DNA of 64,000 nt from Aquamicrobium aerolatum DSM 21857. Lineage in GTDB: Bacteria > Pseudomonadota > Alphaproteobacteria > Rhizobiales > Rhizobiaceae. The stretch lies in assembly GCF_900113935.1 (NCBI RefSeq), contig NZ_FORF01000006.1, forward strand, positions 62,001 to 126,000. The letters are read 5' to 3'. Position numbers and translations under genes: made by a program. Under the pieces are notes generated by a model, which was not told where the DNA came from, ran no database searches, and saw only the letters and a list, made by a program, of their open reading frames with translations. Positions 1 through 64,000 of the stretch are shown here, piece after piece (position 1 is the first letter of the stretch; each line of letters opens with the position of its first letter).

Positions 1-463
1 AACCTGAAGAGGAGCAGGCGCCATGCACCATCAACGCATCGCCAGTATAACCCATGGCGGCTTCCAGGCGGTTTGGATATCCCAGATCAAATGACAGATA
101 ATAGCTGGAAAGCGGATTCAGCATGCGGGCGTCGACATGATAGAAACCTTCGGGTGCCTGTCGGTCTCCGCTTCGCGTCTTCGGCCCCAATTTTCCGGAC
201 CAGCGACATATCGGGTAGGTCTTCAGCAACGCAAATTTGCCACTGGCGTCGCGCTTCCAAAGCTCAAGCTCGCTTTCCTGCTTGAAAATCCGGACGAGCA
301 CCGGCGACGACTGCGACATCGAGCGCTTGGACATCTCGCCTCTGAGTGAAGCCGGAATGGGTTGCGTCGCGCGACCGTCAACTGAAAGTGTCGAGGTTAC
401 ACAGCCGCTGAGCGCGAGCGCGAGCACGCCGGTTGCTACTGCCTTCAGAGGGGGCCACATCAT
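1..463 (-). CDS. YafK/DpaA-like YkuD-domain lipoprotein, cut by window edge
   Basis: Read directly on the minus strand: the frame opens with ATG at 463 and runs off the window at base 1, so the C-terminus is missing. A hydrophobic N-terminus ends in a lipobox (LALSGC), which predicts an outer-membrane or periplasmic lipoprotein. The body (LVRIFKQESELELW, LKTYPICRWSGKLGPKT, QAPEGFYHV, MVHGACSSSG) follows E. coli YafK (LdtF/DpaA), a YkuD-fold protein acting on the peptidoglycan-Lpp link. The catalytic Cys lies in the HGxCxxxGC stretch, which is cut by the edge, so activity cannot be judged. GGAAAGA sits just upstream of the ATG. Family assignment is good; exact activity is inference. Confidence 0.8.
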   Translation of the reverse strand, partial: MMWPPLKAVATGVLALALSGCVTSTLSVDGRATQPIPASLRGEMSKRSMSQSSPVLVRIFKQESELELWKRDASGKFALLKTYPICRWSGKLGPKTRSGDRQAPEGFYHVDARMLNPLSSYYLSFDLGYPNRLEAAMGYTGDALMVHGACSSSG

Positions 464-653
464 GCGTCTTTCCGTGCAGTGAAATTCAGGCTCGCCCACC
501 GACCCGCCTATATATTGAAGGTGGGAAGGTTAACGAGATGTTTAGCACGAAAGGTCGCGTCAGAACACCGCACGATCCGTCTCGCCCTGGTGCCGGCCTG
601 ATTGAAATGCTCACCATCCCTCCCGATATTCCCTGTGACTGGAGAAAGATGCG
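464..653. other. Intergenic between divergent lipoprotein and MerR genes
   Basis: No gene is supported here. The stretch separates two divergent starts, so it must hold both promoters. An AT-rich TATATATTG segment near 510 is the only obvious -10-like sequence. A GGAGA at 641-645 is the ribosome-binding site of the MerR-family gene. Confidence 0.5.
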
Positions 654-1070
654 ATGCTGTCTATCGGAGATTTGGCGCGCCACACCGGCGTAAAGGTTCC
701 TACGATCCGCTACTATGAGCAGCTGGGGCTGCTTGAAGCGGCGGATCGCAGTGAGGGAAATCAACGCCGCTACGAGACGACGCAGCGAGATCAGCTGGCA
801 TTCATCAAACATGCGCGAGATCTTGGCTTCACCCTGGAAGCCATACGCGAGTTGCTCGATTTAAGTGCTCATCCCGAGAGTTCCTGTGCTGGAGCAGACG
901 ACATAGCTGTACGGCAACTGGAAAATGTGCGGGACAAGATCGCGCGGTTGCGCAAACTGGAATCCGAACTTCAACGCATGGTTGGCTCCTGCTGCAACGG
1001 CGACGTGAGCGAATGCTACGTCATCCGCTCACTTGGCGATCACCATCTTTGCCACAGTGATCACGACTAG
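654..1070 (+). CDS. MerR-family metal-responsive regulator, CadR/ZntR/PbrR-like
   Basis: 138 residues. The N-terminal winged helix-turn-helix (IGDLARHTGVKVPTIRYYEQ) is canonical MerR, followed by the dimerisation helix. Cys78, Cys113/114 and Cys121 match the metal-binding cysteines of CadR (77/112/119), and the tail HHLCHSDHD is His/Cys-rich as in CadR. This predicts activation by Cd, Zn or Pb, not Cu (CueR has a different C-terminal loop). It is transcribed in the same direction as its presumed target ATPase, 72 bp upstream, with the target operator between them; the usual arrangement in this family is divergent. Start ATG 654 has GGAGA at 641-645; the ATG at 649 is out of frame. Confidence 0.9.
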   Translation: MLSIGDLARHTGVKVPTIRYYEQLGLLEAADRSEGNQRRYETTQRDQLAFIKHARDLGFTLEAIRELLDLSAHPESSCAGADDIAVRQLENVRDKIARLRKLESELQRMVGSCCNGDVSECYVIRSLGDHHLCHSDHD

Positions 1071-1082
1071 CCCTTTTGAAGC

Positions 1083-1113
1083 TTGACCCTCTAGCTACTA
1101 GAGGTCCTATCTA
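1083..1113 (+). promoter_or_regulatory. MerR-type promoter/operator of the metal ATPase gene
   Basis: A -35 TTGACC (1083-1088) and a -10 TATCTA (1108-1113) are 19 bp apart, the overlong spacing typical of MerR-activated promoters. The spacer region holds a perfect dyad CCTCTAG-CTA-CTAGAGG (1088-1104), close to operators described for PbrR/CadR regulators. It drives the ATPase gene that starts at 1143. Confidence 0.88.
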
Positions 1114-1142
1114 AGTATTCCTGTAGCTTCAGGAGAACAGAT

Positions 1143-3320
1143 ATGGACGTTTCTACGCGTCAAACCCGCTTTCGGGTCGAAGGCATGGACTGCGCCAGCT
1201 GCGCGACGAAGATCGACACGGCGGTTCGCCGAATTCCAGGTATCAATGATGTCCATGTCTCGGTCGTCGCGGGAACAATGTCCGTGGATCACGACGAATT
1301 CATCGATATGGCGGCGGTCGAGCGCAAGGCGTACAGCCTCGGCTACAAGACCACACAGATCAAAGACGAGCCGGAAAAGCGTCTATCGGGTGACAATGAT
1401 CGCGACCCGCTCGCTGGAATGCACGGGCATGACCACGGACCCTCAGAAGGCCCATGGTGGCGGTCAGCTAAATCGCGCCTGACAATCGCCTGTGGTCTGG
1501 CGCTGGGCGTAGCGTTTCTGGTCGCGCAGGCTTTTCCGCAGTCCCAGCCATGGGGCTTCATTCTCGCAATGGCCGTGGGTTTGATCCCGGTCGCGCGCCG
1601 TGCGTTCGTTGGCGCGATGAATGGCAGCCCCTTCTCAATCGAAACCCTGATGACGGTCGCAGCGCTCGGTGCGGTCGTGATCGACGCCTCCGAAGAGGCT
1701 GCCGTGGTGGTCTTTCTCTTCCTACTGGGTGAACTGCTGGAAGGCATCGCAACAGGACGCGCGCGCGCATCAATTCGGGCGCTTGGAGCACTCATGCCTA
1801 AAACGGCAATTGTCGAAACCGATGGAGTTCTAGAAACGGTCGCCGCAGACAGCCTGGCGCCCGGAACGATCACCGTTGTACGTCCCGGCGATCGTGTACC
1901 GGCCGATGGGGACGTCGTTTCCGGGGACAGTTCTGTCGATGAAGCGCCTGTCACCGGCGAATCCGTGCCAAAGCGCAAGGTTGCCGGCGACCGCGTGTTT
2001 GCCGGTACGGTCAATCAGGATGGCGTTCTGCGGATAAATGTTACCGCATCTGCGTCCGACAACACGATTTCCCGGATCATCGCTCTGGTCGAGGAGGCGC
2101 AGGAATCGAAAGCGCCGACGGAACGTTTCATTGATCGCTTCTCTCGCTACTACACCCCGGCAGTGATGATTGTGGCGTTCTTGATCGCAGTGATCCCACC
2201 TCTTGCCGTAGGAGCGGACTGGGGACCCTGGGTATATCGCGCCCTCGCCGTGCTGCTGATCGGCTGCCCGTGTGCGCTCGTGATCTCGACACCAGCAGCG
2301 ATTGCCGCAGCCCTTTCGGCGGGCGCCCGTCGCGGCCTGCTGATGAAAGGCGGTTCCGTTCTGGAAAATCTCGGCAGGGTCAATCTCGTTGCATTTGACA
2401 AGACCGGCACTTTGACCGAAGGCAAGCCCAAAGTGACCGATGTCGTTGGCGTCGATCGCGATGAGCGCGAAACCCTGCGTCTTGCAGCTGCACTTGAGGC
2501 AGGCTCAAGTCATCCACTTGCAGTTGCAATTCTTGCACAGGCCAAGGCCGACGACATTCCTGTCACGCCAGCAGAAGACGCGCGCGCCATCGGCGGCAAG
2601 GGCGTGGCAGGCGTGGTGGACGGCGTCCAGCTGTTGTTTGCGTCGCCCAAAGCCGCGAGCGAGCAGCTTAGCCTTGACCCCGAGCTTCTCGCACGTATCG
2701 CTTCTCTGAATGATGAAGGAAAAACGGTATCGGTGCTGCTCGCGGGTAGCGAAGTCGCCGGGCTCATCGGGATGCGCGACGAACCCCGTGACGATGCACG
2801 CAATGGTATCGAGGCACTACGGGAGCTTGGCGCTGATACGGTGATGCTCACCGGCGACAATGCCAGAACCGCCAAGGCGATAGGGTCTTCCCTCGGAATG
2901 CAGGTCCACGCGGAACTGCTACCACAAGACAAGCAGCGGATTGTCCGTGAAATGCGCTCTGACGGCCGGTTCGTTGCGAAGGTCGGCGACGGAATCAATG
3001 ACGCACCGGCGCTTGCAGCAGCCGATATCGGCATCGCCATGGGGGGCGGCACGGACGTCGCGCTGGAAACGGCAGATGCAGCAGTTCTGAATGGACGGGT
3101 TCGCGACGTCGCCAACATGATCGTTCTATCGCGCCTGACGATGCGCAACATCTGGCAGAACATCACCATATCGCTTGGTCTGAAGGCGGTTTTCCTCGTG
3201 ACAACGGTCATGGGCATCACCGGCCTGTGGCCTGCCATTCTGGCGGATACCGGGGCAACCGTGCTTGTCACGGCAAATGCGATGCGTCTGCTGGCATGGC
3301 GTGGCGTCCAGGAGAGCTGA
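1143..3320 (+). CDS. zntA: Zn2+/Cd2+/Pb2+-exporting P1B-type ATPase
   Basis: 725 residues; inner-membrane efflux pump for soft divalent metals. Domains in order: N-terminal HMA metal-binding domain (GMDCASC, residues 14-20), a His-rich linker (HGHDHGP, 94-100), the membrane CPC metal site (375-377), the phosphorylation motif DKTGTLTEGKP (Asp419), the SSHP motif of the N-domain, and the GDGINDAP hinge (about 615). The DTGATVLVTANAMRLL segment near the C-terminus carries the Asp found in ZntA-type (P1B-2) pumps, which favours Zn/Cd/Pb over Cu. It follows the MerR-type promoter, AGGAG precedes the ATG, and the regulator gene is directly upstream. Confidence 0.94.
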   Translation: MDVSTRQTRFRVEGMDCASCATKIDTAVRRIPGINDVHVSVVAGTMSVDHDEFIDMAAVERKAYSLGYKTTQIKDEPEKRLSGDNDRDPLAGMHGHDHGPSEGPWWRSAKSRLTIACGLALGVAFLVAQAFPQSQPWGFILAMAVGLIPVARRAFVGAMNGSPFSIETLMTVAALGAVVIDASEEAAVVVFLFLLGELLEGIATGRARASIRALGALMPKTAIVETDGVLETVAADSLAPGTITVVRPGDRVPADGDVVSGDSSVDEAPVTGESVPKRKVAGDRVFAGTVNQDGVLRINVTASASDNTISRIIALVEEAQESKAPTERFIDRFSRYYTPAVMIVAFLIAVIPPLAVGADWGPWVYRALAVLLIGCPCALVISTPAAIAAALSAGARRGLLMKGGSVLENLGRVNLVAFDKTGTLTEGKPKVTDVVGVDRDERETLRLAAALEAGSSHPLAVAILAQAKADDIPVTPAEDARAIGGKGVAGVVDGVQLLFASPKAASEQLSLDPELLARIASLNDEGKTVSVLLAGSEVAGLIGMRDEPRDDARNGIEALRELGADTVMLTGDNARTAKAIGSSLGMQVHAELLPQDKQRIVREMRSDGRFVAKVGDGINDAPALAAADIGIAMGGGTDVALETADAAVLNGRVRDVANMIVLSRLTMRNIWQNITISLGLKAVFLVTTVMGITGLWPAILADTGATVLVTANAMRLLAWRGVQES

Positions 3321-3396
3321 CCCTCCCGTCACGCTGGCATATGCGCGCTCTGCGTGCCAAACCTCTGCCTGTTGAATCGATCGGGCAGAGGCTAGC

Positions 3397-4812
3397 GTGG
3401 GCAACGACAAGAAACTGACAAGTCTCGGCCTGCCTGCCCTTGCATCACTGTTGCTTGAGGCAGAACCAGCCCTGGCGCACGCTTCCGATCGTGGTCACGT
3501 GCTGCTCTTGCCCACTGAGCACTATCTCGTAGGCGGCGCGATCACCGTTCTGGCCAGCTTTGTCGTCCTGGCGCTCTTGCCGGCTGCTCCACTTCATCGT
3601 GCCATGCAGCAGCACTGGAGCCTCGCCTTGCCGCTCCCTCGCGCTCGCGCGATTGTCAGCACCGCAAGCTTCGGCCTCATAATCCTGCTTGTGAGCGCAG
3701 GCTGGTTTGGCAGTCGCGATCCTCTCGCCAATCCACTGCCTTTGACATTCTGGAGTCTGATCTGGGTCGGTTTGGTGGTTCTGCAAGGCGCCGTCGGGAA
3801 TGTCTGGGGATGGATCAACCCCTGGTACGGACCATGGCGTATCGCCATGCTGTTGACGGCTCGATTGCCTAAGTCGCGAATGGCATGGCCCCGACATCTG
3901 ACAACATGGCCATCCGTGGTCGGGCTCGCCGCTTTTGTCTGGTTCGAACTCGTCGACCCTGCGCCGGATGACCCGAACCGATTGGCAAATGTGATTGCCG
4001 GCTACTGGCTCGTCACTTTTGTAGCAATGCTGATATTTGGCTATCGTCGATGGTCTGCGCGGGGAGAATTCCTGTCCGTTTTCCTTGCAATTATTGCCCG
4101 CCTGCCTGCCGTTTGCATCGGTGAACGGAAGATCGTCCTGCGACTTCCCGCTGCCGCCCTCATGAATGCGCCGCGATTGCCGCCAAGCGGAGTTGTTTTC
4201 CTGCTCCTCGCGCTGAGCTCGGTAACTTTCGACGGCTTGCGGCACACCTTCCTGTGGATGCGTGTGATCGGCGTCAATCCCCTCGAATTTCCCGGTCGCT
4301 CGGCCGTGATGCCACAAACGACTGTGGGACTTACAATCGCCTTCATGCTTCTCAGTTCTGCCTTCGTAGGCGCCATTGTGCTCGGCCATGTCTTGGCTGG
4401 CACAACGGTACCTTTGAAGCGCGCCCTGTCTTGCCTGGTGTGGACAATCGTACCAATTTCATTCGCCTACCACTTTGCGCACTATCTACCGTCGCTTTTG
4501 ATTGATGGCCAATTTGCGCTGGTCGCGTTGTCGGACCCCTTTGCGGTTGGTCAGGATTGGCTTGGTACGTCCAACTACCATGTCCAGGCAGCGCTTCTTT
4601 CGGCTGCGCAAAGTGTCTGGATACTGTGGAACGTCCAGGCTGCAACGATCGTTGCCGGCCACATCGTCGCGATCATCGCCAGCCACGTGATCGCCTGGCG
4701 GATCTACGGCGACGGACCAACTGCAATCATCACACAACTGCCGCTCGTCGTTGTGATGATTGTCTACACCGTGATCGGTCTGTGGCTTCTGTCTACGCCC
4801 ACTGCCATTTAG
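3397..4812 (+). CDS. Polytopic membrane protein, FedA-like (fenitrothion hydrolase-like) family
   Basis: 471 residues with many hydrophobic segments. The N-terminus (ASLLLEAEPALAHASDRGHVLLLP) looks like a signal or first membrane segment followed by a periplasmic face. I recall proteins with this HA-DRG/LPLP-type start being annotated as fenitrothion hydrolase-like membrane proteins, but no catalytic motif is visible and that label should not be read as a function. It starts with GTG at 3397, 76 bp after the metal ATPase on the same strand, with AGAGG at 3388-3391 only 5 bp upstream, so it may be co-transcribed with the ATPase. Its role is unknown. Confidence 0.7.
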   Translation: MGNDKKLTSLGLPALASLLLEAEPALAHASDRGHVLLLPTEHYLVGGAITVLASFVVLALLPAAPLHRAMQQHWSLALPLPRARAIVSTASFGLIILLVSAGWFGSRDPLANPLPLTFWSLIWVGLVVLQGAVGNVWGWINPWYGPWRIAMLLTARLPKSRMAWPRHLTTWPSVVGLAAFVWFELVDPAPDDPNRLANVIAGYWLVTFVAMLIFGYRRWSARGEFLSVFLAIIARLPAVCIGERKIVLRLPAAALMNAPRLPPSGVVFLLLALSSVTFDGLRHTFLWMRVIGVNPLEFPGRSAVMPQTTVGLTIAFMLLSSAFVGAIVLGHVLAGTTVPLKRALSCLVWTIVPISFAYHFAHYLPSLLIDGQFALVALSDPFAVGQDWLGTSNYHVQAALLSAAQSVWILWNVQAATIVAGHIVAIIASHVIAWRIYGDGPTAIITQLPLVVVMIVYTVIGLWLLSTPTAI

Positions 4813-5115
4813 ACGAAAGAAGCGAGCGTTACGACGCGAGAACGCCAGTTTCCAGAAGAGACAAGCTTCGATACGCCAATCAAACGAAGAGACTTGCCCT
4901 GAAAAAATAGCGAAAACCAACAAATTTCTCTGAAGTTACGCCCGTTTTTGTTTGACAGCGCCTGTCTTATTGATGCGCGAAAAGCCAATTACGCTTCACC
5001 TGCTGGCATGGCGATACAATTGACACAACAGCGGTCATTGCTGACGTTTCGTTTCTCAACGTTTCGTGCCAAGGTGCGTTAGAGTTTGAGGAACAACACA
5101 AAAAAGAGTGCCGTC
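4813..5115. other. Intergenic region upstream of deoC, no gene seen
   Basis: About 300 bp without a credible frame. Two TTGACA hexamers (4952-4957 and 5020-5025) could be -35 elements for the deoC operon, but neither has a convincing -10 at the right distance. Base composition is more AT-rich than the flanks. I could not identify an operator. Confidence 0.45.
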
Positions 5116-6147
5116 ATGAGCACCCCATCAAGAAGCATATCCAGTCTCGCAAGCGTCCATACGCTGCCAAAGGCCGTTGCAGGCGGGCTGGACGAGATCC
5201 CCCGCAACCCCGGCATGGCGCTTGATCTGGGCTGGCTGGAAGATATGCGCGCCGTAAACCGTTCGGCGCTCGAACGGCGCGCAACGACGTTGACCAAGCG
5301 ACGTTCGATCAAGGCTGACAATCAGGCCGCGTGGCTGTTGCGCGCGATCAGCTTGATGGACCTGACAACGTTGAACAGCAACGACACCGCCGACCGCGTG
5401 GAACGGCTGTGCGCCAAGGCGAAACATCCGCTGCGCGCCGATCTGATCGCTGGTCTGGGGCTTGGGGACACCTTGATCCGTCCTGCCGCCGTTTGCGTTT
5501 ACCATCCATTCGTGGCGACGGCAGTGCGTGCGCTGGAAGGGACCGGTATTCATATCGCGGCTGTTTCAACCTCATTTCCGCATGGGCTGGCGCCGCTGGA
5601 GACACGCATTGCCGAGATCCGTGCGTCGGTTGCGGATGGCGCCGATGAAATCGACGTGGTGATTCCGAGGGGCCTCGTTTTTGGCGCAAGATGGCAGGAG
5701 CTTTACGATGAGGTCCGGCGCTTTCGAGAAGCCTGTGGCGACGCACATCTGAAGGTCATCCTGGGCACCGGTGATCTGGCAACCCTGCGTAATGTTATGC
5801 TTGCTTCCATGGTGTCGATGATGGCTGGCGCCGACTTCATCAAGACCTCGACCGGCAAGGAAAGCGTCAACGCCACGCTTCCTGTCGGCCTGGTGATGAC
5901 CCGCGCGATCCGCTCCTATGCCGAGCGTACCGGCTTCAAGATTGGCTTCAAACCGGCAGGCGGCATTTCGACGGCGAAATCCTCTCTCGACTGGTTGATC
6001 CTGATGAAAGAGGAGCTCGGTCGTCGGTGGCTGGAACCAGACCTGTTCCGCTTTGGCGCGTCCAGTCTGCTCACCGACATCGAGCGCCAGCTCGAGCACC
6101 ATCTGACCGGCCGCTATTCTGCGGCTCATCGCCACGCGATGGCATGA
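5116..6147 (+). CDS. deoC: Deoxyribose-phosphate aldolase
   Basis: Splits 2-deoxyribose-5-phosphate into acetaldehyde and glyceraldehyde-3-phosphate (class I, Schiff base). Seen: LTTLNSNDT near the start of the barrel, the Schiff-base region DFIKTSTGKESVNA (Lys about 243) and the phosphate/second-Lys region GFKPAGGIS. 343 residues from ATG 5116, longer than the roughly 220-260-residue bacterial short form and like the eukaryote-type long form. A TTG start at 5086 would add ten residues; AAGAG 7 bp before ATG 5116 favours the shorter protein. The next gene, 13 bp downstream, is an aldehyde dehydrogenase, which fits disposal of the acetaldehyde product. Confidence 0.95.
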   Translation: MSTPSRSISSLASVHTLPKAVAGGLDEIPRNPGMALDLGWLEDMRAVNRSALERRATTLTKRRSIKADNQAAWLLRAISLMDLTTLNSNDTADRVERLCAKAKHPLRADLIAGLGLGDTLIRPAAVCVYHPFVATAVRALEGTGIHIAAVSTSFPHGLAPLETRIAEIRASVADGADEIDVVIPRGLVFGARWQELYDEVRRFREACGDAHLKVILGTGDLATLRNVMLASMVSMMAGADFIKTSTGKESVNATLPVGLVMTRAIRSYAERTGFKIGFKPAGGISTAKSSLDWLILMKEELGRRWLEPDLFRFGASSLLTDIERQLEHHLTGRYSAAHRHAMA

Positions 6148-6160
6148 ACGGGCACGCACC

Positions 6161-8539
6161 ATGAACATTCTTGAACGATACCACGCCATGGAATACGGCC
6201 CCGCCCCAGAAGCACGAAACGAAGCTGACGCTTGGCTGGCCGGACGTGATTTCAATGCTTCGCTTTTCATAGGCGGCAGCTGGCGCAGCGCGGAAGGAAG
6301 CCGGACATTTGAGGTTCACGAACCATCGTCCGGCAAGCTGCTCGCGCGTGTGTCAGACGCCTCGAAGTCTGACATCGATGCGGCCGTTGCGGCGGCGCGC
6401 AAGGCGCAAGCTTCATGGCAGGCGTCTTCCGGCTACCAGAGAGCGCGGGTTCTGTACGCGATAGGCCGTGCGATGCAGCGGCATGCGCGGCTTTTCGCGG
6501 TTCTTGAATCGATCGACAATGGCAAACCGATCCGTGAAAGCCGGGACATCGACGTCCCCCTGGCCGTGAGACATTTCATGCACCACGCAGGCTGGGCCCA
6601 GGCGCTTGAAAGCGAATTTCCCGGACGTCAGGCTGCCGGTGTCGCAGGCCAGATCATTCCGTGGAATTTTCCCCTACTGATGCTTGCCTGGAAGATCGCG
6701 CCGGCACTCGCTGCGGGCTGCACAATCGTGTTGAAACCCGCGGAGTTTACACCGCTCACGGCGATCCTTTTCGCTGAAATCTGTGAGAAGGCTGGCGTTC
6801 CGAAGGGGGTCGTCAACATCGTTCACGGAGGCCCCGAAGCGGGCGCCGCAATCGTCAATCATCCTGGCATCGACAAGATCGCCTTTACCGGCTCGTCGGA
6901 GGTCGGCAAGATCATTCGTCAAGCCACGGCCGGCACAGGCAAGAAGCTTTCGCTTGAACTGGGTGGCAAATCCGCATTCATCGTCTTTGAAGACGCTGAC
7001 CTCGACTCTGCAGTCGAAGGACTTGTCGACGGCATCTGGTTCAATCAGGGGCAAGTGTGCTGTGCCGGCTCCCGCCTGCTGATCCAGGAAGGTATCGCCG
7101 AAGAATTTCTCGCGAAAGTGCGCGCACGCATGGAAAAGCTGCGCATCGGCGATCCGCTGGACAAGAACACGGACATCGGCCCGCTCATCGATCGTACACA
7201 GCTGGAACGTGTCTCAGGTCTGCTGGCGCAAGGTACATCTCAGGGAGCGCAGTGCTGGATGCCAGCGGGTGAAGTGCCCGCTACCGGCTGGTATCACCTG
7301 CCTGTTCTAGCAACCAACGTTGCGCCCGCTAACATTCTGGCACAAGAGGAAGTGTTCGGCCCGGTGCTGGCTTCAATGACATTCCGCAATACTGAAGAAG
7401 CGATCGAAATCGCCAACAATACTCGCTACGGGCTCGCTGCCTCCGTGTGGAGTGAGAACGTCAATCTCGCACTTCACGTCGCGCCGCAGCTCAAAGCTGG
7501 CGTGATCTGGATCAATGGCACGAACATGTTCGATGCCGCCTGCGGATTTGGCGGCTACCGCGAAAGCGGTTTTGGGCGCGAAGGTGGGCGCGAAGGCATG
7601 GCCGAATACCTCGCATGGCCAAAATCCAGAAGCCAGCCCATCAAGCCCTACGACCATCCCGGCGGCGCACTACAGCGCAACGAGGTCGAAGACGGCTTTA
7701 TAGACCGAACCCCCAAGATGTTTATTGGTGGCAAGCAAGTCCGGCCTGACGGCAATTACTCCATGGCGGTCCTGGACAAGAAGGGAAAGCAAATTGGAGA
7801 AGCAGGCGTCGGCAATCGCAAAGACATTCGCGACGCTGTCAGTGCCGCTCGCGGAGCGAAGGCGTGGGCTTCCGCAACTGCCTACAACCGAGCACAGGTG
7901 CTCTATTTTCTGGCGGAAAACCTTTCCATTCGCGCCACCGAATTTGCGGCGCGTCTTGTGCAGCTGACAGGCGTCTCTGCCAAAGCCGCCAAGGCTGAAG
8001 TCGAAGCTTCGATCGAGCGGATTTTTGCGGCGGCGGGAATGGCTGACAAGGTGGAAGGCACGGTGCACACCCCACCCGCGCGCGCCGTCACGCTTGCCCT
8101 GCATGAGCCTGTTGGCGTGCTGGGTATTGTGGCTCCTGACGAGCAGCCATTGCTGGGACTGATCGCGATGCTGGCGCCTGCGCTTGCCATGGGCAACACG
8201 GTTGTCGCAGTGCCTTCCGCACGCTGGCCATTGCTGGCAACCGATCTCTACCAGGTGATGGAAACCTCCGATCTGCCTGCTGGCGTGGTCAATATCGTCA
8301 CCGGAAAGACATCCGAGCTCGCCGCCGTTCTGGCAAAGCACGGTGACGTCGACGGTTTGTGGGTGGTGGCGGATGCCCAGACATGCGCCGCCGCCGAGCG
8401 CGAATCCGCAGACAATCTCAAACGCGTTTGGTCATCAAATGGCGCTGCCATCGACTGGGCGGCTGACGAAGGCAGCCTTAACCGTTTTCTTCAACGCGCC
8501 ATTGAGGTGAAAAACGTCTGGGTCCCCTACGGCGACTGA
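6161..8539 (+). CDS. ALDH16-family aldehyde dehydrogenase with two tandem ALDH domains
   Basis: 792 residues, about 300 more than an ordinary ALDH. The first domain is complete: substrate glutamate in SLELGGKSAF (Glu266) and nucleophile in FNQGQVCCAGSRL (Cys300). The second domain (about 515-792) keeps the Rossmann-like ALDH pattern (PVGVLGIVAPDEQPLLGL, LPAGVVNIVTG) but has no catalytic cysteine motif. This is the layout of the ALDH16 family, in which the second domain is non-catalytic and structural. With deoC directly upstream, the natural substrate may be acetaldehyde or another product of deoxynucleoside breakdown (inference). No strong ribosome-binding site was found; expression may depend on coupling to deoC. 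Confidence 0.9.
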   Translation: MNILERYHAMEYGPAPEARNEADAWLAGRDFNASLFIGGSWRSAEGSRTFEVHEPSSGKLLARVSDASKSDIDAAVAAARKAQASWQASSGYQRARVLYAIGRAMQRHARLFAVLESIDNGKPIRESRDIDVPLAVRHFMHHAGWAQALESEFPGRQAAGVAGQIIPWNFPLLMLAWKIAPALAAGCTIVLKPAEFTPLTAILFAEICEKAGVPKGVVNIVHGGPEAGAAIVNHPGIDKIAFTGSSEVGKIIRQATAGTGKKLSLELGGKSAFIVFEDADLDSAVEGLVDGIWFNQGQVCCAGSRLLIQEGIAEEFLAKVRARMEKLRIGDPLDKNTDIGPLIDRTQLERVSGLLAQGTSQGAQCWMPAGEVPATGWYHLPVLATNVAPANILAQEEVFGPVLASMTFRNTEEAIEIANNTRYGLAASVWSENVNLALHVAPQLKAGVIWINGTNMFDAACGFGGYRESGFGREGGREGMAEYLAWPKSRSQPIKPYDHPGGALQRNEVEDGFIDRTPKMFIGGKQVRPDGNYSMAVLDKKGKQIGEAGVGNRKDIRDAVSAARGAKAWASATAYNRAQVLYFLAENLSIRATEFAARLVQLTGVSAKAAKAEVEASIERIFAAAGMADKVEGTVHTPPARAVTLALHEPVGVLGIVAPDEQPLLGLIAMLAPALAMGNTVVAVPSARWPLLATDLYQVMETSDLPAGVVNIVTGKTSELAAVLAKHGDVDGLWVVADAQTCAAAERESADNLKRVWSSNGAAIDWAADEGSLNRFLQRAIEVKNVWVPYGD

Positions 8540-8572
8540 TCCCACTGGTCCTGCATTACGGGAGGAAACGCC

Positions 8573-9223
8573 ATGAACGATGTGGTTCTCCATAATTACT
8601 TCCGCTCGTCGACGTCCTATCGGGTGCGCATCGCCCTGGCGCTCAAGGGCGTTGAATATACCTATGTCGCCCATCATCTGCGGCATGGTGCACATCGTGA
8701 AGCCGGCTATCTTGCGATCAATCCGCAAGGACTGGTGCCAACCCTGATCTGGAACGACGGAACAACAATCGCTCAGTCGCTGGCGATCATGGAGTTTCTC
8801 GATGAGGAGGTGCCGGAACCACCTCTCCTGCCCGCCGACGCTGCAGGGCGAGCGCGCGTTCGTATGCTGGCACAGATGATCGCGTGCGATATCCATCCGG
8901 TGAACAATCTGCGGGTTCTTGACCGGCTACGCAGCCGCTACGGCGCAGACGATGTTGAGATCGCAGATTGGTTTCGTCACTGGGTCAATGAGACTTTCCG
9001 CCCTTTGGAGCAGTTGCTGGCGGAAAGTGCGCACACGGGCATGTTCTGCCATGGTGACGCGCCCGGCATGGCAGACATTTGTCTGGTCGCTCAGGCGACC
9101 AACAATGCGCGCTTCAACGTCGATATGACGCTGTATCCGACGATCTGTCGGATACGCGATGCATGCCTGGAACTCGACGCTTTCGTAAGCACCGCCCCAG
9201 CACGGCAGCCAGACGCGGAATAG
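8573..9223 (+). CDS. maiA: Maleylacetoacetate isomerase (zeta-class glutathione S-transferase)
   Basis: 216 residues. The GST zeta signature SSTSYRVRIALALKG (residues 12-26) holds the catalytic Ser and glutathione-activating loop, and INPQGLVPTL is the cis-Pro thioredoxin-fold motif. It isomerises maleylacetoacetate to fumarylacetoacetate in tyrosine/homogentisate breakdown. No hmgA or fahA is in the window, so the pathway partners lie elsewhere. It lies 33 bp downstream of the ALDH16 gene, with GGGAGGAAACG before the ATG, probably in the same transcript. Some zeta GSTs also act on other maleyl or chlorinated acids. Confidence 0.88.
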   Translation: MNDVVLHNYFRSSTSYRVRIALALKGVEYTYVAHHLRHGAHREAGYLAINPQGLVPTLIWNDGTTIAQSLAIMEFLDEEVPEPPLLPADAAGRARVRMLAQMIACDIHPVNNLRVLDRLRSRYGADDVEIADWFRHWVNETFRPLEQLLAESAHTGMFCHGDAPGMADICLVAQATNNARFNVDMTLYPTICRIRDACLELDAFVSTAPARQPDAE

Positions 9224-9229
9224 TTTTTA

Positions 9230-9279
9230 AGCAACTCCGAACGCAAAATCGCTTCGCGCCTTTGCTGGAAGCGCTCTAG
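9230..9279. repeat. Candidate rhizobial intergenic palindromic repeat
   Basis: The stretch from AGCAACTCCGAACGCAAA to TTTGCTGGAAGCGCTCTAG forms an imperfect inverted repeat (GCAAA pairs with TTTGC, TCC with GGA, AGC with GCT). It strongly resembles a dispersed element I know from Rhizobium/Agrobacterium/Mesorhizobium intergenic regions (CGCAAAACCGCTxCxCACTTTTGCTGGAATTGCTCTAG). It lies between convergent genes and supplies the TAG stop codon of the MaoC gene on the minus strand. I saw no second copy in this window. Confidence 0.5.
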
Positions 9280-9746
9280 CCAGCGTCGACGAGCAGCATC
9301 AGCGTTTCGGCGACAAAAGCCGGCTTTGCTTCGCCGTCGATTTCCATCGTGTTGAGGGTCTTCATCAAATGCTGACCTGGAGCCTTCGCCTCCAGCGAGA
9401 TCAACTTGGAATGCATCCGAACGCGAGAGCCAACCTTGACCGGCGAAAGAAACCGCAGTTTGTCGAGACCGTAATTGATGACGACGTCGACACCGGCAGG
9501 CGTGATCTGTAGCTGCTCGTTCATCGCAGGCACGAGCGACAGCGTCAGATATCCGTGGGCGATCGGCGCATGATAAGGACTATCACGCTTCGCACGCTCG
9601 ACATCGACATGGATCCATTGCCGATCACGCGTCGTCGTCGCAAAAGTGTCAACCATCGACTGGTCAATCTCGATCCAGTCCGAAACGCCCAGATCAACAC
9701 CGATCATCGTCTTCAGATCTGCGATGCTTACTTGCTTGTGGTTCAA
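9276..9746 (-). CDS. MaoC-family (R)-specific enoyl hydratase-like protein
   Basis: 156 residues, single hot-dog fold. The hydratase-2 dyad is visible: Asp41 and His46 in DRQWIHVDVERA, followed by HGYLTLSL. Such proteins hydrate trans-2-enoyl-CoA to (R)-3-hydroxyacyl-CoA or related thioesters; the rhizobial NodN and PaaZ hydratase domains belong here. It is encoded 16 bp downstream of the alpha-hydroxy-acid oxidase gene on the same strand and is probably co-transcribed with it, though no shared pathway is evident. Its stop codon lies inside the intergenic repeat. Confidence 0.85.
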   Translation of the reverse strand: MNHKQVSIADLKTMIGVDLGVSDWIEIDQSMVDTFATTTRDRQWIHVDVERAKRDSPYHAPIAHGYLTLSLVPAMNEQLQITPAGVDVVINYGLDKLRFLSPVKVGSRVRMHSKLISLEAKAPGQHLMKTLNTMEIDGEAKPAFVAETLMLLVDAG

Positions 9747-9762
9747 AAAAGCTGCCCTGATT

Positions 9763-11034
9763 TCAATTGCCTATAATACATTCCTCATCGAGATCGGTAG
9801 CATTTGAAAGCCCGCAGAGAGCCAGTGTCAGGTCGAACTCGGCGATGATGTTGCGGATCACCTCGCACACACCGGCCTCGCCCGCAAGAGCAAGGCCATA
9901 AACGTATGGCCTTCCAAGGAGTACCGCGCGCGCACCAAGCGCCAGCGCCTTGGCGACGTCGGCTCCCGAGCGTATGCCGGAGTCAAGAAGCACAGGCATG
10001 TCGCCGGCAGCCGCGACGATCGACGGCAACATAGTCAACGTCCCCGCCTCGCCATCGACCTGTCTGCCGCCATGGTTTGAGACGACAATCGCGTCAACAC
10101 CATGGCTTGCGGCTAGCGCGGCGTCCTCGGGATGGCGCAGTCCTTTTAGAACGATCGGGAGTTTGGTCATTGCTCGCAGGCGGGCCACATCATCCCAACT
10201 CAGATCGGGGCGCGAATAAGTGGCGGTAAAATGCGCGACCGCGGCGCGCATCTGGTGTACGGTCAGGCCGAAATCCTTGCCTTTGCGACGCAAACTAAGG
10301 ACCGTATCGATAATTCCGAGACCTTTGGGCTTCAAACCAGTGTCTGGCGGGGATTGCGGGATCTTCGACCGGAACACCGGATCAGTGAGATATTGGGCGA
10401 TGCCCAATCCACGCAGAAACGGCAGATAGCCAAGATCCAGATCGCGCGGACGCCAACCGAGCAGCGTCGTATCCAGCGTGACCACAATTGCCTCCGCGCC
10501 TGCCTTCTCTGCCCTGGACACCAGCGAACGCACGACCTCATCATCACTTGACCAATATAGCTGGAACCATCGCGGCCCCTCGCCCATTGCAGCCGCGCAA
10601 TCCTCCATGCTGACGGAAGCCTGGTTAGAAAACACAAATGTCACGCCTTCACTCGCGGCGGCGCGCGCAACCGCCCTGTCTGCATCGCGATGAACCATTT
10701 CCAGCACACCGATTGGCGCAAGCAGAATTGGCGACGGATGGCGACGGCCAAGCAGTTCGATGGAAAGATCGCGGCTTGAAACATCCCGCAGAACGCGCGG
10801 CGACAATTCCGCACTGTCAAAAGCCAGGCGATTGGCGCGCATGGTCGCCTCGGCCCCCGCTCCGCCGACGATATAGGCAGCGGCCTCCCGGCTCATCCGA
10901 GCCGCAGCTTTCCGCTCAAGCTCTTCAGCAAGGACCGGAACCAACGGGCGCGTTCCACCTGCACCCGGCACATAGATCTGCATCTGCCGCATACGGCCAC
11001 GCTGCATGGCTTGCGCTTGTAAGTCCCCGCTCAT
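9763..11034 (-). CDS. FMN-dependent alpha-hydroxy-acid oxidase (lactate 2-monooxygenase-like)
   Basis: 423 residues from ATG 11034. The family active-site motif [10 protein letters not shown] holds the catalytic His and substrate Arg; the FMN phosphate site [22 protein letters not shown] follows. The N-terminal block ([28 protein letters not shown]) matches lactate 2-monooxygenase-type members better than glycolate oxidase or LldD. Substrate is likely a short 2-hydroxy acid such as lactate. Start choice: GGGGAGGA abuts an ATG at 11040 but sits 7 bp before the in-frame ATG at 11034, so the latter is preferred. Confidence 0.87.
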
Positions 11035-11087
11035 CGACATTCCTCCCCTGTCATCGCCTCAGAGACTAGGGCAGCGGCTCAACAGCT

Positions 11088-12383
11088 TCAATTGGTGAAG
11101 AGAAGGCGATCGGCAATGTGGAGCACAAGACCTGCAAGACCGCCGATCAGCATACCGTTGAAGCGGATATACTGAAGATCCCGTCCGATGTTGAGTTCAA
11201 TCAGCCGGGTCAACTGGACGATGTCCCAACTGCGCACCTGATCTCCGATAAAGGCAGCGACGCCACTTTTCTGAACCTCGACAAAGGAGGACAGCGCGAC
11301 CACGAATCCTTCGTTCATCTCGGCGCGGATACGTGGCTCAGCGGCAAGCTGGCGTCCGACTTCCACGAACATGTCAGTGAGATGACGTCGGACAACGGAA
11401 TCATTCTCATTGATGTCCTGCTCGATGAATACCCGCAGACTTTCCCAAAAACTGGTCGCCAATGTCTTGAGTTCAGGGCGTGCAAGCAAATCGCGCTTCA
11501 GTTTGTCGGCGCGCATCTCATATTCGGCAGAGGTGCGAAGCTCGCTGATGAATTTCTCCACAAACTGATCGAATTCGGCGCGCAAAGGGTGGTCGGGTGC
11601 CGCGTTAACTTCGGTGATCAATGTGCTTGCCGAGGCAACAATCTTCTTCAAAAGATAGGCATCGGCGCGGAAGAAACGGGCAAGGCTGGGCAGTTCATCA
11701 CGGATCTTGTCGCGCAACGCGTCAAGCGCGGCCTCATCGCGGAGAAATCCGCCGAGCATGACCAGAATTTCGTCCAGAAGCCTCTGGTGGCGTCGATCTG
11801 CCGTGATCGCGCCAAGCATGTCTGCAGCGAGCGGAGCGATTTTTATCTTGTCCAGCTGGTCCACAAGACGACGGGTGACGAAATCACCCACTCCCGAGCC
11901 TTCCACCGCCGTCAACGCCTGCGGTGCTATACGTCCGACAAAGCGCGAAAGTTCATCTGAACGCGCGCGGTCAGTCAGCCAGTCTGCAACCATCTGGGCG
12001 AAATCCACTTGCTGCAGCTTCGCCCGAACGGGCTCCGGAGCAAGAAAATTCACCTCGATGAATCGTCCCAGATTGCTGGCGATCCGATCCTTGTTGGCAG
12101 GAATGATGGCCGTGTGGGGAATAGGCAAACCAAGTGGCCGCCGGAACAAAGCAACGACCGCGTACCAATCCGCCAGCCCGCCAATCGCGGCCGCTTCTGC
12201 AAATGCGGCAACATAAGACAACATCGGCCAGTTTGTCTGGAAAGCTCGCGCCGCGAGGAAAACCGCGACGCACAAGACAAGTGCCCCGGTGGCAATCGCC
12301 TTCGTACGCCTTAACGCTGCTTGTTTTAGCCGCTCTTCCGGAAGAAGCTCCCGCGCATCCGCCAGCGCCTCATGATCCGCCAT
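11088..12383 (-). CDS. DUF445 family membrane-associated protein (YjiN-like)
   Basis: 431 residues. The family hallmark AEAAAIGGLADWYAVVALFRRPLG is near the N-terminus beside a membrane segment (AIATGALVLCVAVFLAA), and a second hydrophobic stretch (FNGMLIGGLAGLVLHIAD) is at the C-terminus; the middle is long and helical. This predicts an inner-membrane protein with a large soluble domain held by both ends. Function of the family is not established. The longest frame begins at 12425, but MADHEALAD at 12383 has GAGGCAGGA upstream and matches the usual family start. Confidence 0.85.
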   Translation of the reverse strand: MADHEALADARELLPEERLKQAALRRTKAIATGALVLCVAVFLAARAFQTNWPMLSYVAAFAEAAAIGGLADWYAVVALFRRPLGLPIPHTAIIPANKDRIASNLGRFIEVNFLAPEPVRAKLQQVDFAQMVADWLTDRARSDELSRFVGRIAPQALTAVEGSGVGDFVTRRLVDQLDKIKIAPLAADMLGAITADRRHQRLLDEILVMLGGFLRDEAALDALRDKIRDELPSLARFFRADAYLLKKIVASASTLITEVNAAPDHPLRAEFDQFVEKFISELRTSAEYEMRADKLKRDLLARPELKTLATSFWESLRVFIEQDINENDSVVRRHLTDMFVEVGRQLAAEPRIRAEMNEGFVVALSSFVEVQKSGVAAFIGDQVRSWDIVQLTRLIELNIGRDLQYIRFNGMLIGGLAGLVLHIADRLLFTN

Positions 12384-12485
12384 GTTGTCCTGCCTCGCAC
12401 TTTTACAGCATCCTATTGGCTGCAAGATGTGGGGGCTTATGGCCTCCAGGTCACGTCATTTTTGCCAGAATGCCAACTTCGCCGC

Positions 12486-13043
12486 TCAGAATGCACCGGC
12501 CTCCAAGGGAACAAAAGCGCCAGCGCCCGGTCGAAGCGGCAACGGCGGCATGGGTGCCAGTCCAATCATGCCGACAGTCTCACCATCTTCAAAACGCAGC
12601 GTCGCGTTGAAGCGCATGGCCAACCGCTTCATCGTACCATTCTGCGGATGGGTCGTGACACGGAGCCGCTCATATCCGAACGCACGAGCGCTCTCGATGA
12701 GCCGCGAAAAAAGCAAGCCTCCAAGGCCACGTTGCTGCATGTGAGGCTCGACGCTGAACGCGATCTCACCTGTTGGCTCGGCCTGCGTGACCTGCTCATG
12801 AAGTTCAGCAGCGCCGAGTACCTTGCCATTCTCAACATAGCCGATCACGACCGCACCGTTGCGAAAGCACTTTTCAGCATAGGCCGAAACAAAGGCGTCA
12901 TTTGCAGGACCATTGAAACGATCGCGACGGCTCTCAACATCAAGACGCAGGAGATGCGCCTTGAACTGAGGGAGCTCGGAGTGTCTCAATAACCGGATTA
13001 CACCCTGGAGGGGAATGTCGGCACGGGGAGCAATGGTGGTCAT
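12486..13043 (-). CDS. GNAT-family N-acetyltransferase
   Basis: 185 residues from ATG 13043. The acetyl-CoA binding motif is seen as FSVEPHMQQRGLGGLLFSRLIESAR (pattern QxxGxG/A in QQRGLGG), with the preceding strand ending in GEIAFSV. Substrate is unknown. The longest frame would start with TTG at 13121 and add 26 residues with no homology-like pattern; GAGAAAG stands 7 bp before ATG 13043. It is divergent from rirA, and the shared roughly 210 bp upstream region holds a candidate Irr box, so iron control of this gene is possible but untested. Confidence 0.82.
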   Translation of the reverse strand: MTTIAPRADIPLQGVIRLLRHSELPQFKAHLLRLDVESRRDRFNGPANDAFVSAYAEKCFRNGAVVIGYVENGKVLGAAELHEQVTQAEPTGEIAFSVEPHMQQRGLGGLLFSRLIESARAFGYERLRVTTHPQNGTMKRLAMRFNATLRFEDGETVGMIGLAPMPPLPLRPGAGAFVPLEAGAF

Positions 13044-13171
13044 GGTCTGCTTTCTCGTCGGTTCCTCCCACGGCGGCAAATCAGCCACGTCGTAGATTGT
13101 GCAGTGCAGCATGAATTTCAAGAGGCGAGATGTCGCGCCCTTAAAACATGAGCGCGTAACTCCAGATTTAT

Positions 13172-13201
13172 TTGACAGCCTCTCTGGAATTGTTCTAAAT
13201 T
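13172..13201 (+). promoter_or_regulatory. rirA promoter with overlapping Irr/ICE-type box
   Basis: TTGACA at 13172-13177 and TAAATT at 13196-13201 are 18 bp apart. Lying across the -10 is CTGGAATTGTTCTAA (13184-13198), which agrees with the Irr box (iron control element) consensus TTAGAATNATTCTAA at 11 of 14 defined positions. Irr binding here would repress rirA when iron or haem is low, a circuit described in other rhizobia. The site is 57 bp upstream of the rirA ATG. Confidence 0.6.
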
Positions 13202-13254
13202 TTATTCCATATTCATGTTTCGAGTCAGTTCAGGTCGTTGCGGGAAGGTTCACG

Positions 13255-13716
13255 ATGCGGCTTACACGCCAGACAAACTATGCGATCCGCATATTGATGT
13301 ACTGTGCGGCCAATGAAGGCCGCTTGAGCCGGATCGCCGACATCGCTGCCGCATATTCCGTTTCGGAACTTTTCCTGTTCAAAATCCTGCAGCCGCTTGT
13401 TGAGCACGAGCTCGTACAGACCGTTCGTGGCCGCAATGGGGGCGTGCGTATCGGACGGCCAGCCTCCGAGATTACGCTATTCGATGTCGTGCGTGTAACT
13501 GAAGAAAACTTTGCGCTGGCCGAGTGCTTCGAAAACGATGCGACAGAGTGCCCGCTCGTGGATTCCTGCGCCCTAAATGAAGCGCTGCGCAAAGCCTTGG
13601 GCGCATTTTTTGAAGTTCTTGAAGGCTACACGATTGAAGATCTTGCCAAAGCGCGCTTTTCGCTGCGCGACCGACTGGGCATCAACGATCTGCCGCAACT
13701 GGCAGTGCACAACTGA
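13255..13716 (+). CDS. rirA: Rhizobial iron regulator RirA (Rrf2 family, Fe-S sensor)
   Basis: 153 residues from ATG 13255. The N-terminus MRLTRQTNYAIRILMYCAAN and the helix SRIADIAAAYSVSELFLFKI form the Rrf2 winged helix. Cys91, Cys99 and Cys105 (AECFENDATECPLVDSC) sit exactly where RirA binds its [4Fe-4S] cluster. RirA represses iron-uptake genes when iron is sufficient and loses the cluster when iron is scarce. The frame upstream of 13255 is open back to 13099 but is non-family sequence; GGAAGG precedes ATG 13255. It converges on the J-domain gene 9 bp away. Confidence 0.95.
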   Translation: MRLTRQTNYAIRILMYCAANEGRLSRIADIAAAYSVSELFLFKILQPLVEHELVQTVRGRNGGVRIGRPASEITLFDVVRVTEENFALAECFENDATECPLVDSCALNEALRKALGAFFEVLEGYTIEDLAKARFSLRDRLGINDLPQLAVHN

Positions 13717-13725
13717 TGACGGGCT

Positions 13726-14193
13726 CTAACGCTTTTTGCGTTTAGCCTCATCAATCAGCATGTTTGCAATCTGCATGCGTAATGCCGCACGCTCGCGAAA
13801 CTCCGCCGGTACACGGTCTGGATGATAGCGCATCGCAAAGGCGCGACGCGCCTTATCCAACTCATCGGGCATGCTGCGCGGTCTAATGCCAAGCTCGCGG
13901 GAAATCGATTCCGGGTCGAGAAAAAACAGATCCTCCAGTGCGGGCTGAAGATGCGTCGGCGTTTCGACGGCCTTTTTCACACTTTGATCTTCAGATATTT
14001 CGCCATAGGCATGGACTGCACGGTCGCGAAACAACCCGGTATTTTCTGCTTGAAGCCGCTCGATCTGCGCGAGCATATCAACTTTCAGCGACGGTGGTGG
14101 CCCGTCGCTCCGCTCACGCACTTCTGCTTCATGAGTGGCGGCAAGCAACTCATCAAGCAGTGATGTAAAATCAAGCTCCGCTTCTCCGCCCAC
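13726..14193 (-). CDS. Small J-domain-like protein
   Basis: 155 residues from GTG 14193, with AGGAG 6 bp upstream. The C-terminal half holds a degenerate J domain: ELDKARRAFAMRYHPDRVPAE contains the HPD tripeptide needed to stimulate DnaK ATPase, followed by a helix (ERAALRMQIANMLIDEAKRKK). The N-terminal half is acidic and partly helical (LDELLAATHEAEVRER) without a known domain. There is no Gly/Phe region or zinc finger, so this is a J-domain co-chaperone-like protein (DnaJ class C), not DnaJ. Client unknown. Confidence 0.78.
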   Translation of the reverse strand: MGGEAELDFTSLLDELLAATHEAEVRERSDGPPPSLKVDMLAQIERLQAENTGLFRDRAVHAYGEISEDQSVKKAVETPTHLQPALEDLFFLDPESISRELGIRPRSMPDELDKARRAFAMRYHPDRVPAEFRERAALRMQIANMLIDEAKRKKR

Positions 14194-14328
14194 TTGAGAC
14201 TCCTGACACAGGCGTTTGCGATTTCAGGAACTTAAAGCTGATCCGGTTAAAAAGATCTCTGAGAATAGGTTCGCCGATAGAATTTCACCGTTGCAGTAAA
14301 CAGTTCGCTAACCAGTCCGCCGCGGCGT
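14194..14328. other. Intergenic, nothing recognised
   Basis: Short region between two minus-strand genes. It must carry the terminator of the hydrolase gene and the promoter of the J-domain gene, but I see no stable hairpin with a T-tract. Confidence 0.4.
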
Positions 14329-15228
14329 TCATCGCACCCCATCCATCCAGTTCAACGTCCCTCGCCAATCCACCATACGGATAGGCGTGCCGTGACTTCC
14401 CGTTTCAAAGCGCACGAATCGTACCGGGTAGTTGGGCGCTTTTTTCAGGATCGACCGGAAAAACCGCTCCTGCGTTGCGACCGGAAAAACACGATCATCG
14501 CTGCCATGGCCGAAAAATACCGGTACGCGCCGCTTAAACGCGGTACTCGCGAGGAAACTCTCGTCCCAATGCGAACCAAGCAGCAGCAAACCTCCCAGAC
14601 GCGGTGCCACATCGGCATCCTTGGCAAGCTGCCAGCACAGCGCTCCCCCCATTGAGCCACATGCCAGATAAATTTTCGCGTCAGGAGCCGATGTCGAATA
14701 ATAGGACAGAAGACTGGCGACCTGGCGGGAGCCCCTGGGCCCGAAATCTGAGAACTCGGGCGTGATGTAGATTCCGCCGTTACGCTGGGCAAGGTTCTTG
14801 AGGCGGTTGAAATTGCCGCCAAAAGTATGGTCATTCATTCCCTGATTGCGATTGCCGCCCTGCCCGTAAAGGTAGACGACGATGAACCGCGCTGTCTCTG
14901 GCGCGCCGACAACAACATGCGGAACGTTTGCGACATCGGTCTTGAGAACCAAGTCCGTTTGCGCTCGCAACGGAGCAAAGTCGACAAACCTGCCCCTGAC
15001 CCGCCTCTCCGGCACCTCATCGCGCTCGCGCAGATCCCGTTCGATTCGATAATCGACCGTCAGGTGTCGGCCGCCGTCAGCACTGGCAAGCAATTTGGGG
15101 TACGCAAAAAACTCGTCTTTGAAAGGACGCATCAGCTCTGCACGTGCGTCGCCACCCGCCCCCGCAAGAACTAAAAACATAGCCAGGATGCTGGCAACGA
15201 CATGATTTTGCGGGACGAAGCAGGGCAT
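14329..15228 (-). CDS. Secreted alpha/beta-hydrolase (phospholipase/carboxylesterase-like)
   Basis: 299 residues. An N-terminal signal peptide (VASILAMFLVLAGAGGDARA) predicts periplasmic export. The hydrolase triad is readable: nucleophile in LACGSMGGALCW (GxSMGG), acid in FGHGSDDRVFP, and His in ETGSHGTP. An early YLYGQGGN stretch can serve as oxyanion loop. The substrate is unknown; the GSMGG elbow is seen in esterases and polyhydroxyalkanoate-depolymerase-like proteins. It is a minus-strand gene downstream of the flavin reductase gene but 82 bp away, so co-transcription is uncertain. Confidence 0.8.
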   Translation of the reverse strand: MPCFVPQNHVVASILAMFLVLAGAGGDARAELMRPFKDEFFAYPKLLASADGGRHLTVDYRIERDLRERDEVPERRVRGRFVDFAPLRAQTDLVLKTDVANVPHVVVGAPETARFIVVYLYGQGGNRNQGMNDHTFGGNFNRLKNLAQRNGGIYITPEFSDFGPRGSRQVASLLSYYSTSAPDAKIYLACGSMGGALCWQLAKDADVAPRLGGLLLLGSHWDESFLASTAFKRRVPVFFGHGSDDRVFPVATQERFFRSILKKAPNYPVRFVRFETGSHGTPIRMVDWRGTLNWMDGVR

Positions 15229-15310
15229 GACGCAGAGTAAACCACGTCTCTACCCTCACGCCAGCCCCAGCCATCGCAATGCTTCGCCCGCCCATCCGAC
15301 TTGGTGTCAG

Positions 15311-15847
15311 CTACTCGGTGGCGTCTCCTGCCAGTTGGCGATAGGCACGGTGGAAATATATCAATGGATCAACGCTCTCGCCGACGCGGACGCCGGTGAC
15401 CTGTCCGAATAGGATCCGGTGGGTGGCAAAATCCTTTGTCTCGACGATGTGACAGTCAAACGTGGCCAAGGCTCCGGCCAAAACAGGAGCACCGGATGAG
15501 ATGGTTTCCCATGCTCCGAGGTTAAAGCGTTCGTCCTGCGTGAGGCCCGTGAAACCGGAGAATGCGTCAGCAATCTCGCGCTGGTCAGCCGCCAACGTGT
15601 TCAGAGCAAACACGCCGTTTTCGGCAAAACAGTCATTGTCCCGCTTCACCCGGTTGAGGCAAACAAGTACCGTTGGTGGATCATCGGACACCGAACAGGC
15701 CGCAATCGCAGTCACACCACGACGCCCCGAGGGACCATCTGTGGTCACAACCTGCACTGCGCCGGAATAACGGCTCATTGCCTCGCGATAGAGGCGTGAT
15801 TCAACAGCATTCTTCTTTAGCACGATGTTACCTGCGTTTATGGCCAC
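15311..15847 (-). CDS. Flavin reductase family protein (RutF/HpaC-like)
   Basis: 178 residues. The pattern SRYSGAVQVVTTDGPSGRRGVTAIAACSVSDDPPTVLVCLNR is typical of short-chain NAD(P)H:FMN/FAD reductases that feed reduced flavin to two-component monooxygenases, and it resembles RutF most. DCHIVETKDFATHRILFGQV is the second family block. No partner oxygenase is next to it, so its physiological partner is elsewhere. The start is unsure: GTG 15847 gives the longest product but has no clear ribosome-binding site; an internal start would remove only the poorly conserved N-terminus. Confidence 0.82.
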   Translation of the reverse strand: MAINAGNIVLKKNAVESRLYREAMSRYSGAVQVVTTDGPSGRRGVTAIAACSVSDDPPTVLVCLNRVKRDNDCFAENGVFALNTLAADQREIADAFSGFTGLTQDERFNLGAWETISSGAPVLAGALATFDCHIVETKDFATHRILFGQVTGVRVGESVDPLIYFHRAYRQLAGDATE

Positions 15848-15982
15848 GCCACAATATGGGGATAGGTCTCGACAGGACCAAGATTGAGCCTAAATCTCCT
15901 GCCGTCTAACGTGTTGCGCCCACGACCGCCACCCTTTACGAGTTGACACACCCTTCACTTTTCATTCCGCAAAGGCGTGGCG

Positions 15983-17044
15983 ATGCATTTCGTGCCCATT
16001 TTTCTGTGTTTCGCAATGTCGTTCTGGCTGACCGCTCAGACACATGCAGAAATACATGTGGGTGTAGCCGCGCCGCTGGAAGGCCCGAACCTCTTGCTGG
16101 GCCAGCAGATACGCGACGGCGCGCGCGTAGCGGCAGTATCTGCGGCGGTCAGGCTGTCCACCGTAGACGACCAATGTAGCGCAGAAAGCGGCGAACAGGC
16201 TGCGCAGACACTGATCGAAGCCGGTGCCGACATTGCTGTGGGCTTCCTGTGCACCGAAACGCTCGAAGCCGCCCTTCCCCTGCTGACGCAGGCAAACATT
16301 CCGGTCATCACATCAGGCGTGCGCAGCAACGGGATCACAGATCGGCACTTGCGCACAGAATGGCTTGTCTGGCGGGTCGCACCGCGCGCTGATGCCGAGC
16401 TCAATGCGATTGCGCAAATTCTGATACCGCGGTGGCGCAACGTTCTGTTTGCGATTGTCGATGATGGGACGATCCATGGCCGTGAGCTTGCTGAGTCGTT
16501 GCGTTCGGCTGCCGAGTTGGCGGGACTGAAGCCCGTATTGGTCGACACATATCGACCGCAATCCGACAACCAGATCGGGCTGGTGGGGCGATTGCGGCAC
16601 GCAGGCGCAAGTCATGTCTTTGTCGGCGGCGACCGTGACGATATCGCAATCATGGCGCGGGACGCCGCAGGGCTCGGCTATGATCTGACCCTTGCGGGCA
16701 GCGAGGCGCTGAGAGCCGCTGGCGAGGTTCCACTCGCACAAGGTACATTGATGGTCGGCGTGCCGGAATGGGCGGACGAAGCCAGCGAGGCAGAGCTTGC
16801 GCTGTTTCGCCGGGCTCTCGTAGCGCCGGAGGGATATGCAATCCCGACTCACGCCGCCGTCGAAGTTGCGACACAAGCGCTGCGCAAGGCACGTGAGGAT
16901 AAATTGCCGACCGTCCAAATTCTCAGAACTGAAACGTTCAAGACACTGGCGGGAGCGCTGCGCTTCGATGACAAGGGCGACGTGACGGACAACCCTTTCC
17001 GCCTGCTGCGCTATGACGGCTCCCGTTTCCTGCCAATCGAGTGA
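15983..17044 (+). CDS. Periplasmic branched-chain-amino-acid-binding-like protein (LivJ type)
   Basis: 353 residues with a signal peptide (FLCFAMSFWLTAQTHAEI). The start of the mature protein (HVGVAAPLEGPNLLLGQQIRDGA) is the peripheral-binding-protein class I pattern, and the two-lobe fold continues to the end. ATG 15983 is preferred over GTG 15977 because AAAGG lies 7 bp upstream of it. No ABC permease or ATPase genes are near, so it is an orphan binding protein: it may serve a distant transporter or act as a sensor. Its stop overlaps the start of the S58 peptidase gene, implying coupled translation. Confidence 0.82.
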   Translation: MHFVPIFLCFAMSFWLTAQTHAEIHVGVAAPLEGPNLLLGQQIRDGARVAAVSAAVRLSTVDDQCSAESGEQAAQTLIEAGADIAVGFLCTETLEAALPLLTQANIPVITSGVRSNGITDRHLRTEWLVWRVAPRADAELNAIAQILIPRWRNVLFAIVDDGTIHGRELAESLRSAAELAGLKPVLVDTYRPQSDNQIGLVGRLRHAGASHVFVGGDRDDIAIMARDAAGLGYDLTLAGSEALRAAGEVPLAQGTLMVGVPEWADEASEAELALFRRALVAPEGYAIPTHAAVEVATQALRKAREDKLPTVQILRTETFKTLAGALRFDDKGDVTDNPFRLLRYDGSRFLPIE

Positions 17045-18060
17045 ATATGATGCCTTACCTTGCCGGACCCAGAAACCTCATCACTGACGTCGCAGGCCTT
17101 CGTGTCGGCAACGCCCAGGATGACGTCATCAAAAGCGGTGTCACGGTGATTCTTCCGGACGCGCCCATGGTCGCGGGAGTGCAGGTGCTCGGTGGAGCAC
17201 CGGGCAGCCGGGAAACAGACGCGCTCGAACCTCACAATTCGCTCGAAACGATCCACGCGGTGGTGCTCTCAGGCGGATCAGCCTTCGGGCTTGATGCAGC
17301 GTCGGGAGTGCAGTCGGCGCTTCGTGAAGATGGCGTGGGTGTCGAGGTTCGCGGCCATCGCGTCCCCATCGTGCCGGCTGCGATCCTGTTCGACCTGATC
17401 AATGGCGGCAACAAGGATTGGGGACGTTACCCCCCCTATCGCGAGCTCGGTTACACGGCTACCCGCACAGCGTCGCTGGATTTTTCCCTCGGAACGATCG
17501 GCGCAGGAGCCGGAGCACTTTCGTCCGGCTTGAAGGGCGGGCTCGGCTCCGCATCGACAGTCCTGAAAAGCGGCGTGACGGTTGGCGCACTCGCCGCGGC
17601 GAACCCGCTTGGCTCGACAACAGTCGGCAACAGCGCGCATTTCTGGGCTGCACCGTTCGAATTGGGCGACGAGTTTGGCGGCCTTGGCCTCCCGGCTCCG
17701 ATGCCAGACGATGCATCGGCGATCCGGTGGAAATTCGAAGAATTGGCGCGATCTGCCGGCAACACCACCATCGCGATCGTTGCCACGGATGCGGTGCTGA
17801 CCAAAGCCGCAGCGAAACGGCTCGCAATTGCAGCGCATGACGGGTTCACCCGCGCGATCTGGCCATCGCACACGCAAGGGGATGGTGATCTGGTCTTCGC
17901 ACTCGCGACTGGCGCCAGCGGCATCGAACTGGATGAGATGGGCATCCTGGAGCTTCATGCCATGGCCGGCGCAACGATGGCCCGAGCGATTGCCCGTGGG
18001 ATCCATGCGGCCACCCCGTCGCCCGGCGATCTGATGCCAGTTTGGTCATCACGCCTGTAG
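17041..18060 (+). CDS. P1-family (S58, DmpA-type) peptidase
   Basis: 339 residues if started at the GTG that overlaps the upstream stop (GTGA, 17041-17044); ATG 17047 or 17050 are equally possible and change only the first residues. Family blocks: NLITDVAGLRVGN, VVLSGGSAFGLDAA, VPAAILFDL, KGGLGSAS and TQGDGDLVFALATG. S58 enzymes (L-aminopeptidase D-Ala-esterase/amidase DmpA, beta-aminopeptidases) cleave themselves into two chains and then use the new N-terminal Ser/Thr. I could not fix the cleavage site with certainty. No signal peptide is seen, so it is probably cytoplasmic. Coupling to the binding protein suggests an imported peptide or amide substrate (inference). Confidence 0.88.
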   Translation: MNMMPYLAGPRNLITDVAGLRVGNAQDDVIKSGVTVILPDAPMVAGVQVLGGAPGSRETDALEPHNSLETIHAVVLSGGSAFGLDAASGVQSALREDGVGVEVRGHRVPIVPAAILFDLINGGNKDWGRYPPYRELGYTATRTASLDFSLGTIGAGAGALSSGLKGGLGSASTVLKSGVTVGALAAANPLGSTTVGNSAHFWAAPFELGDEFGGLGLPAPMPDDASAIRWKFEELARSAGNTTIAIVATDAVLTKAAAKRLAIAAHDGFTRAIWPSHTQGDGDLVFALATGASGIELDEMGILELHAMAGATMARAIARGIHAATPSPGDLMPVWSSRL

Positions 18061-18108
18061 CGTCCGTATTACCTCCTTGCCTTCAGCAAAATTCGTGAAA
18101 GAGCCCGC

Positions 18109-18834
18109 ATGAAAGCGTTTGTACCCGCCCTCATTCTCGCCACAACAGCAGCCTTCTGCGCTCCCGCACGCGCAGGAGACGCTGCCGAACTGAATATTCT
18201 CGGATTTTCTGCTGATGGACGCATCTTCGCATTCGAAGAATTCGGCATTCAGGACGGCTCAGGCTTTCCCTATTCCCACCGCTTCTACATCGATACGGGC
18301 AGCGACGAATTTGTGTCCGGATCGCCAATCCGCGTCCGCATTGATGACGAAGCCGCCAACCTTGAGCTTGCCAGACAACAGGCGCGCGAACGCGGCGACG
18401 CGATTGTTCCCAGTGCAACGCTCGCAGCCAATCGCGGCTTTACTGCAGGTGCAAGGCCGGCCACACAAATTTCGGGCGATGCGCTGCACATGGCCGTCAA
18501 TCCGCGACCAGTATTTCCTCCGATCGACGCAACGCTGGAACTGCGCCTGGAAGAATTTTCGCTGCAAGGTCCAGATTATTGCGGCGACTTCGGCCCTACC
18601 AAGGGATTTCGCCTCACCCGGCTTGGGGTTCAGCCGGGTGAGCAAGCGACCTTACTGCATGAGGACAGCACCTTGCCGGCCAGCCGTGGCTGTGCCCTTG
18701 GCTACAGCATCGGAGCCGTCCAGACATTCTTTCCGCAGGGTGGAGCACCCGTTTATGCCGTGATGATCTCGGTCCGCTCTGCTGGCTTCGAGGGACCGGA
18801 TCACCGTTGGATAGGCATCCCGGCGCAGTTTTGA
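18109..18834 (+). CDS. Secreted DUF2259 family protein
   Basis: 241 residues with a cleavable signal peptide (ALILATTAAFCAPARAGD). The mature start NILGFSADGRIFAFEEFGIQDGSGFPYS is characteristic of DUF2259, a set of predicted secreted proteins. Function is unknown; the sequence is beta-rich with few cysteines (a possible pair in the C-terminal half, DYCGDF and RGCALG). It follows the S58 peptidase by 48 bp on the same strand and may share its transcript. Confidence 0.8.
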   Translation: MKAFVPALILATTAAFCAPARAGDAAELNILGFSADGRIFAFEEFGIQDGSGFPYSHRFYIDTGSDEFVSGSPIRVRIDDEAANLELARQQARERGDAIVPSATLAANRGFTAGARPATQISGDALHMAVNPRPVFPPIDATLELRLEEFSLQGPDYCGDFGPTKGFRLTRLGVQPGEQATLLHEDSTLPASRGCALGYSIGAVQTFFPQGGAPVYAVMISVRSAGFEGPDHRWIGIPAQF

Positions 18835-18910
18835 CTATCCGCCGCGTTGAGGAATCCGCTGGTCTCTGGTACGGAGCCAGCATCCATCCCCCATCAGTCA
18901 GGATATGTTC

Positions 18911-20218
18911 ATGATCCCGCGCTACTCGCGACCCGAAATGGTTTCCATCTGGTCCCAGGAAACCAAGTTTAGGATCTGGTTTGAAATCGAGGCGCATGCC
19001 TGCGATGCCTTGGCAGAACTCGGAGTTATCCCGAAAGAGGCCGCAAAGACGATCTGGGAACGGGGCGGCGCGGCGACATTCGACGTCAATCGGATCGACG
19101 AAATCGAACGCGAGACGAAACATGACGTTATCGCCTTCCTGACGCATCTGGCTGAATTCGTCGGCCCGGACTCGCGCTTCATCCATCAGGGCATGACGTC
19201 GTCAGACGTTCTCGACACCTGCTTCTCGGTTCAGCTGGTGCGTGCTTCGGACCTGCTGCTCGCCGATCTGGACAGCCTTCTCGCCGCGCTCAAGAAACGT
19301 GCTTTCGAGCACAAGGACACCGTCACCATCGGACGCAGCCATGGCATTCATGCAGAGCCAACCACCTTTGGAGTGAAGCTGGCGCAGGCCTATGCGGAGT
19401 TTGAGCGCTGCCGCACACGCCTCGTTCATGCACGTGAGGAGATTGCAACCTGCGCGATTTCCGGCGCGGTTGGAACATTTGCCAATATTGATCCAAGTGT
19501 CGAAGAACATGTCGCTGCCAAGCTCGGGCTCAAGCCCGAACCAGTCTCGACACAGGTAATCCCGCGTGACCGCCACGCCATGTTCTTTGCCACGCTCGGC
19601 GTCATCGCTTCCTCGATCGAACGCCTGGCGACAGAAATTCGTCATCTGCAGCGCACCGAAGTTCTGGAAGCTGAAGAGTATTTCTCACCTGGCCAGAAGG
19701 GCTCGTCGGCAATGCCGCACAAGCGCAATCCGGTCCTGACGGAAAACCTGACCGGTCTTGCCCGGTTGGTGCGCGGTATGGCGCTGCCCGCAATGGAGAA
19801 TGTCGCACTCTGGCATGAGCGCGATATCTCCCACTCTTCAGTCGAGCGCATGATTGGCCCCGACGCGACCGTCACACTCGACTTTGCTCTGGCTCGCCTT
19901 ACGCAGGTTGTAGAGAAACTCGTCGTTTACCCGCAGAACATGCTCGATAACATGAACAAGTTCCGTGGCCTGATCCACTCGCAGCGCGTCCTGCTTGCAC
20001 TGACGCAGGCAGGTGTGTCACGCGAAGATTCGTATCGCCTGGTGCAGCGCAATGCGATGAAGGTGTGGGAACAGGGTGCCGATTTCCTTGAAGAACTGCT
20101 CGCCGATACAGACGTCCGCGCGGCGTTGAGCGAGGAACAATTGCGCGAGAAATTCGACCTCGGCTATCACACCAAGCATGTCGACACGATCTTCAAGCGT
20201 GTTTTTGGTACTGTCTGA
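18911..20218 (+). CDS. purB: Adenylosuccinate lyase
   Basis: 435 residues from ATG 18911. It removes fumarate from SAICAR and from adenylosuccinate (two steps of purine synthesis). The fumarase/aspartase superfamily signature GSSAMPHKRNP is intact, as are the active-site blocks TSSDVLDTC and GRSHGIHAEPTTFG. The family N-terminus MIPRYSRPEM starts at 18911, where AGGA (18900-18903) is 7 bp upstream; ATG 18905 would leave 1 bp. It ends in a strong shared terminator. The other purine genes are about 3 kb downstream. Confidence 0.97.
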   Translation: MIPRYSRPEMVSIWSQETKFRIWFEIEAHACDALAELGVIPKEAAKTIWERGGAATFDVNRIDEIERETKHDVIAFLTHLAEFVGPDSRFIHQGMTSSDVLDTCFSVQLVRASDLLLADLDSLLAALKKRAFEHKDTVTIGRSHGIHAEPTTFGVKLAQAYAEFERCRTRLVHAREEIATCAISGAVGTFANIDPSVEEHVAAKLGLKPEPVSTQVIPRDRHAMFFATLGVIASSIERLATEIRHLQRTEVLEAEEYFSPGQKGSSAMPHKRNPVLTENLTGLARLVRGMALPAMENVALWHERDISHSSVERMIGPDATVTLDFALARLTQVVEKLVVYPQNMLDNMNKFRGLIHSQRVLLALTQAGVSREDSYRLVQRNAMKVWEQGADFLEELLADTDVRAALSEEQLREKFDLGYHTKHVDTIFKRVFGTV

Positions 20219-20247
20219 GTTCATACGACGACGGTTCTGACGTTAAA

Positions 20248-20282
20248 AAAGCCCGGCCGGAATGTTCCGCGCCGGGCTTTTC
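20248..20282. terminator. Bidirectional terminator between purB and the VOC gene
   Basis: AGCCCGGC (20251-20258) pairs with GCCGGGCT (20272-20279) around a 13-base loop, with A-runs on the left and T-runs on the right, so it can stop transcription from purB (plus) and from the convergent VOC-family gene (minus). Confidence 0.9.
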
Positions 20283-20300
20283 AATTTCGGGTCGACAAGG

Positions 20301-21110
20301 TCAGGCCTTGCCGGCCAGCACGCGAATCTCGTTACCCCACGGATCGCTGGAAACACTGTCAGCTGCAGCATCGCGAGAAGCAAACTCGACATAATTCAGG
20401 CCGGTGCGATCCAACTCGCGCGCACCAGCCCCACGGCTGTGCCACGAATTGGCGCCAATGTGATGATGATAGCCACCTGACGACAGGAAAACCGCCTGCG
20501 GCCCATATTGCAACATTGTGTCGAGACCCTGGACTTCATTCCACCAGCGCTCCGCCTCCTGCACGTTGCCAACTCGGGTATGCACATGGCCGATGACGGT
20601 ATGGTCGGGAACTGCCGCCCACACATCGCCCTCGCCAATCTCGCTCATCAAGCTCTGGAAATTGAGGCGGTGGTTGCCCATCCGCACGGACGAGCCATCG
20701 TACGACCACGCTTCCTTCGGACGGTCGACATAGACCTCGATGCCATTTCCTTCAGGATCAGTCAGATACATCGCTTCACTGACAGCGTGATCGGCAGCAC
20801 CCTCAAGAGGCAGCCGCAAGTCGCTGATGTGCTTCGCCCACAATGCAAGGTCCTTACGCTCCGGCAGCAAAAACGCAGTGTGGTAAAGGCCTGCGCTGCT
20901 GGGATCATCCTCGCGGAACGCTTTGGATTCCTCAATTTCGAGAACTTCGCGATCGCCCGCGCCAAGCCCGATGACCGCGCCATCACGGCGCATTTCCTGA
21001 AGGCCAAGGACCGCCTTGTAATAATCTGCCAGCTTGTTGCCATCGCGCGCCCGCAATCCGACACGACGAATGTTCACAGGCGTCTGAGCAGCAAAAGGAA
21101 TATTTCCCAT
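20301..21110 (-). CDS. Two-domain VOC (glyoxalase-fold) protein, CatE-like catechol-2,3-dioxygenase
   Basis: 269 residues with two vicinal-oxygen-chelate repeats (about 10-135 and 165-265). Candidate metal ligands are His in HVHTRVGNV, His in GGYHHHIGANSW and a Glu near the C-terminus (NYVEF). The second-domain block HHHIGANSWHSRGA is typical of the Bacillus CatE/YfiE group, which cleaves catechol and related aromatics with Fe(II). Whether this one is a dioxygenase or another VOC enzyme cannot be decided here; no aromatic-degradation cluster surrounds it. AGGAGA precedes the ATG. Confidence 0.78.
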   Translation of the reverse strand: MGNIPFAAQTPVNIRRVGLRARDGNKLADYYKAVLGLQEMRRDGAVIGLGAGDREVLEIEESKAFREDDPSSAGLYHTAFLLPERKDLALWAKHISDLRLPLEGAADHAVSEAMYLTDPEGNGIEVYVDRPKEAWSYDGSSVRMGNHRLNFQSLMSEIGEGDVWAAVPDHTVIGHVHTRVGNVQEAERWWNEVQGLDTMLQYGPQAVFLSSGGYHHHIGANSWHSRGAGARELDRTGLNYVEFASRDAAADSVSSDPWGNEIRVLAGKA

Positions 21111-21296
21111 AGTCGTCTCCTATCGAAGGCGAAAACCAAACCTTCGCGACAACGCAGCCAACCCGTTGGCCGCATGACATAACCTGCTCCTAAAATTGAT
21201 GCCGCATTGTCAAATGACAACTGTTATTTCGACAACACGTCGTTCACAAAATAGAAACGGTTGCATCGAGCGCTTCGGATCGCTACATCGCCGCCC

Positions 21297-21845
21297 ATGA
21301 AGGTCAAAGATACAGATATCCTCATCATTCCCGGCTACACCAATTCGGGGCCAAACCACTGGCAGACGCGCTGGGAGCAGAAACTGTCTACCGCGCGGCG
21401 CGTTCAGCAGGCCGAGTGGACGAAGCCGGTGCGTGAGGATTGGGTGGCCAACGTGGTCCGTGCAATCAACGAAGCTGAGCGACCGGTTGTCCTGGTTGCG
21501 CACTCGCTGGGGGTGCCAACCGCGATCCATGCAGCGCGCGAAGCGTCAAAGCCGGTCGCCGGTGCGTTCTTCGTCGCTCCACCGGACGTGGCCAACTCAA
21601 AAATCCGCCCCAAGCATCTGATGACATTCGGACCCTACCCGCGCGAGCCGCTGCTTTTCCCGTCAATGACCATCGCCAGCCGCAATGATCCCTTCTGCGC
21701 CTTTGATGTAGCCGAAGATATTGCAGGCGCGTGGGGATCGTTGTTCATCGACGCCGGAGAGAGTGGCCATCTCAATGAGGAATCAGGCCACGGTCCATGG
21801 CCTGAAGGGTCGATGACATTCGCGAGCTTCCTGTCGAAGCTCTAA
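21297..21845 (+). CDS. RBBP9/YdeN-family alpha/beta hydrolase
   Basis: 182 residues. The family N-terminus ILIIPGYTNSGPNHWQTRWE and the nucleophile elbow VLVAHSLGVPTAI (GxSxG form HSLG) are clear; the acid is likely Asp in SRNDPFC and the His is in ESGHLNEESG. RBBP9-like hydrolases are small serine hydrolases with poorly known substrates. ATG 21297 matches the family start; a TTG at 21261 opens the frame earlier. No ribosome-binding site is visible, so translation may be weak or leaderless. Confidence 0.85.
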   Translation: MKVKDTDILIIPGYTNSGPNHWQTRWEQKLSTARRVQQAEWTKPVREDWVANVVRAINEAERPVVLVAHSLGVPTAIHAAREASKPVAGAFFVAPPDVANSKIRPKHLMTFGPYPREPLLFPSMTIASRNDPFCAFDVAEDIAGAWGSLFIDAGESGHLNEESGHGPWPEGSMTFASFLSKL

Positions 21846-21864
21846 GCGCCGAACACGCCCGCGC

Positions 21865-22638
21865 TCAGGAAGTCAAGGCACCGGCGTCAGCCAGCAATGC
21901 GGCTGCGCCACGCTCCATATAGTTCTGCTCATTGCCCAGCGCGAAAAGCCGATATCCCATCGCCGAATAGCGCTGGACCAGCTTCGGGTCGACAACGTAG
22001 ATCCCCGCGTGCTTGCCCACTGCTTGTGCGCGGGCCGAAATATGAGCAATCGCCTCCATCATGCTCTCGAGTGAGGGATCGACCGCCTTGCCGTCGGTCA
22101 AGGCAATCGAAAAATCCGAAGGCCCGACAAACACGCCGTCTATTCCGGCAACCGCAAGAATCTCATCCACAGCATCCAGAGCTTCGCGTGTTTCAATCAT
22201 CGCAAAGGCGAGCGTCTTGCGGTTGGCCTCATCCAGCCAGGCACTTTGAGGCCCGCTAAAGCCAGAACGCCCCATTGCCAGATGTGGGCCCCACGAGCGC
22301 TTCCCGACCGGTGGATATTTCATTGACTGGGCGAATGCGCGTGCATCGGCGACAGAATTGACCATCGGCGCGATGACCGCCTGCGCCCCGAAATCCAACG
22401 CTCTCGCCGCCATGTCGAAGCGGTCCACCGGCACGCGTACGAGGCCGGGCTTTCCTGACGCGATGATCGGCCCCAGACAGCGCATCACGCTGTCTTCATG
22501 GTGCGCGCCATGCTGCATGTCCAGACACACAGCATCAAACGGAGTCGCCGCCAGACCTTCGGCATTCAACGAATCTGGCACTGAAGACCATGCTGAGAAA
22601 ACGCGTTCACCCGCCATCAGGCGTTCAGTTAGCAACAT
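21865..22638 (-). CDS. HpcH/HpaI-family class II aldolase
   Basis: 257 residues. Motifs FDAVCLDMQHGAHHED, VRVPVDRFD, MIETREALDAVDEI and IDGVFVGPSDFS mark pyruvate-dependent aldolases such as 4-hydroxy-2-oxoheptanedioate aldolase and 2-keto-3-deoxy-L-rhamnonate aldolase. The metal ligands are Glu in MIETRE and Asp in VGPSDFS. It cleaves or forms a 4-hydroxy-2-oxoacid to pyruvate plus an aldehyde; the true substrate is unknown as no pathway genes are adjacent. GGAGGGG precedes the ATG. Confidence 0.85.
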   Translation of the reverse strand: MLLTERLMAGERVFSAWSSVPDSLNAEGLAATPFDAVCLDMQHGAHHEDSVMRCLGPIIASGKPGLVRVPVDRFDMAARALDFGAQAVIAPMVNSVADARAFAQSMKYPPVGKRSWGPHLAMGRSGFSGPQSAWLDEANRKTLAFAMIETREALDAVDEILAVAGIDGVFVGPSDFSIALTDGKAVDPSLESMMEAIAHISARAQAVGKHAGIYVVDPKLVQRYSAMGYRLFALGNEQNYMERGAAALLADAGALTS

Positions 22639-22695
22639 ATGGTCCCCTCCCGTTCACTGTGCGCCATTGAAGCCGACAACAGAACAAGGTCAAAT

Positions 22696-22730
22696 AAAAA
22701 ACCGCCCACAATGGTTTGCGGGCGGTTTTT
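22696..22730 (-). terminator. Terminator of the ATPase-zeta gene
   Basis: CCGCCC (22702-22707) pairs with GGGCGG (22720-22725), flanked by A6 on the left and T5 on the right, so it also works on the minus strand where it ends the DUF1476 gene. Confidence 0.88.
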
Positions 22731-22750
22731 CTCGTTGATGCGATGTGGGA

Positions 22751-23071
22751 TCAGCTTTTCTGGATCTGAGTAGCTGCCTCGATCAACAGCTCTTCCATCG
22801 TACGGCGAATCTGATGCTCCGACTGCTGCACTCCTGCAGCTTCGAAGTCGCCGTGTATCTTGCGAAAAACGTCTTCGTCGCCCGCCTCTTCAAAGTCGGA
22901 CTTCACGACTTCCATCGCGTAGTCTGCAGCGTCAGAGCCGGATTTCCCGAGCTTTTCCGCAGCCCACAGTCCCAGCAGCTTGTTGCGGCGCGCAATCGCC
23001 TTGAACTTCAGCTCCTCATCGTGGGCGAACTTCTTCTCAAATGCGTCCTTACGTTCGTCCATGCTGGCCAT
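22751..23071 (-). CDS. F1-ATPase inhibitor zeta subunit (DUF1476)
   Basis: 106 residues, highly helical and charged. The sequence MDERKDAFEKKFAHDEELKFKA and NKLLGLWAAEKLG is the DUF1476 signature, shown in Paracoccus denitrificans to be the zeta inhibitor that blocks ATP hydrolysis by F1. The N-terminal segment is the inhibitory part, and the protein would bind F1 in the cytoplasm. GGAGGT lies 7 bp upstream of the ATG. It is divergent from purC, a gene order I recall as common in alphaproteobacteria. Confidence 0.92.
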   Translation of the reverse strand: MASMDERKDAFEKKFAHDEELKFKAIARRNKLLGLWAAEKLGKSGSDAADYAMEVVKSDFEEAGDEDVFRKIHGDFEAAGVQQSEHQIRRTMEELLIEAATQIQKS

Positions 23072-23436
23072 AAAAATTACCTCCGGTTTGTGGAGCAGTT
23101 TGCGGCAAGCAGTAGATCACGCTGCGCAAATGCGATCATTCAATTCTAAAGTGAGAACACGTTGCCCGAAACCGCTTAAGGCTCGATCCGCCGATCTCTC
23201 GATTCCCGTATTCCGATCAAGAAACACGTTCAGAAACCAAATGCGATCGGTTGCGTCAATATACAAGTCATGTCTCACGGAAACCGCAATCGCGCGCGAA
23301 AAAGCGTCCGTGACCAAATGCCGATTGAGCAAACGCCCGGTTTGCGCTAGAGGACGCGCGAGAATCCCGTTGTCGGCTTCAAGCAGCGCCGCATGGAGCC
23401 AGGCACAAACTCCGCTCCCAAGATCCAGAGATTGTC
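23072..23436. other. Divergent intergenic region between zeta gene and purC
   Basis: 365 bp without a convincing gene. A 71-codon minus-strand frame at 23117-23332 has no ribosome-binding site and no family pattern. The part near purC holds a promoter-like sequence with a palindrome, listed separately. The left part must contain the promoter of the zeta gene. Confidence 0.5.
23324..23352 (+). promoter_or_regulatory. Candidate purC promoter with GCAAAC-N5-GTTTGC palindrome
   Basis: TTGAGC (23324-23329) and TAGAGG (23347-23352) are 17 bp apart. Overlapping the -35 and spacer is a perfect inverted repeat GCAAAC-GCCCG-GTTTGC (23328-23344). Its half-sites resemble, but its spacing differs from, the E. 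coli PurR box. The weak -10 makes the promoter call uncertain; the palindrome itself is plain. Confidence 0.4.
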
Positions 23437-24228
23437 ATGAACCGTCGCCGTCGCATTTATGAAGGCAAGGCCAAGATCCTTTACGAAGGACCTGAGCCGG
23501 GCACCCTCATCCAGTTCTTCAAGGACGACGCAACCGCGTTTAACAAGAAGAAGCACGAAATCATCGATGGCAAGGGTGTGCTTAACAACCGCATCTCCGA
23601 GCACATTTTCACGCATCTCAACCGCATGGGTATTCCAACCCACTTTATCCGCCGCCTCAACATGCGTGAGCAGCTGATCAAGGAAGTGGAAATGATCCCG
23701 CTGGAGATCGTCGTGCGCAACATTGCCGCCGGCTCCCTGGCGAAGCGGCTTGGCCTTGAAGAAGGCACCGTTCTGCCCCGGTCGATCATTGAATTCTACT
23801 ACAAGGCCGACGCCTTGGACGATCCGATGGTTTCTGAAGAGCACATCACGGCTTTCGGCTGGGCATCGCCGCAGGAAATCGACGACATCATGGCGCTTGC
23901 CATTCGAATCAACGATTTCCTTTCGGGGATGTTTCTCGGTGCAGGCATTCAGCTTGTCGACTTCAAGATCGAATGTGGTCGCCTGTTCGAAGGCGACATG
24001 ATGCGCATTGTGCTTGCCGATGAAATCTCGCCCGACTCATGCCGCCTGTGGGACGTCGCAACCAACGAGAAGCTCGACAAGGACCGTTTCCGCCGCGACA
24101 TGGGCGGCCTCGTTGAGGCCTACCAGGAAGTCGCTCGCCGGCTCGGGATCATGAACGAGAACGAACCCCCGCGACCAAGCGGGCCGGTGCTTGTCTCGTC
24201 GAAGCCCGACAACGGCAGCGTTCACTGA
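23437..24228 (+). CDS. purC: Phosphoribosylaminoimidazole-succinocarboxamide synthase (SAICAR synthetase)
   Basis: 263 residues, normal for the bacterial form. It joins CAIR and aspartate using ATP. Seen: [14 protein letters not shown] at the N-terminus (nucleotide loop), [11 protein letters not shown]-type block as [23 protein letters not shown] and [12 protein letters not shown], both family signatures. The last about 20 residues are a Pro-rich tail. First gene of the purC-purS-purQ-purL set. Confidence 0.97.
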
Positions 24229-24303
24229 AATCTGTCTGGCGGCGAGGTGCAAACCTCGCCGCTCTCACTCTTGCCATCAACTTCTGCCCGGACCCAGCTA
24301 AAC

Positions 24304-24546
24304 ATGATCAAGGCTCGCGTAACCGTCACGCTCAAGAACGGCGTTCTCGACCCGCAGGGTAAAGCGATCGAAGGAGCACTCGATGCTCTCGGTTTCAATG
24401 GCGTTGGATCGGTTCGTCAAGGAAAGGTGTTCGACCTCGAACTCGACACTGCTGACAAGGCGCAGGCCGAAATTGAAATCAACGCAATGTGCGAGAAGCT
24501 GCTCGCCAATACGGTGATCGAAAACTACCAGGTGGAGATAATCTGA
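24304..24546 (+). CDS. purS: FGAM synthase subunit PurS
   Basis: 80 residues from ATG 24304. Small subunit of the three-part phosphoribosylformylglycinamidine synthase (PurL-PurQ-PurS). Motif [17 protein letters not shown] and the end YQVEII are typical of PurS. The frame upstream of 24304 back to 24247 is non-family sequence. The gene is one base from purQ, so the two are translated together. Confidence 0.96.
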
Positions 24547-24547
24547 C

Positions 24548-25216
24548 GTGAAATCGGCGGTTGTCCTCCTTCCTGGCCTGAATCGTGACCGCGACATGAT
24601 CGCGGCACTGACGAAAATCGGCGGCAAACCGCCTGTCACTGTCTGGCAAACAGACACGGAAATTCCTGATGTCGATCTCATCGTCATCCCCGGCGGGTTT
24701 TCCTATGGCGACTATCTGCGTTGCGGCGCGATCGCAGCGCGCATGCCGGTGATGCGCGCGGTTGCCGAGAAGGCAGCTCAGGGCGTGAAGGTGATGGGCG
24801 TCTGCAACGGCTTCCAGATCCTGCTCGAAGCCGGCCTGTTGCCCGGCGCGCTGATGCGCAACGCTTCGCTCAAGTTTGTCTGTCGTGAAGTGAAACTCGA
24901 GGTCGCCAATGCAGCGACAGCGTTCACCAGCGGTTACCAGCAGGGCCAGGTCATTCGTTGCCCGGTAGCACATCATGACGGCAACTACTTTGCCGACACC
25001 GATACGCTGGCTCGCATCGAAGGCAACGGGCAGGTCGTGTTCCGTTATGCCGACGGCACGAACCCCAACGGCTCGATCAACGACATTGCAGGCATCGTCA
25101 ACGACGCAGGCAATGTGCTCGGTCTGATGCCGCACCCTGAAAACCTGATCGAAGCGGCTCATGGCGGCTCCGACGGCCGCGCACTTTTTGAAAGCGTGCT
25201 GGGAGTTGCCGCATGA
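24548..25216 (+). CDS. purQ: FGAM synthase glutaminase subunit PurQ
   Basis: 222 residues from GTG 24548. Class I glutamine amidotransferase: nucleophile Cys86 in GVCNGFQIL, oxyanion region [14 protein letters not shown], and the C-terminal HPE triad in [10 protein letters not shown]. It supplies ammonia to PurL. It starts one base after the purS stop and its own stop overlaps the next start (ATGA). Confidence 0.97.
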
Positions 25217-25626
25217 TCCGTGGCTTCGCCGCGCTCTGGATCGTGGGGGGCTGCCTGCTTCTCGTTGCTTGCCAATCAACCAAGCCTGCCCCCTCTCCAG
25301 CGACAGGCAGCAGCCGGAACGCCGCTCTGCGTAACATGGAAGTCGTTGCCACGGCTGCCTATCGATGCTGGTTTGCCAGCAATGATCGGGAATTCCGTGG
25401 CTACAGCTTCGCCAATGAACTGAACTCCTTCACAGGCCGTCCCCGCTTCCTGCTGGTGCCAAAGGGCAATTATGGCGGTCGACCTCTGCTTGTTGTGCAG
25501 GCTGAGGGGCCGGTCGGCTCGGTCACATCTTTCGGTCCTCTGCTAAGCGGCCCGTCCAGTGCCCGCGTTTCAGCAGACCTTAACCGCTGGTCTTCCGGCA
25601 ATACTGCTTGCAGCGGCAACGCCTGA
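25213..25626 (+). CDS. Predicted lipoprotein encoded between purQ and purL
   Basis: 137 residues with a lipobox (GGCLLLVAC, Cys about 20), followed by a Ser/Pro-rich linker and a compact domain ([42 protein letters not shown]). No known domain recognised. The ATG overlaps the purQ stop (ATGA) and the gene ends 16 bp before purL, so it is locked into the purine operon although its product should be at the membrane. It may be a conserved hypothetical passenger of the operon; no link to purine synthesis can be shown from sequence. Confidence 0.82.
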
Positions 25627-25642
25627 TTTTTCGGAACAAGAG

Positions 25643-27844
25643 ATGACGATTTCCAACACCGTTTCAATCACCGATGAACTCATCGCCGCTCACGGGCTCA
25701 AGCCCGATGAATACCAGCGCATTCTGAAACTGATCGGACGTGAGCCCACCTACACGGAACTGGGCATCTTCTCGGCAATGTGGAACGAACACTGTTCCTA
25801 CAAGTCTTCAAAAAAGTGGCTGCGGACGCTGCCTACATCCGGCCCGTGTGTCATCCAGGGTCCGGGTGAAAATGCCGGTGTTGTCGATATCGGCGATGGA
25901 CAGGCTGTCGTGTTCAAGATGGAAAGCCACAATCATCCATCCTACATCGAACCCTATCAGGGCGCTGCGACCGGCGTCGGCGGCATCTTGCGCGACGTGT
26001 TCACGATGGGCGCGCGTCCAGTCGCTACCATGAACGCCCTTCGTTTTGGCGAGCCAGAACACGCAAAGACACGCCATCTCGTATCCGGTGTCGTTTCTGG
26101 CGTGGGCGGCTACGGCAACGCCTTTGGCGTTCCGACAGTTGGCGGCGAGGTTCAGTTTGACGCACGCTACAACGACAACTGTCTCGTCAATGCGTTTGCC
26201 GCAGGCCTCGCTGACGCAGATGCGATTTTCTACTCCAAGGCCGAAGGCGTTGGGCTTCCCGTCGTCTATCTTGGGGCCAAGACCGGCCGTGACGGCGTCG
26301 GCGGCGCGACCATGGCGTCGGCAGAATTTGACGATTCGATCGACGAAAAGCGACCGACCGTTCAGGTCGGCGACCCATTTACCGAAAAGTGCCTGCTGGA
26401 AGCCTGCCTCGAACTGATGGCGTCGGGCGCCGTGATCGCGATTCAGGATATGGGAGCGGCAGGCCTTACCTGTTCGGCCGTCGAGATGGGCGCCAAGGGT
26501 GACCTCGGGATTCGCCTTGACCTCGACAAGGTGCCCGTTCGCGAAGAGCGCATGTCAGCCTACGAAATGATGCTCTCGGAGAGCCAGGAGCGCATGCTCA
26601 TGGTGCTCCGCCCCGAACAGGAGAAAGAAGCCGAGGCGATCTTCCACAAATGGGGTCTCGACTTTGCCATTGTCGGTGAGACCACTGATGATCTGCGCTT
26701 CCGTGTGTTCCATCAGGGCGACGAAGTCGCAAACCTTCCGATCAAGGAACTGGGCGACGAGGCCCCAGAATATGATCGTCCATGGGTAGAGCCTGCGGCC
26801 CCCGCTGCGCTCGAACGCACAGATGTCCCGGACATGGATGTTGCTGAGGCGTTGGTGAAGCTGCTGGGTACGCCAAACATCTCGTCGCGCCGCTGGGTCT
26901 GGGAGCAATACGACACCCTGATTCAGGGCAACTCACTGCAATTGCCAGGTGGCGATGCCGGCGTTATCCGTGTCGAAGGACACGCCACGAAGGCGCTCGC
27001 CTTCTCCTCCGACGTCAACCCGCGCTATTGCGAGGCAGATCCGTTTGAAGGTGGCAAGCAGGCGGTGGCCGAATGCTGGCGCAACCTGACGGCGACGGGT
27101 GCGCTGCCGCTGGCTGCAACCGACAATCTCAACTTTGGCAATCCGGAACGTCCTGAGATCATGGGCCAACTGGTCCACGCCATCAAAGGCATCGGCGAAG
27201 CCTGCCGCGCGCTCGACTTTCCGATCGTCTCCGGCAACGTCTCCCTCTACAACGAAACCAACGGTCAGGGCATCCTGCCAACGCCGACCATTGGCGGCGT
27301 GGGTTTGATCGACGACTGGTCGAAGATGGCTCGGGTGCGGTTCGCGGCAGAAAATGAAGAGATTTTCTTGGTCGGCGGACCGAGGGAACTCGGCACTCAT
27401 CTTGGCCAGTCCGCATATCTTCGCGATCTCCACGGTCGCAATGAAGGCCCTGCCCCGCATGTTGATCTGGCGCACGAAAAGGCGGTTGGTGACTTTGTCC
27501 GCGGCCTGATCCGCTCCGGCATTGCGACAGCTGTTCATGACTGCTCTGACGGCGGTCTCGGTGTCGCGATCGCCGAGATGGCGATTGCATCCGGAATCGG
27601 CGCAACTGTCGACCTCGCAGACGATTGCGATGCAGTTGCGGCGTTGTTCGGCGAAGATCAGGGCCGCTACGTCGTCACCATGTCCAAAGACTCAGCAGCT
27701 GCTCTCGCGGCCGCGAATGGCGTCAACATCGTCCGCATCGGGACAACAGGGGGCTCGTCCTTGAAGCTCGGCCGTGCCCGTGCCATACCGGTAGTGGAAC
27801 TTAAGGAAGCACATGAAGGCTGGTTCCCAACCTTCATGGGATAA
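25643..27844 (+). CDS. purL: FGAM synthase large subunit PurL
   Basis: 733 residues from ATG 25643, the short (small-PurL) form that needs PurQ and PurS. Seen: [18 protein letters not shown] (ATP/FGAR region), [23 protein letters not shown], and the second ATP-binding half with NFGNPERPE and [15 protein letters not shown]. It converts FGAR to FGAM. The open frame starts earlier (25559) inside the lipoprotein gene, but [19 protein letters not shown] is the family start. Confidence 0.97.
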
Positions 27845-27861
27845 CGAGCAAGGACAGAACA

Positions 27862-28095
27862 ATGGCAATGGATGCGCGTGAAATCGAGCGGCTGATCAAG
27901 GAAGGGATTCCGGATGCGACCGTGACGATCCGCGACCTTGCCGGTGACGGCGATCACTATGCCGCCGAAGTGATCGCCGAGAGCTTTCGTGGCAAAAGCC
28001 GCGTAGAGCAGCATAAGATGGTCTACGATGCTCTCAAGGGTAACATGGGCGGCGTGCTGCATGCGCTCGCCCTGCAAACGAGCGTCCCGCAATAG
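27862..28095 (+). CDS. bolA: BolA family protein
   Basis: 77 residues. BolA fold with the helix-turn-helix-like FRGKSRVEQHKMVYDALKGNMGGVLHALAL and the conserved His in VEQHKMV. BolA proteins pair with monothiol glutaredoxins around a shared [2Fe-2S] cluster in iron sensing and cluster transfer. The glutaredoxin gene follows directly, the usual arrangement. AAGGA lies 7 bp before the ATG. Confidence 0.92.
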   Translation: MAMDAREIERLIKEGIPDATVTIRDLAGDGDHYAAEVIAESFRGKSRVEQHKMVYDALKGNMGGVLHALALQTSVPQ

Positions 28096-28132
28096 CAGAT
28101 CGCGCCGGCGGAAAACTCTTCCGTTTCCGATT

Positions 28133-28162
28133 GACCTGCCTGACTTGAAGGTCCGGCAGGTC
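28133..28162 (+). other. Hairpin between bolA and grxD
   Basis: GACCTGCC (28133-28140) pairs with GGCAGGTC (28155-28162). The same left arm can also pair through GACCT with AGGTC at 28149-28153, so two exclusive hairpins are possible. There is no T-tract after it. It may be a processing site or weak terminator in the bolA-grxD transcript. Confidence 0.5.
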
Positions 28163-28273
28163 GAACAAGATGATGTGTTTCCTCGACAATGTCACACTGA
28201 TATTCTATCTAGGTTGAAACACCTCCCCAACTCCCGTTTCTGGCCTTGAACCGGAATACGAAAGGCAGCAATC

Positions 28274-28609
28274 ATGAGTGAAATCAACGGCTTCATCGCC
28301 AACGAAGTCCAGAATAACGATGTTGTTCTGTTCATGAAGGGTACACCGGACTTCCCGCAGTGCGGATTTTCCGGACAGGTCGTGCAGATTCTCGACTATC
28401 TCGGCGTGGACTATAAGGGGATCAACATCCTCACCTCCGACGAGCTCCGTCAGGGGATCAAGGACTATTCGAGCTGGCCGACGATCCCACAGCTCTATGT
28501 CAAGGGCGAGTTTATCGGCGGCTGCGACATCGTGCGTGAAATGTTCCAGGCTGGTGAGTTGCAGGACGCTCTCACCCAGAAAGGTATCAGCGTTCGCGGC
28601 GCAGCCTGA
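28274..28609 (+). CDS. grxD: Monothiol glutaredoxin (Grx4/GrxD type)
   Basis: 111 residues with the CGFS active site (Cys30) in [11 protein letters not shown] and the glutathione-binding [18 protein letters not shown]. Such proteins hold a glutathione-bound [2Fe-2S] cluster, usually with BolA, and pass it on in iron-sulfur assembly. It follows bolA by 178 bp and is followed by a strong terminator. Confidence 0.97.
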
Positions 28610-28659
28610 CACGGGCGATGGTTTTCTTGTCGACCAGATAAGAACCCGATCCTTCCGAC

Positions 28660-28689
28660 AATGCGCCGACATTCCGGCGCATTTTTTTT
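28660..28689 (+). terminator. Rho-independent terminator after grxD
   Basis: AATGCGCCG (28660-28668) pairs with CGGCGCATT (28675-28683), and the run of T continues to 28689. It separates the purine/bolA/grxD unit from the exporter gene that starts 28 bp on. Confidence 0.93.
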
Positions 28690-28716
28690 CGTCTCTTCCA
28701 GATAGGAGAACCGGTC

Positions 28717-29964
28717 ATGAATATTCCGACCGGAGCCAGACCAGCGGCGGCGGCCGCCATTGGTCGCCGTGAGTTCATTGCCCTTGCAGCAGCGCTCATG
28801 TCCATCAATGCACTGGCAATCGACATCATGCTGCCCGGCTTGCAGGAAATCGGCTCGAGCCTTGGCGTCGAGAATGAGAACCACCGCCAGTACATTATCT
28901 CCGCCTACTTTGCCGGCATGGCGGTTGCGCTGCTGCCCTATGGCCCGGCCTCTGACCGATTTGGTCGCCGCGGCCCCATGCTTTTCGGTCTGGGGGTCTA
29001 CGTTCTGGCGGCGCTCGCAGCTGCCTTTGTGACATCCTTCGAAGCATTGCTGGCGATGCGGTTCCTGCAGGGTGTGGGCGCAGCAGCAACACGTGTCATC
29101 GCTGTGTCGATGGTGCGCGACAGATTCGGTGGACGCCAGATGGCTGAAACCATGTCGCTGATCTTCATGGTATTCATGGTGATCCCGGTTATTGCTCCAT
29201 CCATCGGCCAATTGATGCTGCTGATCGGCAACTGGCACTTCATATTCATCTGCATGGCTGCAATTGGCATACTGATTACGCTTTGGGCTCTGTTCCGCAT
29301 GCCGGAATCGCTGAACCCTGATGAACGTCGGCCTTTCACACTCGCATCGATCGGGCAAGGTTTTGCCGTCGTCCTGACGAACCGCTTTTCACTTTTTTAT
29401 ACCCTCGCATCCACCGCGATCTTCGGGTGCCTGTTTGCCTTCATCAACTCCGCGCAGCAGATCTATGTTGGCATCTATGGGCTTGGCGTTTGGTTTCCAG
29501 TGCTGTTCGCAGTCGTGGCGGGGTTCATGGCGCTCTCGTCCTATCTGAATGCGCGCCTGGTCGTTCGCTACGGGATGCGAAAGCTCTCACATACCGCGCT
29601 GACAGGGTTTCTGATCGTTTCAATCATCTGGCTGGTCTGGTCGATGTTCGATACGGTGCCGCTCGTGCCGTTCGTCGTGCTTTTTGCATTGGCAATGTTC
29701 CAGTTCGGCTGGATAGGGTCGAACTTCAACTCGATTGCCATGGAGCCGATGGGACACGTCGCCGGCTCGGCATCGTCGGTGCAGGGCTTCATCCAGACGC
29801 TTGGCGGAGGCGTCATCGGCGCCTTGATCGGACAGGCCTATGACAACACGACCACGCCGCTGGCGTGGGGGTTTGTCATCCTTGCATCAATCGCGTTGGG
29901 GCTTGTCGCAATTGCCGAGAAGGGCCGTCTCTTCCAAGGCACCCCTCAGACCGCCGACCATTGA
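28717..29964 (+). CDS. Bcr/CflA-family drug-resistance MFS exporter
   Basis: 415 residues with about 12 hydrophobic segments. The start of the membrane part (LAAALMSINALAIDIMLPGLQEIG) with a membrane Asp, and the loop GPASDRFGRRGPMLFG (MFS motif A) are typical of the Bcr/CflA DHA1 subfamily, which exports drugs such as bicyclomycin or chloramphenicol by proton antiport. Actual substrate unknown. AGGAG precedes the ATG, right after the grxD terminator, so it must have its own promoter in or near that short gap, or rely on read-through. Confidence 0.88.
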   Translation: MNIPTGARPAAAAAIGRREFIALAAALMSINALAIDIMLPGLQEIGSSLGVENENHRQYIISAYFAGMAVALLPYGPASDRFGRRGPMLFGLGVYVLAALAAAFVTSFEALLAMRFLQGVGAAATRVIAVSMVRDRFGGRQMAETMSLIFMVFMVIPVIAPSIGQLMLLIGNWHFIFICMAAIGILITLWALFRMPESLNPDERRPFTLASIGQGFAVVLTNRFSLFYTLASTAIFGCLFAFINSAQQIYVGIYGLGVWFPVLFAVVAGFMALSSYLNARLVVRYGMRKLSHTALTGFLIVSIIWLVWSMFDTVPLVPFVVLFALAMFQFGWIGSNFNSIAMEPMGHVAGSASSVQGFIQTLGGGVIGALIGQAYDNTTTPLAWGFVILASIALGLVAIAEKGRLFQGTPQTADH

Positions 29965-29967
29965 CGC

Positions 29968-30837
29968 TCAGTTGCTGGCCGTCAGCGCAGCGAAATCAAA
30001 CAATGTGCGATCCAGCAGATGGCTGGGTCGCACATTAGCCAGCGCGCGGATCATCGTGTCCTTGCGGCCCGGCATACGCCGCTCAAGATCCTCAAGCATC
30101 ATTTTCATCGCATTACGCTGCAGCCCGTCCTGACTGCCGCACAGGTCGCAAGGGATGATTGGGAACGCCATCGCTTCCGAGAACTTCACCAGGTCCTGTT
30201 CTGCACAATAGGCCAGCGGCCTCAAGACGGTGACGTCGCCATCATCATTCATCAGCTTCGGCGGCATCGCGGCAAGACGGCCACCGTAAAACAGGTTGAG
30301 GAAGAAGGTTTCGAGGATATCCTCGCGGTGGTGGCCAAGCACCAGTGCGCTACACCCCTCCTCACGGGCAACACGGTAAAGGTGACCTCGCCGCAACCGC
30401 GAACATAACGAGCAGTAGGTGCGGTTCTCCGGAATTTTCTCCGTGACCACCGAGTAGGTGTCCTGGTACTCGATACGGTAGTCGACACCGATAGACTTCA
30501 GATATTCAGGCAAAATGTGCTTCGGGAAATTCGGCTGCCCCTGATCCAGGTTGCATGCGACCAGATCTACAGGCAGAAGGCCACGCCATTTCAGATCGAG
30601 CAGGACCGCCAGTAGCCCGTAAGAATCCTTGCCGCCGGAGAGCGCAACCAACCAGCGGTCTCCCGGTTTGATCATCGAAAAATCGGTCATCGCCTGTTGT
30701 GCTGCACGCAGAAGACGCTTGCGCAGCTTGTTGAACTCAAGCGACGACGGGATTTTGCGGAACATCGGATGGCAATTGTCGCCAGATTCCGCGTTTTGTG
30801 CCGCGGCAGTGAGGCCCTGATTGACGTTCATGTTCAT
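29968..30837 (-). CDS. ttcA: tRNA 2-thiocytidine(32) synthetase TtcA
   Basis: 289 residues from ATG 30837 (ATG 30831 is also possible). The PP-loop [13 protein letters not shown] binds ATP, and the two CxxC motifs [10 protein letters not shown] and CDLCGS hold the Fe-S cluster of TtcA. It thiolates C32 of some tRNAs. The ORF opens upstream at 30861, but no ribosome-binding site supports that. It is divergent from the glycosyltransferase gene with only 54 bp between starts. Confidence 0.93.
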
Positions 30838-30891
30838 TCCGGAATAACCATCTCGCAACATTTCCCAGCCGGCAACGTTCCGGCGCGACAG

Positions 30892-31914
30892 ATGGTGAGC
30901 GCCATTCCGAACCAGATCGCAGCAAGCAATGCGTTGACAAACGGGACCCTGTCAATCGTTTCGCCGTTTCTCAATGAAGCAGAATCCGCTCCGGCGTTTA
31001 CCCGAATGCTCGCCGAGCTGGAACGCATCGTGGCTGAACGGTTCGGTCTGTCGGTCGAGGTGATCCTCGTCGATGACGGTAGCACCGACGGAAGCGCTGC
31101 AGCATTTTCTTCTCTTCTTCAGGGCAGATGGAAAATCGTGCAGCTGTCGCGAAATTTCGGCAAGGAGATCGCTCTGTTTGCCGGCATCGAGGCAGCACGT
31201 GGCGATCTGGTACTGTTAATGGATGCCGACCTGCAACATTCGATGGCGGTCAGCCTCCAGCTGATCGAAGCGATCGTCAACGACCCGCAGACCGACGTGG
31301 TTTATGCCGTGCGCGGTGACCGCCGCGAAAGTGGCTTGATGCGGCTGGGCTTTTCACGTCTGTTCTACAAGCTGATCAATGTGCGCCAGCGCTTCACCAT
31401 GCCGCCAGATGCCGGCGACTTCCGCATCATGCGCGCTTCGGTCGCACGGGCTTTCACGCTGCTGCGCGACAAGAAGCGTTTCAACAAAGGGCTCTACGCC
31501 TGGGCCGGGTTCCGGCAGAAGTCGATCAACTACATTCCCGAAGAGCGTGTTGCCGGTGTGACCCGCTGGTCCAAATTCGGCCTGCTCGCACTCTCCAAGG
31601 AGGGTTTCACCTCCTTCTCCGCCCTGCCACTTCGCGTTCTTAGCAGTTTCGGCTTCCTCCTCGCATTTGCCGGCGTAGCCTATGGCATCAAGATCCTGCT
31701 GGAAGTGATGTTCTATGGCATCGTGGTGCCAGGCTATCCGAGCCTGATGGTCGCGATTCTTGTTATCGGCGGCTTCAATCTCGCCTTGCTCGGCATGCTC
31801 GGTGAATATCTCTGGGTGACACTGAGCGAAACGAAGGATCGCCCTCTCTACATTGTCCGGGAAACTCTCGAAAGCACGCCAGCCAAAACCACCGCACCTG
31901 CGGATGTGACATGA
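30892..31914 (+). CDS. GT2 polyprenyl-phosphate glycosyltransferase
   Basis: 340 residues from ATG 30892 (the open frame back to 30697 is antisense to ttcA). GT-A fold: [10 protein letters not shown] (residues 60-69) and the metal-binding DADLQHS (111-117), then an amphipathic region and two C-terminal membrane segments ([38 protein letters not shown]). This is the ArnC/GtrB/dolichol-phosphate-mannose-synthase layout: transfer of one sugar from a nucleotide donor to undecaprenyl phosphate on the cytoplasmic face. Its stop overlaps the deacetylase start (ATGA), and two more envelope-glycan genes follow. Confidence 0.9.
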
Positions 31915-32741
31915 CCCGGAAGATCTGGCTGATCGCGGACGATTACGGCCTCTCTGCGGGTGTAAGCGCATCCATCCGTGAACTGATCGTGCAAGGTCGT
32001 CTTTCGGGGACCGGCTGCATGACCCTGTTTCCCGAATGGCCGCAGGAGGCCCAACACCTGCACGCCTTGCCCACGCAGGCAGCCATTGGGCTGCATCTGA
32101 CGCTGACCGACCAGATGGCTGCGACTGGCCCCTCGGCGCTGGCTGAGGGCGGCAGGTTACCCCCTCTGGGCCGGCTGGCGCGGTTGACGACGCTGAGCAC
32201 GGCAGCCGCGCGAGCAGCCATGGCCGAATTGGACGAGCAATATACACGATTCACCGATGTAATGGGGCGAGCGCCGGATTTCATCGATGGCCATCAACAT
32301 GTGCACTTCCTGCCCGTCGCACGCCGGTGGCTAGTCCAGCGTTTTGCGGACCTACCGCCGAGCGCGCGTCCCTTCGTGCGCGGTTCTCCTTCAATAAGAT
32401 TTGCACCGTCCCACGTTGTTGCGAAAGCAGCGGTCGTTCAGACCCTCGCACTTGGCTATGACGCCTCTGTTGCGCGACATGGTTTTGCCGTTCATGGGCC
32501 TCTCGCCGGCTTTTACAAATGGGACGATCCGGAGGAGTTTTCCACGATGCTGTCCTCCTGCCTGCGGAACCTGCCAGAGGGTGCGCTGGTCATGTGTCAT
32601 CCCGGACACCCGGATACGGTTCTCGCCTCACGCGACCGCCTGACAGCGCCCCGTGCAATCGAACACACGTTCCTCTCATCTCAGGCGTTCGTCGACATGC
32701 TGCGTGCTGCAGATGTGCAACTGGCCGGAATGCCAAGATGA
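31911..32741 (+). CDS. ChbG/HpnK (YdjC/NaxD)-family deacetylase
   Basis: 276 residues. Metal and catalytic motifs of the family are intact: ADDYG (9-13), GLHLTLT (60-66) and DGHQHVH (126-132). Members remove an acetyl group from N-acetyl-amino sugars: chitobiose (ChbG), hopanoid glucosamine (HpnK) and undecaprenyl-phosphate-GalNAc (NaxD of Francisella and Bordetella). Overlap with the upstream GT2 gene and the downstream GtrA gene (both ATGA) supports a lipid-linked amino sugar substrate (inference). No signal peptide, so it would act on the cytoplasmic face. Confidence 0.88.
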   Translation: MTRKIWLIADDYGLSAGVSASIRELIVQGRLSGTGCMTLFPEWPQEAQHLHALPTQAAIGLHLTLTDQMAATGPSALAEGGRLPPLGRLARLTTLSTAAARAAMAELDEQYTRFTDVMGRAPDFIDGHQHVHFLPVARRWLVQRFADLPPSARPFVRGSPSIRFAPSHVVAKAAVVQTLALGYDASVARHGFAVHGPLAGFYKWDDPEEFSTMLSSCLRNLPEGALVMCHPGHPDTVLASRDRLTAPRAIEHTFLSSQAFVDMLRAADVQLAGMPR

Positions 32742-33139
32742 GCCAGCAGCAAACCTTGACGCTGACACAGAAAGCGCTGCGATTTGGACTTGTTGGCCTT
32801 GCCAACACCGGCGTCGACCTTGCGATCTTTGCTGCATTGGTGGCTCTGGCTGTGCCAGCCCTGGGCGCGAATATCGGCGCGTGGCTCGTCGCCGTCTGCT
32901 TTTCCTATCTGGTCAACTCACGCTGGTCGTTCGAGCGCGACACCAGCTTGCACGAGGGTTGGGCGTTTCTTCGCTTCATCAGCCTTGGCGCATTGATTTC
33001 GCTTGGCATCTCCAGCCTCGCCGTGATCCTGCTGCCGCCGCGGATTGGTCTTTGGCCCGCCAAGATCCTCGGCGTGGTCGTCGCCGCGATCCTGAACTTT
33101 TTCGCCGCGCACTGGTCGATTGAAAACCGCCTACGGTAG
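32738..33139 (+). CDS. GtrA-family membrane protein, probable lipid-linked sugar flippase
   Basis: 133 residues with four hydrophobic segments; RFGLVGLANTGVDLAIFAAL is the GtrA family start and FSYLVNSRWSFER the conserved loop. GtrA proteins are thought to flip undecaprenyl-phosphate-linked sugars to the periplasm. The true start is ATG 32738 inside the ATGA overlap with the deacetylase gene; the longer frame from 32519 is a shadow. It converges on the GT39 gene with a 3 bp gap. Confidence 0.88.
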   Translation: MSQQQTLTLTQKALRFGLVGLANTGVDLAIFAALVALAVPALGANIGAWLVAVCFSYLVNSRWSFERDTSLHEGWAFLRFISLGALISLGISSLAVILLPPRIGLWPAKILGVVVAAILNFFAAHWSIENRLR

Positions 33140-33142
33140 GAT

Positions 33143-34657
33143 TCAAGGGATCGCAGGGCAGACCGGCGCAGGCAAATATGCTTCGATCCGTACCGTCAGA
33201 CCCGCGCCACCGCGTCCGTTGAGCCACGCATAGTCACTTGAAGCGAATCGGCACAGACCGAGACCCGCGAGCGATGAAGTATCCGCCGTTCCAACGACGA
33301 GCACGCCGTAACGCCGCAATTCGTCTTCGCTGACCCAAGGCGACAATCTCGTGTCGAGATGTTCGAACCATGTCGGGCGTTCGGGCAGAATATTGGCAAC
33401 GGTAGCAGCCTGCACGCCTCCGCCGACGACAGCGACCGTGGCATCAGCCGGCATCCCGGCACGTTTCAGCGCCTCGGTCCAAACGGCTTTCGCTTCTGTC
33501 GCCAGCGGTTCACCCGGCATCAATGGCGTCCAACTCACCGGGCGTCCGTCAGCAAACCAATAGTGCGACCAGCGCTCGACCGGATAAACCAGCGCAATCA
33601 CCACGATGCAGGCAAGGACAAAGCCCGTCCCGCTGCGTGTCCACTCGATTTCGCCGGAAAGGCCTCGCACCCGCATGAGCAGCCAGGGAGCCACGAACAG
33701 GAAGTTGACGATGAGCCAATGGTCCTTGATCGCCAGGCCCGTAGCAATCGCGATTCCAATCGTCGCAACAATCGGACCGAAAAGAGCCACGCCAAACAGC
33801 CGTGTCAGCATGTGGACGCGGCCGAGATTCGCATCTTCCACCCTGCCACGCGCAGACAACCCACGCAGTACGCCAATGGCGGGCAAAATAGCGACGGCGA
33901 CGGTGACGCCAATCACCGTGAGTGCTGATATCAGCCCAGCCATCGCACTGCCGCTGGCCGACAAACGCGGATTTGCAGCCAACGCTGCTTCGGTAGCTTC
34001 AGGATTGTTCAGTAGCCAAAGGAGGTTGGGAGCAATCAACGCGCATGTAAAGGCCACACCTAGTCCCGCTGGAACGAGGCGAATACGACGGCGCATCAAC
34101 GGATCATACAGAACGAGCAACGCGACCGACAAAGGAATCAAGGCAAAGGAATATTTTGTCAGGAACCCACCTGCGGCGGCGGCGCCAGTTACCAGCCACC
34201 AGCCTGCGCTTTCCCGGTCGAGTGCCCGCCAGATAGCGAGCACGAACAATGCTGCAAAGGGCAGTTGCGCAATGTTGGCGTTCCACTGCGGCAGATGCAC
34301 GCCGAAATAGACAATGAGCGTAGACAGAACGACTGCAGCGAATGCGAAGGAGCGCGTCTGGACATCGCGGATCGCGGCGAAAATCCCCAGCTGTGCGGCA
34401 GCGAAAGCGAGCGCGGAAAGGACATATGCGCTGCCGAGCCAGCCGCCGGTGCCCTGGAACGCCATCTCCATAAGCCATGTCTTCATCGGGGGATGCCGAT
34501 AAAGCCCAGACAGCCACTCGCGCCCCCAGGCAACGATTTCCATCACATCGACCGGTAGCCCGGCGTTGAAAATCAGCGGTAGCAGCGTCCACAGCAGACC
34601 ATAGCCGGCAAGCCATAGCCAAACCCCTGAGCGCCGTTCCGCAAGTCGATTCAACAT
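33143..34657 (-). CDS. GT39/ArnT-like membrane glycosyltransferase
   Basis: 504 residues, about ten or more membrane segments, and a soluble C-terminal domain (from about 400). The first loop holds VDVMEIVAWGREWLSGLYRHPPMKTWL; the Asp/Glu and HPP pattern belongs to the GT-C/PMT_2 superfamily that includes ArnT, which moves a sugar from undecaprenyl phosphate to lipid A or other acceptors in the periplasm. GGGGGTGGG is upstream of ATG 34657. It is convergent with the GT2-deacetylase-GtrA operon and completes a plausible synthesis-flip-transfer set. Confidence 0.85.
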   Translation of the reverse strand: MLNRLAERRSGVWLWLAGYGLLWTLLPLIFNAGLPVDVMEIVAWGREWLSGLYRHPPMKTWLMEMAFQGTGGWLGSAYVLSALAFAAAQLGIFAAIRDVQTRSFAFAAVVLSTLIVYFGVHLPQWNANIAQLPFAALFVLAIWRALDRESAGWWLVTGAAAAGGFLTKYSFALIPLSVALLVLYDPLMRRRIRLVPAGLGVAFTCALIAPNLLWLLNNPEATEAALAANPRLSASGSAMAGLISALTVIGVTVAVAILPAIGVLRGLSARGRVEDANLGRVHMLTRLFGVALFGPIVATIGIAIATGLAIKDHWLIVNFLFVAPWLLMRVRGLSGEIEWTRSGTGFVLACIVVIALVYPVERWSHYWFADGRPVSWTPLMPGEPLATEAKAVWTEALKRAGMPADATVAVVGGGVQAATVANILPERPTWFEHLDTRLSPWVSEDELRRYGVLVVGTADTSSLAGLGLCRFASSDYAWLNGRGGAGLTVRIEAYLPAPVCPAIP

Positions 34658-34673
34658 TTGCCCACCCCCAAAG

Positions 34674-34704
34674 AAAAAGCCGCCGACTCTCGCGAGGCGG
34701 CGGC
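34674..34704 (-). terminator. Terminator of rpsD
   Basis: On the minus strand GCCGCCG and CGGCGGC arms (34698-34704 and 34679-34685) form a GC-rich stem followed by T5 (A-run at 34674-34678 on the plus strand). It lies just past the rpsD stop and before the GT39 start. Confidence 0.85.
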
Positions 34705-34729
34705 CTTCTCAATACATGTTTTATGCCGA

Positions 34730-35347
34730 TTAGCGCGAGTAGAACTCGACGACCAGGTTCGGCTCCATCTGCACTGCGAACGGAACGTCAGCAAGGCCAG
34801 GAACGCGAGCGTAGGTGGCAACCATCTTGTTGTGGTCAACTTCGATGTAGTCCGGCACATCGCGCTCAGCGAGACCAACGGCCTCAAGCACGATCGTCAG
34901 CTGCTTCGACTTCTCACGCACTTCGATGACGTCGCCTGCCTTGCAGCGGTACGAACCGATGTTCACGCGCTGGCCGTTGACGTTGACGTGGCCGTGGTTG
35001 ACGAACTGACGCGCCGCGAAAATGGTCGGCACGAACTTTGCGCGGTAGACGATTGCGTCCAGACGCGACTCAAGCAGACCGATGAGGTTTTCCGGCGTAT
35101 CGCCCTTGCGGCGGTTGGCTTCCTCGTAGGTCTTGCGGAACTGCTTCTCGGAGATGTCACCGTAGTGACCCTTCAGCTTCTGCTTTGCACGCAGCTGCAG
35201 ACCGAAGTCCGACATCTTGCCCTTGCGGCGCTGGCCGTGCTGGCCGGGGCCATACTCACGACGGTTCACCGGGGACTTCGGGCGGCCCCAGATGTTTTCG
35301 CCAAGACGGCGGTCAATTTTATACTTTGCGGATTCGCGCTTGCTCAT
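34730..35347 (-). CDS. rpsD: 30S ribosomal protein S4
   Basis: 205 residues from ATG 35347. [22 protein letters not shown] is the alphaproteobacterial S4 start, and the S4 RNA-binding domain follows in [12 protein letters not shown] and INGHVNVNG-like [18 protein letters not shown]. It nucleates assembly of the small subunit. The frame open to 35470 is upstream leader, not protein. It is monocistronic, between a promoter overlapping the end of murI and a strong terminator. Confidence 0.98.
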
Positions 35348-35521
35348 CGCATTTCCTTTCAAAAAGTTACACTCGAAAGCTTGCGCTCCGAGTGAAGGAA
35401 ACGCGCCCTCCTCTGGCCTCTGGTTTTGAGACCTGACAGGACAGACATCACACGCTGCAATATCGTCCACGGGACACGTCGTGAAAGACCCGACACCTTG
35501 TGGGGCGTTGAGTTGAGGGCC

Positions 35522-35550
35522 GTTTAGGGAAATCCGACCCTATTGTCAAT
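35522..35550 (-). promoter_or_regulatory. Candidate rpsD promoter
   Basis: On the minus strand TTGACA (35550-35545) and TAAACG (35527-35522) are 17 bp apart. The -35 overlaps the stop codon of murI. This leaves a leader of about 170 bases before rpsD, in which I found no clear S4-type autoregulatory fold. Confidence 0.55.
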
Positions 35551-36349
35551 CCTTGCAGGCGGTCGACAGCCCAAAACCATGCATCAGCCGACGGGCTGCG
35601 GCGTTCGGTTGGCCGGACGTGAAAACCGCGCGGTCTGCTCCTATCGACGATATTTCGACCTTTTCCGCGGCGGGTTTCAATAGAGACAATGTGCGACGGG
35701 CTATTGCTTCTGCCGGATCCACCCAATCCACCGGCCAGGGTGCCGTCTTGCGCATGCGGTTGACGAGAAACGGGTAGTGAGTACACGCCAGCACGACAAT
35801 GTCGGTCCGCTCTCCGTCCTGCTCAATGAAGCAGGGCTCGATCTCCCGACGCACCGCATCTTCATCGACAAAACCATCGCGCATGTAGGTTTCGGCAAGA
35901 GTTGCCAGCTTCTCGCTGCCCACCAGCCTTACATGCACTCTGCTTGCCCATTCACCAATAAGATCGCGGGTGTATTGCCGCTTGACCGTTCCGGGCGTCG
36001 CAAGCACCGAAACCAATCCGGACCGGGTCCGCTCAGCCGCCGGCTTGATGGCAGGCACGGTGCCGACAAACGGGGTATTCGGAAATGCGCTCCGCAAATC
36101 GCTAAGCACCAGCGTAGATGCGGTATTGCAGGCGATCACCGCGACCTCTGGATCGTGCTCACGGATCAGCTGCCCAAAGAGGCTGACGATGTGGGATCGC
36201 AGGGCGTCTTCCGGCCATGGCCCGTAGGGAAATGCAGCGTCGTCGGCGACGTAGACAAAACGCCTGTCGGGGATAAGCACCCGCGCCTCACGCAGAACCG
36301 TCAACCCACCGACGCCCGAATCAAACACCAGGACCGGCCGATCAGTCAT
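35546..36349 (-). CDS. murI: Glutamate racemase
   Basis: 267 residues from ATG 36349. Cofactor-independent racemase making D-glutamate for peptidoglycan. The two catalytic cysteines are Cys74 (VIACNTAS) and Cys189 (VVLACTHYP), and the substrate loop [12 protein letters not shown] is at the N-terminus. The frame continues upstream to 36460, but that part lies in the trmJ-like gene and has no family similarity. Its start overlaps the end of the trmJ-like gene by 8 bases, implying coupled translation. Confidence 0.95.
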
Positions 36350-37202
36350 CAGTAACGTCCTCTCCGCTCCCGGCTGCGCCCGGATGAGCCTTCGCGTCTG
36401 CTGCGGCCTTGCGGTCTGGATAGGCCGTACCGCGCGGCTGCTTCGGCGAGAAATAATCAAGCGAAGATACCACTCCGCGCAGGAGATTGATCTCCAACAG
36501 CGAATAGCCCGGCCGCGTCAGCACCGCCCGCAGATTGTCGACCATCTTCGGCTTCTTTGCGGCAGGTCGGAAATATCCACGCACCGACAGGGCTTCTTCG
36601 AGGTGGTCAAAAAGACCCTGCAATGCTGATTTCGGTGCAGGCTCGACAATTGGTCCGGAAAAGGCGGTGTGCGTCTCGTCTTCCAGACCAGTCTTCATCC
36701 ACTCATACGACATCAGCAAAACCGCCTGGGCGATATTCAGCGACGCAAAGGCCGGATTGACAGGAAAGGTCACGATCTCATCCGCCAAAGCGATCTCGTC
36801 ATTATCAAGACCGAAGCGCTCGCGCCCAAAAAGGATACCGTTGTGCTGGCCAGCCTGAAAACGCTGTCGAAGGATACGTCCCGCTTCCACCGGGCCTCGC
36901 ACCGGCTTGAAGCCGTCACGCTGGCGTGCCGTCGTTGCAATGACATAGTTGAGGTCGCCAATTGCCTCGGCCAAAGTGTCGAACACGGTCACGCGGTCAA
37001 TAACATGGTCAGCCTTGGACGCCGCAGCGAGCGCCCTCTCATTGGGCCATCCGTCACGTGGGTTTACGAGGCGCAGATCTACCAAGCCAAAGTTGGCCAT
37101 CGCACGCGCGACCATGCCAATGTTTTCACCCAGTTGCGGCTCGACCAGAATGATCGCAGGGCCTTCCTGAATCAGCTGCTTTTCGCGGTCCGTGCCTGCC
37201 AT
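36342..37202 (-). CDS. TrmJ-like tRNA/rRNA 2'-O-methyltransferase (SPOUT)
   Basis: 286 residues from ATG 37202, with GGGGAG 4 bp upstream; ATGs at 37214 and 37250 are alternatives. SPOUT motifs: [40 protein letters not shown] and [13 protein letters not shown] (SAM knot). The type matches TrmJ, which methylates position 32 of tRNAs. A C-terminal helical extension ([33 protein letters not shown]) is also TrmJ-like. Co-transcribed with murI. Confidence 0.88.
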
Positions 37203-37271
37203 TTGGCTCCCCATCGGGAATTGTTGTCTTGAAGCGGCGTCAACTGGCACATTTTTTCGAAAAACTAAACG

Positions 37272-38165
37272 TCAGCGCTTCAGAAAAGCGCGCATTGCCT
37301 CAGCCACCTGCGCGGGACGCTCGTGAAGTATCCAATGTCCGGCATCCTCGACCGGTGCAATCTCAAGGTCGGGTACGAATTGCTGGAGTCCGGACAGGCA
37401 AGCTTGCCGCAGTGCCTGGTCCTGCTGCCCCCACACGACAAGATGCGGCATATTCACGACGAAATTCTCCGGCGGCATGTCCAGAATTGAAGGGCCGAGG
37501 GTTGTTGCTCCTTCTTCAGGAACGACAATAGGCGATGCACGATACCAGTTGAGCATGGCAGTCAGGGCACCGGGCCGGGCCCAAGCCTCAACATAGGTCT
37601 GCTTCATGGCCGCATTGAAAAAATGCGTCGATGAAAAGCCATCGATCATGCGGGCCAGTCGCCGAAATCCATCTTCTGAAAGCATCTGCTCAGCATCATC
37701 GGCCCGCAACCGGTTGATGTACTGGCTGGCGGCGCGCTGCTCTGGGTCTTCAAAGATCGCTTTCTGGAAACAGACGGGATGAACACCATTCGCGACGATG
37801 AGATGGGAAACCCTCGCGGGATGCGCCAGCGCATACGCATAGGCTACCGATGCTCCCCAGTCGTGTCCTGCCAGAATGAACGGCTTGGACGGAGAAAGAC
37901 GATCCGCGAGCTCTGCAAGGTCTGCCACCATGCGCCGGGTATGGTAGGCAGCCAATCCGACAGGCTTTGAGGACTGGTTGAAACCACGTTGATCCGGCGC
38001 CACCAGCAGGAAGTCGTTCTCGAGCTCAGTCATCACATCCTGCCATGCCGCCCAATATTCGGGGAAACCATGCAGGCAGATGATGAGCGGGGCATCTTCG
38101 CGTCCGGCAATCGCGACGTTGAGCGTAACTTCACTGAGCGGGTGCGTTTCGAATCTCACCAACAA
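37272..38165 (-). CDS. Alpha/beta hydrolase, epoxide hydrolase/haloalkane-type
   Basis: 297 residues. CLHGFPEYWAAW gives the oxyanion HGFPE motif; the nucleophile elbow AGHDWGAS has Asp, as in epoxide hydrolases and haloacetate dehalogenases rather than Ser esterases; the distal acid is probably Asp in WGQQDQALR and the base His in DAGHWILHE. Substrate not known. It sits alone between the murI operon and icd, divergent from icd. Confidence 0.87.
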   Translation of the reverse strand: MLVRFETHPLSEVTLNVAIAGREDAPLIICLHGFPEYWAAWQDVMTELENDFLLVAPDQRGFNQSSKPVGLAAYHTRRMVADLAELADRLSPSKPFILAGHDWGASVAYAYALAHPARVSHLIVANGVHPVCFQKAIFEDPEQRAASQYINRLRADDAEQMLSEDGFRRLARMIDGFSSTHFFNAAMKQTYVEAWARPGALTAMLNWYRASPIVVPEEGATTLGPSILDMPPENFVVNMPHLVVWGQQDQALRQACLSGLQQFVPDLEIAPVEDAGHWILHERPAQVAEAMRAFLKR

Positions 38166-38212
38166 TATACTTCCCCTCCCTCCTCAAAACGCCGCATCGC
38201 TGCGGCATGGCT

Positions 38213-38240
38213 TTGCCTTCATGCGCTGCGATGATATAGG
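38213..38240 (+). promoter_or_regulatory. Candidate icd promoter
   Basis: TTGCCT (38213-38218) and TATAGG (38235-38240) are 16 bp apart, 62 bp upstream of the icd start. A GCCGCA-TCGC-TGCGGC hairpin (38191-38206) lies just before it. Confidence 0.4.
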
Positions 38241-38302
38241 GGCGGCATTCTCTATCCGACCCTGTCAGGGCTTGGCCCTAAACAATTAAAGAGGCAGTAC
38301 TT

Positions 38303-39517
38303 ATGGCGAAGATCAAGGTGGAAAACCCGGTCGTCGAACTCGACGGCGACGAGATGACCCGCATCATCTGGCAGTTCATTAAAGACAAGCTGATCCACCC
38401 ATATCTCGACATCGACCTCAAATATTACGATCTCGGCATGGAGTCGCGCGATGCGACCGACGACCAGATCACCATCGATGCTGCGCATGCGATCCAGAAG
38501 TACGGCGTTGGCGTGAAGTGCGCCACCATCACCCCGGACGAAGCACGCGTTGAGGAATTCGGCCTCAAGAAGATGTGGAAGTCGCCAAACGGCACCATCC
38601 GCAACATCCTCGGCGGCACGATCTTCCGTGAGCCGATCATCATGAAGAACGTCCCGCGTCTGGTTCCTGGTTGGACCAAGCCGATCGTTGTCGGCCGTCA
38701 CGCATTCGGCGACCAGTACCGCGCGACCGACTTCAAGTTCCCAGGCAAGGGCAAGCTGACGATGAAGTTCGTCGGTGAAGACGGTCAGGTGATCGAGCAC
38801 GAAGTATTCGATGCGCCTGGAGCCGGCATTGCCATGGGCATGTACAATCTCGACGAATCGATCCGTGATTTCGCCAGGGCGTCGCTGAACTATGGCCTGC
38901 TGCGCAAGTGGCCGGTTTATCTGTCGACCAAAAACACCATCCTGAAGGCCTATGACGGGCGATTCAAGGATATCTTCCAGGAAATCTACGAGCAGGAGTT
39001 CGAGGCGCAGTTCAAGGAACTGAAGATCTGGTACGAACACCGCCTGATCGACGACATGGTTGCTGCTTCACTGAAGTGGTCGGGTGGCTATGTTTGGGCA
39101 TGTAAGAACTATGACGGCGACGTACAGTCCGACACCGTGGCACAGGGCTTTGGCTCGCTCGGCCTGATGACCTCGGTTCTGATGACGCCGGACGGGAAGA
39201 CCGTGGAAGCCGAAGCCGCACACGGCACGGTCACACGTCACTATCGCCAGCACCAGAAGGGTGAGGAAACTTCAACCAACCCGATCGCCTCGATTTTCGC
39301 CTGGACGCGTGGTCTTGCGCACCGCGCCAAGCTCGACAACAACGAGGCGCTGGCAAACTTCGCCAATACGCTGGAAGCCGTCTGCATCAACACAGTCGAA
39401 TCGGGTTTCATGACCAAGGATCTGGCACTGCTGATCGGCGCCGACCAGCCATGGCTGTCGACGACCGGCTTCCTCGACAAGATTGACGAGAACCTCCAGA
39501 AGGCTATGGCCGCCTGA
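38303..39517 (+). CDS. icd: NADP-dependent isocitrate dehydrogenase (dimeric, eukaryote-like type)
   Basis: 404 residues. [31 protein letters not shown] is the start of the homodimeric type II enzyme found in alphaproteobacteria and eukaryotes. Substrate loop [13 protein letters not shown] and metal/NADP region ([28 protein letters not shown]) are intact. It oxidises isocitrate to 2-oxoglutarate in the TCA cycle. AGAGG is upstream of the ATG and a strong terminator follows. Confidence 0.97.
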
Positions 39518-39540
39518 GGTTTCCCTCATCTGAAGCACTG

Positions 39541-39569
39541 AAAAAGGCGGCCCTTGTGCCGCCTTTTTT
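39541..39569 (+). terminator. Terminator of icd
   Basis: AAAAAGGCGGC (39541-39551) pairs with GCCGCCTTTTT (39558-39568) around a short loop and runs into T's. Confidence 0.93.
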
Positions 39570-39705
39570 GTTGCCTAAATCGAGATGGTAACCCTGTTGT
39601 CGAACCTCAACGGCAGCACGCGCATTGGCACAGCATCGCACGATGCGCCGCCAGGTTGCGTCTTCTCTTCGCGATCACGCGCATGACTCACTCAAGGAGC
39701 CTCAC

Positions 39706-40071
39706 ATGATTGCCAGAAAATTCTCCCTTGCCATTTCCACTGCTGTCTTGATGGCCGGCACCGCTTTCGCTCAAGGAAATTTGGTTGAAGTCAGAGACAA
39801 TGTTCAGGTTGTGCCGTTCAATGCCATCGCCGACGAAGTCGATGATTGGGATGTTTACGACGCATCAGGGACGGAAATCGGAGATGTCGAGGATGTCGTC
39901 GGCACCGACAAGAACACCCCGACTGCGCTGGTGGTCGATTTCAAGAGCAAGTCCGCCTATGGCGACCGAGATGTGGTGATCCCGCTCGATCAGTTCAGCC
40001 TGCAAGGCAACCGGTTGATTCTCAAAGCCGATGCGGCAGCCGTCGCCCAAATGCCTACCTGGGACGACTGA
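39706..40071 (+). CDS. Secreted PRC-barrel-like protein
   Basis: 121 residues from ATG 39706 with AAGGAG 6 bp before it. A signal peptide (FSLAISTAVLMAGTAFAQG) is followed by one PRC-barrel-like domain (NAIADEVDDWDVYDASGTEIGDVEDVV, ALVVDFKSKSAYGDRDVVIPLDQF). Such periplasmic proteins are common in rhizobia; the role is unknown. It is monocistronic, with terminators on both sides. Confidence 0.8.
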   Translation: MIARKFSLAISTAVLMAGTAFAQGNLVEVRDNVQVVPFNAIADEVDDWDVYDASGTEIGDVEDVVGTDKNTPTALVVDFKSKSAYGDRDVVIPLDQFSLQGNRLILKADAAAVAQMPTWDD

Positions 40072-40085
40072 TCCTCCCAAACAGC

Positions 40086-40113
40086 AAAGGGCCGCGCGAT
40101 GCGGCCCTTTTTC
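40086..40113 (+). terminator. Terminator after the PRC-barrel gene
   Basis: AAAGGGCCGC (40086-40095) pairs with GCGGCCCTTT (40101-40110) around GCGAT, then TTCT. It may also help end alaS read-through from the opposite strand. Confidence 0.88.
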
Positions 40114-40183
40114 TAAGCGCGTCGCGATCTTTCAGATTCGCCCAACACGCTTTGTTTTCTATGTGCACGCATACCGAATTGGT

Positions 40184-42847
<2,664 letters not shown>

Positions 42848-42967
42848 GCTTCAAGCCTTCATGAAATGCCGCGACGTGTTCGCGGTAAAGGAACAATTTG
42901 GTGATGGCTTTTAGCGTTGACACCCGGTGCTGTCCAGAAATCCTGTTGCAACGCCACATTCACAGAC

Positions 42968-42999
42968 GAAAGCCGCCGGTGATATCACCAGCGGCTTTC
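42968..42999 (-). terminator. Hairpin downstream of recA
   Basis: GAAAGCCGC (42968-42976) and GCGGCTTTC (42991-42999) form a stem whose loop contains a further palindrome GGTGATATCACC. It lies 25 bases past the recA stop on the minus strand. There is no T-run beyond the stem, so intrinsic termination may be weak. Confidence 0.6.
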
Positions 43000-43023
43000 A
43001 AAACTTGAACCTGTGTCGCTTGG

Positions 43024-44121
43024 CTACATGCCCGCGGCATCGTCGATATCATTGCCGTCCTGATCGCCCGGACCACCGTTTTCAAGCAGTCGCTCAGCAA
43101 TCAATCCGGCATTCTGACGGAGCGCCAGTTCGATCTCGCGCATCGCTTCGGGATTGTCGCGCAGAAACTGCTTGGCATTTTCGCGGCCCTGCCCCAATCG
43201 CTGCGAATTATACGAGAACCAGGCGCCTGACTTTTCAACGATCCCGGCCTTGACGCCCAGATCAATCAGCTCACCGGTCTTCGAAACGCCTTCACCATAC
43301 ATGATGTCGAACTCGACCTGCTTGAAGGGAGGCGCCATCTTGTTCTTGACGACCTTGACCCGTGTCTGGTTGCCGACCACCTCGTCACGATCCTTGACCG
43401 CGCCGATACGGCGAATATCCAGCCGCACTGACGCATAGAATTTCAAGGCGTTGCCACCGGTCGTCGTTTCCGGCGAGCCAAACATCACCCCGATCTTCAT
43501 GCGGATCTGGTTGATGAAGATGACCATGCAGTTGGAGCGCGAAATCGACGCGGTCAGCTTGCGCAGAGCCTGGCTCATCAGGCGCGCCTGCAGGCCAGGC
43601 AGAGAATCGCCCATCTCGCCTTCAATTTCAGCCCTCGGCGTCAGTGCCGCCACCGAGTCGACCACCAGCACGTCGATCGCACCCGAACGCACCAGAGTAT
43701 CGCAGATTTCGAGTGCCTGCTCACCCGTATCAGGCTGCGAGATCAGCAGGTTCTCCAGATCGACACCCAGCTTACGAGCGTAAACAGGATCCAGTGCATG
43801 TTCAGCGTCAACAAAGGCGCATACTCCGCCCTTCTTCTGCGCCTCTGCCACTGTATGCAGCGCGAGTGTCGTCTTGCCTGAACTTTCAGGTCCGTAGATT
43901 TCGATAATGCGCCCCTTCGGCAAGCCGCCGATGCCGAGCGCGATGTCGAGGCCGAGCGAACCGGTCGATACCGTCTCGATCTCGACAATCTGCTCGTTCG
44001 CACCGAGCCGCATGATCGAGCCCTTGCCGAACGCGCGCTCGATCTGAGAGAGTGCCGCATCCAGAGCTTTTGTTTTGTCCACCGAACTATCCTCAACAAG
44101 CCGCAATGAGTTCTGAGCCAT
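43024..44121 (-). CDS. recA: Recombinase RecA
   Basis: 365 residues. Walker [10 protein letters not shown] (77-85), the L1/L2 DNA-binding loops region ([45 protein letters not shown]) and the full core are intact. It catalyses homologous strand exchange and promotes LexA cleavage. The C-terminus is acidic ([17 protein letters not shown]). A LexA-box-like sequence lies about 60 bp upstream of the start. Confidence 0.98.
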
Positions 44122-44423
44122 GATACCTTACCCCTTGGTGGTCAGCGAAGCCGGTCAGCCCGGTGTCCCTAGGTTTTTTGTACCGCTTTTGTTCCTATTT
44201 TGCAAGAATGCTAACATACTGATAAATAATTAATTCTCAAATTTGTTCTGTTTTTGTCTTCGGCAGTTATGCTCCAGCCCCTTTCACCGAACCATGCGTG
44301 ATAGCGCCACAGGAGCCGGAAAGGGTCGTTCATGATTCGCTTTTCACGCGCTCTTTCGAGGAAGCGGCCGCGCCATCTTCTGGCGGGATTCGACTTCCTA
44401 TCACGCCAATCTGCGCTACAGTC
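44122..44423. other. Divergent region between recA and psuK
   Basis: About 300 bp, clearly AT-rich around 44200-44260. It holds the recA promoter and SOS-box candidates and must hold the psuK promoter. An open frame reaches back from psuK to 44298 but its start lacks a ribosome-binding site and the extra residues do not resemble the kinase family. Confidence 0.5.
44180..44194 (-). promoter_or_regulatory. Candidate LexA (SOS) box of recA
   Basis: GTAC-N7-GTTC on the plus strand (44180-44194; GAAC-N7-GTAC read toward recA) is one base from the alphaproteobacterial LexA direct repeat GTTC-N7-GTTC. A weaker GTTC-N7-GTCT lies at 44245-44259. The distance to the recA start (about 60 bp) fits operator control. 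Confidence 0.4.
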
Positions 44424-45401
44424 ATGATCATGTCAGCCACAAGGTTTGCATCCCAATCCCAACCCAGACTGCTCGCCATCGGGGCCGCTCATCTCGACAG
44501 GCGGGGACGGATGACGGGGCCCTATGTCGCAGCCGCGTCCAATCCGGGCACAATGCGTGAAGAGGTCGGAGGCGGTGCGTTCAATGCCTTGCGCAATGCC
44601 GTTCGCCACGGCGTCTGCGGCACAATTCTGTCCTTGCGGGGTGGCGATCTCGCCGGGGATGCCGTCAGCCGCGCAGTTGCGGATTCCGGCATCATGGACC
44701 TGTCAGTCACCTTCATTGATCGCACCACGCCGAGCTACACTGCACTGCTCGATGCTGAAGGCGAACTGATTGCCGGTTTCGCTGACATGGATCTTTATGA
44801 AGCCTGCTTTGGGCGGCAAATGCGCCGCCGGTCGGTCCGGGATGCAATCGCCAACAGTTGCGCGGTGCTTTGCGATGCGAATCTACCTGCCGACGCGCTG
44901 ATATCGCTTGCCGCGCTCACGGACGAAAGACCGCTCTATGGCGTTGCTATTTCACCGGCCAAAGTATCGCGTTTCATACCGATATTGCCGCAACTGCAAT
45001 GCCTTTTCATGAACATACGCGAAGCACAGGTCGTTACGGGTGAGGTTTCCACCAACCCGATTACCCTCGTGCATGCGCTGAAACGCAAGGGGCTGTCCTC
45101 GGCAGTCGTCACCGCAGGCGGAGACATTCTCGCCGGTCTGGACTCGACCGGGATCTTCGAGGTGAAGATCCCGGCAGCAACCAATGTTGCCGACGTAACT
45201 GGTGCCGGCGATTCTGTGGCAGGGACCACTACAGCGTGCCTGATGCGAGGGCTCCCCCTGCGAGACGCGGTGCGACATGGCATAGCAGCGGCTAGTCTGA
45301 CCATCGCCAGCTCCAACGTCGTTGCCTCCTACGAAGACGATGCATTTGCCGAGGCTCTGGAGCGCATTCCAGTTGCACAATCCTCCTCGTCCGACGCCTG
45401 A
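44424..45401 (+). CDS. psuK: PfkB-family kinase, predicted pseudouridine kinase
   Basis: 325 residues from ATG 44424 (ATG 44430 is equally possible). Ribokinase/PfkB fold: VGGGAFNALRNAVRHG near the N-terminus and the catalytic/anion-hole motif DVTGAGDSVAGTT near the C-terminus. The adjacent psuG gene makes pseudouridine the likely substrate: PsuK phosphorylates it at the 5' position and PsuG splits the C-C glycosidic bond. Without that neighbour it would only be a sugar kinase. Confidence 0.88.
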   Translation: MIMSATRFASQSQPRLLAIGAAHLDRRGRMTGPYVAAASNPGTMREEVGGGAFNALRNAVRHGVCGTILSLRGGDLAGDAVSRAVADSGIMDLSVTFIDRTTPSYTALLDAEGELIAGFADMDLYEACFGRQMRRRSVRDAIANSCAVLCDANLPADALISLAALTDERPLYGVAISPAKVSRFIPILPQLQCLFMNIREAQVVTGEVSTNPITLVHALKRKGLSSAVVTAGGDILAGLDSTGIFEVKIPAATNVADVTGAGDSVAGTTTACLMRGLPLRDAVRHGIAAASLTIASSNVVASYEDDAFAEALERIPVAQSSSSDA

Positions 45402-45429
45402 CGAAGATAGCTACAAGGACAACCCGCCC

Positions 45430-46335
45430 ATGACCAATCCACATCTCGACATCGCTCCCGAAGTCGCTGAAGCGCTCGCTGCCGGCAGACCGGTTGTCGC
45501 TCTTGAGAGCACAATCATCACGCACGGCATGCCCTACCCTCACAACATCAACATGGCGTCGCGCGTCGAAGAGATTCTTCGCGAGGGAGGCGCTGTCCCC
45601 GCGACGATCGCGGTGATCAACGGACGATTAAAGATCGGCCTCTCAGCGGAAGAGCGCAACATCCTCGCCGACTGCAAGGATCCGATGAAGCTGTCGCGCG
45701 CCGATCTGGCCTATGCGCTCGCGCAGACGCGCACCGGCGGCACTACGGTAGCCGCGACAATGATTTCCGCACATCAGGCCGGAATCAAGGTTTTCGCGAC
45801 TGGCGGCATCGGTGGCGTTCACAAGGGCGCCGAAGAGAGCTTCGATATCTCGGCCGATCTCGATGAGTTGTCGCGAACACCTGTGATCGTGGTATCGGCC
45901 GGCGCGAAAGCGATTCTGGACATCGAGAAGACGCTCGAAGTTCTCGAAACGCGTGGCGTTCCGGTGGTGGCATTCGGGACTGATACGATGCCCGCGTTCT
46001 GGTCGCGGATATCGCCTTTCAAGGCACCGCTGCGGCTGGACAGAGCCGAAGATATCGCCCGGTTTTACCAGGTCAGAGGTCATCTGGGGATCGTCGGCGG
46101 CATGCTGATTGCCAATCCAGTGCCCGAAGCATCAGAGATTCCTGCTGACACTATGCGCGGATACATCGACGCAGCACAGGCGGAACTGGATCGAGATGGC
46201 ATCACAGGCAAGGCGGTGACCCCCACCCTGCTCGCTCGCATCCTTGAGCTGACCGAAGGGGCGAGCCTTCAGACCAACATTGCGCTGGTCGAAAACAATG
46301 CGCGTCTGGCTGCGAAAATTGCCGGGGCGCTCTAG
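45430..46335 (+). CDS. psuG: Pseudouridine-5'-phosphate glycosidase
   Basis: 301 residues from ATG 45430. The family start VALESTIITHGMPYPHN holds the catalytic Glu; RTGGTTVAATMISAHQAGIKVFATGGIGGVHKG contains the active-site core, and AGAKAILDIEKTLEVLETRGVPVV follows. It breaks pseudouridine-5'-phosphate into uracil and ribose-5-phosphate. It is 28 bp after psuK, which gives the complete two-step breakdown route. Confidence 0.95.
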   Translation: MTNPHLDIAPEVAEALAAGRPVVALESTIITHGMPYPHNINMASRVEEILREGGAVPATIAVINGRLKIGLSAEERNILADCKDPMKLSRADLAYALAQTRTGGTTVAATMISAHQAGIKVFATGGIGGVHKGAEESFDISADLDELSRTPVIVVSAGAKAILDIEKTLEVLETRGVPVVAFGTDTMPAFWSRISPFKAPLRLDRAEDIARFYQVRGHLGIVGGMLIANPVPEASEIPADTMRGYIDAAQAELDRDGITGKAVTPTLLARILELTEGASLQTNIALVENNARLAAKIAGAL

Positions 46336-46346
46336 CACCCCGGCAA
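46319..46346 (+). terminator. Hairpin at the end of psuG
   Basis: TTGCCGGGG (46319-46327) pairs perfectly with CCCCGGCAA (46338-46346); the psuG stop codon is in the loop. There is no T-tract, so it may be a weak terminator or mRNA end protection between convergent genes. Confidence 0.55.
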
Positions 46347-46378
46347 CAACAAAAGTATTCCGCGCCAAGCGCCAGGAG

Positions 46379-47035
46379 TTAGCCCTGGGTGATCGGCACC
46401 AGCGTGATTTCCACACGACGGTTGAGCGCTCGACCGTCAGGCGTGGCGTTGGTAGCGATTGGCTGCGACGGACCGAAGCCCTGAACCGCAAAGCGACGGC
46501 CGTCGACACCCTGGCTGGCCAGATAGGTCGCGACAGACTGTGCGCGGCGCTGCGACAGGCTTTGGTTGTGCTGGAGACTACCGGTTGAATCGGTGTGACC
46601 GTTGATGTCGACCAGCGTGCGGTTGTATTTGTTCAGCACCAGAGCAACCGCGTTCAGAGTCTGGTAGAAAGTTCCAGTGACCTGATCCTGATCGGTGGCG
46701 AAGGTGATATTGGAGGGCATATTGAGAATGATGTTGTCGCCCTGACGGGTGACCGACACACCAGTTCCCTGCAGGTAACCACGCAGTTCTGCTTCCTGCT
46801 TGTCCATATAGCCGCCGATTGCGCCGCCAGCGAGCGCGCCGACGCCCGCGCCGATCAGAGCATTGGTACGGTCAGAATAGCCCCCTACAAGCAAACCGAC
46901 GCCTGCACCGGCCAGGGCGCCGATAGCTGCGCCGCCTGCCGTATTCGATACGCGCTGTTCGCCGGTATATGGATCGGTGGTGCAGCCCGCGAGCATAGTC
47001 GCCGCCAGCGCAGCAATCACCATATTCTTGATCAT
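46379..47035 (-). CDS. OmpA-family lipoprotein with glycine-zipper (YiaD-like)
   Basis: 218 residues from ATG 47035, where GAGGG stands 6 bp upstream; ATG 47047 is less likely. A lipobox (AATMLAGC) is followed by a Gly/Ala-rich double hydrophobic segment (AAIGALAGAGVGLLVGG, ALIGAGVGALAGGAIGG) of glycine-zipper type, then an OmpA peptidoglycan-binding domain (INGHTDSTGSLQHNQSLSQRRAQSVATYL). It probably ties the outer membrane to peptidoglycan, as E. coli YiaD. Confidence 0.9.
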   Translation of the reverse strand: MIKNMVIAALAATMLAGCTTDPYTGEQRVSNTAGGAAIGALAGAGVGLLVGGYSDRTNALIGAGVGALAGGAIGGYMDKQEAELRGYLQGTGVSVTRQGDNIILNMPSNITFATDQDQVTGTFYQTLNAVALVLNKYNRTLVDINGHTDSTGSLQHNQSLSQRRAQSVATYLASQGVDGRRFAVQGFGPSQPIATNATPDGRALNRRVEITLVPITQG

Positions 47036-47196
47036 GGAAACCCTCATTCCGTTGTAAGACGCCCGTCGCGTCGATCAATCAGCCCCTCTATTTCCTTGGA
47101 TTACGGCGAAATACAGTTCGGGGCAAGCAATCCGGGCCTTTTTCCGACCTCACAAGGCTGCCGCCAAGCATGGACCATTAACCCCATGATAGGGGC

Positions 47197-47236
47197 CTTG
47201 TTGTAGGCGATAAATAACAATTCAAAAGACAACAAG
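47197..47236. repeat. Inverted repeat upstream of the DUF4344 gene
   Basis: CTTGTTGT (47197-47204) and ACAACAAG (47229-47236) are perfect inverted copies 24 bases apart, 29 bp before the gene at 47265. A small CCCC-ATGATA-GGGG hairpin lies next to the left arm. It may be an operator or a 5' leader structure. Confidence 0.45.
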
Positions 47237-47264
47237 CCGCAGCGCCAATCGACCGAGGGTATTT

Positions 47265-48233
47265 ATGCGCCGTTTCCTGCCCGTCCTGGCCAGCTTTCAT
47301 CTCTTTTCAGCAACCCCTGCAATTACTCAGGAGTTGGCCCTCGCAGAAGTACCGCTGCTCACTCCAGGTGCTGAAGCTGGCGACACAATCGGCAAGTACA
47401 GTTTCAAGCTGACTTTTGAGGCGAGCGAAATCGAAGGAATGAACGAGGTTCGCCAAAAGTTCATTGACAATGGAATCCTGGCCGAAACCCTGGGTGAAGT
47501 GGCCGAGCAGATTGCCCTGCCGCAAGACGTGCCAATAACTTTCACGGATTGTGGAGAGCCAAACGCCTGGTGGATGTCCGAGGAAAAAGAACTCAAATTT
47601 TGCTACGAACTGATTGCCCTCTACAATACCGGCTATGAACATATCGATAGCGCGGAGAAGGAGTTTCTGCTTCAGGCAGACCGCGAGACCGTGCTGATCG
47701 GCACTACCATGTTCATTCTGTTTCATGAGCTGGGCCACGGCTTCGTCGACATTTTCCAGCTGCCGATAACTGGTCGAGAGGAAGACGCTGTCGATCAGTT
47801 CGCGGCGATCACGCTGATCGAGAGCGATGAAGAAGACGACGAACTGCATGAGCGTCCATCGCGGATGGCGCTGATCGGTGCATATTTCTTTCACCAGCTC
47901 GCCGCGGCACCCGACTCGATCACCCGCCATATCCTCGCCAACGAACATGCCCTCGGACAGCAGCGCTTCTACGACGTGATGTGCCTTGCTCTCGGCGCAA
48001 ACGAAGAACTCTACGGACCAATCCTGGCGCTGGGTCTGCAGATGGTTGACGACAGCGCGCAGCGGCACCCGGAGCTGGCGACGGAAGCACGCGTCGCAGA
48101 GTGGTTGGAGCGTACCGATGATCTCAACATACTACCGTATCGCAGGGCATTCCGTTGCGCCAACGAATATGCCCGCTACAGCGCGAGCTGGAACTACATG
48201 TTCGATAATTTCATGGTCCCGCAGCAGGACTGA
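47265..48233 (+). CDS. DUF4344 family periplasmic zinc metallopeptidase-like protein
   Basis: 322 residues with a signal peptide (LPVLASFHLFSATPAITQE). The zinc-binding HELGH (154-158, in ILFHELGHGF) is intact, with a downstream EEDAVDQFAA segment that can provide the third ligand, as in gluzincin-like DUF4344 proteins. Substrate unknown. The next gene, 33 bp on, is a patatin lipoprotein, so both may act on the cell envelope and share a transcript. Confidence 0.85.
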   Translation: MRRFLPVLASFHLFSATPAITQELALAEVPLLTPGAEAGDTIGKYSFKLTFEASEIEGMNEVRQKFIDNGILAETLGEVAEQIALPQDVPITFTDCGEPNAWWMSEEKELKFCYELIALYNTGYEHIDSAEKEFLLQADRETVLIGTTMFILFHELGHGFVDIFQLPITGREEDAVDQFAAITLIESDEEDDELHERPSRMALIGAYFFHQLAAAPDSITRHILANEHALGQQRFYDVMCLALGANEELYGPILALGLQMVDDSAQRHPELATEARVAEWLERTDDLNILPYRRAFRCANEYARYSASWNYMFDNFMVPQQD

Positions 48234-48266
48234 CAAGACTTGACCGCATAAGCTGAGGGAACACCC

Positions 48267-49715
48267 ATGGCATCTGGATCTATGAAGTCCCTCACGGCTG
48301 CGGCCTTTGCGAGCTTTCTCCTGCTCACTGGCTGCGCAAAGGATGTCGGGCCGATCAATCTGATGCACTCGGCCATGCCCGCAGCCTCAGCTCCCTTCAT
48401 TCCCGATTCAGGTGATGACGGTTCCACCGTCGTCGCCCTTGCGTTTTCCGGCGGCGGCACCCGCGCGGCAGCGTTTTCCTATGGCGTTCTCACCGCATTG
48501 GACGATCTCGTCGTCGACGAAATGCCCTATCGACGCTCGATGGTCGACAATATCAGAATGATTTCGGGCACGTCCGGCGGCGCTGTCCTGGCGGCGTATT
48601 TTGGCCTGCGCGGACGCGACGCCTATCGGGATTTCGACACAAGATTCCTGTATCGAAATGCTGAAAAGTCCATGCACACCAACCCGCTGTCGCCAATAAC
48701 ACTGGCGCGTGCCGTCAGCGGTGGTGCCAATGACAGAAGTTCTTTTGCCTACTGGCTCGACGAGAACCTTTACGACAATGCGACATTCAAGGGGTTTCGG
48801 GCACCCAACACGCCGCAGGTCTGGATCAACGCCTCAGACATCTTCAACCACTCACCGTTCCTCTTCACCTACGACACATTCGCTGCCCTGTGCAGCGATC
48901 TGGATTCGGTTCGTATTTCGGATGCGGTCGCGGCTTCTGCGGCTGCACCTGTCATTTTTACCCCAATCGTGCTGGAGGCCCGGCGCGACAGCTGCGACTA
49001 CAAGCAACCGGCCTGGCTTACGCGCGCCCTCGAAAAGGAGTCCGGCTCAATCAGGCTGGAATCCTATGCGCATGCGCTGAGCAGCTACCATCACCGCCAA
49101 GACATCAACTATGTAAAACTGCTTGATGGTGGCCTGACAGACAATCTCGGCATTACCGGCTTTGCGTTGGAGCGCGCCGCATCAGCGACGCCCCATGGCC
49201 CCTTGTCGGCCGAGCAGGCAGTAAAGCTCCGGCATCTGCTGTTCATTGTCACCGATGCCGGTCAGTTCCAGACCGCAGACTGGGCCCGACAACTCCATGG
49301 TCCGACAGTCGCTCCGCTAGTCCAGACGGCGATCCGAACCAGCATGGCTGCCTCCGTTCTCCACGAACTGGATGCGCTCATCATGGCGATGCGCGAGTGG
49401 CGCAGCGAACTTGTCGCCTTTCGTTGCGGTCTTTCGCAATCGGCAGTGAAACGGATGCGTGGAACGCTGGATGGCTGGAACTGCCGCGATGTCGATGTAT
49501 CGGTTGAACATCTCTCCTTCGCCGATCTTGATGAGCCGTTGGCCACCACGCTAAGCGCCGTGCCGACCCGCCTTACGCTGCCACGCGAGCAAGTCGACCA
49601 GTTGATCGCCGCAGGACGCAAGACGGTGACAGGAAGCCAGAAGATCATGACTGCCCTGCGCAAGATCCAGCACGACGCCGATGTGCGCGAAAATCTTCTC
49701 GTGGCGGCGCGCTAG
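48267..49715 (+). CDS. Patatin-like phospholipase lipoprotein
   Basis: 482 residues. A lipobox (FLLLTGC, Cys23) predicts membrane anchoring outside the cytoplasm. The patatin Ser-Asp dyad is present: oxyanion loop SGGGTRAAAFSYG (61-73), nucleophile Ser103 in ISGTSGGAVLAAY, and Asp in LLDGGLTDNLG. It should hydrolyse acyl esters of phospholipids. GAGGGAA is 6 bp before ATG 48267. It follows the DUF4344 gene closely. Confidence 0.9.
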   Translation: MASGSMKSLTAAAFASFLLLTGCAKDVGPINLMHSAMPAASAPFIPDSGDDGSTVVALAFSGGGTRAAAFSYGVLTALDDLVVDEMPYRRSMVDNIRMISGTSGGAVLAAYFGLRGRDAYRDFDTRFLYRNAEKSMHTNPLSPITLARAVSGGANDRSSFAYWLDENLYDNATFKGFRAPNTPQVWINASDIFNHSPFLFTYDTFAALCSDLDSVRISDAVAASAAAPVIFTPIVLEARRDSCDYKQPAWLTRALEKESGSIRLESYAHALSSYHHRQDINYVKLLDGGLTDNLGITGFALERAASATPHGPLSAEQAVKLRHLLFIVTDAGQFQTADWARQLHGPTVAPLVQTAIRTSMAASVLHELDALIMAMREWRSELVAFRCGLSQSAVKRMRGTLDGWNCRDVDVSVEHLSFADLDEPLATTLSAVPTRLTLPREQVDQLIAAGRKTVTGSQKIMTALRKIQHDADVRENLLVAAR

Positions 49716-49754
49716 CGCGTTTCTCCCGAAAGATCGCGACACACTACCGTCCGC

Positions 49755-50240
49755 TCACCGGGAGATGGCGATGACCTCAAGCTCAAGCGCGCCTACCTGC
49801 ACCAGATCCCCCAACCGCTTGCCGATGAGCGCTGCTGCAACAGGGGAAGCGTAGGAAATCGTACCCTTTGCCGGGTCTGCTTCGTCCTCGCCGACAATCC
49901 GATATGTTTGCTTGCGGCCATCTTCGCGCTCATATGTGACGGCGTGACCGAATGCGATCACATCGTCTGTCGCGGGCGCTGGCATCAGATGAGCCGTGCG
50001 TACCCTTTCGGCAAAATACCTTGCATCACGGTAAGGCACGGCAGACTGTCGGCGACGCTCATTTATGTCATCCACCAGACTGGCGGCGTCCAGCTCACGT
50101 TGCGAGCGCTCGAGTTCGTCCTTCAGCAGCTGCAGCCCGGTCTCCGTCACCAGGTTGGGCCGATCTGAGATCGGACGCGGTGGCAGAATCGTTTCAGATG
50201 CTGCTTCTGCGCTTTCTTCCTTGACGAACGCTACGCTCAC
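49755..50240 (-). CDS. GreA/GreB-family transcription factor
   Basis: 161 residues from GTG 50240. The N-terminal helical hairpin is present (VTETGLQLLKDELERSQRELD) and the C-terminal FKBP-like domain is clear (YASPVAAALIGKRLGDLVQV). Gre factors enter the RNA polymerase channel and restart stalled elongation; whether this one cleaves RNA depends on acidic residues at the hairpin tip, where INERRR is basic rather than the usual DE pair. It may therefore act as a Gre-like regulator without cleavage activity (inference). Confidence 0.83.
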   Translation of the reverse strand: MSVAFVKEESAEAASETILPPRPISDRPNLVTETGLQLLKDELERSQRELDAASLVDDINERRRQSAVPYRDARYFAERVRTAHLMPAPATDDVIAFGHAVTYEREDGRKQTYRIVGEDEADPAKGTISYASPVAAALIGKRLGDLVQVGALELEVIAISR

Positions 50241-50407
50241 CTCGTGAAACTCCTCTGGTCATTCATGCAGGCCCCACCAAAGCCCCAACCGCAGCCAAAA
50301 GCAAACCATGTGAGGTCCGGGCGACATTTTGTCAGCGTGCCGCTCTTCAACTGGGATCGCACTCGCTCCATATTCGGCGAACCGCTTGCTCTCCTGGAGT
50401 TCACTTC

Positions 50408-50890
50408 ATGCGTCTTCTCAACTGCTTTGCTGCGATGTCCATGTCTGTTCTCGCAATATCGTCAGCCTCGGCACAACAGGTTGGCGAAGTCGGCGTCGAC
50501 TGGCTGGGAAACGACATCATCGTCGAAGCCATTCGCGATCCAAAGATTGAGGGCGTGACCTGCCATGTCGCTTATTTCGACCGGGGTCTGATTGATCGCC
50601 TGCAGAAGGGAAACTGGTTCGAAGACCCCTCGAACTCGTCCATTTCATGCCGTCAGACCGGTCCAATCACCATCGGCGCCATCAGCCTCAAGCAATCCGG
50701 AGAAGAGGTTTTCAGCCAGCGCCAATCGCTTGTGTGGAAGTCGCTCGTCGTCAAGCGGATCTATGACAAGGCCAATGACACCCTCATCTACCTGTCACAT
50801 TCGCGGCAGGTCCAGGACGGATCCGCGAAGATGGCTCTGTCGACGGTTCCGCTCTACGGTCAGGACGTGACCTGGACGGGCGAAAAGTGA
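50408..50890 (+). CDS. creA: CreA family secreted protein
   Basis: 160 residues with a signal peptide (FAAMSMSVLAISSASAQ). The body VGVDWLGNDIIVEAIRDPKIEGVTCHVAYFDRGL and DPSNSSISCRQTGPI is the CreA pattern with a conserved Cys pair (VTCHV, ISCRQ). CreA is a periplasmic protein of unknown function named from the E. coli cre locus. GGAG is 8 bp upstream. No creBCD genes are near. Confidence 0.9.
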   Translation: MRLLNCFAAMSMSVLAISSASAQQVGEVGVDWLGNDIIVEAIRDPKIEGVTCHVAYFDRGLIDRLQKGNWFEDPSNSSISCRQTGPITIGAISLKQSGEEVFSQRQSLVWKSLVVKRIYDKANDTLIYLSHSRQVQDGSAKMALSTVPLYGQDVTWTGEK

Positions 50891-51035
50891 GAGCTTGTTG
50901 CTCAACGTCCACTCGGATAGATACGGCGTAGCACAAGGAGATTTATGCACAGAGACGTCAGCTGAAAACCGCCGGGAGCGGTTGCAACGCGCCCAAGATG
51001 GCGCTGTCTTTGTTACATAAATTTCGAAGGTCATC

Positions 51036-51482
51036 ATGAATACTTCAAAGCTCTCAATTCGCGCTTATGACGCCGCGGATTGCGAAACTCTGTCGGCCAT
51101 CTGGCTGAAGGCTTCGCTCATCGCCCACGACTTCATCGGTGAGGCCACACTGAACGAACAGCGTGTGCTCATCGAAGAACAATATCTGCCGGCTGCGGAA
51201 ACGTGGGTTGCGTGCCTCGACAACAAGCCGGTCGGCTTCATAAGCCTGTTGGACGACTTTATTGGTGGGCTCTTTGTCGATCCGAACTGCCAGAGATACG
51301 GCATCGGCAAAACGTTGGTCGCTCACGCATTTGCGCTCAAGAAAAGCCTTAAGCTCGAAGTCTACACGGCAAACACCCGCGCCTATGACTTCTACCGAAA
51401 GCTCGGGTTCATCGAAGTCTCGCGGCGCCCTGTAGACGATCAGGGCTTGCCATTCGAAAACGCGCAACTGTTCCTGTCCTGA
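51036..51482 (+). CDS. GNAT-family N-acetyltransferase (YjaB-like)
   Basis: 148 residues. Motif A for acetyl-CoA is GLFVDPNCQRYGIGKTLVAHAF, and the C-terminal YTANTRAYDFYRKLGFIEV is the usual GNAT strand-helix end. Similar in length and pattern to E. coli YjaB; substrate not known. AAGG lies just before the ATG. It converges on dnaE with a hairpin between. Confidence 0.85.
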   Translation: MNTSKLSIRAYDAADCETLSAIWLKASLIAHDFIGEATLNEQRVLIEEQYLPAAETWVACLDNKPVGFISLLDDFIGGLFVDPNCQRYGIGKTLVAHAFALKKSLKLEVYTANTRAYDFYRKLGFIEVSRRPVDDQGLPFENAQLFLS

Positions 51483-51490
51483 TACTGGCA

Positions 51491-51514
51491 GAGGGCGGCC
51501 AACCGGTCGCCCTC
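51491..51514. terminator. Hairpin between convergent GNAT and dnaE genes
   Basis: GAGGGCG (51491-51497) pairs with CGCCCTC (51508-51514), followed by TTC on the plus strand. It likely serves both genes, though T-tracts are short. Confidence 0.6.
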
Positions 51515-51528
51515 TTCACTCTCGGATG

Positions 51529-54500
51529 CTAGACCAGCTCGACGTCCACGACGCCCTGAACCGCTTTCATCGCCGAAGCTATTTGGGGTGAAATTCGGTA
51601 ACGATCGGGAAGAGCAATCTCGATCTCCCCCTGCCCGTCCGGCTTGATCACGATGAACGATACCTGGCCTTCACCCCGCGTTCCGAGCTGACCGGCGACA
51701 ACATCAAGCGGAGCCGCATCGCGCACGAAGATGCGCATCTGCTTTTGCATCCGCGCGGCCTCGTCCTCCAATGAGCTTACGGTCTGGATTCGAAGGTTTA
51801 CGCCCTCCGGCCGGTCTTCCGCAGCGACCGTGATGACCATCGAGCGCCCGACTTCCAATGCATCGCGAAACTGCGCCAACGCTTCCGAAAAAAGTACCGC
51901 CTCAAACTGTCCGGATGTGTCGGAAAAATTGATGATACCCATCTTGTTGCCGGTGCGGGTTTTTCGCTCCTGCTTGGCTGTGATCGTGCCGGCAAGACGG
52001 CCTGCGGTCGCTCCACGCTTGACGGCTGCCTGGAATTCCACCCAGTTCTGCACCCGCATCTTTTCGAGCATATCCTTGTACTCATCGAGCGGATGCGCCG
52101 AGAGGTAGAAGCCGATTGCCGCGAACTCCCGATGCAAGCGGTCTGCCGCCAACCATGGCTCCACGACCGGCAGGATCAGCTTTTCGGGCTGCGCCCCGAG
52201 CATCGCGCCAAAGATATCAGTTTGCCCGGATGCTGCATTTTCCTGCGCGCGGGCAGCCATGCCCATCATGCGTTCCAAGCCCGCGAACAATTGCGAGCGG
52301 TCATAGCCAAAGCAGTCGAATGCGCCGGCGGCGATCAGGCTTTCAAAGACACGTTTGCCGACAATGCGTGGATCGATGCGCGAGCAGAAGTCCTCAAGCG
52401 TCGTGAACGGCTGCTGATTGCGCAGCGCTACGATATGATCGACGGCGGCTTCACCGACCCCCTTGATGGCCGCGAGCGAATAGAAAATCTTGTTCTCGCC
52501 GACCTCGAACTTTCGGTACGACGTCTTCACCGAAGGCGGCACCACCTCGATACCGATGCGCATTGCGTCAGCACGAAAGTCGGCCAGCTTGTCGGTATTG
52601 CCCATATCCAGCGTCATCGACGCCGCAAGGAACTCGACCGGATAGTGCGCCTTCAGATAGGCGGTCTGGTAGGAGACGATGGCATAAGCCGCTGCGTGCG
52701 ACTTGTTGAAACCGTAGTCAGCAAACTTTGCCAGCAGGTCGAAGATGAAGTTCGCCTGTGGCTTGCCGACCTTCTTTTCCATCGCGCCGGTGACGAAGCG
52801 CTCGCGCTGCTTGTCCATCTCAGCGCGGATCTTCTTGCCCATCGCGCGGCGCAGAAGGTCGGCTTCACCGAGCGAATACCCGGCCAGAACCTGGGCGATC
52901 TGCATCACCTGTTCCTGGTAGACGATGACGCCCTGGGTTTCCTTCACCAGATGGTCGATCATCGGATGGATCGACGCGATCTCTTCCTCGCCGTGCTTGC
53001 GGGCGTTGTAGATCGGGATGTTTTCCATCGGGCCGGGACGGTAGAGCGCCACCAGCGCGATGATGTCCTCGATGCAGTCCGGCTTCATGCCGATCAGCGC
53101 CTTGCGCATGCCGGCAGATTCAACCTGGAAGATGCCGACCGTCTCGCCGCGCGCCAGCATTTCGTAGGTCTTGGCGTCATCCAGCGGAATCGTCGCAAGG
53201 TCGATTTCGATGCCCTGACGGCGAATGAACTTCACCGCCGTGTCCAGCGTCGTCAGCGTCTTGAGGCCGAGGAAGTCGAACTTCACCAGCCCCGCCTGCT
53301 CGACATATTTCATGTTGAACTGGGTGACCGGCATGTCCGAGCGCGGGTCTCGGTACATCGGCACCAGTTCGGAGAGCGGACGGTCGCCAATCACGATGCC
53401 GGCAGCATGGGTGGACGCGTGGCGGTAAAGCCCTTCGAGCTTCATCGCCATGTCGAGCAGGTTCTGGACGACCGGCTCCTTCTCCACCTCTTCGGCGAAG
53501 CGCGGCTCTGCCTCGATAGCGTCCTTCAGCTTGACCGGGTTGGCAGGGTTGGCCGGCACCATCTTGCACAGGCGATCGACCTGACCATAGGGCATCTGCA
53601 ACACACGACCGACGTCGCGCAGCACGGCGCGCGCCTGCAGTGTACCGAAGGTGATGATCTGCCCGACCTGATCGCGCCCATATTTCTGCTGGACGTAGCG
53701 GATCACCTCTTCACGGCGATCCTGGCAGAAGTCGATGTCAAAGTCCGGCATCGACACGCGGTCGGGATTGAGGAAGCGCTCGAACAGCAGCGAGAAACGC
53801 AGCGGATCGACGTCGGTGATTGTCAGCGCATAGGCAACCAGCGAGCCAGCACCGGAACCACGCCCCGGTCCCACCGGGATGTCGTGGGCTTTCGCCCACT
53901 TGATGAAGTCGGCAACGATCAGGAAGTAGCCCGGAAATTTCATCCGGGTGATGATTCCGATCTCGAACTCGAGCCGCTCCTGATAGTCTTCGACCGTGTA
54001 ACCAGTCGTAGGGCCATGCGCCTCAAGGCGCATCGCCAGCCCCTCTCGTGCCTGACGCGCCAGCTCATCGGCTTCTGCCTGCAAGGCGGCCTCTGCGTCC
54101 TCCGCGTCTGCACCAGTAAAGCGTGGCAGGATCGGATTGCGGTTCTTTGGATAGTACGAGCAGCGACGCGCGATCTCGACCGTGCTGTCGATGGCCTCAG
54201 GCAAGTCCGCGAACAGCGCGATCATCTCGGCCTGCGAGCGCAGATAGTGGTCCGGCGTCAGCCTCCGCCGCTCATCGACGGCAACGACCGACCCTTCCGC
54301 AATTGCCAGAAGCGCATCATGCGCTTCGTAGTCGTCTGCCTTCGGGAAGAACGCCTCATTCGTCGCCACCAATGGCACGTCGTGCTCATAGGCAAGGTCG
54401 ATCAGGCCGTTCTCGACATGCTTGTCATGTCCATGCCAGCGCTGCAGTTCGATATAGAGCCGGTCACCGAAGACTTTCTGCAGGAATTCAAGACGCTTTT

Positions 54501-55032
54501 GCGCCACGGGCTTCTGGTCTGCCTTGATGGCCGCGCCCAACGGTCCCTTTTCGCCACCGGTCAGGCAGATGATGCCTTCCGACAACGCAGGCAGCCAGTC
54601 CGCCCGCACATGGGTCGGCTCCCCTGAAGGTCCATCCAGATAGGCACGCGAGACAAGGCGCACGAGGTTGGCATAGCCCACCTCAGTCGCTGCAATCAGC
54701 ACCAGCTGCTGCGTCTCCGACCCCTGCTTGCGTGGGTTGTGGCGCTGGCTTTCGCCGGAGGTGTCGGGAAACAACACATCAAGCTGGCAACCGACGACAG
54801 GCTGCACGCCATCCTTGGTTGCCTTCTGTGCGAATTCGAGCGCGCCGAACAGATTGTTGGTGTCGGTAATCGCGATAGCAGGAGCCAGATCCTTGACCGC
54901 GTGCCCGACAATCTTCCCAACCGGCAGCGCTCCTTCAAGCAGCGAGTAGGCGGAATGCACGCGCAAATGGATGAATGCGCGTGAAATTCCATTGCCGGAA
55001 CGGGTCGCGGCGAGCGACGAAGACTCAGTCAT
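51529..55032 (-). CDS. dnaE: DNA polymerase III alpha subunit
   Basis: 1167 residues from ATG 55032 (55038 also possible; the frame opens at 55095). The N-terminal PHP domain (FIHLRVHSAYSLLEGALPVG) is followed by the family C polymerase core with the catalytic aspartates in SMPDFDIDFCQDRR, and a C-terminal OB domain (AGTITAKQERKTRTGNKMGIINFSDTSG). It is the replicative polymerase. AGGA stands 6 bp upstream of ATG 55032. A long plus-strand open frame across it is a coding shadow. Confidence 0.97.
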   Translation of the reverse strand: MTESSSLAATRSGNGISRAFIHLRVHSAYSLLEGALPVGKIVGHAVKDLAPAIAITDTNNLFGALEFAQKATKDGVQPVVGCQLDVLFPDTSGESQRHNPRKQGSETQQLVLIAATEVGYANLVRLVSRAYLDGPSGEPTHVRADWLPALSEGIICLTGGEKGPLGAAIKADQKPVAQKRLEFLQKVFGDRLYIELQRWHGHDKHVENGLIDLAYEHDVPLVATNEAFFPKADDYEAHDALLAIAEGSVVAVDERRRLTPDHYLRSQAEMIALFADLPEAIDSTVEIARRCSYYPKNRNPILPRFTGADAEDAEAALQAEADELARQAREGLAMRLEAHGPTTGYTVEDYQERLEFEIGIITRMKFPGYFLIVADFIKWAKAHDIPVGPGRGSGAGSLVAYALTITDVDPLRFSLLFERFLNPDRVSMPDFDIDFCQDRREEVIRYVQQKYGRDQVGQIITFGTLQARAVLRDVGRVLQMPYGQVDRLCKMVPANPANPVKLKDAIEAEPRFAEEVEKEPVVQNLLDMAMKLEGLYRHASTHAAGIVIGDRPLSELVPMYRDPRSDMPVTQFNMKYVEQAGLVKFDFLGLKTLTTLDTAVKFIRRQGIEIDLATIPLDDAKTYEMLARGETVGIFQVESAGMRKALIGMKPDCIEDIIALVALYRPGPMENIPIYNARKHGEEEIASIHPMIDHLVKETQGVIVYQEQVMQIAQVLAGYSLGEADLLRRAMGKKIRAEMDKQRERFVTGAMEKKVGKPQANFIFDLLAKFADYGFNKSHAAAYAIVSYQTAYLKAHYPVEFLAASMTLDMGNTDKLADFRADAMRIGIEVVPPSVKTSYRKFEVGENKIFYSLAAIKGVGEAAVDHIVALRNQQPFTTLEDFCSRIDPRIVGKRVFESLIAAGAFDCFGYDRSQLFAGLERMMGMAARAQENAASGQTDIFGAMLGAQPEKLILPVVEPWLAADRLHREFAAIGFYLSAHPLDEYKDMLEKMRVQNWVEFQAAVKRGATAGRLAGTITAKQERKTRTGNKMGIINFSDTSGQFEAVLFSEALAQFRDALEVGRSMVITVAAEDRPEGVNLRIQTVSSLEDEAARMQKQMRIFVRDAAPLDVVAGQLGTRGEGQVSFIVIKPDGQGEIEIALPDRYRISPQIASAMKAVQGVVDVELV

Positions 55033-55145
55033 GCTCATCCTATCGGTCTGTCGATTCGGGAAATCGCACCCAATGTCACTGCAGATGCCTGACACGTCGA
55101 GTCGCGAATGCAGCTTTCCCCGCTATCACCAGCCTCAGGCGCAGT

Positions 55146-55934
55146 CTATTCCGGGTTGGCTGCCAAAACCACCAGCGCCTTGCCGTCGGCATCCTTCAAA
55201 GTGAGCTTGCTCTTCTCCTGATCGATACTAAACGACGCCACCTTGGCGAGCGCGGCGTGGAACTTGCTTTCCTGGTTCATCAGCGCCTCAGCGCATGCCA
55301 TGTTGGTCGAGGCCAGTGCCCCGAAGGCCAACTTGTCGCCGTCAATCTTGGCGCTGCCGGAATACCGGTTGCAACCGCCGCTGCCGTGTACGGCACCATC
55401 CTGCGAAATCTCCAGCGTCGTCTGCGCGCGGTCAATGACGCCGCCGCCTTCGATGTCCTCGGCCAGCCAACGGCCGTACAGCGTCAGCTCGGCGTCCGCT
55501 TCAGCTTCGTTTGCGATGCGCTGCACGAAAATATCGGTTTTCGTGCCGTCCTCACCCAATGCAGGGTGATGTTCGGTGGTCGTGAATAGCATGCGATCAC
55601 CGTCGTAGATCGTTGCCTGCAACGCATACCGGGCACGCTTGTCGATCAAATTCGGATCATAGCTAAGCTTGTAGGGAACAGGGCTGGCAGCTGCGTCAGC
55701 AATCTCCGCGCTGGCAATCGTCACCGACGGCGCATCCGCGCGCGAGACGTCGACCAGTTTGACCACAGTGCGCGACCCGCGCGGCAACATCATCCGCTCC
55801 CGATACCTCACGTTGCCTTCAAGCGTCACGTCTGCGGTGTATGGCGCATCGGCAAGCGCCGGCACTGCAATGCAGGCTCCGATCGTGGACGTGGCGACAA
55901 CGAAAGCACGGCGTGAAAGAGAGGACGTCAGCAT
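55146..55934 (-). CDS. Tat-exported protein with YbaY-like and META (HslJ) domains
   Basis: 262 residues from ATG 55934 with AGGAG 6 bp upstream. The N-terminus SLSRRAFVVATSTIGACIAVPALA carries twin arginines (8-9) in a Tat-type context. Residues about 30-130 match the YbaY/YscW-like lipoprotein domain (VTLEGNVRYRERMMLPRGSRTVVKLVDVSRAD). Residues about 155-262 form a META domain (LYGRWLAEDIEGGGV, GGCNRYSGSAKIDGDKLAFG, STNMACAEALMNQE). It is probably periplasmic; META proteins are linked to stress or drug tolerance. It lies 51 bp after dnaE's end? No: it is upstream of dnaE on the same strand and could be transcribed into it. Confidence 0.85.
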   Translation of the reverse strand: MLTSSLSRRAFVVATSTIGACIAVPALADAPYTADVTLEGNVRYRERMMLPRGSRTVVKLVDVSRADAPSVTIASAEIADAAASPVPYKLSYDPNLIDKRARYALQATIYDGDRMLFTTTEHHPALGEDGTKTDIFVQRIANEAEADAELTLYGRWLAEDIEGGGVIDRAQTTLEISQDGAVHGSGGCNRYSGSAKIDGDKLAFGALASTNMACAEALMNQESKFHAALAKVASFSIDQEKSKLTLKDADGKALVVLAANPE

Positions 55935-56082
55935 GGTTGTTCTCCTGTTCTGTGTCGAGACCTTGGAACCTGAAATTATGGCCACACCGAGATGCGTACC
56001 GGGTAATGATGTTACAGTTGTCTTGCTCCGTGCCCTCGGCTAGCTGTTGACTGACCCTATCCGACGATTCCTGGAGCATACA

Positions 56083-57210
56083 ATGAAAACTCGCGCCGCA
56101 GTCGCCGTTGCCGCAGGCAAGCCGCTGGAAATCATGGAAGTGGACCTTGAAGGTCCGCGCGAAGGCGAAGTGCTGGTCGAGATCAAGGCGACGGGCATCT
56201 GCCACACCGACGAGTTCACGCTGTCAGGCGCCGACCCGGAAGGCATCTTCCCGGCAATTCTCGGTCATGAGGGCGCTGGCGTCGTTGTCGATGTCGGCCC
56301 AGGTGTGACGACCCTGAAAAAGGGCGACCACGTCATTCCGCTCTATACACCTGAGTGCCGTTCCTGCCCGTCGTGCCTGTCGCAGAAGACCAACCTGTGC
56401 ACCGCTATTCGCGCGACGCAGGGACAGGGGCTGATGCCGGACGGCACCAGCCGCTTCTCCATCGGCAAGGACAAGATCTTCCACTACATGGGCTGCTCGA
56501 CCTTCGCGAACCACACGGTTCTGCCCGAGATCGCGCTCGCCAAGGTCAACCCGGACGCGCCGTTCGACAAGATCTGCTACATCGGCTGCGGCGTCACCAC
56601 TGGCATCGGTGCCGTCATCAACACCGCCAAGGTGGAGATCGGTGCGACAGCGGCCGTCTTCGGTCTCGGCGGCATTGGCCTCAACGTCATTCAGGGCCTT
56701 CGTCTTGCTGGCGCTGACATGATCATTGGCGTCGACATCAACAACGACAAGAAGGAATGGGGCGAGCGCTTCGGCATGACCCATTTCGTCAACCCGACCG
56801 AAATCGACGGCGACGTCGTGCAGCACATCGTCAACATGACGAAGCGCGGCGCGGACCTCATCGGCGGTGCGGACTACACGTTCGACTGCACCGGCAACAC
56901 CAAGGTCATGCGTCAGGCGCTGGAATGCGCGCACCGCGGCTGGGGTGAATCGATCGTCATCGGCGTTGCCGGTGCCGGTCAGGAAATCTCGACCCGTCCG
57001 TTCCAGCTCGTCACCGGACGCACCTGGAAGGGCACCGCATTTGGCGGCGCACGTGGCCGCACCGACGTGCCGAAGATCGTCGACTGGTACATGGAAGGCA
57101 AGATCCAGATCGACCCGATGATCACCCACACAATGCCGCTTGAAGACATCAACAAGGGCTTCGACCTGATGAACTCGGGCAAGTCGATCCGCTCCGTCGT
57201 CATCTTCTGA
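56083..57210 (+). CDS. adhC: S-(hydroxymethyl)glutathione dehydrogenase / class III alcohol dehydrogenase
   Basis: 375 residues from ATG 56083 with GGAG 7 bp upstream. Zinc enzyme: catalytic ligands in [13 protein letters not shown] and [12 protein letters not shown], the structural-zinc cysteines in [17 protein letters not shown], and the Rossmann [12 protein letters not shown]. It oxidises S-hydroxymethylglutathione (formaldehyde plus glutathione) to S-formylglutathione with NAD. The next enzyme, FghA, is encoded 3 kb downstream. It may also reduce S-nitrosoglutathione. Confidence 0.97.
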
Positions 57211-57234
57211 CGCCCGGCCTCACGGAACCACCCG

Positions 57235-57256
57235 GCCCCGAAAGCATTTTCGGGGC
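57235..57256 (+). terminator. Hairpin after adhC
   Basis: GCCCCGAAA (57235-57243) pairs with TTTCGGGGC (57248-57256) around a four-base loop. No T-tract follows, so termination may be partial and the downstream lipoprotein gene could still be co-transcribed. Confidence 0.5.
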
Positions 57257-57288
57257 TGGATATGGGTTCAACTCAGGTGAGGTCAGAG

Positions 57289-58074
57289 ATGTTGAGAACG
57301 CACACCGCCCTGCTTTTCGTCACCGGCGCCTCCCTGCTTGTGCTGGCAGGCTGCAACGACGACAACAGCACTGCCAACCAGCCGCCCGAGCCACCCGCGA
57401 AGGTGGAAAGCCAGCCATCCGCACCCCCGCCAAAGGATAGCACCGACGATGCGCTGCGGCGTATCACCGAAGGTGCCGACTCGATCCGCCAGGGTGCAGA
57501 ACAACTCGCGCGCGACGCGCGTCAGCATACCGACAAGCTGATCGAGGACGCCGGACCGACCCTCGAGCGGCTACGTGACATGGCGCGCGAATTCGGCGTT
57601 GCCGCAAATCAGGTGACAGAACGCGCCCTGCGCGACTTCCAGACCGGCATCACCGTCTTGCAACAGCGCGTCGACGAATCACGCACCACCGCGCCGCAGA
57701 GCGGCGATCCGGCAGCGCTCCTGCCCCCGTCCGACGAGTTGCGTGCCGATACGCGCATCGCCGCCAAAGCTCGCAGCGCTGGCGTCGGCCCGGATTACGT
57801 CGGCGTCTGGGCCGCCGATGCCGCAGCCTGCGCCCAGGTCGATCTCGACCCACAGACGCCGATTGCGGTTGTCACGCCCACTACGATCAGACGCGCCGAC
57901 AGCGTCTGCAATTTTGCCGAAACGCCGCTCACCGACAGGGAAGCGACCTTGAAAGCCACCTGCATCGCCGATGACAAGATGGAAGACATCGACATCCAGT
58001 TGCAGATGCCGGAAGACAATGCACTGGAACTCGACGGCGCGGCTGCCCTGATCCGCTGCCGGTTGCCGGACTAG
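57289..58074 (+). CDS. Predicted lipoprotein with coiled-helical middle
   Basis: 261 residues from ATG 57289 (GAGG 8 bp upstream). Lipobox SLLVLAGC, then a Pro-rich linker (PPEPPAKVESQPSAPPP), an amphipathic helical section (ADSIRQGAEQLARDARQHTDKLIEDAG...) and a C-terminal domain with four cysteines (AACAQ, SVCNF, ATCIA, IRCRL) that could form two disulfides. No known domain recognised. It lies between adhC and a hydrolase gene; a role in formaldehyde metabolism is not indicated. Confidence 0.75.
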   Translation: MLRTHTALLFVTGASLLVLAGCNDDNSTANQPPEPPAKVESQPSAPPPKDSTDDALRRITEGADSIRQGAEQLARDARQHTDKLIEDAGPTLERLRDMAREFGVAANQVTERALRDFQTGITVLQQRVDESRTTAPQSGDPAALLPPSDELRADTRIAAKARSAGVGPDYVGVWAADAAACAQVDLDPQTPIAVVTPTTIRRADSVCNFAETPLTDREATLKATCIADDKMEDIDIQLQMPEDNALELDGAAALIRCRLPD

Positions 58075-58142
58075 CAAGACATATGTAAGCGCACAGGCTA
58101 TCTTCCGTTGATGGAAGGCATCACGCGGAAGGGGATCGAGAC

Positions 58143-59090
58143 ATGCGGCGCGCCATAGGCTGGTTTTTGGCGTCTTTTGCGGTGGCCGCAGTGATTTTTC
58201 TCGCCTATGGAAGCTGGCGAACCTACGCCATCACAGACCGTATTTTGACTGTCGGCGGAAACACCGCACAGAACAGCGGCTGGCCTGCGCCGGAAACGGC
58301 AGCCGATATCGGCTATGTCGGCGATCCCCAGCAAGCCTATGGCTACGCTTTCGAGGATGTCGCGATTGCCACCGAACTTGGCGACGCGCCAGCCTGGCTC
58401 GTTCGCCCCACATCGTCCTCATCGACCTGGGCGATCGTCGTTCACGGCATCGGCGGGCGGCGCGAAAACGGCTACCGCTTCCTCCCGACTTTTCGCAACG
58501 CGGGCCTGCCAACGCTGCTGATCTCCTACCACAATGATGACGGCGGGCCATTGTCGCCCGATCATCGCTATGCCTTCGGCCTGACCGAATGGCGCGACCT
58601 TGACGCCGCCGTGACCTATGCGCTCGCCAACGGCGCTGACGATGTCGTGCTTCTGGGCGAATCGATGGGCGGCGGCATCGTCGGGCAGTTCTTGCGCCAG
58701 TCGCAGCACGCTGATCGGGTCAAAGCTATCGTGCTCGACGCACCCGCGATCGACTTCTCCGCTACAGTTCTCGACCAGATGCGGCAACTCGACATTCCCC
58801 TCGCCGGCGTCCTCCTGCGCGGCGGCTTGACGCTCGGCGCATGGCGGATGCCGTTCGACCTGCGCCACGCCAACGTGATGGCAGAATATGCAGGATTTGC
58901 CGGGCCGCTATTTTTGTCCCATGGCAGTGCCGACCGGATCGTGCCAATCGGCCTCAGCGACGATCTGGTAGCACGGCGGACCGCCCCGACCGAATATCTG
59001 CGCACCGGTGCCGACCACATCCAGTCCTGGAAAGAAGATCCGGCACGTTACGACGCCGCCCTTCTGGCTTTTTTGCGAACGATCCCATGA
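58143..59090 (+). CDS. Membrane-anchored alpha/beta hydrolase
   Basis: 315 residues. An N-terminal membrane segment (IGWFLASFAVAAVIFLAYGSW) is followed by a hydrolase domain: oxyanion VVHGIGGRRENGY, nucleophile LLGESMGGGIV, acid in SHGSADRIVP and His in TGADHIQSW. Resembles BEM46/YqkD-type serine hydrolases; substrate unknown. Its stop overlaps the start of the UPF0178 gene (ATGA), beginning a run of three coupled genes. Confidence 0.85.
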   Translation: MRRAIGWFLASFAVAAVIFLAYGSWRTYAITDRILTVGGNTAQNSGWPAPETAADIGYVGDPQQAYGYAFEDVAIATELGDAPAWLVRPTSSSSTWAIVVHGIGGRRENGYRFLPTFRNAGLPTLLISYHNDDGGPLSPDHRYAFGLTEWRDLDAAVTYALANGADDVVLLGESMGGGIVGQFLRQSQHADRVKAIVLDAPAIDFSATVLDQMRQLDIPLAGVLLRGGLTLGAWRMPFDLRHANVMAEYAGFAGPLFLSHGSADRIVPIGLSDDLVARRTAPTEYLRTGADHIQSWKEDPARYDAALLAFLRTIP

Positions 59091-59557
59091 CACACACCCA
59101 TCCCCATATCTTCATCGATGCCGACGCCTGTCCGGTCAAGGACGAGGCAACCCGCGTCGCCGAGCGGCATGAGTGCGTCATCACCTTCGTCTCCAATGGC
59201 GGCTTGCGTCCCTCACGCAATCCGATGGTCCGCCATGTCGTCGTCACCAAGAGCGCCGACGCCGCCGACGACTGGATTGTCGAAAACGCCGGCGAAAACG
59301 ACGTCGCCGTCACCGCTGACGTCCCGCTTGCCGCCCGGCTCGTCGAAAAGGGTCTTCATGTGCTCGGGCCGACCGGTCGTCCCTTCACGCCCGAAAGCAT
59401 TGGCATGGCGGTCGCCATGCGCGACCTCAAACAGCATCTGCGCGAGAGCGGCGAGATCAAGGGCTACAATCCCGGCTTCACTCCCAAAGATCGCTCGGCC
59501 TTCCTGCAAGCGCTCGACCAGACCGTGCGCCGCGCCAAACGCAACGTGTCAGCATGA
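59087..59557 (+). CDS. UPF0178 (YaiI/YqxD, DUF188) family protein
   Basis: 156 residues from ATG 59087. The motif IFIDADACPVKDEATRVAERH at the N-terminus and DVAVTADVPLAARLVEKG mark the DUF188 family, which has a PIN-like fold with acidic residues able to bind metal and may be a nuclease, though activity is unproven. ATGA overlaps link it to both neighbours. Confidence 0.92.
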   Translation: MTHTHPHIFIDADACPVKDEATRVAERHECVITFVSNGGLRPSRNPMVRHVVVTKSADAADDWIVENAGENDVAVTADVPLAARLVEKGLHVLGPTGRPFTPESIGMAVAMRDLKQHLRESGEIKGYNPGFTPKDRSAFLQALDQTVRRAKRNVSA

Positions 59558-60189
59558 GTCTCGCCGGCCGCCATGCTCCGTTCTATCTGGCCGTCGCGGT
59601 CGGCGTTGTTGCCCTGGCACTTGGGCTGTGGGCGCTGCCGCAACTGGCGTTTCCGTTAGCCACCAACGCGTTTTTCGTCACCTATCTCGGCCTTGAGCTG
59701 AAACGGCTCCCGACCCTGAGCGCCGAATATCTGCGCAAGCATGCCGCAAGCAACGACCTGCCGGTGACCGCCATTTTCCTCGTGACTCTGGCCGCCGTCG
59801 CCAGTGCGTTCGTCGCGTTGTTCGTGCTTCTGAACGCCGATCATCGGCCCGGCGTGATCGCTGCAACACTGACGCTGATTGCCGTTCCACTCGGCTGGCT
59901 GACCATTCACATGATTGCAGCGATCCACTACGCGCATGTCTACTGGCAGCCTAGGGACGCCACCGATCAACTGGAAGGCGGCCTCGACTTTCCCGGAACC
60001 TCCGAGCCGCGCGGAAGCGACTTCGTCTACTTCGCTTTCGTCATCGGCATGACCGCGCAAACCTCCGACGTGCAGATCACCACGCAACGCATGCGCTCCA
60101 TCAACATCGTCCATGCCATCGTGTCGTTTTTCTTCAACACCGTGCTCGTCGCCGCCGCCGTCAACGCTGCGGTCGCACTGGGAAACTAG
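59554..60189 (+). CDS. DUF1345 family membrane protein
   Basis: 211 residues with about five membrane segments. HMIAAIHYAHVYW and the C-terminal GSDFVYFAFVIGMTAQTSDVQITTQRMR block are the DUF1345 signature. Function is unknown. The start overlaps the UPF0178 stop (ATGA). It is the last of the coupled trio before fghA, 91 bp downstream. Confidence 0.9.
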   Translation: MSLAGRHAPFYLAVAVGVVALALGLWALPQLAFPLATNAFFVTYLGLELKRLPTLSAEYLRKHAASNDLPVTAIFLVTLAAVASAFVALFVLLNADHRPGVIAATLTLIAVPLGWLTIHMIAAIHYAHVYWQPRDATDQLEGGLDFPGTSEPRGSDFVYFAFVIGMTAQTSDVQITTQRMRSINIVHAIVSFFFNTVLVAAAVNAAVALGN

Positions 60190-60280
60190 ACAAGGGGGGC
60201 GCACACTCCACGCCTCGTGGTTGAGGCTGACTGAGCTGGGCCGAGTCGACTTCCGTGAACGGATCGGCTAACTCAAGCTT

Positions 60281-61114
60281 ATGAAAACACTCTCTACTTC
60301 CCTTTCACACGGCGGCGTTCAGGGGGTCTATTCCCACGCTTCCGAGACCTGCAATTGCGAGATGACGTTTGCGGTGTTCGTTCCGCCGCAGGCGAAAGAC
60401 GGTAAGCTTCCGGTTCTCTGGTACCTGTCAGGGCTGACCTGCACGCACCAGAACGTCATGGACAAGGGCGAGTATCGCAAGCTTGCCGCTGAACTCGGCG
60501 TGATCGTCGTCTGCCCAGACACCAGCCCCCGGGGTGAGGATGTTGCGGATGAGCCGGATAACTGGCAATTCGGCAAGGGAGCCGGCTTTTACGTTGACGC
60601 AACGCAGGAGCCCTACGCCAAGCACTACAAGATGTACTCCTACATCACCGAAGAACTGCCCGCGCTGATCGCGAAAGAGTTCCCCGCGGACATGGATCGC
60701 CAGGGTATCTTCGGGCATTCAATGGGTGGTCATGGCGCGCTCACCATCGCGCTCAAGCACCCGGAGCGGTTCAAGTCGGTTTCGGCATTCGCACCGATTT
60801 TCGAGCCTTCAACTGCAGGTTGGTCGCGTCCCGCTCTCGAAAAGTATCTGGGCGCTGACGAAGCATCGTGGCGGCCCTATGACACCGTCGCTTTGATTCG
60901 CGAAGGCAAGAGCTTCCCCGAAATCCTCATCGACCAGGGCACGGCCGATAGTTTTCTTGACGAAGGCTTGCGGCCATGGCTCCTCGAAGAGGCCGTGAAG
61001 GGTACGCAGACGAAGCTGACCTTGAACATGCGCGAAGGGTACGATCACTCGTACTACTTCATCTCCACCTTCATGGATGATCACCTACGCTGGCACGCTG
61101 CGCGACTGGGATAA
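60281..61114 (+). CDS. fghA: S-formylglutathione hydrolase
   Basis: 277 residues. Serine hydrolase: nucleophile Ser147 in IFGHSMGGHGALTIALKHP, acid in IDQGTADSFL, His in EGYDHSYYFI; the start region YSHASETCNCEMTFAVFVPPQA is typical of FGH/esterase D. It splits S-formylglutathione to formate and glutathione, the step after AdhC. Ribosome-binding site is weak. A strong hairpin follows. Confidence 0.96.
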   Translation: MKTLSTSLSHGGVQGVYSHASETCNCEMTFAVFVPPQAKDGKLPVLWYLSGLTCTHQNVMDKGEYRKLAAELGVIVVCPDTSPRGEDVADEPDNWQFGKGAGFYVDATQEPYAKHYKMYSYITEELPALIAKEFPADMDRQGIFGHSMGGHGALTIALKHPERFKSVSAFAPIFEPSTAGWSRPALEKYLGADEASWRPYDTVALIREGKSFPEILIDQGTADSFLDEGLRPWLLEEAVKGTQTKLTLNMREGYDHSYYFISTFMDDHLRWHAARLG

Positions 61115-61134
61115 AAATCCATTGTCAAAACCTA

Positions 61135-61163
61135 TGCCGCAATCGAAATCTCCGATTGCGGCA
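61135..61163 (+). terminator. Hairpin after fghA
   Basis: TGCCGCAATCG (61135-61145) pairs perfectly with CGATTGCGGCA (61153-61163) around a seven-base loop. There is no T-tract, so Rho may be needed, but the 11-bp stem is strong. It separates fghA from the riboswitch leader. Confidence 0.65.
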
Positions 61164-61220
61164 GGTGACAGGCTGAAACTGTTCAGCTAGAACGATTGTG
61201 TCCGGGGCGTAGCGCCCGTC

Positions 61221-61410
61221 GGTTTGCGGGAGAGAGCAGCGACGCTGCCGCCGAAGGGGAAATCGCCCGAAATCTCTCAGGCAAAAGAACCGTAGACCGA
61301 AAGGACACTCTGGAAAGTCGGGAGGGCCGAACGGCTCCCCGCGCCGAAGGTGTAAGGTAGCGCGGCCATGCGTTCAGCTACCGAGTCTCTCAGGCTTCAG
61401 ACAGAGGGGC
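61221..61410 (+). promoter_or_regulatory. Tandem glycine riboswitch upstream of gcvT
   Basis: Two aptamers in a row. The first (about 61221-61318) has GCGGGAGAGAGC, GCCGCCGAAGGGG, TCTCTCAGGCAAAAG and ACCGAAAGGACACTCTGGAAAG. The second (about 61319-61410) has CGGGAGGGCCGAACGG, GCCGAAGGTGTAAGG, GTCTCTCAGGCTTCAGACAG. These are the conserved core parts of the gcvT RNA motif. Glycine binding would switch on the gcvTHP operon that starts 50 bp later. Confidence 0.95.
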
Positions 61411-61459
61411 ACAAGCCTGCTGCAATTGTGCGGCTGGCTAGTGCTGCTCTGGAGACGAC

Positions 61460-62569
61460 ATGGCCGATACGGGCTCAGGCGACCTTTTGAAATTGCCACT
61501 GAACGAACTGCACGAGGCGGCTAAAGCGCGCTTTGGTGGGTTTGCTGGCTGGAACATGCCGATCACCTATCCGCTGGGCGTGTTGAAGGAACACCTTCAC
61601 ACCCGCGAGAAGGCTGGCCTCTTCGATATTTCCCACATGAAGCTCATAGAGGTGAGCGGTGGCGAGGCAGCCAAGGCACTTGCCCGCGCCTGCCCCTTCG
61701 ACCCTGAAGCGTTGGCCCTCGGTCAGTCCAAATACACCTTCTTGCTCAATGAGAAGGCGGGAATCTCGGACGACGTCATCGTAACCCGTGTAGCTGAAAC
61801 ACGCTTCATCGTTGTCGCAAATGCCGGAAATGCCGCCGCCGACGTGGCTCATCTGAGCGCCGTTGCAGCGGAATTCAATTGCGTCGTTGACCCGCTCGAT
61901 CGTGTGCTTTTCGCACTGCAGGGTCCTGCCGCTGAAGCGGCGCTCACTGAAGCTGGCCTCGATCTTTCGCACCTGACATTCATGCAGGGTGTCGAGCCGA
62001 AAACGGGCTGGTTCGCCACCCGCTCAGGCTACACTGGCGAAGACGGTTTCGAGATCGCCATGCCGATCCCGGAAGCCAGGGAATTTGCCGACAAGCTGCT
62101 CGCAAATGAAAACGTCGCATGGGTTGGTCTCGCTGCGCGCGACAGCCTGCGTCTTGAAGCCGGCCTGTGCCTTCACGGCAACGACATCACGCCAGACACC
62201 AACCCCGTCGAAGCTGGCCTGATGTGGGCAATCGCCAAGCCGCTGCGCGAGACGGGCACATTCATCGGGGCCGACGCCTTGCGCGCCGCAATCTCTCAGG
62301 GTGCGGCCCGCAAGCGCGTTGGTCTGAAGCCTGAAGGCCGCGCACCGGTTCGCGATGGCACCCCCCTCATCGACGCAGACGGAAAAACCGTCGGCGAAGT
62401 CACCTCCGGCGGCTTTGGTCCCTCAGTCGGGCACCCGGTCGCCATGGGCTACGTTGATACAGAACCCGCGCAGCCCGCAACTGAAGTTTTCGCAGAAGTA
62501 CGCGGCAATCGCGTGCGTCTGGCAGTTCACCCTCTTCCCTTCACGCCGCATCGCTACCGCAAAGGATAA
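61460..62569 (+). CDS. gcvT: Glycine cleavage system T protein (aminomethyltransferase)
   Basis: 369 residues. [13 protein letters not shown] (folate/substrate site), [23 protein letters not shown] and [17 protein letters not shown] are the family blocks. It moves the methylene group from lipoyl-H protein to tetrahydrofolate and frees ammonia. First gene of gcvT-gcvH-gcvP, under the glycine riboswitch. Confidence 0.97.
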
Positions 62570-62574
62570 TCCTC

Positions 62575-62943
62575 ATGGCGACGACCTATTTCACTGAAGA
62601 TCACGAATGGCTCCGCGTCGAAGGCGACACAGTCACTGTCGGCATTACCGACTACGCGCAGGAGCAGCTGGGCGACCTGGTGTTCGTTGAACTGCCGGAA
62701 GTCGGCAAGGCCTTCTCGAAGGGCGATGCAGCCGTCGTGGTTGAATCGGTCAAGGCTGCGTCCGACGTCTATGCCCCCGTCGATGGCGAAGTCACCTCGG
62801 TCAACGAAGCCCTCACGTCCGACCCGGCTCTCGTCAATTCGTCGGCAACCGGCGAAGGCTGGCTTTGGACAATGAAGCTTTCCAACCCATCCCAGCTCGA
62901 AGGTCTGCTCGATGAGGCAGGCTACCAGGCGCTGATCGGCTAA
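62575..62943 (+). CDS. gcvH: Glycine cleavage system H protein
   Basis: 122 residues. The lipoylated lysine is Lys60 in [52 protein letters not shown] is the usual start. It shuttles the aminomethyl group between GcvP, GcvT and the dehydrogenase. Only 5 bp separate it from gcvT. Confidence 0.98.
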
Positions 62944-62952
62944 GAGCAGGAT

Positions 62953-64000
62953 ATGACGGAAAAACAAGCAATTTTTGCCGATCGCCACATCGGGCCAAAC
63001 GCTTCGGACGTTCGGCACATGCTGACGACGCTCGGCGTGCCTTCGGTTGAGACATTGATCAGCCAGGCCGTTCCGCAGTCCATTCGGCTGGGGCGCCCGC
63101 TCGCCCTTCCCGCACCAGCAAGTGAGGCTGAAGCACTTGCTGAGCTCTCCGAAAAGATGAATCAGAACAAGGTTCTGAAGAGCTTTATTGGAGCAGGCTA
63201 TCACGGCGTTCACGTGCCACCTGTGATCCAGCGAAACCTGTTTGAGAACCCCGCCTGGTATACGGCCTACACCCCCTACCAGTCCGAGATCAGCCAGGGC
63301 CGCCTTGAGCTGCTTTTCAACTTCCAGACCTTGGTCAGCGAACTCACCGGCCTGCCGATCGCTTCCGCCTCGCTGCTGGATGAAGCAACCGCCGTTGCCG
63401 AAGCGATGGGAATCGCCTGGCGTCACCACCGTTCCAAGAAGAACGACGTGGTGATCGCAGGCGAACTCCACGCCCAGACGCTCGACGTTGTGAAGACGCG
63501 TGCGGAGCCTCTTGGGATCAACATCGAAGCCACCGAGATTGGCGCCGAGACTGCAGCGCTGATCGTGCCATGGCCGGACACCTATGGCGTTTTCGGCGAC
63601 CACAAGGCAACCATCGCTGCGGCCAAGGCTGCTGGCGCAATCGTCATCTTCGTTGCTGATCCATTGGCACTGACGATCACCGCATCGCCGGCATCATTGG
63701 GTGCCGACATCGCCGTCGGTTCGATGCAACGCTATGGCGTGCCGATGGGGTACGGTGGGCCGCACGCTGGGTTCTGCGCCGTTTCTGACGCCCTCACCCG
63801 TCTGATGCCGGGCCGCCTTGTAGGTCAATCGACGGACGCCCATGGCCGTCCAGGGTTCCGCCTCGCACTGCAAACGCGTGAGCAGCACATCCGTCGCGAC
63901 AAGGCGACCTCCAACATCTGCACCGCCCAGGCACTGCTCGCCAACATGGCGACCGCCTACGCAATCTGGCATGGGCCAGAAGGGCTGCAGGCCATCGCAC
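62953..64000 (+). CDS. gcvP: Glycine dehydrogenase (decarboxylating), P protein, cut by window edge
   Basis: The frame opens at ATG 62953 (AGGA just upstream) and is still open at the window end: 349 codons are seen of about 930-950. Translation gives [17 protein letters not shown], the typical GcvP start, then [19 protein letters not shown] and [24 protein letters not shown], all conserved in the N-terminal half. The PLP-binding lysine is in the missing C-terminal half. It decarboxylates glycine and loads the H protein. Confidence 0.95.

Follow-up and report, generated by a model that had tools for sequence, protein, structure and literature searches.

In DmpFG-like systems, an aldolase and a dehydrogenase form a complex with a tunnel through which acetaldehyde is channelled. 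The coupling of deoxyribose-phosphate aldolase (DeoC) with the aldehyde dehydrogenase ALDH16 described here is one at the gene level. To our knowledge, the physiological substrate of ALDH16 is unsettled. DeoC is joined with an aldehyde dehydrogenase (AldDH) also in the SPU microcompartment loci, where the two enzymes are the proposed logic of deoxyribose phosphate breakdown and AldDH is proposed to form acetyl-CoA inside the shell (PMC4207490). Unlike in those loci, shell genes are not among the annotated neighbours of the deoC–ALDH16 pair. The deoxyribose pathway of Paraburkholderia and Burkholderia is a kinase/aldolase route consisting of DeoK and DeoC (PMC6365646), and the term "aldehyde dehydrogenase" has no occurrence in the main text of that paper (its figures fall outside this count). 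The Caballeronia loci of our set resemble this pathway in that they carry the arrangement deoC–ALDH16–RbsD/FucU–kinase.

The ALDH16 of Loktanella (PDB 6MVR–6MVU) has the same two-domain layout as the protein studied here and forms an unusual dimer built with the C-terminal domain (PMC8160307). Human ALDH16A1 is described as a pseudoenzyme without catalytic residues (PMC10650815), unlike the bacterial ALDH16s. Among the open-licence matches listed, no title or abstract start links ALDH16 to deoC or DERA (the Loktanella structure paper and subscription journals may differ), and no functional link between human DERA and ALDH16A1 was found. At least four papers name both human proteins, and one of these, PMC10879545, just lists them together in a table; nothing bearing on the deoC–ALDH16 pair is contained in PMC4334477, PMC5359404, PMC9007349 and PMC8346489, as far as the available parts of these papers go.

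Structure of the deoC–ALDH16 locus

The window, i.e. the whole stretch of 64,000 nucleotides of Aquamicrobium aerolatum DSM 21857 that was analysed, carries on its plus strand a long deoC gene (5116–6147; ATG start at 5116, stop ending at 6147) that encodes a protein of 343 residues (P0001). Its score against the NCBIfam deoC profile TIGR00126 is 151.5 bits (cut-off 117.3), and its AlphaFold model (mean pLDDT 86.3) has the DERA fold, with a TM score of 0.89 by target length to E. coli DERA (1jcl). Lys243 (codon 5842–5844, plus strand), which we take to be the Schiff-base lysine equivalent to E. coli Lys167, is retained in all 99 rows of the alignment of paired loci. Lys279 and Asp180 are equally invariant (99/99), and together with Lys243 they presumably represent the catalytic lysines and aspartate, again assigned through E. 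coli numbering. By profile, predicted fold and catalytic residues, the gene product is thus a deoxyribose-phosphate aldolase, with predicted cleavage activity. The part matching E. coli DeoC is preceded by an N-terminal extension (residues 1–71; 5116–5328, plus strand), in which residues 31–71 are moderately conserved and Arg55, Arg62, Arg63, Lys66 and Gln70 are found in 98 of 99 rows, the remaining row having a gap.

A 13 bp gap (6148–6160) separates deoC from the ALDH16 gene on the same strand (6161–8539; ATG start at 6161, stop ending at 8539), in agreement with the arrangement and coordinates given in the initial annotation. In the 27 measurable relatives of the class sample, this gap ranges from −4 to 309 bp with a median of 8 bp (start codons chosen by alignment). 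The 792-residue product (P0002) follows the ALDH16 layout, a complete ALDH domain and then a truncated ALDH-like one in about 800 residues. Its residues 1–791 match residues 2–766 of the Loktanella structure 6mvr (E = 1.9e-276) with 922 bits, a lower score than the 1262 bits reached by another ALDH16 of our set, L065, which has deoC 114 bp upstream.

The first domain had been annotated as complete on account of Glu266 and Cys300; this is right, and Asn169 and Lys192 are intact too. None of the four residues varies among the 28 ALDH16s of alignment A1, one of which is the window's, or among the 99 rows (98 distinct) of the larger alignment; the codons of the catalytic Asn169, the general base Glu266 and the catalytic Cys300 lie at 6665–6667, 6956–6958 and 7058–7060 (plus strand), respectively. 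The C-terminal pseudo-ALDH domain (7673–8536, plus strand), which served as our survey query, indeed lacks a catalytic cysteine, as had been noted, and its description can be refined: residues 11–236 of the second domain align with residues 30–247 of the protein's own first domain, so that it copies the NAD-binding half only and the whole Glu266/Cys300 region has no counterpart.

In a tree of N-terminal domains, 102 fused and 35 split sequences (see below) are separated as one group from 12 ordinary ALDHs, which were picked by match, with a support of 1.0. An earlier tree with six ordinary sequences, some of them ORFs of 19–20% identity, did not separate the two groups cleanly. In the substrate pocket, Phe170, Leu173, Met174 and Trp177 are each present in 99 of 99 rows, as are Phe463 and Val299, and Phe294 is present in 96. 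The first four presumably match the ALDH2 pocket, and we take the pocket overall to resemble that of ALDH1/2. Val299, the residue before the catalytic cysteine, occupies what we take to be the place of the phosphate-binding arginine of GAPN; with this arginine replaced in all rows, membership in GAPN (ALDH11) was rejected.

No kinase or phosphorylase gene is present among the flanking genes identified, as had been stated. Another contig of the same genome carries genes for an ABC transporter, cdd, PNP, deoA, add and deoB together.

ALDH16 pairs with the long type of deoC

The pairing of ALDH16 with long, human-DERA-type deoC is the rule, and it is exclusive in two Pseudomonadota samples. In the class sample, the two genes occur in identical sets of genomes (29 of 289), and the same holds for the phylum sample (27 of 299); the samples combined hold 51 genomes with both. 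Each sample also contains 44 genomes whose sole deoC match is of a weaker, mostly short type, and ALDH16 is absent from all of these. In the class sample, deoC lies directly upstream of ALDH16 in all 28 loci other than the window's own. Among the best 80 of at least 578 confirmed candidate loci from named species, a script found deoC upstream in 73, and the 3' end of deoC is visible upstream in one more (L106). Five of the remaining six begin at contig edges, and the sixth, L127, is the only case of separation among these 80, with the long deoC on another contig of that genome. The survey of adjacency proposed in the initial annotation thus strongly supports its suggestion of an operon-based clue to the role of ALDH16. 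Chance adjacency was rejected in view of the identical presence sets. Both-present and both-absent states occur inside single families (f1, f17 and f53), and one shared ancestor therefore does not explain the pairing.

The named loci that keep the pair belong to five phyla. Its neighbours there are either deoxynucleoside genes or probable deoxyribose genes, namely for a sugar kinase and a mutarotase. Nucleoside genes lie near 25 of the 107 distinct ALDH16 loci and a PfkB kinase near 22, with no locus having both; 60 have neither in the available stretch, like the window. The common point of the nucleoside and kinase settings is the cleavage of deoxyribose 5-phosphate. The DeoC and ALDH16 trees, from which 10 incomplete or broken loci were left out, are in good agreement, with a Mantel r of 0.89 and 30 strong splits in common. 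Six strong splits of the DeoC tree are contradicted by the ALDH16 tree.

A single locus stands behind both L045 and L111, so that 108 ALDH16 loci correspond to 107 distinct ones and 99 pairs to 98; alignment-row counts are stated for the 99 rows and locus counts for the distinct set. Gene calls in the relatives are mechanical longest-ORF calls, and the locus on pSymB of S. meliloti 1021, with the order DeoR–deoC–ALDH16–RbsD/FucU, was read by ORF comparison. One of the 28 class loci ends at a contig edge inside ALDH16.

The E. coli-type DeoC has the fold of the window's DeoC, but its matches start near residue 60–76 of the latter and the N-terminal extension is missing. There are 46 places with weaker-type deoC in the class sample, of which 40 were compared; in two of the 40 (L182 and L184), deoC was found only within a longer ORF that is labelled as cdd. 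None of these 40 loci has an ALDH match nearby at an E-value threshold of 1e-12. In 25 of them, deoC fills the PNP–deoC–deoA slot, which in the fullest operons is taken by the long deoC. It follows that deoC as such needs no ALDH, and a general deoC–ALDH habit was rejected. Two kinds of deoC can fill one operon slot, and only one of them brings its own aldehyde dehydrogenase.

A separate gene for the C-terminal domain

In a further phylum sample, that of genome G290, which is Bacteroidota by our reading, the usual arrangement is a trio of deoC, a single-domain ALDH and the ALDH16 C-terminal domain as a stand-alone gene (66 of 72 genomes). Forty regions, picked for breadth, were examined of the 79 genomes with a deoC match. 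Cys300 is kept in all 35 split ALDHs. Seven of the 79 genomes have no ALDH16 C-terminal domain, the closest of them (G744) having a deoC 47% identical (E = 4.6e-62). In L216 and L236, the deoC and ALDH16 genes co-occur though they are separated. The trio was not found described among the open-licence matches listed. The separate gene provides a natural way to ask what the C-terminal domain does. It had escaped the initial annotation, as had the human-DERA type of the deoC and the absence of ALDH16 from genomes of these samples with the other type alone.

Proposed role of ALDH16

We consider ALDH16 to be, most likely, an NAD-dependent dehydrogenase dedicated to the acetaldehyde that the DERA-type deoxyribose-5-phosphate aldolase releases. 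What the data show directly is the genes themselves, their pairing, which is exclusive in the samples, their operon settings, the preserved catalytic residues and the deoxynucleoside-route genes in the window genome; from these we infer the substrate, the direction of the reaction and the role of the C-terminal domain. That the dehydrogenase takes a product of DeoC as its substrate, as had been suggested at the outset, is well supported by context, and context and pocket residues point to acetaldehyde as that product. Deoxynucleosides would be converted to deoxyribose 5-phosphate through PNP/DeoA and DeoB, and deoxyribose would reach the same intermediate via the mutarotase and the PfkB kinase. 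DeoC would then cleave deoxyribose 5-phosphate into glyceraldehyde 3-phosphate and acetaldehyde, ALDH16 would oxidize acetaldehyde to acetate, and Acs would activate acetate to acetyl-CoA. The C-terminal domain would be non-catalytic and complete the assembly; most genomes of the Bacteroidota sample would provide it in trans. With a partner that is exclusive in two bacterial samples, the question of the ALDH16 substrate comes down to a few direct tests.

Several observations count against the acetaldehyde role: it leaves unexplained why DERA-type DeoC alone would need an ALDH when the 40 weaker-type loci compared have none, and there are the 60 loci without pathway genes, the separation in L127, the seven Bacteroidota genomes without the C-terminal domain and the six conflicting splits.

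The same operons and pathway would also suit an ALDH16 that oxidizes a phosphorylated aldehyde, either the other DeoC product, glyceraldehyde 3-phosphate, as a bypass resembling GAPN, or the DeoC substrate deoxyribose 5-phosphate. We regard this as unlikely, since Phe170, Met174, Trp177, Phe463, Val299 and Phe294 form a pocket that is presumably ALDH1/2-like and not the arginine-lined pocket of GAPN. NCBIfam profiles name no substrate here, as the 25 models shown, out of 42 matched, all stay below their cut-offs. DERA enzymes condense acetaldehyde, and clearance of an aldolase side product, such as 3-hydroxybutyraldehyde from acetaldehyde aldol addition, or of mixed short aldehydes among which acetaldehyde is not the main one, would account for why ALDH16 depends on one aldolase type in particular. 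A sink is needed first for the direct product, though, and nothing in the sequences speaks for a side product, which makes this explanation quite improbable.

The conservation of the catalytic residues in 99 fused rows and 35 split ALDHs, and the activity that Liu and Tanner reportedly observed for the Loktanella enzyme in 2019, make it very doubtful that bacterial ALDH16 serves DeoC chiefly in a structural or regulatory capacity, with its own chemistry secondary. Such a role, proposed for the human pseudoenzyme, would fit the fact that in two samples ALDH16 is paired exclusively with a single DeoC type, the retention of a large non-catalytic C-terminal domain even as a separate gene, and the loss of catalytic residues in human ALDH16A1 (PMC10650815). 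Finally, joint transfer of mere neighbours with no shared function would produce the observed tree agreement, but it is hardly credible given that the same genomes hold the two genes in both samples (289 and 299 genomes), and in view of the both-or-neither pattern within families, and the co-occurrence that persists where the genes are separated (L127, L216 and L236).

A possible complex and the human relatives

A more speculative extension of the acetaldehyde dehydrogenase proposal, which we hold only tentatively and think rather less likely to be right than wrong, is that the two enzymes are physically associated and acetaldehyde is handed straight from the DERA-type DeoC to ALDH16. The conserved DeoC N-terminal extension and the ALDH16 C-terminal domain would serve for docking, and the complex would have three parts in Bacteroidota (DeoC, ALDH and the separate C-terminal domain). 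Animals would have inherited both proteins, and human ALDH16A1 would have kept docking, lost catalysis and come to regulate DERA. Human ALDH16A1 has been linked to urate and gout; if the complex exists, this link would run through (deoxy)nucleoside breakdown.

The bacterial pairing suggests where to look for the role of human ALDH16A1. Human DERA and ALDH16A1 are relatives of the two bacterial partners, which makes the human pseudoenzyme a candidate partner of DERA. In a comparison with provisional human sequences, DERA is 54–66% identical to 100 long bacterial DeoCs and 29–40% identical to 40 others. Human ALDH16A1 (likewise provisional) shows 32–42% identity, with medians of 38%, to the ALDH16s of all 108 loci.

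Conservation of the deoC–ALDH16 pair

The product of the window's deoC gene (5116–6147, forward strand, 343 aa, above the curated deoC family cut-off) has the E. coli DERA fold, as judged by comparing its predicted model with the structure. The ALDH16 gene (6161–8539, same strand, 792 aa) begins 13 bp past deoC. Its product aligns end to end with the solved Loktanella ALDH16 and contains the full catalytic set (N169, K192, E266 and C300); the second ALDH-like domain is a copy of the first one's NAD-binding half alone. The ORF coordinates, the short gap, the family match and the catalytic residues bear out the layout described in the initial annotation. On the 5' side lie a MerR-type regulator and a P-type ATPase for heavy metals, Zn/Cd type (654–3320) and, directly before the pair, a 471-aa ORF (3397–4812) that matches no Pfam or NCBIfam family. 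The maleylacetoacetate isomerase gene maiA (8573–9223, above its own cut-off) starts 33 bp 3' of ALDH16. It is probably not a member of the module, because homologues occur at just two (L070, L085) of the best 80 of at least 578 named-species ALDH16 loci and near none of 28 class loci.

ALDH16 was surveyed with its C-terminal domain, which ordinary ALDHs match weakly. The domain is found in 29 of 289 class genomes (E 7.5e-79 or better; next match 2.0e-28), and these are the same 29 that have a close match (≥57% identity) to the window DeoC. In another 44 class genomes no deoC match is better than E 2.9e-48, and ALDH16 is found in none of them; these weaker matches mostly begin near query residue 60–76, and the weakest may not be deoC. 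In the phylum sample (299 genomes), ALDH16 and a close deoC again occur in the same 27 genomes, and all 44 genomes with a weaker deoC alone (E 1e-20) lack ALDH16. The two samples joined contain 51 paired genomes. Families f1, f17 and f53 each mix members that have the pair with members that have a weaker deoC alone, so the pattern does not reflect one inheritance event. In addition to the pair, one genome (G051) carries a separate nucleoside operon with a short deoC.

The adjacency survey suggested in the initial annotation finds the arrangement conserved: at 27 of the 28 class loci other than the window's own, ALDH16 directly follows deoC on the same strand. In the 28th, ALDH16 is split by a contig end and its start follows deoC immediately on the other contig. 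A scripted check of the best 80 of at least 578 confirmed candidates from 84,980 species genomes places deoC 5' on the same strand in 73. At L106 the final 105 deoC codons are visible before the contig ends, five loci (L117, L122, L126, L137, L141) start at a contig edge, and L127 (titled Candidatus Roseilinea) is a true separation, with the long deoC on a different contig. Titles among these 80 include Mesorhizobium, Aminobacter, Bradyrhizobium, Caballeronia, Variovorax, Simiduia, SAR324 cluster, Phaeodactylibacter, Cyclobacteriaceae, Puniceicoccaceae, Verrucomicrobiota and Chloroflexota. The window pair belongs to a conserved module.

The apparent gap reaches ~1 kb or more at 3 of the 73 loci. 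L070 and L128 have a broken ALDH16 frame beside deoC (sequencing error or decay), and at L130 the genes are separated by an ORF of 405 aa (808–2025) that weakly matches a cyclase. Mesorhizobium sp. AR07 carries two diverged pairs on one chromosome (L074, L146). One named locus, L111, is the same as class locus L045.

Gene settings

Two settings recur among the genes fetched around 107 distinct ALDH16 loci. Nucleoside genes are present at 25, in the fullest case in the order Bmp-ABC transporter, PNP, deoC, ALDH16, deoA, deoB, add. A PfkB-family kinase is present at 22, accompanied by an RbsD/FucU mutarotase (19), a DeoR-type regulator (17) and ABC sugar-transport genes (19); an annotated Caballeronia plasmid has all of these together, and pSymB of S. 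meliloti 1021 has the order DeoR–deoC–ALDH16–RbsD/FucU. None of the 107 loci combines nucleoside genes with the kinase, and 60 have neither, partly owing to contig edges. The step common to both settings is cleavage of deoxyribose 5-phosphate. The profile assignment of the kinase is ribokinase, and its gene context suggests a deoxyribokinase. In Azospirillum, a deoxyribokinase is annotated with a deoxyribose mutarotase (PMC3899980).

In the window's genome (3.64 Mb), which has a single deoC family match, an ABC transporter, cdd, PNP, deoA, add and deoB lie together on a different contig, and acetyl-CoA synthetase has three matches above cut-off. Genes leading from deoxynucleosides to acetyl-CoA therefore exist without a phosphorylase next to the pair, whose absence there had been noted correctly.

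For contrast, 40 of the 46 weaker-deoC places in the class sample were fetched (7–13 kb each). The weaker deoC sits between PNP and deoA in 25, and none of the 40 stretches contains an ALDH match (E 1e-12). Together, the long deoC and ALDH16 thus resemble a cassette taking the place of the short deoC.

Proposed function

In the mechanism judged most likely, DeoC would split off acetaldehyde and ALDH16 would convert it to acetate. The ALDH16 catalytic residues are unchanged in all 99 aligned rows (98 distinct pairs). Its pocket residues resemble those of ALDH1/2, and a valine occupies the position of the phosphate-binding arginine of GAPN. The DeoC and ALDH16 gene trees are congruent (Mantel r 0.89, a value reached by 0 of 999 permutations), sharing 30 strong splits (48 in DeoC, 50 in ALDH16) with 6 in conflict; common species history contributes to this agreement. 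The initial annotation had tied ALDH16 to the DeoC reaction. The conserved module makes this link strong; acetaldehyde itself is the likely substrate, as suggested by gene context and pocket residues. On the boldest reading, DERA-type DeoC and ALDH16 might form a physical complex, with the DeoC extension (residues 31–71) and the ALDH16 C-domain as candidate interface.

A similar pairing of DeoC with an aldehyde dehydrogenase has been proposed for SPU microcompartment loci (PMC4207490). PMC6365646 covers a kinase/aldolase pathway for deoxyribose, and the words "aldehyde dehydrogenase" are absent from its main text. Among the matches listed from the open-licence literature, none links ALDH16 to deoC or DERA.

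Split ALDH16

A separate phylum sample of 395 genomes (that of G290, by our own assignment Bacteroidota) contains a deoC match (E 1e-20) in 79 genomes and the ALDH16 C-domain in 72 (E 2.7e-40 or better), all within the 79. The deoC matches of the other seven are at E 4.6e-62 or worse; genome G900, which has the C-domain, also has a low score, owing to a deoC divided between two contigs. The C-domain occupies a frame of just 288–414 aa in 66 of the 72 genomes and is fused in six; ALDH16 is also fused in three named Bacteroidota among the best 80 (L116, L129, L139). Of 40 fetched regions, 33 have deoC, then an ALDH of ~500 aa, then a C-domain of ~290 aa. Two of the others spread the three genes over ~11 kb, three are fused, one (G577) has the C-domain on a separate contig and one (G744) has a lone deoC.

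The single-domain ALDHs of split loci keep N, K, E and C in 35 of 35 cases and, in a tree with 12 ordinary ALDHs, form one group with the ALDH16 N-domains (support 1.0). Split and fused ALDH16 each form one group (support 1.0 and 0.973). Because ordinary ALDHs are single-domain, a split ancestor with one fusion is the simpler reading; a later fission could also have produced the split genes. A family of ~200 aa occurs in 25 of the 40 loci, adjoining the stand-alone C-domain where inspected, for example at L197:4430–5095; its representative has a weak SPOR-domain match.

Human relatives

Human DERA and ALDH16A1 were compared with the bacterial proteins. ALDH16A1 is 32–42% identical to the 108 bacterial ALDH16 loci (107 distinct; medians 38%). 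Of its four catalytic positions, three are occupied by T, P and A and the last falls in a gap, in agreement with a review according to which it lacks the whole catalytic triad (PMC10650815). The same review reports a gout association and a proposed interaction with HPRT1, which fit a nucleoside setting and prove nothing. This human parallel and the split form make the DeoC–ALDH16 link worth direct testing.

Human DERA is 54–64% identical to 27 class DeoCs and 54–66% to 73 named ones (293–431 bits), versus 29–40% for 40 weaker-type DeoCs (97–155 bits). In the DeoC tree it falls inside the long DeoC group (support 0.80; 0.36 at one inner node), and its closest partner is L132, titled Chloroflexota MAG (support 0.97).
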